Origin: Bryobacterales bacterium
Lineage (GTDB): Bacteria; Acidobacteriota; Terriglobia; Bryobacterales; Bryobacteraceae
Assembly: GCA_016789925.1 (NCBI GenBank)
Contig: JAEUQD010000116.1
Coordinates: 1 to 38,020 of the forward strand
Reading direction: 5' to 3'
DNA: 38,020 nt
Shown here: in pieces, positions 1 to 38,020 of the stretch
Position numbering within the stretch: position 1 is the first letter of the stretch
Layout of the letters: every line of letters begins with the position of its first letter
Program-made: the position numbers and the translations under genes
The notes under the pieces: generated by a model
Told to the model about the DNA's origin: nothing
Database searches by the model: none
What the model saw: only the letters and a program-made list of their open reading frames with translations

Positions 1-1842
1 CGGGGCCTTCACAACAGGTGCGGCAGCCCTGCCTGTAATCTCGCCCCGGGAGCGAAATGGCCGGGAAGTGAAGCCGCTACGCCCCTCTTCCACTCGAATC
101 ACCACGCCCGCCGGCACGTCTCGAATCTCTTGCGTCGACCCGCTGGGCCAGTCGATTCGCACTACCGGGAGCGTCCGCTCCGTTCCAAGACCGAAGTGGA
201 CAATACGCGAATGCTGCGACAGAAAGCCCGATCCGGCGCGAACCTCCTTCGTGCGGACGCGTCCGCCCAGGTCGAACGTGATCCGCGCCCCGATTCCGTC
301 CCGGTTGCTGCGCCGCCCCACCAGGTCGAATCCGACGGAATTCCCGCCGGAAGTGTTCTCCATCACTCGAACCTGCGGGCCGGTCCGGTTCTTCAGAATC
401 ACATCCAGGTCGCCGTCATGATCCATGTCCAGCATCGCGAACGATCGGCCATCGTCTTTGAAGTCGAGTCCCGAAGGTACGGAAAAGTCGGCAAATTGCC
501 CCGATCCCGAGTTCCTGTAGAACCGGTTGGATTCCTTGCCGTGCACTGAGAATCCCGATTCATTCATCAGATTCTGAAAGCGTCGCCAACCGTCCGCGTA
601 CGCTCCGGACTGGACCGCCGCCAGCGGCGAAGTGCCCATGACATCGGTCCAGTGCAGCGTCTCCAGATCATCCGCGCGGTCGTTCGTAATGTGCCCGTTG
701 AGGATCAGGATGTCTTCCCAACCGTCGTTGTCCGCATCGAGAAAATCGCTACCCCAGGCCCATCCTCCGTTGGCGGCGTCCTTTTGCCCTGCGGGCTCTT
801 CGAAGGTTCCATCGCCACGGTTCCGAAACAGCGAGTTCCCACGCGCAAAGCGGCGCATCCAGTCGCGAGCCTCCTCCGGCGCAGCCGCTTGAAATTCCGG
901 TGACCGCATGATTCGCTGCCCGGCGGCGCTCCAGATGTTTGAGACATATAAGTCCTGCCAGCCATCGTTGTCGATGTCGCCCCAGGCGGCGCTCATCCCC
1001 GGCCCAATATCCTCTACGCCCGCCGCGGCGGCAACGTCGGTGAACGTACCGTTCCCGTTGTTCCGGTACAGATTGTTCCGCCCGAAGTCATTGGCGACAT
1101 ACAGGTCGGGGTTGCCGTCACGGTCGTAGTCGCTCCACGAGGCCGCGAAGCTCCAACGCGCGTTATTCACCGACAGGCCCGCCTTGCGCGTGACATCGCT
1201 AAAGGTTCCGTCGCCATTGTTTCGAAACAGGTGATTCGGGGGTCCGTTATTGGCGTCGTAGTAAGGAGTGGGTTGGTGCAGATACTTGGCCATCCCGCCG
1301 CCGCTCCGGCTGTAGACACACACGTACAAGTCGAGGAAACCGTCCCGATCGTAGTCGGCGAGAGCGGGCATCGTTATCGTTCCCCGATCCTCTGGCGCGA
1401 TCTCAAACTGCGCCCGCTTCGACCGCGAAAAATGCCCGCGTCCGTCGTTGTCGAACAGCAGGACTTGGCCCACGGTCACCACAAACAGGTCCCGGTCACC
1501 GTCGTTGTCATAATCGGCAAACAGAACGGCCGCCGTGGCATCGAGCATCAACAGGCCTGCCGCCTTGGTGACGTCTTCAAACGTTCCGTCCCCCTTGTTC
1601 CGAAACAGCCGGCCAGGGAGTCCGCCCGGTTGGCACACAAAGAAGTCGTCCCACCCGTCTCCGTCGTAATCGCCCACGGCCACACCGTTCAATCCGTACA
1701 GGTCGATCCCCGAGATGCTATCCAGGTGCTCGGCCCACTCCCCGATCCCCCGGCTATATTGCGCGGAAGCGTCGGCGTTCCCTCCCAGCGCGGACACTGT
1801 CACATCGCGAAAAAGACCGACAATCAAAACGAGTAGAATCAC
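1..1842 (-). CDS. FG-GAP/VCBS repeat protein with ASPIC/UnbV tail (CRTAC1-like), 3' end outside window
   Basis: An open frame of 614 codons runs off the left edge, so its stop is not seen. It carries at least seven calcium-loop repeats of the FG-GAP/VCBS type (for example DYDGDGWDD, DYDNDGDRD, DYDRDGFLD, DIDNDGWQD, DADNDGWED, DMDHDGDLD), typical of a secreted beta-propeller. Around residues 505-585 comes an ASPIC/UnbV-type segment (GIGARITFDLGG, then RIDWPSGSTQEI). I chose the GTG at 1842 because it follows the stop of the upstream gene by only a few bases and opens a hydrophobic leader (ILLVLIVGLF); there is no strong ribosome-binding site, so coupling to the upstream gene is likely. The precise function of this family in Acidobacteriota is unknown; adhesion or extracellular binding is an inference. 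Confidence 0.85.
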   Translation of the reverse strand, partial: MILLVLIVGLFRDVTVSALGGNADASAQYSRGIGEWAEHLDSISGIDLYGLNGVAVGDYDGDGWDDFFVCQPGGLPGRLFRNKGDGTFEDVTKAAGLLMLDATAAVLFADYDNDGDRDLFVVTVGQVLLFDNDGRGHFSRSKRAQFEIAPEDRGTITMPALADYDRDGFLDLYVCVYSRSGGGMAKYLHQPTPYYDANNGPPNHLFRNNGDGTFSDVTRKAGLSVNNARWSFAASWSDYDRDGNPDLYVANDFGRNNLYRNNGNGTFTDVAAAAGVEDIGPGMSAAWGDIDNDGWQDLYVSNIWSAAGQRIMRSPEFQAAAPEEARDWMRRFARGNSLFRNRGDGTFEEPAGQKDAANGGWAWGSDFLDADNDGWEDILILNGHITNDRADDLETLHWTDVMGTSPLAAVQSGAYADGWRRFQNLMNESGFSVHGKESNRFYRNSGSGQFADFSVPSGLDFKDDGRSFAMLDMDHDGDLDVILKNRTGPQVRVMENTSGGNSVGFDLVGRRSNRDGIGARITFDLGGRVRTKEVRAGSGFLSQHSRIVHFGLGTERTLPVVRIDWPSGSTQEIRDVPAGVVIRVEEGRSGFTSRPFRSRGEITGRAAAPVVKAP

Positions 1843-1846
1843 GGCA

Positions 1847-3913
1847 TCATCGGCCCGCGGCCCGATAGTGACGTTCAATCTCCGCCGCCGGCAACGCACG
1901 GGGATAAACCGCCACCTCGTCGATCTTGCCTTCGAAATTGAACTTCCCGTCCGCGTGGCCGCCGACAATCAGCTTCCCGGCGTTTCCACCGGCTGCGTTC
2001 GTCTCCAGGTCCGGTCGCGCGGCGCCGTTCAAATGAACCCGCACCCGGTTCCCTTCTCGCACAAACGCCACGTGGTTCCACGTCTTGATCGCGACCGAAG
2101 CCTCGCCCTGCGACTCGCCGAACCGCAACTTGCCTGAGACGATAGACAGTGCATCGCCCCCCGTGGAAAACAACCACCCGTCCACCGCCCTGGCATCCGC
2201 CGGAAGGCCGTTCCAGAACCACATCTCGACAGAGTAGTCTTTACCCGGCTTCACTTCGCTCACCAAACGCCCGCCCGCAAAGTGAACAGCCCGATTCAAC
2301 TGCGGCCCGGAAAAGTTCGCTGACTCGGGCCCTTCCACGTAGAACGCGATTCCGTCCTCGTAGGTGGCTCGATGCTTTCCGGTCGCGTCCGCGGCGTGAG
2401 GTCCGGCAAACTCGGTGAACCGCCAGTAAGCCGACGGACGGGAATCGAGCACCGTCCGGGCATACACGCCGTGCGTCTCAACCAGTTCACGCCGCTTGCG
2501 CCCCGACACCTTTTCCAGCAACTGGAGAATCGCTTCCGTGATCTTCGGTTCCGCCCCCACTTCCAGCCCGGCGCTCCGCGCGGGCCACGTCGTGTAGCCG
2601 CCCAGCTTATGTTGGGCCGGCGGAGGAATATAGCCTTCAGCCCCATTGGCGAGCTCGATCACAAACGTTCCGGGTAGCGGGCTTTGCGCCTTGATCCGCA
2701 ATCCCGTGATCGCGAACACTTCGTTCGGAATCGCCGCGATCCCCCAATCCCCGAGCCGGATCGCCTGAAGTTTCAATTCCCGCGCCGGCTCCTCATGCAG
2801 AAAAATCTGCTCCCGCGCGTACACTTCCTGCTGGTTCTGCGGCTTGCCGCCGTTCATCTTCGCCATCAGGCCCTTCGCCCAAGCCAGACGTTCGGCATCG
2901 GGCGTCCGGCGGCCCAAAGTGAGCCGCGCCTCCGCCATGGCCAGCGGTCCGGCATCGCGATACCGCATCTTCCTCAGCGCCTCCATCGCCCGCACGGTGA
3001 CACGCTCGGAATACTGCTCCAGCGTGATGTCGCTTTTCGGCTTTCCGTAGTCCATCCACATCTGGTCGCCGCTGGTACCTTGCGACATCATCCCGACAAA
3101 TCCCTCTCCCGCCCCAAGCCGCGCCGCGATCTTGTCGGAAAAGACTCCGAAGTAATCGGGATGCAGGATGGGCGACCCGAAATAGTGCTGCGAGTAGTTC
3201 GCCACCACCGCCAGCGGTTTGCCGTCCTGCGTCTGAATCGAGAGCACCGACAGCCCCGGATCCACCGGACCCGACGGCGCGATCGCATCCGGATTCTGAT
3301 ACCCCGGATGCATGTTCGCCCGGACCGTCACATTCCCGAACGGATCGGTTTTCATCTTGTCCGGGCGAAAGATCCAGCGGCGGTTGTGGGTGTCTTCAAA
3401 GTCGTCCACCGACGCTGCGCCCGCTTTGGCCGGCGCAAGCCGCGCCGCGGCCTGCTCAATCGCCGCCGCTATCCGCTTCGGCAGAAACTCCACGTAGTCC
3501 GCCTCCGCATCCGACCCCAAGCACCCCATGGCGGCCGCCGCCGAGTGCGTATGGGTCGCCGACACCAGCATCCGCTCCGCCGGGATACCGGTTTTCGCGC
3601 TCGCCATTTCTTTGGCTTTGTCGATCAGTTCCCGCGGCATCATGCAACTGTCCACCACGACAATCGCCAGCCGCGTACTCCCTTCCTCCAGCACCAGCGC
3701 CTTGGCGTGCAGCGGAGCGTGCGCCTTGTCGGCCATCCGCTCCAGAAACATGCAATTCGAAATCACCGGAAAGCGCGGCGGGGTCACATCCACCTTCGCC
3801 GCGCCCGCGCGGAGGGCGCAGAGTCCGGGCACAGTGGCGACGAAAAAGAGGACCGCAGGGAAAACGATACGTCGTACAGGCAATTGAGTGGTCTCCAGAT
3901 GACAACTCATCAT
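1847..3913 (-). CDS. Secreted neutral/alkaline ceramidase-like hydrolase with C-terminal LamG-like domain
   Basis: The 688-aa product has a signal-like leader (VFPAVLFFVATVPGLCAL), then a domain resembling the N-terminal catalytic half of neutral/alkaline ceramidases: AAKVDVTPP at about residue 39, the SATHTHS motif at 118-124 whose histidines are zinc ligands in the family, and NYSQHYFG near 240. From about residue 490 to the end it resembles a LamG/concanavalin-A fold (AYWRFTEFAG, then SVEMWFW and VGGHADGKFNFEGKIDEV). Family enzymes hydrolyse N-acyl sphingosines, but many bacterial relatives are uncharacterised, so substrate is unknown. The frame opens at ATG 3913; an in-frame TTG at 3883 preceded by GGAG at 9 nt would give a cleaner signal peptide and is a real alternative. 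The stop lies 4 nt before the GTG of the VCBS gene, suggesting co-transcription. Confidence 0.85.
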   Translation of the reverse strand: MMSCHLETTQLPVRRIVFPAVLFFVATVPGLCALRAGAAKVDVTPPRFPVISNCMFLERMADKAHAPLHAKALVLEEGSTRLAIVVVDSCMMPRELIDKAKEMASAKTGIPAERMLVSATHTHSAAAAMGCLGSDAEADYVEFLPKRIAAAIEQAAARLAPAKAGAASVDDFEDTHNRRWIFRPDKMKTDPFGNVTVRANMHPGYQNPDAIAPSGPVDPGLSVLSIQTQDGKPLAVVANYSQHYFGSPILHPDYFGVFSDKIAARLGAGEGFVGMMSQGTSGDQMWMDYGKPKSDITLEQYSERVTVRAMEALRKMRYRDAGPLAMAEARLTLGRRTPDAERLAWAKGLMAKMNGGKPQNQQEVYAREQIFLHEEPARELKLQAIRLGDWGIAAIPNEVFAITGLRIKAQSPLPGTFVIELANGAEGYIPPPAQHKLGGYTTWPARSAGLEVGAEPKITEAILQLLEKVSGRKRRELVETHGVYARTVLDSRPSAYWRFTEFAGPHAADATGKHRATYEDGIAFYVEGPESANFSGPQLNRAVHFAGGRLVSEVKPGKDYSVEMWFWNGLPADARAVDGWLFSTGGDALSIVSGKLRFGESQGEASVAIKTWNHVAFVREGNRVRVHLNGAARPDLETNAAGGNAGKLIVGGHADGKFNFEGKIDEVAVYPRALPAAEIERHYRAAGR

Positions 3914-3968
3914 GCAGGCTCACTCACGCGCCGTCAACCGAATTCTTCCTTCAACTCGACACGAAGTT

Positions 3969-4877
3969 CTATCGAGTCCTTCCTCTGGGCCAGCTGCCTC
4001 CCGAAACACCGCCGCCTTTGACGGCCGAGACACAGCACTCATCCCGCACCGCTTCCGGTATCGAATCCTTCAACCAACAGTACGACCGGCCGCCCTCATC
4101 GGGCTTCACCAGCGTCCAAGCCTTGCACCGCCCTTCTCTCTCGCACGCGTCACGGCACGCCGTCGGATCGGCCGTGTTCATATCGATGGACCGGTAGTCG
4201 CCGCCAGGCAGGTTGATGTTGTTCCGCCAACGTGAAGCCATGCCCGGCACGCCGCCCAAGGCGCCAGTCGCCGGGCCGCCGGAAGTACCCTTCACGGCCG
4301 ATATACAGCAGTTGTCGCGGACCGCTTCGGGTACGGAATTCTTTAACCAGCATAAGCCCCGCCCACCCGCTTCTTCGGGTTTCACGAACGTCCAGGCTCT
4401 GCACTTGCCTTCGCGATCGCAAAGCGCCTTACACCCGCCCGGATCGGATGTGTCCATTTCGACCGACCGGTAATCGCCGCCGGGAAGGTCAATATTGTTA
4501 CGCCAACGGCCGGCCATTCCCGTTCCGCCACCCGTCCACCCGCCGGCTGACCCGCCGCCGGAAACACCTTCCCCCTTCAGGGCCGAAACGCAGCAATCCT
4601 CGTTGATGGCTTCGGGCACGGAATCCTTTAGCCAACAATAGCCGCGCCCGCCGGGTTCCTCGGGTTTCACGAAGGTCCAGGCCTCACAGCGCCCATCCTT
4701 CTCACAGGCGGCTTTGCAGCGCGCCGGGTCCGACGTGTTCATGTCGATAGAGCGATAGTCGCCTCCCGGCAGATTGACGTTGTTGCGCCACGGGGCCGTG
4801 CCCCGCCGCGGTTGCGCGAAGGCCGTCCCTGCGAATGCCGCAACCACAGTCGTCAAAACGATCCAATGATGGGACAT
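3969..4877 (-). CDS. Secreted protein with three tandem PAN/Apple domains
   Basis: The 302-aa protein starts at an ATG with GGAGG 7 nt upstream and has a signal peptide ending near AFA-QP (residue 20-21). It then has three near-identical modules at about residues 30-101, 125-196 and 217-287, joined by Gly/Ser-rich linkers. Each module begins WRNN(I/V)(N/D)LPGGDYRS and holds six cysteines (in module 1: C54, C58, C64, C81, C95, C96), the pattern of PAN/Apple domains, which bind proteins or carbohydrates. Internal duplication is evident because the modules resemble each other more than any outside sequence I can recall. No enzyme domain is present, so a binding or matrix role outside the cytoplasm is inferred. 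It sits 55 bp upstream of the ceramidase-like gene on the same strand. Confidence 0.85.
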   Translation of the reverse strand: MSHHWIVLTTVVAAFAGTAFAQPRRGTAPWRNNVNLPGGDYRSIDMNTSDPARCKAACEKDGRCEAWTFVKPEEPGGRGYCWLKDSVPEAINEDCCVSALKGEGVSGGGSAGGWTGGGTGMAGRWRNNIDLPGGDYRSVEMDTSDPGGCKALCDREGKCRAWTFVKPEEAGGRGLCWLKNSVPEAVRDNCCISAVKGTSGGPATGALGGVPGMASRWRNNINLPGGDYRSIDMNTADPTACRDACEREGRCKAWTLVKPDEGGRSYCWLKDSIPEAVRDECCVSAVKGGGVSGGSWPRGRTR

Positions 4878-4945
4878 ACTTGGTCCTCCCTCTCTCCTCC
4901 GCCTGCTTCCTCCTGTGCCGGGACGATGTCCCGGATAGTCGCCGC

Positions 4946-5548
4946 CTACTGGCGGCGTGGCATCTTCAGGGGAACCGGAATGCCAGGCCGCACGGGCGCA
5001 GTCGTCAACTGATAGCCGCTGGGGATCTCGAACAGGTTCGCGGGTTGGGGTCCGAGCTGGATGTTGCGAAGTTCGCTCACGATCCCAGCCACTTCAGACC
5101 GCAGCGACAAGCCCAACGATTCCGAGACACAGGCCGTAGTGGTCAGTTGCCGGCCCCCCGGCGCGGCCACCTTCATGCGATAGACCGTACAGGGGTGAAC
5201 GCCCACACTATCGACGCCGATCTTCTCCTTACTGAGCAAGCCTGGGGGCTCCGAGGCCGGATCCTGCGCCGCGGTCTTGGCGTCCAGGGGACGTTCCGTG
5301 TACTGCTTCCTGGCCGCGTACAGCATCCACACGACGCCGCGGTCGCGCCGGACGATGCTCGTGAATCCGCCCATCCTGCTCGACTCCATTCGCGACCGCG
5401 CTCCGCTGACAAAAATCTTCGACGTGTCCATCGTGCGCCCGTCGCTGAGTACCACCATGTCGGCGGACAAGTCCTTAGGCGGCGCCGCCTGAGCCGGCAG
5501 CGCCACGAACACAAGCAGAGCGGACAACGAGAAACAGGATCTCATCAT
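4946..5548 (-). CDS. Exported DUF4412-like protein
   Basis: I start this 200-aa protein at 5548 (or the adjacent ATG at 5545) because GGAGGAGA lies just upstream and the first residues form a clean signal peptide (SLSALLVFVALPAQA). The open frame continues upstream to 5713, but that extension has no ribosome site and no secretion signal. The mature part (DLSADMVVLSDGRTMDTSKI, then GARSRMESS, VWMLYAARKQYTE, CTVYRMKV, NLFEIPSGYQ) has the pattern of DUF4412/LolA-like periplasmic proteins: an early beta-rich segment, a central pair of cysteines and a final P-x-G-Y motif. Function is not known for this group. It is probably transcribed on its own or with the PAN gene 68 bp downstream. Confidence 0.7.
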   Translation of the reverse strand: MMRSCFSLSALLVFVALPAQAAPPKDLSADMVVLSDGRTMDTSKIFVSGARSRMESSRMGGFTSIVRRDRGVVWMLYAARKQYTERPLDAKTAAQDPASEPPGLLSKEKIGVDSVGVHPCTVYRMKVAAPGGRQLTTTACVSESLGLSLRSEVAGIVSELRNIQLGPQPANLFEIPSGYQLTTAPVRPGIPVPLKMPRRQ

Positions 5549-5713
5549 TCTCTCCTCCACTTCACTTCTTTCTGAGGCAGGCTGGGATACTACACATGAG
5601 CGAGCCTTAAGTTTGTTGGTCAAGCCAGCAGTATTATGCGCCGCCATCGCGCGGTCTGCAAGGGATAACCCAGTTCGTCTGAAGTTCGTGGAAAACCAGA
5701 ACACATGCGCCAA

Positions 5714-6184
5714 ACAGAACTTATTGGTCTTATGCAGGCGAGATATGGTTTCAGGGGTCCGCAGGGGGTCCGCAGGACAGCCAGGTTGACCCCGCGGACG
5801 CCATTCGGGAAAGGGCCGTCGTTGGGACAGAGCGACCCATCCCAGTGGCAGTTTCGATGGAATCTGGCTGGGCGGTTTCGGCTGGCGACGGGATTTCTGT
5901 GGAGAGTTTCAGCAGAATATTGGCGTTCGCCCGGCGTGAAGCGGGGAAACCGCCGGAAGACTTCGGGTTCCTGGCGAAATTCGGTAGCGGGCGTAGAGTG
6001 TATCTACGTTATTCTGTCGTTCGGACCGCGTTTTGGTTGACGTGCCAAAGGGACAGATCTGACGGACGGACGCCGATCGGGCTGACGGACGGACGCCAGG
6101 CTGACGGACGGACGCCCGCGAACCCCGCGGCACCAACCGGCCGCGCGTTTCTTGGTTTCTGCGCACCGACAAGGCGCTCGCTCT
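5714..6184. other. Gene-poor spacer with short direct repeats
   Basis: I see no convincing gene in these 471 bases. Open frames of 111-117 codons on the plus strand lack a ribosome site and any recognisable domain; the stretch around 5850-6030 could be a decayed gene but I cannot name it. The spacer holds a 12-base direct duplication, GGGGTCCGCAGG, at 5754-5765 and 5765-5776, and the three-copy repeat listed separately at 6059-6116. It separates the exported-protein genes on the left from the stress island on the right. Confidence 0.6.
6059..6116 (+). repeat. Three spaced copies of a 16-bp direct repeat
   Basis: The 16-mer CTGACGGACGGACGCC occurs exactly three times, at 6059-6074, 6082-6097 and 6101-6116, separated by 7 and 3 bases. 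Each copy itself contains GACG/GACGG duplications. The start-to-start spacing is 23 and 19 bp. It could be slippage product or a cluster of protein-binding sites; it lies about 70 bp beyond the 3' end of the Usp gene, so a promoter role for that gene is excluded. Confidence 0.75.
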
Positions 6185-7129
6185 TCACTCTAGGGTGACC
6201 GGTGTGACAAACCCTTCCGGTTTGACCGTTAGCACCGAGCAATCTACCTGGCGGAGTACCTTCTCTGCGGTGTTGCCAATGAACAGACCCGCCACACCAG
6301 TCCGGCATACGGTGCCCATGACAATGACATCAATTTGCTTGCTCTTGGCCAGGTGCGGGATGATCTCACTCGCCGCTCCGTTAACGATGTGAAGCTCCAC
6401 ATTGAGCCCATCCAATTCAGATCTCTTCAAAAGAGATGCAAACGCCGTCTCGTGGGCGTGCCTGGTATCGTCCACAACCTTTTCGATCTCATCGCTGGAT
6501 AGCCGGCTGCCGAGTCCGCTGATTTTCTCGGTGATTGGCAGCCAAGCATGGACTACGTGAAGTTCGCTCCCGTCGGATCGGGCAAGCGAGGTAGCCAACT
6601 GCATGATCTTAACGTTGAGTGAGTCGTGTGAGTTGTCGTGTGCCATAGGATCCACGGCGGCCAGCACCCTCGCATAGCTGGTGTGCGGCCCCGGTTTGGT
6701 TACCCACACGGGACACGGACACTTCCGCATCAAGTGCATCGAGGTGCTACCAAACAGGAACTCCCCCAGCGCGGGTTTCCCTTCCGTCGTCATGATCACC
6801 AGATCACGCTGCTCTCGCAGCACTTCACGGATGATCTCGATGAACGGGGATCCGCAGAGCACGCGCACGTTAACTGCAACATCGACTTTCCGCATGGGTT
6901 CAACCAAGCGTTCCAACTGCCCCGTTCTTTCTCCCACGGCGATGTCGATGAGGTCGTCGAGGGGCACGGCGCTAGCCAGAATCTGGATGTCGCGGGGTAA
7001 CGCCTCAAGCACGTGAATCACCGTCACGACCGCCCCATTTCTTTCAGCTAACTCTCCGGCCCGCACGAACGCCGGCGAGAAGTCGCTGGTGTTCTCCGCA
7101 ACGAGCAAAATGTTCTTGAACCGCTGCAT
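6185..7129 (-). CDS. Tandem universal stress protein (two Usp domains)
   Basis: Starting at the ATG at 7129, which has GGGAGGACC 10 nt upstream, the product is 314 aa (a GTG at 7147 would add six residues). It contains two UspA folds: the first begins FKNILLVAEN and ends GEFLFGSTSMHLMRKCPCPVWV, the second covers ARVLAAVD to SVLTVKPEG with GTVCRTGVAGLFIGNTAEKV, close to the G-2x-G-9x-G(S/T) nucleotide-binding signature. Tandem Usp proteins of this length resemble UspE. They are cytoplasmic stress proteins whose biochemical role varies. It is the last gene of a likely five-gene minus-strand operon (UPF0182, tiny membrane protein, baeRF, Hsp20, Usp), 111 bp after hsp20. Confidence 0.9.
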   Translation of the reverse strand: MQRFKNILLVAENTSDFSPAFVRAGELAERNGAVVTVIHVLEALPRDIQILASAVPLDDLIDIAVGERTGQLERLVEPMRKVDVAVNVRVLCGSPFIEIIREVLREQRDLVIMTTEGKPALGEFLFGSTSMHLMRKCPCPVWVTKPGPHTSYARVLAAVDPMAHDNSHDSLNVKIMQLATSLARSDGSELHVVHAWLPITEKISGLGSRLSSDEIEKVVDDTRHAHETAFASLLKRSELDGLNVELHIVNGAASEIIPHLAKSKQIDVIVMGTVCRTGVAGLFIGNTAEKVLRQVDCSVLTVKPEGFVTPVTLE

Positions 7130-7240
7130 GACCGTTGGTCCTCCCACGCATTCTGCACTCCGACCAAGGCGTACCGCTCAAAGGCCGCCACGTGCAACCT
7201 GTGCGCGCCCACTCCGCTTGAATCGGGCACTCATCACTCT

Positions 7241-7741
7241 TCACTCGGCCGCGACGATTTCGACCGCTTCATGCCGCGTGGCTTTGGTTGCGATGATGTG
7301 CAGCAACCCCTTGTTCAGCGTCGCCGTCACCTTGTCTGGATCGATCTCAACCGGAAATGCGATGCGACGGAGAAGCTGCTTGCCACGGAAATCGGAAAAC
7401 AGGACCTTTGCGTCTCCGCCTTCGGATTTCGGGACAGCCTCCGAACGAATGACGAGACACTCGGGCATCACACCGATCTGAATCTCCTTGGCATCAAGTC
7501 CGGGCACGGCGATCTGCAACCGGAATTCCAGCGGCAGTTCAACCAACTCGCAGTGAGGAGTGAAGAACACTTCTCGTTCGGCGCCGAGCCAGTCATCAAG
7601 CTCTCCGCCCGCGCTCGCGCCTCTTTGCAGGAATCGGTCAAACGCCCTGCGCTGCACATTGTCGAAGAGATCTCGAATCTCTTCAAAAAGAACGAATGAA
7701 AGCCCCTCCTCTGGGGAGAACTTCCGTATCAAGACATTCAT
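7241..7741 (-). CDS. Small heat-shock protein, Hsp20/alpha-crystallin family
   Basis: The ATG at 7741 has GGAGG 8 nt upstream and gives a 166-aa protein; an open extension to 7795 would be translated through a strong hairpin and has no ribosome site, so I reject it. The N-terminal 40 residues are variable, then the alpha-crystallin domain follows (VELPLEFRLQIAVPGLDAKE, then VLFSDFRGKQLLRRIAFPVE, then ATLNKGLLHI), with the closing G-L motif. Hsp20 proteins are ATP-independent holdases. The C-terminal I-x-I motif is degenerate (VEIVAAE), which may affect oligomerisation. It lies between the eRF1-like gene and the Usp gene in the same direction. Confidence 0.92.
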   Translation of the reverse strand: MNVLIRKFSPEEGLSFVLFEEIRDLFDNVQRRAFDRFLQRGASAGGELDDWLGAEREVFFTPHCELVELPLEFRLQIAVPGLDAKEIQIGVMPECLVIRSEAVPKSEGGDAKVLFSDFRGKQLLRRIAFPVEIDPDKVTATLNKGLLHIIATKATRHEAVEIVAAE

Positions 7742-7766
7742 GGTCGATACCTCCAATCGGTTGCTA

Positions 7767-7796
7767 TTTGAGCAAGGCCTCAGCGCCTTGCTCAAA
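7767..7796 (-). promoter_or_regulatory. 12-bp perfect hairpin in the hsp20 leader
   Basis: TTTGAGCAAGGC at 7767-7778 pairs perfectly with GCCTTGCTCAAA at 7785-7796 across a 6-base loop. On the minus strand it lies 25 nt upstream of the hsp20 ATG and 56 nt downstream of the baeRF stop. No U-tract follows on either strand, so a plain Rho-independent terminator is unlikely. A leader structure that controls hsp20 translation or processes the polycistronic mRNA is inferred. Confidence 0.55.
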
Positions 7797-7852
7797 GACT
7801 AAGCCCGGCGCGCGGAGACTCCCTGGGGCTGAGCCCTGTGCCGCGGATTCGG

Positions 7853-9007
7853 TCAGGCCGCGCGCGAATGGAATCTCTCTGGCTCCAGATAGCGAAGTAG
7901 ACAGCCCACTCCGCCAAGCTGCATCAACACATCACTGTGATTGACGACCTCTATCTTGCAGCGCCCTTGCTCCGCCCATCGCACAAGTTCTTCCTTGACG
8001 TCCACGTGCAGGAACTCGCTGTCCCCGCAGCGAGGACACTTGTCGGGCGTCACCGGCTCAAGTCCTTTTGCTTCACAGGAACAGCACATCCAGCCCGGAT
8101 CTGGCGCATAGGACTTCGCCAGAACGAGAACATCCACTTGCCCGTCCTGGAGCGCCTTGGCGCTGGCGCCGGTACCAATGACCGCGAGCCCATTGGACAG
8201 CACAGCGCGCTGGAGCCGCTCGACCACCGCCACCGACTCCCGTTCCTCCTGTTCGACGAAGGAGAGCAGGGTGGCCGCCACGACATCCGATACCCGGTCA
8301 CCTCCCGAAGCGTGCACGATATCGACAAGTCTCTTTTCCAGGTGCTTCGGCAGCGCCTTCGCAATCCGTGCTGTGATCCGCGGACTCCCCGCCAGAATCA
8401 GGTGCCCATAGCCCCGGGCCGACATCAGTTGATCGAGTACCCTGATCTCCTCGTTGATGAATTGATTCGTACGTTCCTCGCGGTGGCGCTGATAGTGATC
8501 TTTCGTCCACTCCCGGCCCACACGTTCACGTAGTTCCGGCCGGTCCTTCCAGACCTGTTCAGTCACAGAGCCGAGGTTGACCGCCAGAATGCGGACGCTC
8601 GCTTCCGTGGCGAACATCACCACATAGCGGTCGTAGGTGTCCTTGAGCTCAACCAGGTGATAGATATTGGGAGTCGAGTTCACTGTAAGCCAGGTGGGAA
8701 GGGGCACGTGAAACGAAAGCGCCATCAAGAACGGCATGTCACCCTCACGAACGAAGATGGCGGCTCCCTTCGAGGACGGGTGAATGCCAGACTCGATAAA
8801 AGCCGCTACGCGAGCGAGTGCTGCGTCAACCGTCTCGCGGTCTGGTCCGGTGACGGATTTCCGGAAAAGGTGTTTGCGCTCCTCCAAGGCACTGTGGTAT
8901 ACGGGTTGCCCCGCCTCGAGGTTCAGGTAGCAGCTAATCACCGGCGCGTCCGTTTCCGCCAGGGTCGCAAGGGTCCTAATGTGCTTTTGAAGCTCCGTCA
9001 GTTCCAT
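7853..9007 (-). CDS. Bacterial eRF1-like protein (baeRF family) with zinc ribbon
   Basis: The 384-aa product starts at ATG 9007 with GAGG 8 nt upstream. It resembles the bacterial relatives of archaeo-eukaryotic release factor 1/Vms1 (baeRF): an N-terminal domain (VISCYLNLEAGQ, then GAAIFVREGD), a central domain (YDRYVVMFATEASVRILAVN, then HLILAGSPRITARIAKALP) and an eL30-like C-terminal domain (AVVERLQRA, then DVLVLAKSY) interrupted by a zinc ribbon C308-x2-C311...C324-x2-C327. Bacterial members have been proposed to act at ribosomes under stress, which fits the hibernation factor and DksA-like protein in the other arm of this island. No GGQ loop is evident, so peptide release as in eRF1 is not supported; assignment to a numbered subfamily needs a profile search. 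Confidence 0.8.
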   Translation of the reverse strand: MELTELQKHIRTLATLAETDAPVISCYLNLEAGQPVYHSALEERKHLFRKSVTGPDRETVDAALARVAAFIESGIHPSSKGAAIFVREGDMPFLMALSFHVPLPTWLTVNSTPNIYHLVELKDTYDRYVVMFATEASVRILAVNLGSVTEQVWKDRPELRERVGREWTKDHYQRHREERTNQFINEEIRVLDQLMSARGYGHLILAGSPRITARIAKALPKHLEKRLVDIVHASGGDRVSDVVAATLLSFVEQEERESVAVVERLQRAVLSNGLAVIGTGASAKALQDGQVDVLVLAKSYAPDPGWMCCSCEAKGLEPVTPDKCPRCGDSEFLHVDVKEELVRWAEQGRCKIEVVNHSDVLMQLGGVGCLLRYLEPERFHSRAA

Positions 9008-9079
9008 GAAATGATCCTCTTGTAGCGAATTGTGTGGTCCTCGGACCGGGCTCGTCTGCCGCAGCGGTGCGACGCCGGG

Positions 9080-9226
9080 TCACTCCAGTAACAGGATTGC
9101 GAGAAATAGGCCGCCGAAAAGGACTACCGTTAAGCCGCTTACGCCCAGGTAGAGCAGCATCGACTCGCCTGTTGAACGGAGCCGCCCATGGCCCCGCTTG
9201 ATTTCCTCATTCAGTTCTCTGAACAC
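9080..9226 (-). CDS. 48-aa single-pass membrane protein, paralogue of the one at 15201
   Basis: This small gene starts at GTG 9226 behind an almost ideal ribosome site (AAGGAGGTAATGCC-GTG). The product begins VFRELNEEIKRGHGR, a charged amphipathic cytoplasmic head, followed by one hydrophobic segment at about residues 24-47 that contains VVLFGGLFLAILLLE. It aligns with the 47-aa product at 15201-15344 at about 23 identical positions of 47, including the shared E-x-I-x-RG-x-GR head and the VLFGGL tail. I do not recognise a named family. It lies 26 bp after UPF0182 and 72 bp before baeRF, so co-transcription is very likely. Conservation of a paralogue in the opposite arm is the main evidence that it is real. 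Confidence 0.75.
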   Translation of the reverse strand: MFRELNEEIKRGHGRLRSTGESMLLYLGVSGLTVVLFGGLFLAILLLE

Positions 9227-9252
9227 GGCATTACCTCCTTGGCCTAAGTAGG

Positions 9253-12045
9253 TTACCTTTGAATTGCCAGGCGTTCGATCACGGAGCCGAGCTGCTTGAG
9301 TTCTTCGCCGAATCGGGCCCAGTCGCCATCCCGCTGCGCCTGGAGCATCCGGTCGTAATGCATCTTCGCCTGCGCATTCAGCGGAGCTCCCACTGTGGCC
9401 TGCTTATCGTCGGTTGCCGGAATGCCGGTCAGCAGCTGGCCGGATGGCGCAGCACCAGACGGCGGCGCGTTCCCGAACACCCTGGCCAGACTGGCATCGA
9501 GCGTCGGCTCCATGGCGATTCGATTCTCGGCGACCACGATGACACGCCGCAGTTCAGGTATCTTCCCGGTAACAGCCCGCAGGTAGAGCGGCTGCACGTA
9601 GATCAGGGATTCCTTGATTGGAATGACCATGAGCGTGCCCAGAATCACCTGTGAACCGGCCTGGCTCCACAGCGTGATCTGCCGTGAGACCTCAGGATCC
9701 TGATTGATGCGGGCCGTTACCTGCTTGGGTCCGAAGATCAAGCGTTGCTTGGGAAAGCGGTAGACGACCAGCTGGCCATAGTGTTCCCCGTCCGCGCGCG
9801 CTACCATCCACGCCGCCAGATTATCCTTGCGTTGCGGGGTGAACGGCAGCATGAGAATGAACTCCTCGGCTTTTTCCTCGGGCAGTTTCATGATCGTGTA
9901 GTACGGCTCCATGACCTGTGATTCACTCTTGTCTCCCGAGCCGGTCACCGAGGCGACTGTCCATTGGTCCTCTTTGTTGTAGAAGACCTGGGGTTGGTCC
10001 ATGTGATAGGTGGAGTAGACCGCAGTCTGGATTTTGAAGATGTCTTCGGGATACCTGAGATGCTCGCGCAAACCGGCGGGCATTTCCGCGAGCGGCCGGA
10101 GGATCTCCGGGAAGATGCGGGCATAGGTCTGAATCACCGGATCCCGTTCGTCGGCGATGTACAGCGTGACATCGCCGTGGTAGGCGTCCACCACAGCCTT
10201 GACGGAGTTGCGAATGTAGTTGGTGCCACGCCCAACCGGTTGCGAGTAGGGGTAGCGATCGCTGATGGTGTAGGCATCATTGATCCAGAAAAGGCGGCCC
10301 TCGAAGATCACCAGGTACGGGTCGCCGTCAAAGTGCAGGAACGGCGCAACTTTGCCGAGCCGCTCGCGGATGCCGCGGTGGTAGAGGACGCGGCTATCGG
10401 CCGTCAGATCATTGGAAAGCAGCAGCTTCATGTCGGCAAACCGCGTGGCAAACAGTAACTGCCGCCAGGTCGATCCGACCGGGACGCCGCCATCGCCGGC
10501 ATAACTGGTGAAGACATTGTCCTCTCCGGCGGGATGGTTAAACTCCTTCACGTTGGTCTTTACATAGACGGGGGAGTTCGACATTTCACCGAAGTAGATT
10601 TCGGGGCGATCCACGTTCAGCGAAGGAACCGTGGAAGCCGGCGGGATGTCTTTGACGAACAGGACCGGCAGGCCCTCACCCGTTGCCTTGGCGACGGGCC
10701 CGACGGTCAGCCCGAAGCCGTGCGTGAAGGTGAGGCGCTCGTTGATCCAGTTGCGATTCGGGAGGCTCGCCGCTGACAACTCCCGCGGGGAGAGCATGAC
10801 CTGCTGCACCTCACCGTTGATGCGATAGCGGTCGTTGTCCACGGACTGGAACTCGTAGTAGGTCCGAATCTCCTGAATCTGTCCAAAGGTATCGAGCAGA
10901 GGCTGTTGATCCCACAGCCGGATGTTCTGGATGGTGCGCTGATTGTCTTGGATGTCCTGGGCGCTGAGCGTCTTCTCTCCGGTCAACTCACGTTCTTGCA
11001 CCCCGTCGAGTCCGAACGCTTTGCGAGTGGCGGCGATGTTGAGTTTGATGTAGGGTGTTTCCTTGACCAACTCATTGGGAGCCACGGAGAACCGCTGCAG
11101 CATAGCCGGGAATAGGGCTCCCCCAATAAGTGATAACGCGTAGGCGGCGACTCCGGCCCAGAACGTTCGGTTCCTGACGCGGAAAACGCACACAAGGGCC
11201 AGAGCGGAGGCCAGTAGGGCGGCATAGAATTTCACCCACAGCAGTGGCAACCGCGCAGCGATGTCTGTATAGCCCGCTCCAGCAACCGGTCCCGCGGTCG
11301 AATAGAGCAGATTCGGCATTGATAGGTAGACTTGCCAGGCAAGGATTAAGAAGAATGCCGACGCAAGGCCCAGGATGTGTGCTCGGGGGCCACGTCGCCG
11401 CAGAAAGGAGATGACCCCGTCGCCATCATCTCCCACACTGCGGACCACGTAGACTGCGGCCGCGCCTATCAGGCTCACCGCGCAAAGGACGAATAGCAGG
11501 CCCGCGGCGAGATCAAGCACCGGCAGCGTGAAGAAGTAAAACCCGATGTCACGCCCGAAGATCGGATCAGCCTCACCGAACGGCTGCTGATGGCGGAACC
11601 GCAGGAAGGTATCCCACGCTCCCCAGCCAAACACTCCAGCAAAGGCGCCAATGACCAGCGACGCGGGCGGAATCATGCGCGGAACCAGGACGGCGAGATC
11701 GGGAATCGGCACGCCCTCCTCGCTGACGCGAAAGGCGGGTTCATCGCGGTTCGGCACGGCGCTCAGCCGCAGAGCGAGTCGGAGATTGAACCACACGAGC
11801 GCGGCCGCAGTCAGGCCGATCATGAGGCCCAAGCTGAGCTTCGCAACCAATACCGTTGAAAAAACCACCCCAAACCCAAGATTCTGGAACCACAGCCAGT
11901 CTGTGTAGAATCCGGCCATTGATGGCCAGATTACGAGCAAAGCGGCAATCATGCCCAGGCCCAGCAACGTCCAAGAACTCCTGCCCCTTCCGTGCTGTCC
12001 ATGTCTGTCCGCTGTCGCGCGATTGGCGTCCGATCTTAGTTGCAC
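9253..12045 (-). CDS. UPF0182 family multi-pass membrane protein
   Basis: A 930-aa protein starts at GTG 12045 with GGGAGGACCA directly upstream (GGAGG, 5 nt spacing). It has about seven membrane segments in the first 320 residues (for example [20 protein letters not shown]), with the family landmark [17 protein letters not shown] near residue 47, followed by a large extracytoplasmic domain containing [35 protein letters not shown] and DRYPYS. Length and order match UPF0182/COG1615 proteins, whose function remains unknown. It is the first gene of the left arm, and the conserved box at 12115-12160 lies 70 bp upstream of its start codon. Presence of a large exposed domain suggests envelope function, but that is inference. 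Confidence 0.92.
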
Positions 12046-12114
12046 TGGTCCTCCCGAGTCACGTCAGCCGTTCAAATGGGATGTCCCACAATCGAGTGTA
12101 GGCTGGAAGTCACA

Positions 12115-12160
12115 GATCGACAAATAGATAGTTCCGACGCTATACCTCGAAATACCCGAG
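12115..12160 (-). promoter_or_regulatory. NhaR-type box A, upstream of UPF0182
   Basis: The plus-strand text starts GATCGACAAATAGATAGTTC, continues through TATACCTCG and ends with the dyad CTCG (12146-12149)...CGAG (12157-12160). Box B at 12768 matches it in the same register, with the dyad 31 bases from the motif start in both. It lies 70-115 bp upstream of the UPF0182 GTG and has the same orientation relative to that gene as box B has to the secreted-protein gene. Assignment to the neighbouring LysR-type regulator is inference. Confidence 0.6.
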
Positions 12161-12290
12161 TATTCAACGGCAGTCACGAAGCGCCTAGCTTCTTGACCGG
12201 GTGTTCGACCTGGATGCGGGCATTCCTGGATGCAGGGACCACCCGGTTCTTTGCCGGAGACGGCCCCCGCATGTTGGTCAAGTAGCAGAT

Positions 12291-12730
12291 CTACTGAAAT
12301 CGTTGGGCTGTCTGCTGAAGCAGTGAGGCTCGCATGGCCAAGCCCTTGGCGTGAGCCCGAAGCATGGACCGGTTCTTCTTCATGTCGTCCGCTTTCATCA
12401 ACTCGTCCTTATTGTTGTGAAAGATAGCCAGCAACTGGACTTTCTGCTTGAGAAGGTCCCAATCCTTGTCACCTCGCTGGACGAACTGCGGATTTGCCTC
12501 CGTAAGCTCGACGACCAGCCTCTGGATGTTCTCGATATCCCCCCCATGGCGGCGATTCCGTCGCGGACGGCCTGAGCGTCGGGTTGCTTCGCCTTCAGGA
12601 GAAGGTTAACCTGTTCGCTCCCCTTCTGTAATTTGCCGGCGTGGGTCCTGATCTCCGCAAGCCGCGTGTCCGCGAAGGCCGAGGTGGCCAACACGGTCAA
12701 GCATAGTGCGCTACTGAGTAAGTGCTTCAT
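12291..12730 (-). pseudogene. Short exported helical protein gene, frame broken at a G7 run
   Basis: Translation starts at ATG 12730 (AGGAGA 5 nt upstream) with a clear signal peptide (MKHLLSSALCLTVLATSAFA). The first frame is coherent for 64 codons (DTRLAEIRTHAGKL, then DAQAVRDGIAAMGG) and then reaches a run of seven G (plus-strand C at 12539-12545). Reading straight on gives Ser/Arg-rich nonsense to a stop at 12398. Re-reading one G (a -1 shift) restores a helical sequence (DIENIQRLVVELTEANPQF, then DKDWDLLKQKVQLLAIFHNN, then MLRAHAKGLAMRASLLQQT) ending at TAG 12291, total 146 aa. Causes may be an assembly error, a real homopolymer mutation, phase variation or programmed frameshifting. Box B lies 38 bp upstream. 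I do not recognise a family. Confidence 0.7.
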
Positions 12731-12767
12731 GTTTTTCTCCTGTTTCGATGCTAGCCTCGAAGCGACG

Positions 12768-12814
12768 GATCGACAGATAGGCAGTTTCGACGCTATACCT
12801 CGTAATAGCCGAGG
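12768..12814 (-). promoter_or_regulatory. NhaR-type box B, upstream of the short exported-protein gene
   Basis: Plus-strand text begins GATCGACAGATAGGCAGTTT, shares CGACGCTATACCTCG exactly with box A, and ends in the perfect dyad CCTCG (12798-12802)...CGAGG (12810-12814) with a 7-base spacer. It lies 38-84 bp upstream of the ATG at 12730, a usual position for a LysR-type activator site. Confidence 0.6.
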
Positions 12815-12929
12815 TGTGAATTGACTATCCCGTGGTGGGCTCAAGCAAGGCTCACCGGCTCTGAATCCCGCACGGGCAGTTTCCATCAATCGCTCAGACA
12901 GCCACATTCAGAGAGCGCACCGCGCGAAC

Positions 12930-13838
12930 TTAGAGGCTTTTCCCAAAAAGGGATTGCCGGGCCGATTCTGAAATGGCCACCACGGCCGGATGTTTGAGCT
13001 TTCGCTCGACCGAGATTGCGTAGAAGCGTTCAGTCACCGCCTCCGTTCGGCCAACCACTGAAACGTGGTGGTGACGGCGAACATCCTGCTCGACGGCTGT
13101 CGGAGCCACGAACACACCCACTCCAGCTTGTCCGAAGACCTTGAGAAGAGCGCTGTCCTGGAACTGTCCGACAATTCGAGGGCGTATGTTTTGGGCCTCA
13201 AACCACTGCTCCAATGATCGGCGCACCGCCGCATTTTCCAACGGGAGCAGGATCGGGGCGCCATCCAGCGAGGCGGGAAAGTTCTTTCGATACTTGGTGG
13301 CCAATGTCGGTTTGGCGAAGAAGGTGACCCCGCAACTACCAAGCAAGTGGCTGAACGCACGAACACGAACGCCGGGGCCGACGGGTGCGTCCGACAGGAC
13401 CAAGTCAAGCCCGAATGTGGCGAGCTCCGCCATCAGCTTCTCCGGCTGGTCCTCATAGCACACAATCTGAACAGGTTCAGGCAAGGTAAGCGCTGGCTCT
13501 ATGAGCCGGTAGGCTATGAGTTTAGGCAGAGCATCGGAAACGCCCACCACAAGGCGAATCGGCCGCCCGGCGGGACGGCCCTTGAGGGCGTCGGTGAATT
13601 CGCGACCCAACGAGAAGATCTCATTGGCGTAGCGATAGGCCAGGCGCCCGACCTCCGTGGGTACTAGGTTGCGCCCTGACCTCGTGAAGAGCTTCGCGCC
13701 CAGGGCATTCTCAAGGGCGCGGATTTGGCCGGTAATCGTGGGCTGCGCGAGGAGCAACTCCTTGCTCGCCTTGGCGATGCTGCCCTCTCGTGCGACCATC
13801 CAGAAATAGAGCAGGTGGTGATAGTTGAGCCATTCCAT
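12930..13838 (-). CDS. nhaR: NhaR-type LysR family transcriptional regulator
   Basis: From ATG 13838 the product is 302 aa, the usual LysR length; an ATG at 13850 would add four residues. The winged helix-turn-helix covers about residues 5-63 (LNYHHLLYFWMVAREGSI, then AQPTITGQIRALENALGAKL), and matches the NhaR branch strongly (NYxHLxYFW, TITGQIRALE, YRYANEIFSL). The co-inducer half contains GVSDALPKLIAYRLIEPAL, GLDLVLSDAPV, FQDSALLKVFGQAGVGVFVA and ERKLKHPAVVAI. E. coli NhaR responds to sodium and activates nhaA; no nhaA is in this window. The gene is divergent from the DksA-like operon, and its leader contains box C, consistent with autoregulation. The sensed signal here is unknown, though TerC, PiT and UPF0182 neighbours hint at ion or envelope stress. 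Confidence 0.88.
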   Translation of the reverse strand: MEWLNYHHLLYFWMVAREGSIAKASKELLLAQPTITGQIRALENALGAKLFTRSGRNLVPTEVGRLAYRYANEIFSLGREFTDALKGRPAGRPIRLVVGVSDALPKLIAYRLIEPALTLPEPVQIVCYEDQPEKLMAELATFGLDLVLSDAPVGPGVRVRAFSHLLGSCGVTFFAKPTLATKYRKNFPASLDGAPILLPLENAAVRRSLEQWFEAQNIRPRIVGQFQDSALLKVFGQAGVGVFVAPTAVEQDVRRHHHVSVVGRTEAVTERFYAISVERKLKHPAVVAISESARQSLFGKSL

Positions 13839-13851
13839 GTTCTTGATCATA

Positions 13852-13898
13852 CCTCGGCTTTGCCGATGATTATACTCTGAATTATCTATTTGTCGATG
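13852..13898 (+). promoter_or_regulatory. NhaR-type box C in the nhaR/DksA-like divergent promoter
   Basis: Read on the minus strand it begins CATCGACAAATAGATAATTC at 13898, then TATAATCATCGGC, and ends with GCCGAGG at 13852. It aligns without gaps to boxes A and B, and contains the dyad CGGC (13855-13858)-TTT-GCCG (13862-13865). It occupies most of the short gap between nhaR and the DksA-like gene, the classical position of a LysR-type autoregulatory site. Confidence 0.6.
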
Positions 13899-13928
13899 GA
13901 TTGAGTCTGCCCTAAAGTGGAATCGGAG

Positions 13929-14528
13929 ATGAAGAACGTGAACACTTTTGAGGAACACGCGCACAACGGACCTCGGCGGCGGGACCCTCCGGTGGCGTGT
14001 TCCTCTCTGGTTTGTCGCCCGCCGCCGGGCCTGTGCGCTTCTAACGCAGCCCGATCAATGCGAACGCTTCTCGGGCATATCGACGATAGCAGGCCCTTGT
14101 GGCGGGCCATCCAGGTGCAGCGGATTCGTGGGACGGTCACCAATCGGCTTCAATTCGCAAACACCGAGACGGTAATACCGCCAGAATGCCGTGAGCTCCT
14201 GCTAACGAAAAGGGCAGAATTGGCAGCCGTTCTTCAAAGCAGACATGGCGCACTGGCAGAACTGGGGCACGTCGCCGAAGAAGATCAGGCACCGGTGATC
14301 CATGGCGAATTTATTGCGGTGCGTATCAACCAGATCAGTCGTGAGCAGCTTGATCTGGTGATGTCGGCCTTGGCACGACTGGACTCGGGAGAATACGGCA
14401 TCTGCGTCGAGTGTGAACGCCCCATTGCCGCCAAACGCTTGGCCGCTGTCCCGTGGGCCAGCCACTGTGTCGCCTGCCAGGAACAGCTTGACTCGATACG
14501 CGATTCCTTGGAAAGGACACAAACGTGA
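13929..14528 (+). CDS. DksA/TraR-type C4 zinc-finger protein
   Basis: The C-terminal part is clear: a helical region (ECRELLLTKRAELAAVLQSR, then ISREQLDLVMSALARLDSG) followed by the DksA/TraR zinc finger C159-x2-C162...C180-x2-C183 (YGICVECERPIAAKRLAAVP). DksA-like proteins bind in the RNA polymerase secondary channel and tune rRNA and stress transcription. The 199-aa frame starts at ATG 13929; GTG at 13938 with GGAG 9 nt upstream and ATG at 14059 are alternatives. Residues about 8-38 are low-complexity and are encoded by the dispersed repeat at 13950-14043, so the extended N-terminus may be an insertion or may be untranslated. The stop overlaps the GTG of the receiver gene by 4 bases. Confidence 0.8.
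   Translation: MKNVNTFEEHAHNGPRRRDPPVACSSLVCRPPPGLCASNAARSMRTLLGHIDDSRPLWRAIQVQRIRGTVTNRLQFANTETVIPPECRELLLTKRAELAAVLQSRHGALAELGHVAEEDQAPVIHGEFIAVRINQISREQLDLVMSALARLDSGEYGICVECERPIAAKRLAAVPWASHCVACQEQLDSIRDSLERTQT
13950..14043 (-). repeat. Dispersed ~91-bp repeat, copy R1
   Basis: Read on the minus strand, this copy starts AGAAGCGCACAGG, has CGACAAA and AGAGGAACA in its middle and ends TCCGTTGTGCGCGTGTTCC. Copy R2 (15911-16000, plus strand) has the same blocks in the same order at almost the same length. R1 also has an internal 11-bp inverted repeat: GAGGAACACGC at 13950-13960 and GCGTGTTCCTC at 13995-14005. It lies within the 5' part of the DksA-like reading frame. Confidence 0.7.
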
Positions 14529-14998
14529 CAAGTTCCACGATGGAAAAACAACTTCAGCATCAACGGGCAACGGACGAACGAAGTGCGGTATTCCTAATCA
14601 GTCCTTTTAAAGAGGACCACATCTTTGTAGCTCGGATCTTCGACGGCGTCACCTGGAGGGTATCGGGGGTCTCCAGTTGCGCTGAGGCGCTGGAGATACT
14701 TCCCGCGTGGCGCTCGGCGGTCGTCATCTGTGATTCGGAGCTTCCCGACGGCGATTGGAAAGAGATCTTGGAGGCATTGGTCTTGCTGCCGTGTCCGCCG
14801 CCGATGGTTGTGACCTCTCGGCTCGCGGACGAGCGCCTTTGGGGGGAGGTGCTCCATCTCGGCGGTTACGACGTGCTCGCCAAACCCCTTGACAAAAGAG
14901 AAGTGCTTTGGGCGGTCAACTCAGCCTGGCAGCAATGTTACCGCCGGATGGAGCCGATCACACGGGCAAAACAGGCAGCCGCGGCCACGATGCAGTGA
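14525..14998 (+). CDS. Stand-alone response-regulator receiver domain protein
   Basis: The 157-aa frame starts at GTG 14525, overlapping the stop of the DksA-like gene (GTGA); an ATG at 14540 is an alternative. The fold of a CheY-like receiver is visible: FLISPFKED at the first strand, VVICDSELPDGDW with likely phospho-acceptor D70, MVVTSRL with T97 and VLAKPLDKREVL with conserved K120. The usual acidic pair at the first strand is not obvious (SPFKED). No output domain follows, so it may act by protein-protein contact, possibly with an unlinked kinase; no kinase is adjacent. The translational overlap suggests equal production with the DksA-like protein. Confidence 0.75.
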   Translation: MTSSTMEKQLQHQRATDERSAVFLISPFKEDHIFVARIFDGVTWRVSGVSSCAEALEILPAWRSAVVICDSELPDGDWKEILEALVLLPCPPPMVVTSRLADERLWGEVLHLGGYDVLAKPLDKREVLWAVNSAWQQCYRRMEPITRAKQAAAATMQ

Positions 14999-15200
14999 CT
15001 CTGTGCTGACCTCAGCGAAGGAGGTCGAGAAATGGTGCTGCCAAGTCCGAAGGAACAGACAAAACATGACCGCGGACGAGCGCCAATCATTGGGTTCGGC
15101 TTACTACACCATTTGTGTCGTTATCGCCGGGGCTCTCGTGGGGTTTTGTACCTCGGCAGTCTTCTGGAACGAGTCAACTAGTACAGAGAGGACAAGAATC

Positions 15201-15344
15201 ATGTTTAGCAGCTTGGATGAACAAATCGAACGCGGGCAGGGGCGGAAGTCCACCACGGAGCGGTTACTCCAGTATGCCGGTGTACTGCTGATGAGCACCG
15301 TGCTCTTTGGCGGGTTGTACGTCGGAATCCGCTTTCTGGAATGA
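15201..15344 (+). CDS. 47-aa single-pass membrane protein, paralogue of the one at 9080
   Basis: From ATG 15201 the product begins MFSSLDEQIERGQGR and ends in one hydrophobic segment with TVLFGGLYVGIRFLE. It shares about 23 of 47 residues with the 48-aa protein encoded at 9080-9226 and starts at the matching residue, which is why I choose this ATG (GAGAGG about 9 nt upstream). The open frame reaches further upstream; an ATG at 15066 with AAGGA before it would give a 92-aa protein with an additional hydrophobic segment (YYTICVVIAGALVGFC). Both versions are membrane proteins. It is placed between the receiver gene and the hibernation factor gene on the same strand. The family is unknown to me. 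Confidence 0.7.
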   Translation: MFSSLDEQIERGQGRKSTTERLLQYAGVLLMSTVLFGGLYVGIRFLE

Positions 15345-15350
15345 ACTGTT

Positions 15351-15470
15351 GTGGCGAGATCCACTAACCCGCCAACGCTAAGGAAGCTGTTGGAGGAAGA
15401 ACGAGACCGCCAAAGACCTCTTGTGTCTTTCGTCAATGACTTAATTGCTTGGAGGAGCCGGCCAACATGA
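15351..15470 (+). CDS. Possible 39-aa basic peptide coupled to hpf
   Basis: A GTG-initiated frame of 39 codons (begins VARSTNPPTLRKLLEEERDR) ends in ATGA overlapping the hpf start codon. The sequence is hydrophilic and helical-looking, and the overlap suggests translational coupling, but there is no ribosome site and no homologue I recognise. It fills the 122-base gap between the tiny membrane protein and hpf and could be chance. Confidence 0.25.
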   Translation: MARSTNPPTLRKLLEEERDRQRPLVSFVNDLIAWRSRPT

Positions 15471-15820
15471 GACTTCTTATACGTGGGCAGCAGACCGGTT
15501 GGACCGACGACCTGCGGCGACACGCCGAGAGGAGGGTGCACTTTGCTTTGAGCCGGTTCAGCCCGAGCATTGGTTTGGTGACTCTAGACCTCCGGGATTC
15601 CCCGACGGCGCTTGATGACCTTGGTAGGACCTGCCGGATTGTCGTGCATTTGGTACCCCGCGGAAACGTTCTTGTCGAGGAAACGCAGAAGGACACTTCC
15701 TCCGCAATCGACCAAGCGGCAGAGTGTGCCGGCCGCGCGGTGCGGCGTGCGCTGGAGCGAGATCGCGAATGGGAAGCAGATCCAACGCAGCCGAAAGCTA
15801 CCGGAGGCCCGAAGTCATGA
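15467..15820 (+). CDS. hpf: Short ribosome hibernation-promoting factor (HPF/RaiA, S30AE family)
   Basis: The ATG at 15467 has GGAGGAG 9 nt upstream and gives 117 aa. The order of elements matches a short HPF/RaiA: strand (MRLLIRGQQ), helix (WTDDLRRHAERRVHFALSRF), strands (GLVTLDLRDS, then CRIVVHLVPRGNVLVEETQK) and a final helix (SSAIDQAAECAGRAVRRALE) where many HPFs have DLYAAID-like sequence. These proteins bind the 30S subunit and hold ribosomes inactive during starvation. It lacks the C-terminal dimerisation domain of long HPF. Its stop overlaps the start of the next ORF (ATGA). Identity of this divergent member is inferred from pattern. Confidence 0.75.
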   Translation: MRLLIRGQQTGWTDDLRRHAERRVHFALSRFSPSIGLVTLDLRDSPTALDDLGRTCRIVVHLVPRGNVLVEETQKDTSSAIDQAAECAGRAVRRALERDREWEADPTQPKATGGPKS

Positions 15821-16080
15821 CCGCGCTGCTCCCCATCAGACACCGGGACGACGTTCTACCGGCCTACCGGGGAACGCCGATCGCGGACCTGGTTACCTAC
15901 CACAACCTGAGAAGCGCACAGGGCCGCGGAGCGCGGCGCCAAAGAAAAGAGGAACAACGACTTCCGCCGCGCGTAGCAGGCTCCGTTGTGCGCGTGTTCC
16001 TTAGAAGCCTGCACCGGCTACTACCAGGCAAAGATTCGGTTTTCTCTACCAGATCGTTGAAGACGAGGCAACACGAGTAG
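15817..16080 (+). CDS. Small protein, possibly a truncated carbonic-anhydrase-like gene filled in by repeat R2
   Basis: The 87-aa frame overlaps hpf by 4 bases (ATGA). Its first 31 residues (LLPIRHRDDVLPAYRGTP, then IADLVTYHNL) resemble the beginning of a group of carbonic-anhydrase-like proteins that start with a similar P-AYR-TPI-LL-YHNL pattern; this is from memory and uncertain. After YHNL the frame enters the dispersed repeat at 15911-16000 (residues about 32-61, Arg-rich) and then a short basic tail. The catalytic part of any carbonic anhydrase is absent, so the gene is probably truncated, or the N-terminal resemblance is accidental. It ends 3 bases before the TerC gene. Confidence 0.45.
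   Translation: MTALLPIRHRDDVLPAYRGTPIADLVTYHNLRSAQGRGARRQRKEEQRLPPRVAGSVVRVFLRSLHRLLPGKDSVFSTRSLKTRQHE
15911..16000 (+). repeat. Dispersed ~91-bp repeat, copy R2
   Basis: This copy starts GAAGCGCACAGGGCCGCG, has AAGAGGAACA in the middle and ends TCCGTTGTGCGCGTGTTCC. The last 19 bases are identical to R1 read on the minus strand; the first 12 are identical as well. The ends form an imperfect inverted repeat (GCGCACA...TGTGCGC). It lies wholly inside a small open frame and keeps it open. Confidence 0.7.
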
Positions 16081-16083
16081 TCG

Positions 16084-17085
16084 ATGGGCATGGAAAGCAT
16101 AGGAACGCCTTTACTGTGGGTCGGCTTCACCGTGTTCGTGCTCGCGATGCTCGCCCTCGATCTCGGCGTGTTCCACCGCCGGGCGCATGCGGTTCACGTC
16201 CGGGAGGCGCTCCTTTGGACCCTGGTCTGGATCTCCCTGGCGATGATCTTCAACGTGGGGGTGTACTTTTGGTTCGGGTCCGAGCGCGCACTCGAGTTTC
16301 TCACTGGTTACGTCATCGAGAAAGCACTCTCGGTGGACAACATCTTCGTCTTCCTTGTGATCTTCTCCTACTTCGCGGTCCCGGCTGCGCTCCAACACCG
16401 GGTACTGTTCTGGGGAATCCTGGGCGCCTTGGTCATGCGGGCAATCTTCATATTTCTGGGGGCCGCCCTTCTCCAGCAGTTTCATTGGGTTATTTACGTC
16501 TTTGGGGCCTTCCTTTTGTTCACCGGCGTGAAGTTGTTGCTCCAGCAGGGGAGCGAGGTTCATCCCGAGCGCAATCCGTTGTTCCAACTATTCCGCAGGA
16601 TGGTTCCGTCAGTTAACGCCTACCGGGGCTCGCATTTCACGGTGGTCCAGGCCGGGAGGCGATATGCGACTCCGCTTCTCCTGGTCCTTGTGGCTATCGA
16701 GGCAACCGACCTCGTCTTTGCCGTCGACTCCATTCCGGCGGTCTTCGCGATCACCCGCGATCCGTTCATCGTGTATACATCGAACATCTTCGCCATACTC
16801 GGCCTGCGAGCTCTCTACTTTGCCCTCGCTGGCGTGATGGGCAGGTTCCACTACCTGAGGGTAGGCTTGGCGCTGGTATTAGCCTTCGTGGGCGCAAAGA
16901 TGATGCTCACCGACCTGTACAAGATCCCGATCGTGGCCTCCTTGGCCGTCGTCGCCGCTTTGCTCGCGGGTTCCGTCGTGGCTTCGCTGATCCGCCCTCC
17001 GGCCGTAGTGCCGCTCCCAATCCCTCCGGCTCGCGGACCGCTGCCGGCCCGGCTCACTGATCACCCCGAGGAGATCGAGCTATGA
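16084..17085 (+). CDS. TerC/Alx family integral membrane protein
   Basis: A 333-aa protein with about nine membrane segments. It shows the TerC family landmarks: LALDLGVFHRRAH near residue 24, GYVIEKALSVDNIFVFLVIF near 77-96 with the acidic pair E and D in membrane helices, RVLFWGILGALVMRAIFIF, and a second repeat-like AIEATDLVFAVDSIPAVFAI with conserved acidic residues near 207-217. TerC/Alx proteins are linked to tellurite resistance and to manganese or calcium export coupled to membrane protein folding. ATG 16084 or 16090 may be the start; neither has a strong ribosome site, so coupling with the upstream ORF is possible. The C-terminus is Pro-rich and cytoplasmic. Confidence 0.9.
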   Translation: MGMESIGTPLLWVGFTVFVLAMLALDLGVFHRRAHAVHVREALLWTLVWISLAMIFNVGVYFWFGSERALEFLTGYVIEKALSVDNIFVFLVIFSYFAVPAALQHRVLFWGILGALVMRAIFIFLGAALLQQFHWVIYVFGAFLLFTGVKLLLQQGSEVHPERNPLFQLFRRMVPSVNAYRGSHFTVVQAGRRYATPLLLVLVAIEATDLVFAVDSIPAVFAITRDPFIVYTSNIFAILGLRALYFALAGVMGRFHYLRVGLALVLAFVGAKMMLTDLYKIPIVASLAVVAALLAGSVVASLIRPPAVVPLPIPPARGPLPARLTDHPEEIEL

Positions 17086-17131
17086 GTTCCGGATCGCGGG
17101 GCATGGCCGCTGAATTCGGGAGGACTCCGCC

Positions 17132-17806
17132 GTGAGACTTGGCGAACGCAGGACGGCTTTGCTCGCGGTTTCTACAGTGGTCCTCTCCGCGGGGACTCTC
17201 ACCGCCGGAGAACTGTGGAGCTGGCATTCGGTTGATTTCACTTTGCTCAAAGCGCGCGGCGTTGAATGGGGATTACACACCAGAGTCCGGACCCGCGAGG
17301 GAGAGCTGCAACAAAGCCGTTCCGGCACCATTCTGAGATTCACGCCGCACTCGCGGTTGACCGTTGTTGGAGGCTACTACTACGGCAGAGAGGAAGACAC
17401 GCGCGAGGAGTGGCAAAACTCCCATCGCGTGTTCTCCGGCGCCGAAGCCCGCGTCTCTAGGAAGAGTGGCGTGTCGGTGGCCGTTCGCGGGCTGGTGGAG
17501 AGGTTTGCCACTGGTGGCCGGCCCAGTTTTACCCGTTTCCGCCACAGAATTCGCCTTTCGACGGACCACCGCATCGGCCCGTTCGCGAGTGGGGAGTGGT
17601 TCTGGGACGTCAAGGGCTACCTGGCCGGGCGCTATTCGAGCGGGCTGCGCTGGCGCAGCTCGAACTGGGCTTCCATGGAATTCGGCTATCTCTACGATGC
17701 GCGGAGCCCGCACCTTGGCCCACCGCGCCACGGTGTCGTCACGCAGCTTCTGCTAGAGCGCCGACGGGAACCGCACCCGCTCCTGCGCGGAGGACAACAG
17801 CGATGA
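17132..17806 (+). CDS. DUF2490-like outer-membrane beta-barrel protein
   Basis: The 224-aa protein starts at GTG 17132 with GGGAGG 9 nt upstream and has a signal peptide (TALLAVSTVVLSAGTLTAGE). The mature part is rich in alternating aromatic and charged strands (WSWHSVDFTLL, LTVVGGYYYGREE, NSHRVFSGAE, FTRFRHRIRLS, NWASMEFGYLYD), matching the pattern of DUF2490 barrels, including the tryptophan-led first strand and RFRHRIR. Function is unknown. The stop overlaps the ATG of the phosphate transporter gene (ATGA), which suggests that the barrel and the inner-membrane transporter are produced together, perhaps as an uptake pair; that is inference. Confidence 0.65.
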   Translation: MRLGERRTALLAVSTVVLSAGTLTAGELWSWHSVDFTLLKARGVEWGLHTRVRTREGELQQSRSGTILRFTPHSRLTVVGGYYYGREEDTREEWQNSHRVFSGAEARVSRKSGVSVAVRGLVERFATGGRPSFTRFRHRIRLSTDHRIGPFASGEWFWDVKGYLAGRYSSGLRWRSSNWASMEFGYLYDARSPHLGPPRHGVVTQLLLERRREPHPLLRGGQQR

Positions 17807-18786
17807 GCCCTGAACTCTTCGTCGTCCTTCTTCTCATCCTGGGAGCCGAATTCGTAAACGGCTGGACTGACGCGCCGAACGCCATCGCGACAGTCGTAGG
17901 AACCCGTTCGCTCCCCCCTGGTGCCGCGCTGGGCATGGCATCTGTATTCAACCTCATCGGCGTGATGTCCGGAACGGCAGTCGCGACCACCATCGGCACG
18001 GGCATCATCGACCCGAGTGCCGTGAGCTTGGCCACCGTCGGCGGAGCGATGGTCGGCATCATAACTTGGTCAAGCGCAGCGGCCCGATGGGGAATTCCAA
18101 CCAGCGAGAGTCATGCACTGGTCGCGGGTTTGGCCGGCGCGGGGCTAGCCTCCGCTGGTCCCTCGGTGCTTCTCTGGGCTGGATGGCAGAAGGTCCTCGC
18201 GGGGCTGCTCATTTCCACCTTTCTCGGTTTTGGAGCCGGCCTAAGCCTGATGCTGGTCGTTTATTGGTTCTTTCGGAAGGCCGTGCCCGGCACGGTCCGT
18301 GGCTTGTTTCGCTGGCTTCAGATCTGCTCCTCTGCGTTCATGGCCTTCAGTCACGGTTCCAACGACGGGCAGAAGTTTGTCGGTGCCTTCGTCCTCGCTC
18401 TGGTCCTGGGTGGGGTTCTGCCTACGTTCCACATTCCGGTTTGGGTCATACTCCTCTGCGCGACGGTGATGGCGATGGGAACCGCCGCCGGCGGTTGGAG
18501 AATCATCAAGACGCTGGGTAGCGGAGTCACAAAGCTCAAGACTCACCAGGGGTTTGCGGCGGAGCTAGCCGCTGCGGGTACGATCACCATGGCTTCATCA
18601 TTCGGTATCCCGCTCAGCACGACCCACACCATCTCGACATCGATCATGGGGGTCGGTTCGGTTCGCAGAATCCGCGCGGTGCGCTGGAGTGTGACCCACG
18701 ACCTGGTCATAGCGTGGCTGCTTACCTTTCCGATCTGCGCAGCCATCAGTTGGACGGTTGTGAGGCTAATCATGCTGATCAAGTAA
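17803..18786 (+). CDS. pit: PiT family inorganic phosphate transporter
   Basis: I start at ATG 17803 (GGAGG 9 nt upstream, 4-base overlap with the DUF2490 stop), giving 327 aa; the open frame extends upstream only through the shadow of that gene. The protein has the two inverted PiT signature motifs: FVNGWTDAPNAIATVVGTRS at about residues 17-36 and FSHGSNDGQKFVGAF at about 182-196, plus SESHALVAGLAGAGLA and ASSFGIPLSTTHTISTSIMG, each typical of the family. These are proton- or sodium-coupled phosphate (or metal-phosphate) symporters of the inner membrane. The usual PhoU-like (DUF47) partner gene is absent. It is the last clear gene of the right arm. Confidence 0.92.
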   Translation: MSPELFVVLLLILGAEFVNGWTDAPNAIATVVGTRSLPPGAALGMASVFNLIGVMSGTAVATTIGTGIIDPSAVSLATVGGAMVGIITWSSAAARWGIPTSESHALVAGLAGAGLASAGPSVLLWAGWQKVLAGLLISTFLGFGAGLSLMLVVYWFFRKAVPGTVRGLFRWLQICSSAFMAFSHGSNDGQKFVGAFVLALVLGGVLPTFHIPVWVILLCATVMAMGTAAGGWRIIKTLGSGVTKLKTHQGFAAELAAAGTITMASSFGIPLSTTHTISTSIMGVGSVRRIRAVRWSVTHDLVIAWLLTFPICAAISWTVVRLIMLIK

Positions 18787-18844
18787 TACCCCCCCGAAAC
18801 GGTTGGCATCATACCGGCAAGCGTCTTAATGAGGAAAGAAGTCA

Positions 18845-18997
18845 ATGCTGTTGTTTCCGCAGGGACAATCCGCGCTCTGCACGAGGCGGCTTCGGGCCAA
18901 GCTAGGACGGTTCACCATGCCTGTTGCTCTTATCCTTATCGGAAGCATGTATCTCGCCGGCGTATTGATCCGGATCGAGACGGCGATCCAAAGATGA
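18845..18997 (+). CDS. Possible small single-pass membrane peptide
   Basis: A 50-codon frame (or 26 codons from the internal ATG near 18917) ends with a hydrophobic helix, MPVALILIGSMYLAGVLIRI, then ETAIQR. The internal start is preceded by AGGA. It is unlike the two paralogous tiny proteins of the island. It follows pit by 58 bp on the same strand. Evidence is limited to hydrophobicity, so this remains a weak call. Confidence 0.3.
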   Translation: MLLFPQGQSALCTRRLRAKLGRFTMPVALILIGSMYLAGVLIRIETAIQR

Positions 18998-19181
18998 CTA
19001 CCGTTCGATGCAACCATTCAATCGCCGCTTGATGCCTTTCAATCCTAGTGTCGCTGATCAGCCTGACGCGTCACTGCGGCACGTCGGCCGAAATCCCACT
19101 GGCGAGCGCAAGGAGCGTAGAGACTTCCCCTGTGACGGGTCGCACTGTCCCAACTCACACTGTCGGGTTTCAGGCCGGTTC

Positions 19182-20042
19182 CATTACAATGGCAGCGGAG
19201 CGCTGCTCTCCATGACCTATCCGTCCAGCCAAGTCCCCGCCGGCGTCGTCTATAACCCCGTCGCGGGCGTCCAGGCTGTCTACAGCCGCAATGCCCTTTC
19301 CCAAATGAATCCCCTCACCGTCGGCGGTCAGTCCGTGGTCACCTCGGCCTGCTACAACATCGCCGGCCAGATGTGGAAGCAGCAGATCAAGGCCGGTTCC
19401 ACCGCCATCGGCGGCTGGGAATACTATTTCCCCGCCAGCGGCAACAACGGCCGCATCACCGGCACGAAGGACCTCCAATCCCTGGAAGCGCACAGGGCCG
19501 CGCGGCAGGCTCCGTTGTGCGCGTTTGATTCAATTGTGTTCACCTACCAGTACGACTCCCTCAATCGTCTCGTCAGCGCGACCAAGACCGGCGGTGGCTG
19601 GTCCGAGACTTACGTCTACGACGGCTTCGGCAACCTCACCACCAAGGGCGCCAGCACTTGGCTCGTTGATACCGCCACCAATCGCCTCCACTCCAGCACC
19701 GGAGCCACTTACGACAACAACGGCAACCTCACCGCCCTCTCCGGCGGAGTGAGTTTCAATTACGACACTGCCAACCGCGTCACCACCGCGAACCCGACGG
19801 GCGAGAAATACGGTTACACCACCGATAACCGCCGCGTCTATAAGTACCGTCCCGGCTGGGGCGAAGAAATCACTTTCTGGGGACCCACCGGCCGCCTCGC
19901 GACTTACCGCATCGACACCATCTCCAACGGCACGATGTACTTCGTCGAACAGACCCGCAACGTCTGGTTCGGCAGCCGCCTGCTCCGCACCGGACCCGCC
20001 GCCACCCCCACCAAACTCGCCACCGACCGCCTCGGCAGCTGA
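19182..20042 (+). pseudogene. RHS/YD-repeat protein fragment
   Basis: This 287-codon segment is an internal piece of an RHS-repeat protein: YNGSGALLSMTYPSSQVPAG, CYNIAGQM, FTYQYDSLNRLVSATKTGGG, ETYVYDGFGNLTTKG, ATYDNNGNLTAL, FNYDTANRVTTANPTGEKYG, ending LATDRLGS and a stop where full genes continue DRLGSVR into the core domain. The frame is open upstream to 19008, but that part (19008-19181) shows no YD repeats. There is no signal peptide, no RHS core and no toxin tip, so it is a fragment cut at both ends. Copy R3 of the dispersed repeat (19485-19523) is inserted in frame between two YD units. Confidence 0.8.
19485..19523 (+). repeat. Dispersed repeat, internally deleted copy R3
   Basis: This 39-bp copy has the left end (GAAGCGCACAGGGCCGCG) and the right end (GCAGGCTCCGTTGTGCGCG) found in R2 joined directly, without the central 50 bases. 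It is 13 codons long, so it preserves the RHS frame, adding about EAHRAARQAPLCA between DLQS and TYQYDSLNRL-type units. Confidence 0.65.
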
Positions 20043-20256
20043 ATCTCGTCCAACCAGGAAACCCCATCTTTTTCTCTTGGCATCCGAGATCGAACCATGA
20101 TACTCTCGCACGCAGAGAGGAGCAGTGTGTCTTTCCCCAAAACACCCTGGGGCGAGACTCCCTGGTCCTTTTTTCATTTCTTGGAAAGAAAGGATCTCGC
20201 TCCCATGCTCCCTCGGCCTCGGCCCGGCAACGCCTCCCTGTGCCCAGCCGTGGCTG

Positions 20257-20489
20257 GCCGGTTCGACACTTTTCGACACCCACGCCCAACCGAATCAACG
20301 CCCTGCGAAACGAAATCCCCCCAACCCCGCTGAGCCGCTTCGACACTTTTCGACAAGCCACGCCCAACCAAATCAACGCACTGCGAAACGAAGTCCCCCC
20401 AACCCCGCCGAGCCGCTTCGACACTTTTCGACGCCCCACGCCCAACCCAATCAACGCCCTGCGAAACGAATTCCCCCCCAACCCGCCAG
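20257..20489 (+). repeat. Three tandem 77-78 bp repeats
   Basis: Three adjacent units begin at 20257, 20334 and 20412. Each contains TTCGACACTTTTCGAC, then CCACGCCCAACC (one copy with a shifted base), AATCAACGCCCTGCGAAACG (one mismatch in unit 2) and a C-rich tail. Units differ by a few substitutions and one length change (77 versus 78), so no reading frame is preserved across all three. They contain no spacers of unrelated sequence and are therefore not CRISPR. Confidence 0.85.
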
Positions 20490-20504
20490 CGCAACCGACT
20501 GTCG

Positions 20505-20546
20505 GGGCCCTAACCCCCAGGGCCCTTCCAGGAACATCACTCCTGG
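20505..20546. other. Two adjacent hairpins beyond the tandem repeats
   Basis: GGGCCCT (20505-20511) pairs with AGGGCCC (20519-20525) across 7 bases, and right after it CCAGGA pairs with TCCTGG across 7 bases (about 20528-20546). No T-tract follows on either strand, so they are not clear intrinsic terminators. They lie 130 bases beyond the 3' end of the response-regulator gene. Confidence 0.4.
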
Positions 20547-20674
20547 ATCAGAGTTCGCGGGCAAGAGCACGGTTCGAGCGTTCGAGCAGGGGTAAGGTGG
20601 ATTTGGCGAGCGGGGTTACTGGTGGGCGAGGCCGCCACGGCCGAGTCTTCCCAAGCTTCGAGCCTTGCGGTACG

Positions 20675-21328
20675 TTAATTCGGAACCAAGCCCTGGCGGA
20701 TGGCGAAGCGCATGAGTTCGGCGCTGCTGCGGAGTTGGAGTTTGCGGAAGATGCGGTTGCGGTGGGCGTCGACGGTGTAGACGCTGATGTTGAGTTCGGC
20801 GGAGATGTCCTTGGCTTGCTTGCCTTCGGAGAGGAGGCGGAAGACGTCGAGTTCGCGGGCGGTGAGGAGGTCGAGGGGGCTGCCGACGAAACGCTGGTAG
20901 TCGGAAAGAACGGTGTTAGAGATGCCGGGGGCGATGTAGGCTTCGTTGTTGGCGACCGTGCGGACGGCGCGGAGCAGTTCGGCGTCGACGGATTCCTTGA
21001 GCAGGTAACCTTTGGCTCCGGCGCGAAGGGTTTCGCGCACGTAGTTGGAATCCTTGTGCATGGAAAGGATGAGGACGCGGACTTCGGGCCAGTTTTGGGC
21101 GATTTGCTGAGTGACCTCGACGCCGTTCATTTGGGGCATGGCGACATCGAGGAGGACGAGGTCGGGGTGGAGTTCACGGACGAGTTGGAGGGCTTGCTCG
21201 CCGTTGCCGGCTTCGCCGACGACCTCGAATTCGCGAGGATGCTGGGAGAGGATGAGACGGAAGCCGCGGCGTACCATGGCGTGGTCGTCGACAAGGAGGA
21301 TGCGGGTGGCGCGGACGGCGCTGGTCAT
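20675..21328 (-). CDS. NarL/FixJ family response regulator
   Basis: The 217-aa protein has an N-terminal receiver domain (ILLVDDHAMVRRGFRLIL, phospho-acceptor D61 in VLLDVAMPQMNG, S89, K111 in GYLLKES) and a C-terminal LuxR-type helix-turn-helix at about residues 153-210 (LTARELDVFRLLSEGKQAKD, then SVYTVDAHRNRIFRKL). Its ATG overlaps the stop of the histidine kinase gene by 4 bases, so the two are a cognate pair. Targets are unknown; the divergent SulP gene with the symmetrical sites at 22772-22802 is a candidate. Confidence 0.93.
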   Translation of the reverse strand: MTSAVRATRILLVDDHAMVRRGFRLILSQHPREFEVVGEAGNGEQALQLVRELHPDLVLLDVAMPQMNGVEVTQQIAQNWPEVRVLILSMHKDSNYVRETLRAGAKGYLLKESVDAELLRAVRTVANNEAYIAPGISNTVLSDYQRFVGSPLDLLTARELDVFRLLSEGKQAKDISAELNISVYTVDAHRNRIFRKLQLRSSAELMRFAIRQGLVPN

Positions 21329-22698
21329 AGGGATTCTCCGGCGGGGTGCAAATGGGCAAGGGGAACGGCCGGCGGTGTTTGCAGGGGGACCAGGGCATCG
21401 ATGGTCACGCCGGCGCCGGGAGTGGAGAAGACGGTGACGCGGCCGCCGACGGCGTGCGCGCGTTCCTTCATGCCGATCAAGCCGAGGGTGCTGTGACTGC
21501 GGCTGTCGGGTGCAAAGCCGCCACCGTTATCGGAGATCGTGAGATGGATATTGTCGCCGGAGCGTTCAAGGACCATCTCGACGGAGGACGCGAGGGTGTG
21601 GCGCGAGGTATTGGTGAGGGATTCCTGAGCGATGCGGAAGAGATGGGTTTCGACGAGAGGCGCGAGACGTTCGCGGACCTGGCTGCGATAGTCGACGGCG
21701 ATGCCGGTGCGCTGGGAAAAGCTGCGGGCGAGTTCGCGGAGGCCGGCGTCGAGGCCGAAGTCGTCGAGGATGCGAGGGCGGAGGAGTTGGGATAACTCGC
21801 GGGCGGTCGACTGGGCTTCCTTGACGAGTTCGACGGCATCGCGGAGGCGCTCGCGGCTTTCGGAATCGCCCGCCTGGACCACGCTCAGGGTGGAGCCGAT
21901 GGCGTTGAGGGCCTGGCCGAACTCATCGTGCATTTCCTGCGAGAAGCGGCGCGCGCTTTCTTCCTGCTCGGCGAGGGTGTGAAGAGAGAGTTTAGCGAGG
22001 GTTTCGGCGTGGTCTTCGAGGCGGCGGAAGGAAGCAATGGAACCGGCGACGGAGACGGCGGCGCAAACGGCGGCGAGAGCCAAGGCGACGAGGAAGAGGT
22101 TGCGGGCGGTTTGGACAAGGCCGGCGTCGAGAGTGAGTTGGGCGGCGCGCGACTGGGCAACATCCTGATAAGTCTCTTCCATGAGAGCGGCGGTCGCGGT
22201 GGTGAAGGCGTGGTAGAGGCGCGACAGGTCGGCCGAATTATTGCGGCGCTTCATGACGAGGTTGTTGACCTCGTCGAACAGAGGTTCGGCGGCCGATTGC
22301 ACGGCACGCCAGGCGGCAATCTCGGCCATGCTCCAGTTGCCGGCTAGGGCATCGTCGACGACGCGGCGTGTTTTCTCGCGCTCGATTTGGAACTCGCTGC
22401 CAAGCCGGACGAGGCCGGGCTGGGTGTGTTCGTCGGCAAGGGAGTAGAGGAGGACGCCGAGATTGGCCTGCTGGCGGGCCAATTGTTCGATGAGATTGGT
22501 TTCGCGAAGGTAGCGTTCGGAGAGGGCGCTGGTTTCGCGGTCGATGCGGCCGGTGGCGCCTAGGCCGATGATGCCCGAGGCAACCATCGCCACGAGAACG
22601 AGTCCGAACCCCGCCAGGAGAATCCGGACGAAGCGGCGCTCGATGCCACGGAAGCGGGTGTTTTCCCAATTGCGGTTGTCGAAGTACTTGGCCGTCAT
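21325..22698 (-). CDS. NarL-type sensor histidine kinase (HisKA_3)
   Basis: I use ATG 22698, giving 457 aa; the frame is open to 22890 but the extension is not protein-like. There are two membrane segments (about residues 24-48 and 202-223) enclosing an extracytoplasmic helical sensor of about 150 residues (LREQ-rich, four-helix-bundle-like). The cytoplasmic part has the HisKA_3 dimerisation helix with H257 in QEMHDEFGQALNAIGSTLS, then a HATPase with N box (QESLTNTSRH), G1 (DNGGGF, 390-395) and G2 (GLIGMKERAHAVGG). No HAMP domain is obvious. The stimulus cannot be inferred from sequence. Confidence 0.92.
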   Translation of the reverse strand: MTAKYFDNRNWENTRFRGIERRFVRILLAGFGLVLVAMVASGIIGLGATGRIDRETSALSERYLRETNLIEQLARQQANLGVLLYSLADEHTQPGLVRLGSEFQIEREKTRRVVDDALAGNWSMAEIAAWRAVQSAAEPLFDEVNNLVMKRRNNSADLSRLYHAFTTATAALMEETYQDVAQSRAAQLTLDAGLVQTARNLFLVALALAAVCAAVSVAGSIASFRRLEDHAETLAKLSLHTLAEQEESARRFSQEMHDEFGQALNAIGSTLSVVQAGDSESRERLRDAVELVKEAQSTARELSQLLRPRILDDFGLDAGLRELARSFSQRTGIAVDYRSQVRERLAPLVETHLFRIAQESLTNTSRHTLASSVEMVLERSGDNIHLTISDNGGGFAPDSRSHSTLGLIGMKERAHAVGGRVTVFSTPGAGVTIDALVPLQTPPAVPLAHLHPAGESL

Positions 22699-22771
22699 AG
22701 TTACATTCAGCCTCGCCAGCGCCTTCGTTCCATGATGCCAAGGAAAACCACTCCGTGGGAATCCCAGAAGA

Positions 22772-22802
22772 CTTGTAGGCCGACTACAAGGTCCGCTTGT
22801 AG
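22772..22802 (+). promoter_or_regulatory. Candidate operator of three CTTGTAG half-sites
   Basis: CTTGTAG (22772-22778) and CTACAAG (22784-22790) form a perfect inverted repeat with a 5-base gap, and a further direct CTTGTAG follows at 22796-22802. A second small dyad, TGGGA-A-TCCCA, lies about 10 bases upstream. The sites sit in the 228-bp gap between the divergent kinase and SulP genes. Binding by the NarL-type regulator is inferred from position only. Confidence 0.45.
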
Positions 22803-22926
22803 AGGTGCATCGAGCATGGTGGAACACCATTAGAAGTGTATTCCCAATCGCTTGTAACTGATTGAAGCCAAGAATATATGCAGTCAACACTAGTGCATCC
22901 CGAGTCCGTTCGAAACGAGGTGCCCG

Positions 22927-24258
22927 ATGTGGGAAAGACTGCGATTATTCCTGAAAATAAACGACGCCAGATTCGAAGATCTGTCGCGCAACAACGTGCG
23001 TACGGTTTTGTACCGCGACTTCAGCGCGGGTCTGGTGACGGCGATGACGGCCATTCCCATGGCGATGGGATTCGCGATGGCGATGGGGTTGCGGCCGGAA
23101 CAAGGGATCATTGCCGGGGCGATGGCGTGCCTGATCGGGCGCACGTGGGGCGGCTCGAAATATCAGGTGTATGGGCCGACAGCCGCGTTCATCCCGCTGA
23201 TATATGCACTTACGTCTAAGTATGATCACGGGTTTTTGGTGGCCGTTTCCATACTTGCGGGGATCGTGTTGTGCCTGTCCGGACTGTTAGGATTGGGAAA
23301 GATAGCGCGGCACGTTCCTAATTCGATCATAGTGGGATTCACCGTCGGAATTGGAATTACGATCGCGGCGACCAATTTATATGACGTATTAGGGATCCAG
23401 GCGAAGAGCGGACCGGGCTTGATTGCGAAGCTTGCCGGGGTTGTGGAGCACGCGGGCAGCGCCAACATATTCGCATTAGTGATTGGATTACTGACGTTCG
23501 GGTTGACACGCTATCTCTTGCGACTTTCCATATATATCCCTGCGCCGCTGATCGCAGTGGGGATGGCGACCGGGCTGGCGGCGAGTTTCTGGAGCGCGAA
23601 GGGGCTAACGCTCATCAGCAATAAGTATGGATCGATTCCGACGAATTTCTTTGTGTTCACGCCACCGTCGCTGCCGGAAATGACGGCACAGGTGTGGATG
23701 GACATGGCGTACTTTGTGGTGGCGATCGTGTTCATCTCGGGCGTGGAGAGTCTGCTGTGTTCGTCGATGGCGGACCGGCTGGCGGGCAACCGCAAGACTC
23801 CGTTCAACCCGGACAAGGAATTCTGGGGCCAAGGCATGGTTCAGATCATTACTCCGCTCATTAACGGCTTCCCCTGCACGGGCGCGCTGGCGCGTACGGC
23901 GACCAGCATTCGCGCGGGGGCGGTGACGCCTCTGGCGGGCTATTTCAAGGCGGTCTTGAAGCTGGGCATGGCGGTGTTCCTGGCGCACTGGCTGGAAGTG
24001 GTTCCGATGGCGTGCATCGGGGGCATCATGCTGTGGGTGGCGAGCAACATGATCAACGTAAAAGAAATGAAGCACGTACTGGCGAGTAACCGGTTTCACG
24101 CGAGTTTGATGGTGTATACGGCGGTGATGGTTCCGGTAACGGACTTCCTGACCGGCGTGTTGTCGGCGCTGGTCATCTATTTCGTGCTGCGTCCGTTCCT
24201 CGAACCGACGGTTCAGCCGCAGCCGGCCGAAGCGCTGGTCGAGAAAGTGGCGGCGTAG
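22927..24258 (+). CDS. SulP family anion permease without STAS domain
   Basis: The 443-aa product starts at ATG 22927 with GAGGT 6 nt upstream. It has the SulP transmembrane core: RDFSAGLVTAMTAIPMAMGF, the conserved QVYGPTAAFIPLIYA segment, GFTVGIGITIAATNL, and ALARTATSIRAGAVTPLAGY near residues 320-340. It ends after the last membrane helix at FLEPTVQ, so the cytoplasmic STAS domain of most SulP proteins is missing. Substrates in the family include sulfate, bicarbonate and dicarboxylates; none can be assigned here. The Usp protein encoded 11 bp downstream may take the regulatory place of the STAS domain. Confidence 0.88.
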   Translation: MWERLRLFLKINDARFEDLSRNNVRTVLYRDFSAGLVTAMTAIPMAMGFAMAMGLRPEQGIIAGAMACLIGRTWGGSKYQVYGPTAAFIPLIYALTSKYDHGFLVAVSILAGIVLCLSGLLGLGKIARHVPNSIIVGFTVGIGITIAATNLYDVLGIQAKSGPGLIAKLAGVVEHAGSANIFALVIGLLTFGLTRYLLRLSIYIPAPLIAVGMATGLAASFWSAKGLTLISNKYGSIPTNFFVFTPPSLPEMTAQVWMDMAYFVVAIVFISGVESLLCSSMADRLAGNRKTPFNPDKEFWGQGMVQIITPLINGFPCTGALARTATSIRAGAVTPLAGYFKAVLKLGMAVFLAHWLEVVPMACIGGIMLWVASNMINVKEMKHVLASNRFHASLMVYTAVMVPVTDFLTGVLSALVIYFVLRPFLEPTVQPQPAEALVEKVAA

Positions 24259-24269
24259 GGGGGTATCGA

Positions 24270-25082
24270 TTGTTTGAACGGATTGTAGTTGCAGCCGGCA
24301 GCACACTGGATAGCGGGTTAACGGCCGCGGCCGAGACGTTCCGGTCGGCACTCGCCGGGTCCGCGGTCATGACCTTTCACGTGGATGCGAAGCGTCCAGG
24401 AGATACTTTGGACGGTTTGCTACACCACGCGGCGGCGGAAGAAGCAGACCTGCTGATTCTCGGCGCGCGCAGCCACGTGACGGCCAGACGGGTGGCGATG
24501 CACGCACCTTGTTCGGTGTTGATGGTGCCCGACCACGTGGAGTTGAAGCTAAACCGCGTGTTGGTGCCGGTCGATTTTTCGGCAACATCGGCGGAAGCAG
24601 TGCGGGAAGGAGCGCGAATCGCGGCGTCGGTGGGAGGAGAGTGCACGGTGGTGGCCGTGGAGTGCGACGACGACCCGTGGCTGGATTGGCGGGATTACCC
24701 GCAGCGACTGCAAGGGCGGCTGGAGAGTTTCGTGGCCGAGGCGGTGGGCCGGAAGAACGACGTGACTTGCCTGGTAGAACCGATTGAACGGACGAGCCAG
24801 ATCCGGGATCACGGTCCGCATGAGTTGCCGCGGAACATCGAAGGGACGGATATCGCGGAAACGGTTCTGACAGTGGCGGCACGGTTGCGGACGACGCTCA
24901 TCGTCATGGGAACGCGCGGCCGAACGGTGGCATCCGCACTGCTGCTGGGCAGCGTGACGGAGAAGGTGGTGCAGATGTCGCCGATCCCGGTGCTGACGGT
25001 GAAGCAGCAGGGCGAACGGCTGGGGTTGCTGCAAGGACTACTGGAACGGCTACGGGGACAACCGCCGCTGGTGGTGAATTGA
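24270..25082 (+). CDS. Tandem universal stress protein, TTG start
   Basis: The frame begins with TTG at 24270 (AGGGGGG about 6 nt upstream), giving MFERIVVAAGSTLDSG as the first strand of a Usp fold, so the unusual start is needed to complete the domain. The first module is short (about residues 1-90, ADLLILGARSHVTARRVAMH); the second (LNRVLVPVDFSATSAEAV to IPVLTVKQQ) has MGTRGRTVASALLLGSVTEK, a complete G-2x-G-9x-GS nucleotide-binding signature. The protein is 270 aa. It follows the SulP gene by 11 bp, which suggests a regulatory or sensory role with that permease. Confidence 0.88.
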   Translation: MFERIVVAAGSTLDSGLTAAAETFRSALAGSAVMTFHVDAKRPGDTLDGLLHHAAAEEADLLILGARSHVTARRVAMHAPCSVLMVPDHVELKLNRVLVPVDFSATSAEAVREGARIAASVGGECTVVAVECDDDPWLDWRDYPQRLQGRLESFVAEAVGRKNDVTCLVEPIERTSQIRDHGPHELPRNIEGTDIAETVLTVAARLRTTLIVMGTRGRTVASALLLGSVTEKVVQMSPIPVLTVKQQGERLGLLQGLLERLRGQPPLVVN

Positions 25083-25100
25083 GACTCAGAAGGAGGATGC

Positions 25101-25367
25101 ATGGAAAGACGATACGGCTTAGACGCAATTCAATATCTGATGGACGTGGATCCGGGGTCGTTGAACCGGGGCGACAGGAAGGCGATGTTGGGCGATCCCA
25201 TCCAGGAAGAGCAAGCGATTCTGAAGAAGCACATTGAGCGGAAGCAGACGGAACTGCGGGCGCTGGAAGGACGGTTGTTCGACCTGGAGCAACTGGCGAA
25301 CCGGGATCGCCGCGAAGAGGAGCAACGGCCGGGCTTCCTCAAGCGGCTATGGGGTAGTTCGCGTTAG
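25101..25367 (+). CDS. Small coiled-coil protein of unknown function
   Basis: An 88-aa product starts at ATG 25101 with a GAAGGAGG ribosome site. Residues 35-75 form a heptad-like charged helix (EEQAILKKHIERKQTELRAL, then LFDLEQLANRDRREEE), and the tail is basic (FLKRLWGSSR). It follows the Usp gene by 18 bp and overlaps the 3' end of the convergent TonB-receptor gene by 4 bases. I do not recognise a family. Confidence 0.7.
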   Translation: MERRYGLDAIQYLMDVDPGSLNRGDRKAMLGDPIQEEQAILKKHIERKQTELRALEGRLFDLEQLANRDRREEEQRPGFLKRLWGSSR

Positions 25368-28300
25368 AACTCCCAGCGTAGGGCGAGCTGGAGCTGGCGG
25401 GCCGGGGTGCTGGTGGTGGTGATGCGGCCGGCGGAGGCGACGCGGCGGCCTGTGCTGGCGAAGAGGGCGCGGCCGGTGGGCACGCCGAGGTTAGTGTGGT
25501 TGGTCAGGTTGAAGGTCTCGACGCGGAGGCGGAGGGAGTGGCGCTCGCGGCGGAGGATTTCCTTGTGGGCGGCGAGGTTGGTGGACATCAGGCCGGGACC
25601 CGAGAGGGTGCCGCGACCGAGGTTGCCGAGGACACCTTCCTCAGGGAGCGAGAAGGCCAAGGGATCGAACCACTGCTGGGGGTCGCCGAGGATAATTTTG
25701 GAACCGGGGGCGACGGCGAGGTCGGGACGCTGCTCGAGGTCGCTGTTGGAGGACCGGATCAGGCTGCGGTCGTAGCCGATGGCGGGGTTGAAGGCAAAGC
25801 CGGTCTGCATCTGAAAGAGTCCGTGCAACTGCCAGCCGTTCAGGATCGCCTTGGCGCGCGGGGCTTTCCAGGGGAGTTCCCAATTGAAGTTCGCCGAAAC
25901 GAGGTGGCGGACATCGAAATCGGAACGGGCGCGCTGGAGGCTGATGTTGAAGGGGGTGGGAATGCGGTCGCTGCTTTCGCCGAAGTCGCGGAAGGCGGGG
26001 CTGGAGCTATTATCGATACCTTTGGCGAAGGTGTAGGCGAAGTGGAGGCGGAGGCCGTGATCGAAGTTGCGGGTGAGTTGGAAGCTGCCCGCGTGATAGA
26101 CGGAGTCGAAGTCGGATCCGCGTATGCCAATCCGCTGGAAGGCGGGGTTGAGGGGCCCGGCCTCGCGGGGAAAGACGAGGCGGCCATCGGCGCGCTGGAC
26201 GGGTTGAACGACGTTGAGGTCGCCGTACTGGCCGACCAAATGAACGCCGCGGGTGCCGGCATAGCCGAACTGGACGAATGTGTTGCCGGTCAACTGGTGC
26301 TGAATGTTGGCCTGAAACTGGAGGACATAGGGCTGGCGGAGGTAGTAAGCCAATCCATCAATGGCTTCGTCGGTGACGAAAGCGCCGGGTGAATTGGTGA
26401 GGTTGGGGAAATTGACGTTGCTTCCGCCGATGAAGCGGCGGTAGAAAGGGGGCACGCGCATGCCGGCGAGGGCGACTTCGCGGGTCCCGAGAAGGTCGAA
26501 GAACATGCCGGCGCCGAGGCGCAGCACGGTGCGTCCGCTGTGATCGAGTCTCCAGGCCAGCGCGGCGCGCGGGGAGAAGTTGTCCTTGGAAGGATTGGTG
26601 AAGAGCGGGCCGCCGACGGTGATCTTGGTGTCGCGATATGGATCGCGGAGGGTGGCGACTTTGCCATCGGCTTCGGTGGGGACAGTGTAGCCTTCGTACC
26701 GGACGCCGAGGGTAAGGCTGATGCGGGCGGTGGGGCGCAGTTCGTCCTGCAGGAAGAAGTGATATTGGTGCTGGGCCCAGCGGCGGCTGGTGTCGCTGGA
26801 GGGATCCATGAATTCGCCGCTGCGGGGGCGGACGCGGAGGAGTTCGTCGATGGAGAAGAAGCGGTAGCGGCCGACGGCCGTCAAGTCACTTTGCTGGGCG
26901 AAGTTAAGACGGTCGTAGCCGATGCCGGCACGGAGTGTGTGAATGCCGCGGATGTGGGAAACGTCGCCGTTGAATTGAAGGTCGTTGAAGCGGCTCACGC
27001 GCGGGCTGGCGCGGGCGGGCTGATCGGTAAGGTCGCTGAGACCGGTGACGGCGATGTTGCCCATGGGGCGGCCAGGGACAAACGTTAACTCAGGAGGGAT
27101 ACCGAGGGGTGGGGTGGCGTCCTGCCGGTTGCCGACCGTGCTGTGGCCGGCGCGGAGGGAGTAGATGGTGCTGGCCGACGTGGTGTAGGTGGTTTCAGAA
27201 CTGATGAAGCGGAAGCGGGAGGTGTAGAGATACGTCCAAAACTGGAAGAAATCGGGTTCGGAGGCGTTGGCGTCGTCTTCGGTGTAGCGGAGGGAAGTGC
27301 GGAGCTTGTCGTTGAAGCGGATGTCGCCGCGGGCAGTGCCGAAGTTCTCGGTGGCGCGATAGGTGGCTTCGGAGATGAACTCGGCGGTGCCGTCGCCAAA
27401 GTCCCTGCCATTCGGCATTGGATAAAGATTCAGGTAAGGAACGATGATAGGGTTGACGGGGACGGTGACGGTGGCGCCACCCGGAACGGGGAGGATCCCC
27501 TGGCGTGCGCCGGCGGTGAGAGTGAGGGCGCGCTGGGTGCGGCTGCGGTGTTCGCGCAACGATTCGTAGTTGAGGAGGAAGAAGACGCGGTCCTTGTGGA
27601 TGGGGCCGCTGAAGGCGCCGCCGAACTGGTGGCGACGGAACGGGGGCGTCGTTTCGGTATCGAAGAAGTTGCGGGCATCCATGGCGTTGTTGCGGAGGAA
27701 CCAGTAGCCACTGCCATGAAAATCGTTGCCGCCGGAGCGGGATACGGCCGTAATGACGGACCCGGCGGCACGTCCGAATTCGGCGCTGAAGGGACTGGAG
27801 GCGATGGCGAGTTCCTGAATACTTTCGAGGCCGAGGAGGCGGCCGGCGGCGCTGGCTGGGGCCATACCGGCGGCGTCGGACATATAGATGCCATCCATGC
27901 GGAAGCTGTTCTGGTTGGGACGCGCACCGTTGATGGAGATTTTGAGACCAGTGCCGTTGTGGAGTTCGTTGCGGGCGTTGGTGGCGACGGCGGTGCCGGA
28001 TTGCTGGGTGGCGAGGTCGAACATGTCGCGGCCGATCAGGGGCAGCGAGTTGACCTGGCGGCTTTGAATGACGCGGCCCCAGTCTTTGGAATCGGTGGAG
28101 ACCAACGGCGGGGCGGCGTTGACGACAACGGTTTCGGTGGTCGACGAGATTTGAAGCTGAAGGTCGACTTCGACGCTGCGGCCGGCATTGAGGGCAATGC
28201 CATCGCGGAGGAGCGGAGAAAAGCCGGTATGGCGGACTTCGACGCGGTAAGTGGACGGCAGCAGGGAGAGAATGCGGTAACGGCCTTGATCGTTGGTAGC

Positions 28301-28468
28301 GGCTTCACGGGCATCGCCGGTTTGCGTGTTTTCCACGCGGACAGTAACACCGTGGATGGGAAGGCCGGAGGAGTCTTTCACAACGCCTTGGATGACGCCT
28401 GTGGTTTGGGCTGTGAGGCAAGCCGCGGACAGCAGGAGAATCGACAGAAACGGATTTAGAGTTTTCAT
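25364..28468 (-). CDS. TonB-dependent receptor with N-terminal carboxypeptidase-regulatory-like domain
   Basis: The 1034-aa protein has a signal peptide (PFLSILLLSAACLTAQ), a CarboxypepD-reg-like domain at about 24-105 (VIQGVVKDSSGLPIHGVTVR, then YRVEVRHTGFSP), a TonB-box-like TETVVV at about 113, a plug (LPLIGRDMFDLATQQSGTAV, then GRAAGSVITAVSRSGGNDFH) and a long barrel with aromatic girdles ending in LRWEF, whose last residue F is the outer-membrane insertion signal. This is the Oar-like receptor type expanded in Acidobacteriota. It is the last gene of the operon: its ATG follows the permease stop with no gap, so it probably imports the substrate of the ABC system across the outer membrane. 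Confidence 0.92.
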   Translation of the reverse strand: MKTLNPFLSILLLSAACLTAQTTGVIQGVVKDSSGLPIHGVTVRVENTQTGDAREAATNDQGRYRILSLLPSTYRVEVRHTGFSPLLRDGIALNAGRSVEVDLQLQISSTTETVVVNAAPPLVSTDSKDWGRVIQSRQVNSLPLIGRDMFDLATQQSGTAVATNARNELHNGTGLKISINGARPNQNSFRMDGIYMSDAAGMAPASAAGRLLGLESIQELAIASSPFSAEFGRAAGSVITAVSRSGGNDFHGSGYWFLRNNAMDARNFFDTETTPPFRRHQFGGAFSGPIHKDRVFFLLNYESLREHRSRTQRALTLTAGARQGILPVPGGATVTVPVNPIIVPYLNLYPMPNGRDFGDGTAEFISEATYRATENFGTARGDIRFNDKLRTSLRYTEDDANASEPDFFQFWTYLYTSRFRFISSETTYTTSASTIYSLRAGHSTVGNRQDATPPLGIPPELTFVPGRPMGNIAVTGLSDLTDQPARASPRVSRFNDLQFNGDVSHIRGIHTLRAGIGYDRLNFAQQSDLTAVGRYRFFSIDELLRVRPRSGEFMDPSSDTSRRWAQHQYHFFLQDELRPTARISLTLGVRYEGYTVPTEADGKVATLRDPYRDTKITVGGPLFTNPSKDNFSPRAALAWRLDHSGRTVLRLGAGMFFDLLGTREVALAGMRVPPFYRRFIGGSNVNFPNLTNSPGAFVTDEAIDGLAYYLRQPYVLQFQANIQHQLTGNTFVQFGYAGTRGVHLVGQYGDLNVVQPVQRADGRLVFPREAGPLNPAFQRIGIRGSDFDSVYHAGSFQLTRNFDHGLRLHFAYTFAKGIDNSSSPAFRDFGESSDRIPTPFNISLQRARSDFDVRHLVSANFNWELPWKAPRAKAILNGWQLHGLFQMQTGFAFNPAIGYDRSLIRSSNSDLEQRPDLAVAPGSKIILGDPQQWFDPLAFSLPEEGVLGNLGRGTLSGPGLMSTNLAAHKEILRRERHSLRLRVETFNLTNHTNLGVPTGRALFASTGRRVASAGRITTTSTPARQLQLALRWEF

Positions 28469-29218
28469 TTAATCCCGCCAGGGAACAAGATATTTTTCGA
28501 TGGAGCGGGCGCTGCGGAAGGCGACCGCTCCGAGCAGGGCGGCGACAATAATGCCGACATAAAGGCGCTCTGTGCGGAGAGTTTCCCAGGCCAGCCAAAT
28601 GATGGTGCCGAGACCGTCGGGTCCGGAGATCAACTCGACCGAGATACCGGTGACGAGGCTGCGGCTGAAGGCCAGACGGAGGCCGGTAAAGATGTGGGGC
28701 AGACTGCCGGGGAAGTAGACCTTGCGAATCAGGTCCCAGCGGCCGGCGCCATAATTGCGAGCGAGATCGACGTAATGAAGATCGAGACTGCGGATGCCGT
28801 CGACGGCCTCGACGGCGACGAAGATGAAGGCGACGAGGGCGATTAAGAGAACGCGAGAGGCGTCGCCAATGCCGAGAAAGAGCATAACGAGCGGAAATAG
28901 AGTGAGCTTGGGCGTGGAATAGATTGCGGAGACCAGGGGTTCGAGCAGATGGCGAATCCAGGTGGAGATTCCCATGAGCAGTCCCACGATCAGACCGCCC
29001 AGACCACCCCAAAACACACCCAGGAAGACGCGACGCAAGGTGGCGCTGATGTGACGCGGAAGTTCACCGCTGAGGGTCATGTCCCACCCGGTTTGAAAAA
29101 CGGCGGTGGGCGGCGGAAACAGGATGGGATTCAGCCAGCCGACGGTGGAAGCCGTTTGCCAGAGGGCAGCGAAAGCAACCGGGATGATGAAGGCGCGGGC
29201 CGCGGAAGTGGGGGTCAT
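28469..29218 (-). CDS. ABC transporter permease, SsuC/TauC type
   Basis: The 249-aa product has about six membrane helices and the binding-protein-dependent permease loop near residues 155-185 (NYGAGRWDLIRKVYFPGSLP, then HIFTGLRLAFSRSLVTGI). Similarity is to permeases for nitrate, sulfonate, taurine and thiamine-precursor importers. Its ATG overlaps the stop of the binding-protein gene by 4 bases. It forms the membrane channel of the importer. Confidence 0.92.
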   Translation of the reverse strand: MTPTSAARAFIIPVAFAALWQTASTVGWLNPILFPPPTAVFQTGWDMTLSGELPRHISATLRRVFLGVFWGGLGGLIVGLLMGISTWIRHLLEPLVSAIYSTPKLTLFPLVMLFLGIGDASRVLLIALVAFIFVAVEAVDGIRSLDLHYVDLARNYGAGRWDLIRKVYFPGSLPHIFTGLRLAFSRSLVTGISVELISGPDGLGTIIWLAWETLRTERLYVGIIVAALLGAVAFRSARSIEKYLVPWRD

Positions 29219-30216
29219 AGTGCGCGCCAGTTGGGGTCGCGCCGGAGCTGGTGGGCGCGTTCGATGAAACGCGAATCGCAGAGCTGGGAGGCCGGCAGGG
29301 GATGGTCGATGTAGCCGCGCTGAAGATTCCAGTCAATGAACTGCTGAACGCTCTCCAGCGAGATGGAGCCGTCGGGCTGGAAGGTGTCGCGACACTCGTT
29401 GAATGCCTTGTCTTTATCGAGAGCGAGTTCGCGGACAAACTCGTCGGCGTACTTCGGAGTCTTTCCGGCGAGGAACTGCTGCGCGCCGTCGAGGTAGGCG
29501 GCAAGGTAGCGCGCGCCGGTTTCGACGTCGCCCCCGATGAGGCTCGGGCCAAAGAAAATGAAGGCGTATTGGAGCTTGGGCTTCAAGTCGGAAAAGGGGA
29601 TCACTCGGACGACGTCGGGGGAGTGCGCGGCGGGGCTGCGGCCGAATTCGAGGGCGATGAGGCCGTCGATCTTGCCCTCGGTGATAGCGATGGCGGAGGC
29701 GCGGTCGTCGAGGGGTACGGTGCGGATTTCGGAGCGGGCGACGCCGAAGTGCTTGAGGTAGACATCGAGGGCGAATTCGCTGCCGGTGCCCTTGCGGACG
29801 GAGAAGCGCTTGCCTTTGAAATGTTGCGGGCCGACCGGTCCGGGCGGGATGGACTTCCGATACATGTAGAGCGAGAGGAAGTCGCCGCAGTTGGCGTTGA
29901 CATACTCGCGGGCGGCGACAAGGCGGACGCCGACGCCTTTGCCCACGGCATTAATAATGCTGGGAGGCAAGGCGGTGTAGACGACATCGAGTTTCCCATC
30001 GAGCAGAAGCGGAACGGCTTGCTGATGGCGAAGGCGATGGATTTTGAGTTCGAGGCCGGCGCCGCGGAAGAAGCCCAACTCATCGGCGAGATAGGTGGGG
30101 CTCATGGACCAGTGGGGATTCAGGGAGACCTGAATGACCGGCCGGCCCTGGGGTTTGGGGGAGCTGCAAGCGAGCCCGGAGGCGCCGGCCGCGAGGAGGA
30201 GGTCTCTACGACGCAT
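29215..30216 (-). CDS. ABC transporter substrate-binding protein, NMT1/SsuA type
   Basis: The 333-aa protein has an exported leader with twin arginines and a cysteine at residue 17 (MRRRDLLLAAGASGLACSS), suggesting a Tat-exported lipoprotein, although the lipobox is not canonical. The body shows VSLNPHWSMSPTYLADELGF, FFRGAGLELKIHRL, DVVYTALPPSIINAVGKG and an SsuA-like second lobe (GKRFSVRKGTGSEFALDVYL). The family binds organic acids, sulfonates, nitrate or thiamine precursors; substrate is not predictable here. It overlaps the ligase gene by 11 bases upstream and the permease gene by 4 downstream. Confidence 0.9.
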   Translation of the reverse strand: MRRRDLLLAAGASGLACSSPKPQGRPVIQVSLNPHWSMSPTYLADELGFFRGAGLELKIHRLRHQQAVPLLLDGKLDVVYTALPPSIINAVGKGVGVRLVAAREYVNANCGDFLSLYMYRKSIPPGPVGPQHFKGKRFSVRKGTGSEFALDVYLKHFGVARSEIRTVPLDDRASAIAITEGKIDGLIALEFGRSPAAHSPDVVRVIPFSDLKPKLQYAFIFFGPSLIGGDVETGARYLAAYLDGAQQFLAGKTPKYADEFVRELALDKDKAFNECRDTFQPDGSISLESVQQFIDWNLQRGYIDHPLPASQLCDSRFIERAHQLRRDPNWRAL

Positions 30217-31792
30217 GGGACTTCACTCCTTTGTCGCCGAGGAGGTGCAGACTGAGGACTTTACCCGTGCGGGTGAGAAATGGTTCGACAATTTCGACGT
30301 CGATGGCCTGGGAGTGCCGCCACATGACGGCGGAGGGAGAGCCGCCGGCAAAGTGGCGAATCTCGCGGAGGAAGGCGTCGCGGGCGACGTTGGGCGAGCT
30401 TAGCTGGAGGCGCGGACTGACGCGAAGGACAAGCTGGGTCTGGTGCTCGCCTTCCTTTTCGACGAGTTGGAAGTCGCCGGGCTGGCCACCCAAGGCGCGG
30501 GGAAGACGTTCCTCGAGAATGCGGACCAGATCGGTGCCCAGGAGGGTAGTTCCCTGCCCGTTCAATTTGCCAAAACTGTGAATGTCGCTGAGGACGGTGG
30601 AGTAGCCGGCGCGGGCGAGCTCGCAGTTGCATGTGGCGGGTTCGACCACGCCGGCGTCGTCCATCTCAACGTTGATGAAATGGTGCAAGGCGTGCGGCAG
30701 GAGATTGGTGAACAGGAGAGAGTTGACGACGACGTCGGTGCGTGGGGCGGGGTGCCGCCATTGGGTGAGGGCGAGGGCGTCGTGAAAGAAGTGGACGCGA
30801 TTGCCGTGGGACTGGCGGCAGCCATGGCCAACAATGCCGAGTTCCGTGGAGCCGTAGGAAGGATAGATGCCCGCATTCACCTTTTCCACTGCGAGCCGCT
30901 TGGCGTCGGTAACTGCCTCGCCCATCACAAGGAAGACGGCGCCGCCGAGGTCGACGCCGGCCTTGGCGGCAGCGGCGGCGACCCGAACGGCAGCGCTGGG
31001 CGAGGTGCGGATGGTGCAGCGGCGGCCTCTGCGGCGCTCGCCGTCGATCCACCGGACGACGGGTGTGAAGTCGTTGGCGGGGAGATAGGTGGGCGCGGCG
31101 GCGGAGAGTCCGGCGAGGCGAATCACTTGAACCATGAAGCGGGTGGCCACGCGGTAGTGGCCGGAGTCGCGCATGGTACCGGAGAAGGCGAACCAGCGTT
31201 CGACGGGAGAGCCGGCGCGGGCCGTGCGAATGCAGCCGCCGACGCCACCCACGGAAGGGAGAACGGCGAGGAGCTGGCCAAGTGCCGTGCCACGAATCTG
31301 AAACTCGCGGTCAAGAACGGACCAGCGGACCTCGCGGTACAAGCGTTCCTGGACGTTCTGTGGGGTCTGGGTGCCGCCGCTGCGGCTTCCGCTGCTAACC
31401 GCGCGCATGTGACCGGGAAGGATGCGGTTGCGGAAGCTGGCGCGGTCGGTGACGATTTCGCGGCCGGAGCGCACGACGGGGATCTTGCATTTGAACTCGT
31501 CGTGGGTGAGGTAGACGCCGGCTTCCCGGAGGCGGTTCAGCGTCGTCTCCAGGCCATGGCGCGGAACTTCGGATTCCAGGTCGCCCAGCGAGCAGCCTGC
31601 GAGCTTGCACATGGCCACGTAGGGGTGATCCGGAAAAGCGAAGATGCCGCGGCGGACGGTGTCGAGGAAGTTGCGTTCGCGGTTGTCGATGTTGGCTCGG
31701 ATCTGGCCGAGGGGATCGGTGACGGGCTTGGCCCGCGCCAACTGCCAGATCCCATAGGTCATGTTGGAGTAATACAGGATTTCTTCAAGCAT
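30206..31792 (-). CDS. PaaK/F390-synthetase-like adenylate-forming enzyme
   Basis: I start at ATG 31792 (528 aa), overlapping the ATPase gene by 8 bases; the frame continues upstream to 31879 in the shadow of that gene. The signature elements are SSGSRSGGTQTP at about residue 160 (AMP-binding P-loop type), a hydrophobic HHF-like region, GEAVTDAKRLAVEKVNAG and YPSYGSTELGIVGHGC (the A5-like motif), then GTDLVRILEERLP. This arrangement matches phenylacetate-CoA ligase, coenzyme F390 synthetase and LuxE-like acyl-activating proteins. They activate a carboxylate with ATP. Lying in the middle of an importer operon, it may activate the imported acid, which is inference. Confidence 0.75.
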   Translation of the reverse strand: MLEEILYYSNMTYGIWQLARAKPVTDPLGQIRANIDNRERNFLDTVRRGIFAFPDHPYVAMCKLAGCSLGDLESEVPRHGLETTLNRLREAGVYLTHDEFKCKIPVVRSGREIVTDRASFRNRILPGHMRAVSSGSRSGGTQTPQNVQERLYREVRWSVLDREFQIRGTALGQLLAVLPSVGGVGGCIRTARAGSPVERWFAFSGTMRDSGHYRVATRFMVQVIRLAGLSAAAPTYLPANDFTPVVRWIDGERRRGRRCTIRTSPSAAVRVAAAAAKAGVDLGGAVFLVMGEAVTDAKRLAVEKVNAGIYPSYGSTELGIVGHGCRQSHGNRVHFFHDALALTQWRHPAPRTDVVVNSLLFTNLLPHALHHFINVEMDDAGVVEPATCNCELARAGYSTVLSDIHSFGKLNGQGTTLLGTDLVRILEERLPRALGGQPGDFQLVEKEGEHQTQLVLRVSPRLQLSSPNVARDAFLREIRHFAGGSPSAVMWRHSQAIDVEIVEPFLTRTGKVLSLHLLGDKGVKSHAS

Positions 31793-32555
31793 GTTGGATA
31801 TCCCAGGCCGGAAGGCCCAAATCGCGGGAAAGTTGGCGGCGCAGGTCGAGAAATTCCGGTCCGCCGACCATGGCGGCACGGTCCTGACGGGGCAGGCGCA
31901 CGGGGTGTTCAGCGGCGATGCCGGACGGACGGTTGGTGAGAACGATGATGCGGTCGCTCAGGAGGATGGCTTCGTCGAGGTCGTGGGTAACAAAGACGAT
32001 GGTAGTGCGCTGCTGTTCCCAAAGTAGGAGCAACTCCATTTGAAGGCGGAAGCGGGTTTGACTATCGACGGCGGCAAACGGTTCGTCCATGAGCAGCAGC
32101 GAGGGGTTAGAGAGGAAAGCGCGGATGACGGCGACGCGCTGTTTCATTCCCGTGGACAGGTGGCGAGGATAAACGTGAGCGAACTCGGCCAGATGGTAGC
32201 GTGCGAGCAGTTCCCTGGCCTGGGCTTCGCGATCAGCCTTGGGGACTCCGGCCATTTCCAGGCCGAAGGCGGCGTTATCCAGTACGGTCATCCACGGGAA
32301 GACGCTGTTTTCCTGGAAGACGAGCCGGACGTGACCGTTCCGGTCGCCCGGGGACGGAAGCCTGGTTACCTTGCCCAGTTGTGGTTCGATGAGGTTGGCC
32401 AGCACTCGTAAAAGGGTGGTTTTGCCGCAGCCGCTGGGTCCGAGAAAAGTCAGGAACTCGCCTTCGCCCACCGCAAAGGAGAGGTCGCGCAATACGGGAA
32501 CCGGTTGGGACCGGGAGCCGAACTGGACGCCGACACTCTCACAGAGCAGTTGCAT
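31785..32555 (-). CDS. ABC transporter ATPase, SsuB/TauB type
   Basis: The 256-aa protein has Walker A GPSGCGKTT (residues 39-47), a Q-loop (FQENSVFPWMTV), signature LSTGMKQR (the usual second G is T), Walker B LLLMDEPFAAVD and the switch histidine in VTHDLDEAILLSDR. It starts the operon, is preceded by the promoter gap 32556-32674 and is co-transcribed with the ligase, binding-protein, permease and receptor genes. It powers import by the SsuC-like permease. Confidence 0.93.
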   Translation of the reverse strand: MQLLCESVGVQFGSRSQPVPVLRDLSFAVGEGEFLTFLGPSGCGKTTLLRVLANLIEPQLGKVTRLPSPGDRNGHVRLVFQENSVFPWMTVLDNAAFGLEMAGVPKADREAQARELLARYHLAEFAHVYPRHLSTGMKQRVAVIRAFLSNPSLLLMDEPFAAVDSQTRFRLQMELLLLWEQQRTTIVFVTHDLDEAILLSDRIIVLTNRPSGIAAEHPVRLPRQDRAAMVGGPEFLDLRRQLSRDLGLPAWDIQHA

Positions 32556-32625
32556 GGGCGATTAAATTTGCGACAACGGCAGATCACATTATAGGTTGTA
32601 TGACGTGCGTTTGACGGTAGACTTC

Positions 32626-32643
32626 CAGTACTGGGAAATACTG
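32626..32643. promoter_or_regulatory. Small dyad in the divergent promoter gap
   Basis: CAGTA (32626-32630) and TACTG (32639-32643) form an inverted repeat with an 8-base spacer in the 119-bp gap between the ABC-operon and the propeller gene. It lies about 30 bp upstream of the latter. A regulator site is possible; a chance match of 5+5 bases is also possible. Confidence 0.25.
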
Positions 32644-32674
32644 TGACTCGCGGCCGGTATAGCATTGTAGGACG

Positions 32675-33871
32675 ATGCGAGCGGCTTTCGTTTTTGTACT
32701 GGCGGCGGCGGTGGCTTGGGGCGAGGATTGGCCCCAGTTTCGAGGACCTGGGGGCCAGGGGCACTCGAAAGAGAAGAACCTGCCTGTGGAGTGGTCCGAA
32801 ACCACGAACGTAGTCTGGAAGACGGCAATTCCAGGAAAGGGGTGGTCGTCCCCTTCGATTGCGGGTGACATGATCTGGATGACCACGTCGACGGAGGAGG
32901 GGCACTCGCTGCGGTTGTTGGGCGTGGACTGGGAGACGGGTAAGTTGTTGAAGAATGTGGAGGTGTTCAAGCTGGAGGGGAAGATCCCGATCCACTTGAA
33001 GAACAGCCAGGCATCGCCTACGCCGATCGTGGATGGGGATCGGGTGTATGTGCATTTCGGATCGCACGGGACGGCGGGCGTGCGGACGTCAGGCGAGGTG
33101 GCGTGGAAGCGGAAGCTGGAGTACTACCACCGGCACGGACCGGGCGGATCGCCGCTCTTGTACGGGGACATGCTGATTATCAGTTGCGATGGCTACGATT
33201 TGCAGTATGTGGTGGCGCTCGATACGAAGACCGGCGAGATCCGGTGGAAGAAGCCGCGGCCGGGATATCAGGCATACACGACGCCGCTGGCGATTCCGGT
33301 GAACGGGCGGGACCAGATACTGAGTGTGGGGGCATGGCGGGCGGTGTCGTACGATCCGCGGTCAGGGGAAGAGATCTGGAGCGTGCGGTACGGGAAGGGA
33401 TATTCGAACGTGCCGCGGCCGGTGTTTGGCCACGGGCTAGTGTACATCTGCACGGGATTCGATCAGGCGGATTTGCTGGCGGTGCGGCCGGACGGGCAAG
33501 GGGACGTCACCGACACGCACGTCGCGTGGACTAATAAGCGAGGGATTCCGCTGACGCCGTCGCCGGTACTGGTGGACGATCTGCTTTATTTTGTGAGCGA
33601 TAACGGAGTGGCCACGAGTCTGGACGCCAAGACGGGCCAAGAGCGGTGGCGACAGCGGTTGGGGGGCAACTTCTCGGCCTCGCCGGTGTATGCGGACGGG
33701 CGGATCTACTTTCTGAGTGAAGAGTGCGAGGCGACGGTGATCGAACCGGGCGGTGAGTATAAGGAACTGGCGAGGAACCGGTTGGACGGCCGCTGCATGG
33801 CGTCGTTTGCACCGTCGGGCGGGGCGCTGTATCTGCGCACCGACACATCCCTGTACCGGTTACAAAAATAG
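32675..33871 (+). CDS. Exported PQQ-like beta-propeller protein
   Basis: The 398-aa product has a signal peptide (FVFVLAAAVAWGEDWPQFRG) and repeated propeller blades with the PQQ-like W-docking pattern (TNVVWKTAIPGKGWSSPSIA, GDRVYVHFGSHGTAG, ALDTKTGEIRWKKP, SYDPRSGEEIWSVRYG, SLDAKTGQERWRQRLGGNFS, ASPVYADGRIYFLSEE). The opening DWPQFRGPGGQG is typical of the Planctomycetes/Acidobacteria group of outer-membrane-assembly BamB-like or quinoprotein-like propellers. No catalytic PQQ dehydrogenase residues can be assigned, so it is probably a scaffold. It lies 48 bp before the permease pair on the same strand. Confidence 0.88.
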   Translation: MRAAFVFVLAAAVAWGEDWPQFRGPGGQGHSKEKNLPVEWSETTNVVWKTAIPGKGWSSPSIAGDMIWMTTSTEEGHSLRLLGVDWETGKLLKNVEVFKLEGKIPIHLKNSQASPTPIVDGDRVYVHFGSHGTAGVRTSGEVAWKRKLEYYHRHGPGGSPLLYGDMLIISCDGYDLQYVVALDTKTGEIRWKKPRPGYQAYTTPLAIPVNGRDQILSVGAWRAVSYDPRSGEEIWSVRYGKGYSNVPRPVFGHGLVYICTGFDQADLLAVRPDGQGDVTDTHVAWTNKRGIPLTPSPVLVDDLLYFVSDNGVATSLDAKTGQERWRQRLGGNFSASPVYADGRIYFLSEECEATVIEPGGEYKELARNRLDGRCMASFAPSGGALYLRTDTSLYRLQK

Positions 33872-33919
33872 CGATTTAGCGGAACAAAGCAGACGTGGAC
33901 ATCGTCTGAATCCGTGGCG

Positions 33920-35173
33920 ATGTTTACACGCGTCAGAGGCAGCGCTCCGTTTCTGGAGGCGATCAAAGTGGCTTTCGGGTCGCTACGCTCGTCCAAACTA
34001 CGGAGCTTCCTGACCTTGCTGGGGATTATTCTGGCCACCGCGACGCTGATCACGGTGATGAGCGTAATCCACGGAATGGACGTGTATATCGCGCAGAATG
34101 TGTCGGATATGGGGGCGGACGGGTTCCGGATCGTGCGGATGGCCTTCATCGGAAACTGGGATCCGAAGAAGTTCTTGGAGTTGAACCGCAAGAATCCGCA
34201 ACTGCGGCGCGACGAGTACGACTTTATCCGCGAAAAGGCGCAGTTGGTGCGTGCGGTGGGGATGCAGAACTACCGGCGAGTGAAGGCAAGCTTCCAGGAA
34301 CACAAGATCGATGGAGTGAGCCTCCGCGGGTGCACGCCGAACATGGCGGCGTTGAGTAACGTCCAGACCGAGGCGGGCCGGTATTTCACGGAGACCGAAA
34401 ATCACCGGCGAATGATGGTGGCCTTTATCGGCAACGACCTCAAGGAAGAGTTCTTCCCGAATACCGAGGCGGTGGGCAAGACGGTAAAAATCGACGGACG
34501 CCCGTTTACGGTAGTTGGGGTGGCCAAGAGACAAGGGAGCGTGTTCGGAAATTCGCTGGACAACTTCGCGATGATTCCGATTGAGACGGCGTTCAAGATG
34601 TACGGGGCGCGCGAAGGATTGCAGTACATGGCGCAGGCCAAGAGCCAAGGCGTCCTGATGCAGTCGCAGGACGAAATCCGGATGCTGCTGCGGGCTTACC
34701 GGCATCAGCGTCCGGGTCAGGATGACAACTTCTCGATTGTGTCGTCGGATTCGCTGGTGTCGGCGTGGGGGCAGATGACGGGGGCGATTGCGGCGACGGC
34801 GCTGGCGGTGGTGAGCGTGTTCATGGTGGTGGGCGGCGTGGTGATCATGAACATCATGCTGGCGGTGGTGACGGAACGGACGCACGAGATTGGGGTGCGA
34901 AAGTCGGTAGGGGCGCGGCGGCGGGACATTCTTTACCAATTCCTGATCGAGTCGGCCACATTGTCGGGGATGGGCGGGTTGATCGGAGTGATCATCGCGG
35001 CGGTGCTGGGTTGGCTGGGGCGCACGCTGACGCCGGTGCCGATGGATATGCCGGCGAGCGCGGTGTTTGTGGGGGTGGCGTTGTCGAGCGTCGTCGGGTT
35101 GTTTTTCGGGATCTATCCGGCGACGCGGGCGGCCAGGCTGGATCCGATTGAAGCGCTGCGGGCGGAAAGGTAG
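33920..35173 (+). CDS. MacB/FtsX-type ABC permease (first of pair)
   Basis: A 417-aa protein starts at ATG 33920 (GTG at 33914 would add two residues). It has an N-terminal membrane helix (RSFLTLLGIILATATLITVM), a periplasmic MacB-PCD domain with NVQTEAGRYFTETEN and KIDGRPFTVVGVAKRQG, then three membrane helices containing the FtsX motif TERTHEIGVRKSVGARRRDI, and the standard end ATRAARLDPIEALRAER. These transporters act with a separate ATPase, which is not present nearby. It may therefore depend on an ATPase encoded elsewhere. Confidence 0.92.
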   Translation: MFTRVRGSAPFLEAIKVAFGSLRSSKLRSFLTLLGIILATATLITVMSVIHGMDVYIAQNVSDMGADGFRIVRMAFIGNWDPKKFLELNRKNPQLRRDEYDFIREKAQLVRAVGMQNYRRVKASFQEHKIDGVSLRGCTPNMAALSNVQTEAGRYFTETENHRRMMVAFIGNDLKEEFFPNTEAVGKTVKIDGRPFTVVGVAKRQGSVFGNSLDNFAMIPIETAFKMYGAREGLQYMAQAKSQGVLMQSQDEIRMLLRAYRHQRPGQDDNFSIVSSDSLVSAWGQMTGAIAATALAVVSVFMVVGGVVIMNIMLAVVTERTHEIGVRKSVGARRRDILYQFLIESATLSGMGGLIGVIIAAVLGWLGRTLTPVPMDMPASAVFVGVALSSVVGLFFGIYPATRAARLDPIEALRAER

Positions 35174-35181
35174 AGTGCGCG

Positions 35182-36429
35182 ATGTCGCCGCTGTTTGGGA
35201 GTTTCTGGTCTGGTGTGCCGCTGGCATTGCAGACGCTGCGGGAGCATAAGCTACGGTCAGCGTTGACGGTGTTGGGCGTGATTATCGGGACGGGGGCGAT
35301 TATCGGTGTCGGGTCGATTCTGGCGGGGCTGGACGGAGCGATTACCAACATACTGCGGAGTTTCGGGACCAACACACTGATTGTGTTCAAGTTCAAGATT
35401 GGGTTCCGGGTGGGGAACCTGTCGCCGGAGGAGCGGGTGCGCAAGCCGCTGACCCTGGACCAGGCGCGGGCGATTCGCGAACGCTGCCCGTCGGTGAAGC
35501 TGGTAAGTCCGTACCTATTCGCGGACTGGCGGATGATCCACAAGGCGCGGTACAAGGCCAACGACGTTTACCAGATCGAGTTTGCGGGGACAGAGGAGAG
35601 TTATGCCGGCGGCGGGCAGGCGGAGATGATGTTCGGGCGGTTTTTCACCGATGCGGAGAGCCAGCACCGGATGCCGGTAATCGTCATTGGAGAAGACGCG
35701 TATAAGGCTCTGTTTTCGAATGTAGATCCGATCGGGAAGTGGATTGAGGTGGATGGACACCAGTTTGAAGTGATTGGGGTGATGAAGCGGCCGAGCGCGT
35801 CGTTTCCTGGGGAAAACGATAACCGATTCCTGGTACCGTACTACACGATGCGGAAGGTATTTCCGAACGCAGTGGAGCATATGCTGGTGGTGGTAGCCGA
35901 GGACGGCCTGCTGGCGCGGGCGGAAGACGAGGTGCGGGGTGTGTTGCGGCAGGAGCGTCGCGTTCCATATGAAAAGCCGGACAGCTTTTCGATTTCGACG
36001 GCGGAGCAAATGGTGGAAGACTTCCGGAAGGTGACGGCGACGACGACCATCGTGATGGTGGTGCTGTCGTCGATTGGGCTCTTAGTGGGGGGCATCGGCG
36101 TGATGAATATCATGCTGGTAAGCGTGACGGAGCGGACGCGGGAGATTGGCGTGCGGAAGGCGGTGGGGGCGCGGCGGCAGGATATCGTGGTGCAGTTTCT
36201 GACGGAGGCGGTGGTGTTAACGGTGGCGGGCGGGTTGTTAGGGATGACGCTGGGCTGGAGCATCTCGGTGCTGGCGCGGCTGGTCTTCCCTGCCCTGCCG
36301 ACGGCGGTGCCGTTGTGGGCGGCAACGCTGGGCGTATTGGTGTCGGTGGGAGTGGGATTGTTTTTTGGAATCTGGCCGGCGGGGAAAGCGGCGCGGCTGG
36401 ATCCGGTGGAAGCGCTGCGGTACGAGTAA
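35182..36429 (+). CDS. MacB/FtsX-type ABC permease (second of pair)
   Basis: The 415-aa product begins 8 bases after the first permease gene and has the same plan: RSALTVLGVIIGTGAIIGVG as first helix, PCD domain with VDPIGKWIEVDGHQFEVIGV-type motif, FtsX segment TERTREIGVRKAVGARRQDI, and end ARLDPVEALRYE. The two permeases are not identical copies and probably form a heterodimer. Their partner ATPase is not in the window. Confidence 0.92.
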   Translation: MSPLFGSFWSGVPLALQTLREHKLRSALTVLGVIIGTGAIIGVGSILAGLDGAITNILRSFGTNTLIVFKFKIGFRVGNLSPEERVRKPLTLDQARAIRERCPSVKLVSPYLFADWRMIHKARYKANDVYQIEFAGTEESYAGGGQAEMMFGRFFTDAESQHRMPVIVIGEDAYKALFSNVDPIGKWIEVDGHQFEVIGVMKRPSASFPGENDNRFLVPYYTMRKVFPNAVEHMLVVVAEDGLLARAEDEVRGVLRQERRVPYEKPDSFSISTAEQMVEDFRKVTATTTIVMVVLSSIGLLVGGIGVMNIMLVSVTERTREIGVRKAVGARRQDIVVQFLTEAVVLTVAGGLLGMTLGWSISVLARLVFPALPTAVPLWAATLGVLVSVGVGLFFGIWPAGKAARLDPVEALRYE

Positions 36430-36447
36430 ATGTCCGATCAGGCAGTA

Positions 36448-36470
36448 CTCCCTCTCGAGCGGCGAGGGAG
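36448..36470 (+). terminator. Hairpin after the permease operon
   Basis: CTCCCTC (36448-36454) pairs with GAGGGAG (36464-36470) across 9 bases, 18 nt after the stop of the second permease gene. It lacks a clear T-tract, so termination is likely but not proved by sequence. Confidence 0.4.
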
Positions 36471-36543
36471 GGATGCGGCGAAGACAGGCCCCCAAAGGCT
36501 GTCTTTCCCGAGAGCCCGGTGTTAGAATTTACGTGGTCGGTGC

Positions 36544-36897
36544 ATGAGGTCCGAAATTCCGATGAACAACGTCCCGGCGCGGGCATCGGCCAAGCGGGGT
36601 CTGGTTCTCCTGCCGCTCGACGAGTCCCCAGCCGTTTCTCCGGCCCGGATCCGGGACTTGGTGGCCATCGATGATGCCTTTGCGGCGCTGTCCAGGCTGG
36701 ATCCGCGGCGAGGCCGGGTGGTGGAACTGCGGTTCTTTGGCGGGTTGACTATCGAGGAGACCGCCGAAGTCTTGAGTGTGTCGCCGGAAACCGTGAAGCG
36801 GGATTGGCGAGTGGCCAAGCTGTGGCTGGCACAGGAACTGACTGGGGAGAGGCCACGTGGGTTCGGAACGATGGCAGCAAATCGCGGCGCTGGTTGA
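36544..36897 (+). pseudogene. Truncated sigma-70/ECF-type factor with only region 4
   Basis: The 117-aa frame contains the linker (AKRGLVLLPLDES, then RIRDLVAIDDAFAALSRLDP) and a full region 4 helix-turn-helix (GRVVELRFFGGLTIEETAEV, then SVSPETVKRDWRVAKLWL), as in the ECF-type sigma factors that precede Ser/Thr kinases in Acidobacteriota. Region 2, needed to bind core polymerase and the -10 element, is absent: an in-frame TAG stands at 36523-36525, and no sigma-like sequence is seen in 36430-36543 in any frame. The 3' end overlaps the kinase start by 41 bases. It is therefore a remnant or an unusual region-4-only regulator. Confidence 0.7.
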
Positions 36898-38020
36898 CTC
36901 CGCGCTCGACATCGAACCGGTTGCACGGGCCGGGTTCCTCGACAAGGCCTGCGCCGGAAATGAGTCGCTGCGCCAGGAAGTGGAGTCCTTGCTCGCCATG
37001 GCCGACTCGTCCTTCCTCGAGGTGCCGGCTCTGGAACTGTTATTCGGCGGCGTGGCGCCCGAAGCGGAACTCCCGAGCTTCAAGGAGGGAGCGCAGATCG
37101 GGCCGTACCGAATCACTGGTTTCCTCGGCGCCGGCGGCATGGGCGAGGTCTACCGCGCAACCGACACCCGTCTCGGGCGCCAAGTCGCACTGAAGTTCCT
37201 GCCGGCCCGCCTCTCCAACAATCCGGAGGCTTTGGAGCGCTTCCAACGGGAGGCGCGCTCGGAATCGGCGTTGAACCATCCCAACATCTGCACCTTGTAC
37301 GACGTCGGCGAACACGAGGGGCAACCCTACCTGGTGATGGAACTGCTCGAGGGTGAGTCGCTGAAGCAACGCCTCGAACGCGGACCGCTGTCGCCGCCCG
37401 AGGTCGTCGAACTGGGCGTGGCGGTCAGCGAAGCGCTTGAAGCCGCGCACGTCCGAGGTATCGTGCACCGGGATATCAAGCCAGCCAATATCTTCCTCAC
37501 TCCTCACGGGCGGGCCAAAGTGCTGGATTTCGGGATCGCCAAGCTACTCGCGGAACCGGCGCCGGGGCCGCCCGCGGAAGCCGGAAGCGTGCCGGTTCCG
37601 GCCTGGGAGACTACTGGCACCGAGCGGGGCCGTGCGGTGGGGACGATCGCCTACATGTCTCCGGAGCAGGCCCGCGGAGAGGAGGTCGACCCGCGCAGTG
37701 ACCTCTTCTCGCTCGGCGTAACTCTCTACGAGGCGGCCACAGGCCGGCAGCCGTTTCGCAAGGAGACGCCCCAGGCCACCTTGGAAGCAGTTCTCAGCCA
37801 GGCCCCGGCGCCGCCGCGCAGCTTGAACCCTGCGGTGCCGGTGCAATTGGAGAGAACGATAGCCAAGGCGCTTGAGAAGGATCCTGCCGCGCGCTACGGG
37901 CGGGCCTCCGATCTAGCGGCTGATCTGGAGCAAATCCGGCGCAGCGCCGAGCCGGCGCGGAGAGTCGCCCGGCTCTGGATGGTCGCGGCGGCTCTCTCTG
38001 CCGTCGTCGCCGTGTGCGCT
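36857..38020 (+). CDS. Ser/Thr protein kinase (PknB-like), 3' end outside window
   Basis: The frame starts at GTG 36857 (GGGGAGAGG just upstream) and stays open through 388 codons to the window edge. A short helical N-terminal segment (residues 1-65) precedes a complete kinase domain: glycine loop GAGGMGEV (91-98), K113 in VALKFLP, HRDIKPAN with D206, DFG (224-226) and SPE (268-270) in the activation segment. A membrane segment begins about residue 373 (LWMVAAALSAVVAVCA). The remaining outside part, often WD40, TPR or penicillin-binding-associated repeats in this phylum, is not visible. It overlaps the truncated sigma gene, the usual gene pair in the phylum. Confidence 0.93.
   Translation, partial: MGSERWQQIAALVDSALDIEPVARAGFLDKACAGNESLRQEVESLLAMADSSFLEVPALELLFGGVAPEAELPSFKEGAQIGPYRITGFLGAGGMGEVYRATDTRLGRQVALKFLPARLSNNPEALERFQREARSESALNHPNICTLYDVGEHEGQPYLVMELLEGESLKQRLERGPLSPPEVVELGVAVSEALEAAHVRGIVHRDIKPANIFLTPHGRAKVLDFGIAKLLAEPAPGPPAEAGSVPVPAWETTGTERGRAVGTIAYMSPEQARGEEVDPRSDLFSLGVTLYEAATGRQPFRKETPQATLEAVLSQAPAPPRSLNPAVPVQLERTIAKALEKDPAARYGRASDLAADLEQIRRSAEPARRVARLWMVAAALSAVVAVCA

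Follow-up and report, generated by a model that had tools for sequence, protein, structure and literature searches.

Candidate NhaR operators at three sites of a stress-gene island in a Bryobacterales bacterium

The window, that is, the whole stretch of 38,020 nucleotides that was analysed, contains an island of stress genes arranged in two arms, a left arm that reads leftward and a right arm that reads rightward, with the gene of a LysR-type regulator and a short exported-protein gene lying in the region where the two arms begin. The genes concerned are the following:

6185-7135, minus strand: universal-stress-type protein, with tandem domains by sequence reading
7241-7741, minus strand: Hsp20-type chaperone (PF00011)
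7853-9007, minus strand: baeRF family 10 protein (PF18854), weakly matching models of mycobacterial ribosome hibernation factors
9080-9226, minus strand: small one-helix membrane protein (sTM), paralogue of the plus-strand gene at 15000-15344
9253-12045, minus strand: UPF0182 membrane protein (PF03699, 946 bits), putative target of box A
12296-12730, minus strand: short exported protein, putative target of box B, with a frameshift at 12539-12545, where seven C follow one another (C7)
12930-13838, minus strand: nhaR, LysR-type regulator of the NhaR equivalog
13929-14528, plus strand: DksA/TraR-type zinc-finger protein (PF01258), first gene of the right arm
14540-14998, plus strand: single receiver (REC) domain protein (PF00072)
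15000-15344, plus strand: small membrane protein (sTM), second copy, paralogue of the minus-strand gene at 9080-9226
15467-15820, plus strand: HPF / S30AE ribosome hibernation factor of the short type (PF02482)
16084-17085, plus strand: TerC/Alx metal-homeostasis membrane protein (TIGR03718, 438 bits)
17132-17806, plus strand: DUF2490 protein (PF10677)
17800-18786, plus strand: PiT-type phosphate transporter (PF01384)

Some of these genes have particularities of their own. Past the C7 run, the second half of the exported gene continues in another frame and matches its relatives, a frameshift due either to a sequencing error or to a real mutation, and no Pfam family was found for the relatives of this protein. 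The small membrane protein is represented by one paralogue in each arm of the island, and in the related locus L092 one copy directly precedes baeRF. In the right arm, a further frame (15808-16077) opens with residues that we take to resemble the N-terminus of a beta-carbonic anhydrase; a Pfam search with this frame gave 0 matches, and it is possibly a gene remnant. Intact carbonic anhydrase genes adjoin nhaR boxes in the loci L093, L113 and L158.

The regulator belongs to the NhaR family of LysR regulators. The initial annotation had placed a NhaR-type LysR gene between the boxes described below, and its product indeed passes the NCBI curated equivalog cut-off for NhaR (NF008284, 266.2 bits against a cut-off of 219, over residues 1-299), with both the LysR helix-turn-helix (PF00126) and the substrate-binding domain (PF03466) above their own cut-offs. 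It shares 39% identity with E. coli NhaR, including an identical stretch, TITGQIRALE, in the helix-turn-helix region.

Around nhaR stand three matching sequence boxes, which the same annotation had proposed and which are present at most one base from where it had put them, alignable over 45 bases without gaps; their gene contexts were likewise given correctly:

12116-12160, plus strand: box A, with the -35-proximal module at 12116-12129 and a TCG-N7-CGA-type dyad at 12146-12160, before UPF0182 (minus strand, read leftward)
12769-12813, plus strand: box B, with the -35-proximal module at 12769-12782 and the dyad at 12799-12813, before the short exported-protein gene (minus strand) and after the nhaR stop
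13853-13897, minus strand: box C, with the dyad at 13853-13867 and the -35-proximal module at 13884-13897, in the divergent promoter between nhaR (minus strand) and the DksA-like gene (plus strand)

Over these 45 bases the ungapped pairwise identity is 39/45 for A and B, 33/45 for A and C, and 30/45 for B and C, while dinucleotide shuffling of the 3-kb region, repeated 300 times, never produced a match above 27/45 to A or 26/45 to C; a repeat search of the window recovers the boxes too. The two most similar boxes are A and B, with 80% identity over 69 bp. When the whole assembly (6.9 Mb, about 88% complete) was searched with the full-box pattern, allowing up to 3 mismatches, the 3 matches were A, B and C themselves, against 0 for the reversed control. 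A calibrated profile built from 34 nhaR-upstream boxes, 33 of them from other genomes and the remaining row being copy C, gave E values of 6.5e-7 for A, 3.3e-6 for C and 0.006 for B, with nothing else at E<=10 in the assembly, box A being the best-scoring site genome-wide.

Since pattern and profile find only A, B and C, the boxes are not a common genomic repeat, and the objection of that kind raised alongside the original proposal falls. That they could instead be a dispersed repeat, or an element acting on the transcript such as a terminator, an attenuator or a riboswitch, is thus scarcely credible: the dyads could in principle form hairpins, but there are three copies in the genome only, one of the two halves of the box is not a dyad able to fold into a hairpin, and the boxes lie upstream of the predicted start sites, where they overlap the -35 and -10 elements. 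The riboswitch reading in particular was dropped because an Rfam scan of the window gave 0 matches.

The internal layout of the boxes is that of a two-part operator. The TCG-N7-CGA dyad lies at a distance of 30 bp from a TCTATTTGTCGAT module in which the target gene has its -35, and the -10 follows 17 bp further on. In the box family as a whole, the recognition dyad has the T-N11-A form of LysR-type sites in 70 of 84 boxes, the second module being mostly T-N10-A, and the target side shows the profile TTTGTC, 17 bp, tA..at. All three boxes of the window fit this profile, and from this fit and its spacing it follows that the second module sits on the -35 of the gene that reads outward. The predicted promoter elements are:

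12095-12123, minus strand: predicted UPF0182 promoter, -35 TTGTCG at 12123-12118, 17-bp spacer, -10 TACACT at 12100-12095
12748-12776, minus strand: predicted exported-gene promoter, -35 CTGTCG at 12776-12771, 17-bp spacer, -10 TAGCAT at 12753-12748
13890-13918, plus strand: predicted promoter of the DksA-like operon, -35 TTGTCG at 13890-13895, 17-bp spacer, -10 TAAAGT at 13913-13918
13846-13851, minus strand: predicted nhaR -10, TATGAT, 7 nt before the ATG (13838)

A common orientation rule, in which the served gene lies on the TCTATTTGTC side, had been suggested and is borne out in all three cases, with the -35 and -10 at fixed spacing. The suggestion that copy C serves the DksA-like operon also stands, with a refinement: C adjoins nhaR as well, 15 bp before its ATG, and therefore serves both divergent genes. 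On the nhaR side, in 39 of 80 loci of several phyla (L091-L170), a -10-like TAnnnT precedes the ATG by 6-7 nt, against a background of about 1 per position; this placement predicts a leaderless nhaR mRNA, with the dyad between about -28 and -14.

The association between box and regulator extends far beyond this genome. In relatives, from the same family to the same class, a box stands directly before nhaR in most loci, and across the 80 named NhaR loci (Acidobacteriota, Planctomycetota, Myxococcota/Deltaproteobacteria and Methylomonas) a box scoring above 16 is found upstream of nhaR in 56, in most cases with its end 12-16 bp ahead of the start codon; in about a third of the nhaR loci examined no such upstream box is detectable. 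The check that had been proposed, a motif search in relatives with the same nhaR, thus comes out in favour of the boxes, which are divergently upstream of nhaR in most of them, and the orthologous position of box B, after the nhaR stop and before the same exported gene, is occupied in at least 5 (L043, L046, L047, L052 and L054). With the nhaR-upstream-box matrix, 114 matches above a score of 16 were obtained in 1.26 Mb of nhaR-centred DNA against 0 in the reversed control. The 114 include some of the boxes used for training, and of the distinct sites about half lie elsewhere than upstream of nhaR; boxes of this latter kind precede genes for HPF, HtpX, BON, the exported protein, DksA, carbonic anhydrase and a cation ATPase. 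At the level of whole genomes, nhaR is present in 16 of the 19 genomes with a box hit as against 24 of 101 overall (Fisher, 3e-10), and boxes unlinked to nhaR also favour nhaR genomes (p 0.017, 101 genomes). For these searches the calibrated profile was used in place of a strict 12-base pattern, which over the 101 genomes gave mostly noise away from nhaR. Three distant LysR matches (L034-L036, 31-35% identity) were set aside because their upstream sequences differ.

In one genome, G025, a strong box (L209, G025:C38:2621-2664, E 5.7e-5) faces a small zinc-ribbon-type protein on a contig other than that of nhaR, and nhaR itself (L033) is broken by a stop in the assembly examined.

The true owner of these operators could be some other LysR-type regulator with its gene at another place in the genome, as the T-N11-A form is common to LysR sites and weak box-like sites occur in three genomes without a NhaR match (G020, G023 and G035); this is nevertheless very improbable, given that the box adjoins nhaR across phyla, that it co-occurs with nhaR genome by genome, and that the same layout is met at E. 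coli nhaA and, in part, at pgaA. The classical NhaR targets of E. coli are nhaA, pgaA (pgaABCD) and osmC, and within E. coli stretches of 3.6, 10 and 9 kb the top hit of the matrix was upstream of nhaA, pgaA and osmC, respectively. At nhaA the site pairs a TCG-N7-CGA dyad with a TCTGATTT module, spaced as in the window; the pgaA site has the dyad and a similar module, the better of its two overlapping matches pointing the opposite way. The published E. coli NhaR consensus, TCgaAAAAatCtA (PMC6307784), resembles TCGACAAATAGAT. Taken alone, the E. coli match would be moderate evidence for a NhaR operator, supportive and not conclusive because control E. coli DNA yields about 11 equally scoring matches per 100 kb, most of them within a single AT-rich stretch. 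All in all, boxes A, B and C are very probably NhaR operators.

In the loci L217, L220 and L222, weak box-like sites stand before an OmpL-like porin, beside amtB-type (ammonium-transporter-type) genes. These sites were left uncounted because two of the three genomes are without NhaR, and they perhaps belong to another LysR regulator with a similar site.

The genes next to the boxes of relatives recall those of the window. Among others, 21 boxes have the short HPF on their -35 side, 8 the exported protein of box B, 6 HtpX, 6 a cation ATPase, 4 DksA/TraR, 3 BON, 3 carbonic anhydrase, 3 TerC and 1 baeRF. Divergently upstream of nhaR, HPF is found in 23, TerC in 12, DksA in 7 and baeRF in 3 of the 80 loci, counts that ignore relatedness. 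In G004 (L092), whose NhaR is 81-82% identical, sTM, baeRF, HPF, TerC, DUF2490 and PiT stand in line divergent from nhaR, so that genes of both arms of the window are joined there on one side of the regulator, a gene line supporting a common regulon for the two arms.

The proposal of one regulator for both arms is supported as regards the operator and boxes B and C; for box A it is plausible and not conserved, the UPF0182 copy being seen only here. A search for a box at UPF0182 genes elsewhere found none: 29 other UPF0182 loci, which need not be linked orthologues, score low. Since A is seen only here and resembles B most, a duplication is its probable origin. From this it could be argued that B and C alone belong to a functioning NhaR circuit, and that A, copied recently from the B region, matters little or not at all for UPF0182, all the more because A and B are so alike and no other sampled UPF0182 gene has a box, whereas the positions of B and C are kept in relatives. 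We regard this as unlikely, since A tops the site scores of the genome and keeps the -35/-10 spacing, and since baeRF lies on the HPF-TerC side of nhaR in G004, in such a way that a box on the baeRF arm would restore an already existing link.

The explanation that we favour, and hold with considerable confidence, is that A, B and C are bound as operators by the NhaR whose gene lies between B and C; this NhaR would activate outward and repress its own gene. Each box would offer two half-sites three helical turns (30 bp) apart: recognition would take place at the TCG-N7-CGA dyad (of the LysR T-N11-A type), and activation at the asymmetric TCTATTTGTCGAT module, in which the outward gene has its -35. 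A NhaR tetramer lying on both half-sites would contact RNA polymerase upon a signal, which by analogy with E. coli could be Na+, alkaline pH or osmotic stress. In this manner A would activate UPF0182-sTM-baeRF-Hsp20-Usp, B the exported protein, and C the DksA-REC-sTM-HPF-TerC-DUF2490-PiT operon, while at C NhaR should repress itself, because the C dyad lies between the -10 and the -35 of nhaR. Outward activation and autorepression are predicted here from established LysR behaviour, and we also infer the binding itself, the signal and, from gene spacing, the read-through of the UPF0182-to-Usp and DksA-to-PiT operons.

If so, uncharacterised proteins such as UPF0182, baeRF family 10, DUF2490 and the exported protein without a Pfam family would acquire a probable regulator and a probable signal, and an operator shared across phyla would make regulon prediction possible in many genomes. 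The presence of this box at nhaR in several phyla, often before genes of ribosome shutdown and ion balance, suggests a tie between salt or pH sensing and ribosome dormancy, a concrete hypothesis in which the former would be wired to ribosome hibernation. More tentatively, and as a conjecture that we find possible rather than probable, NhaR in Acidobacteriota, Planctomycetota and Myxococcota/Deltaproteobacteria could primarily be the switch through which Na+/pH stress acts on ribosome hibernation (HPF, baeRF) as well as on the transport of metals, bicarbonate and cations, by means of one conserved operator with two modules and of an nhaR transcript that is leaderless and self-repressed; the enterobacterial control of nhaA would then be a derived use of this circuit.

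In the open-licence literature no description was found of the cross-phylum operator, of its constant place at nhaR, or of the set HPF/baeRF/TerC/DksA/UPF0182. The NhaR regulon of Shewanella, concerned with osmotic stress and with a motif that differs from that of E. coli, was inferred by comparative genomics, as here, within Gammaproteobacteria only, and in the parts of that reconstruction consulted HPF/TerC/DksA islands, unlike here, are not mentioned (PMC3223726). E. coli NhaR binds the promoters of rsd and rmf, and cells that have lost nhaR contain more RMF, Rsd and 100S ribosomes (PMC10003395); NhaR affects rRNA transcription as well (PMC10157491). Because E. coli NhaR acts on rmf and rsd, its link with ribosome dormancy is not new in principle. 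There as here NhaR is tied to ribosome hibernation factors; that control, however, is repressive, whereas from the promoter geometry of the island one would expect HPF/baeRF-type operons to be activated, in cis to nhaR. With respect to the nhaA system of E. coli, the regulator is orthologous by the equivalog model and the two-module site is like the boxes of the window, but the nhaAR arrangement is absent: nhaR is divergent from stress genes instead of lying downstream of nhaA, and the nhaA homologue of this genome, on contig C73, has no box. Finally, classical LysR-type divergent promoters combine recognition and activation half-sites, with the dyad between regulator and target and the second module on the target -35, and in all of this, as in the predicted autorepression, the nhaR/DksA-like promoter is like them; unlike them, it would give rise to a regulator mRNA that is predicted to be leaderless, and its box is repeated elsewhere in the island as single-direction operators.
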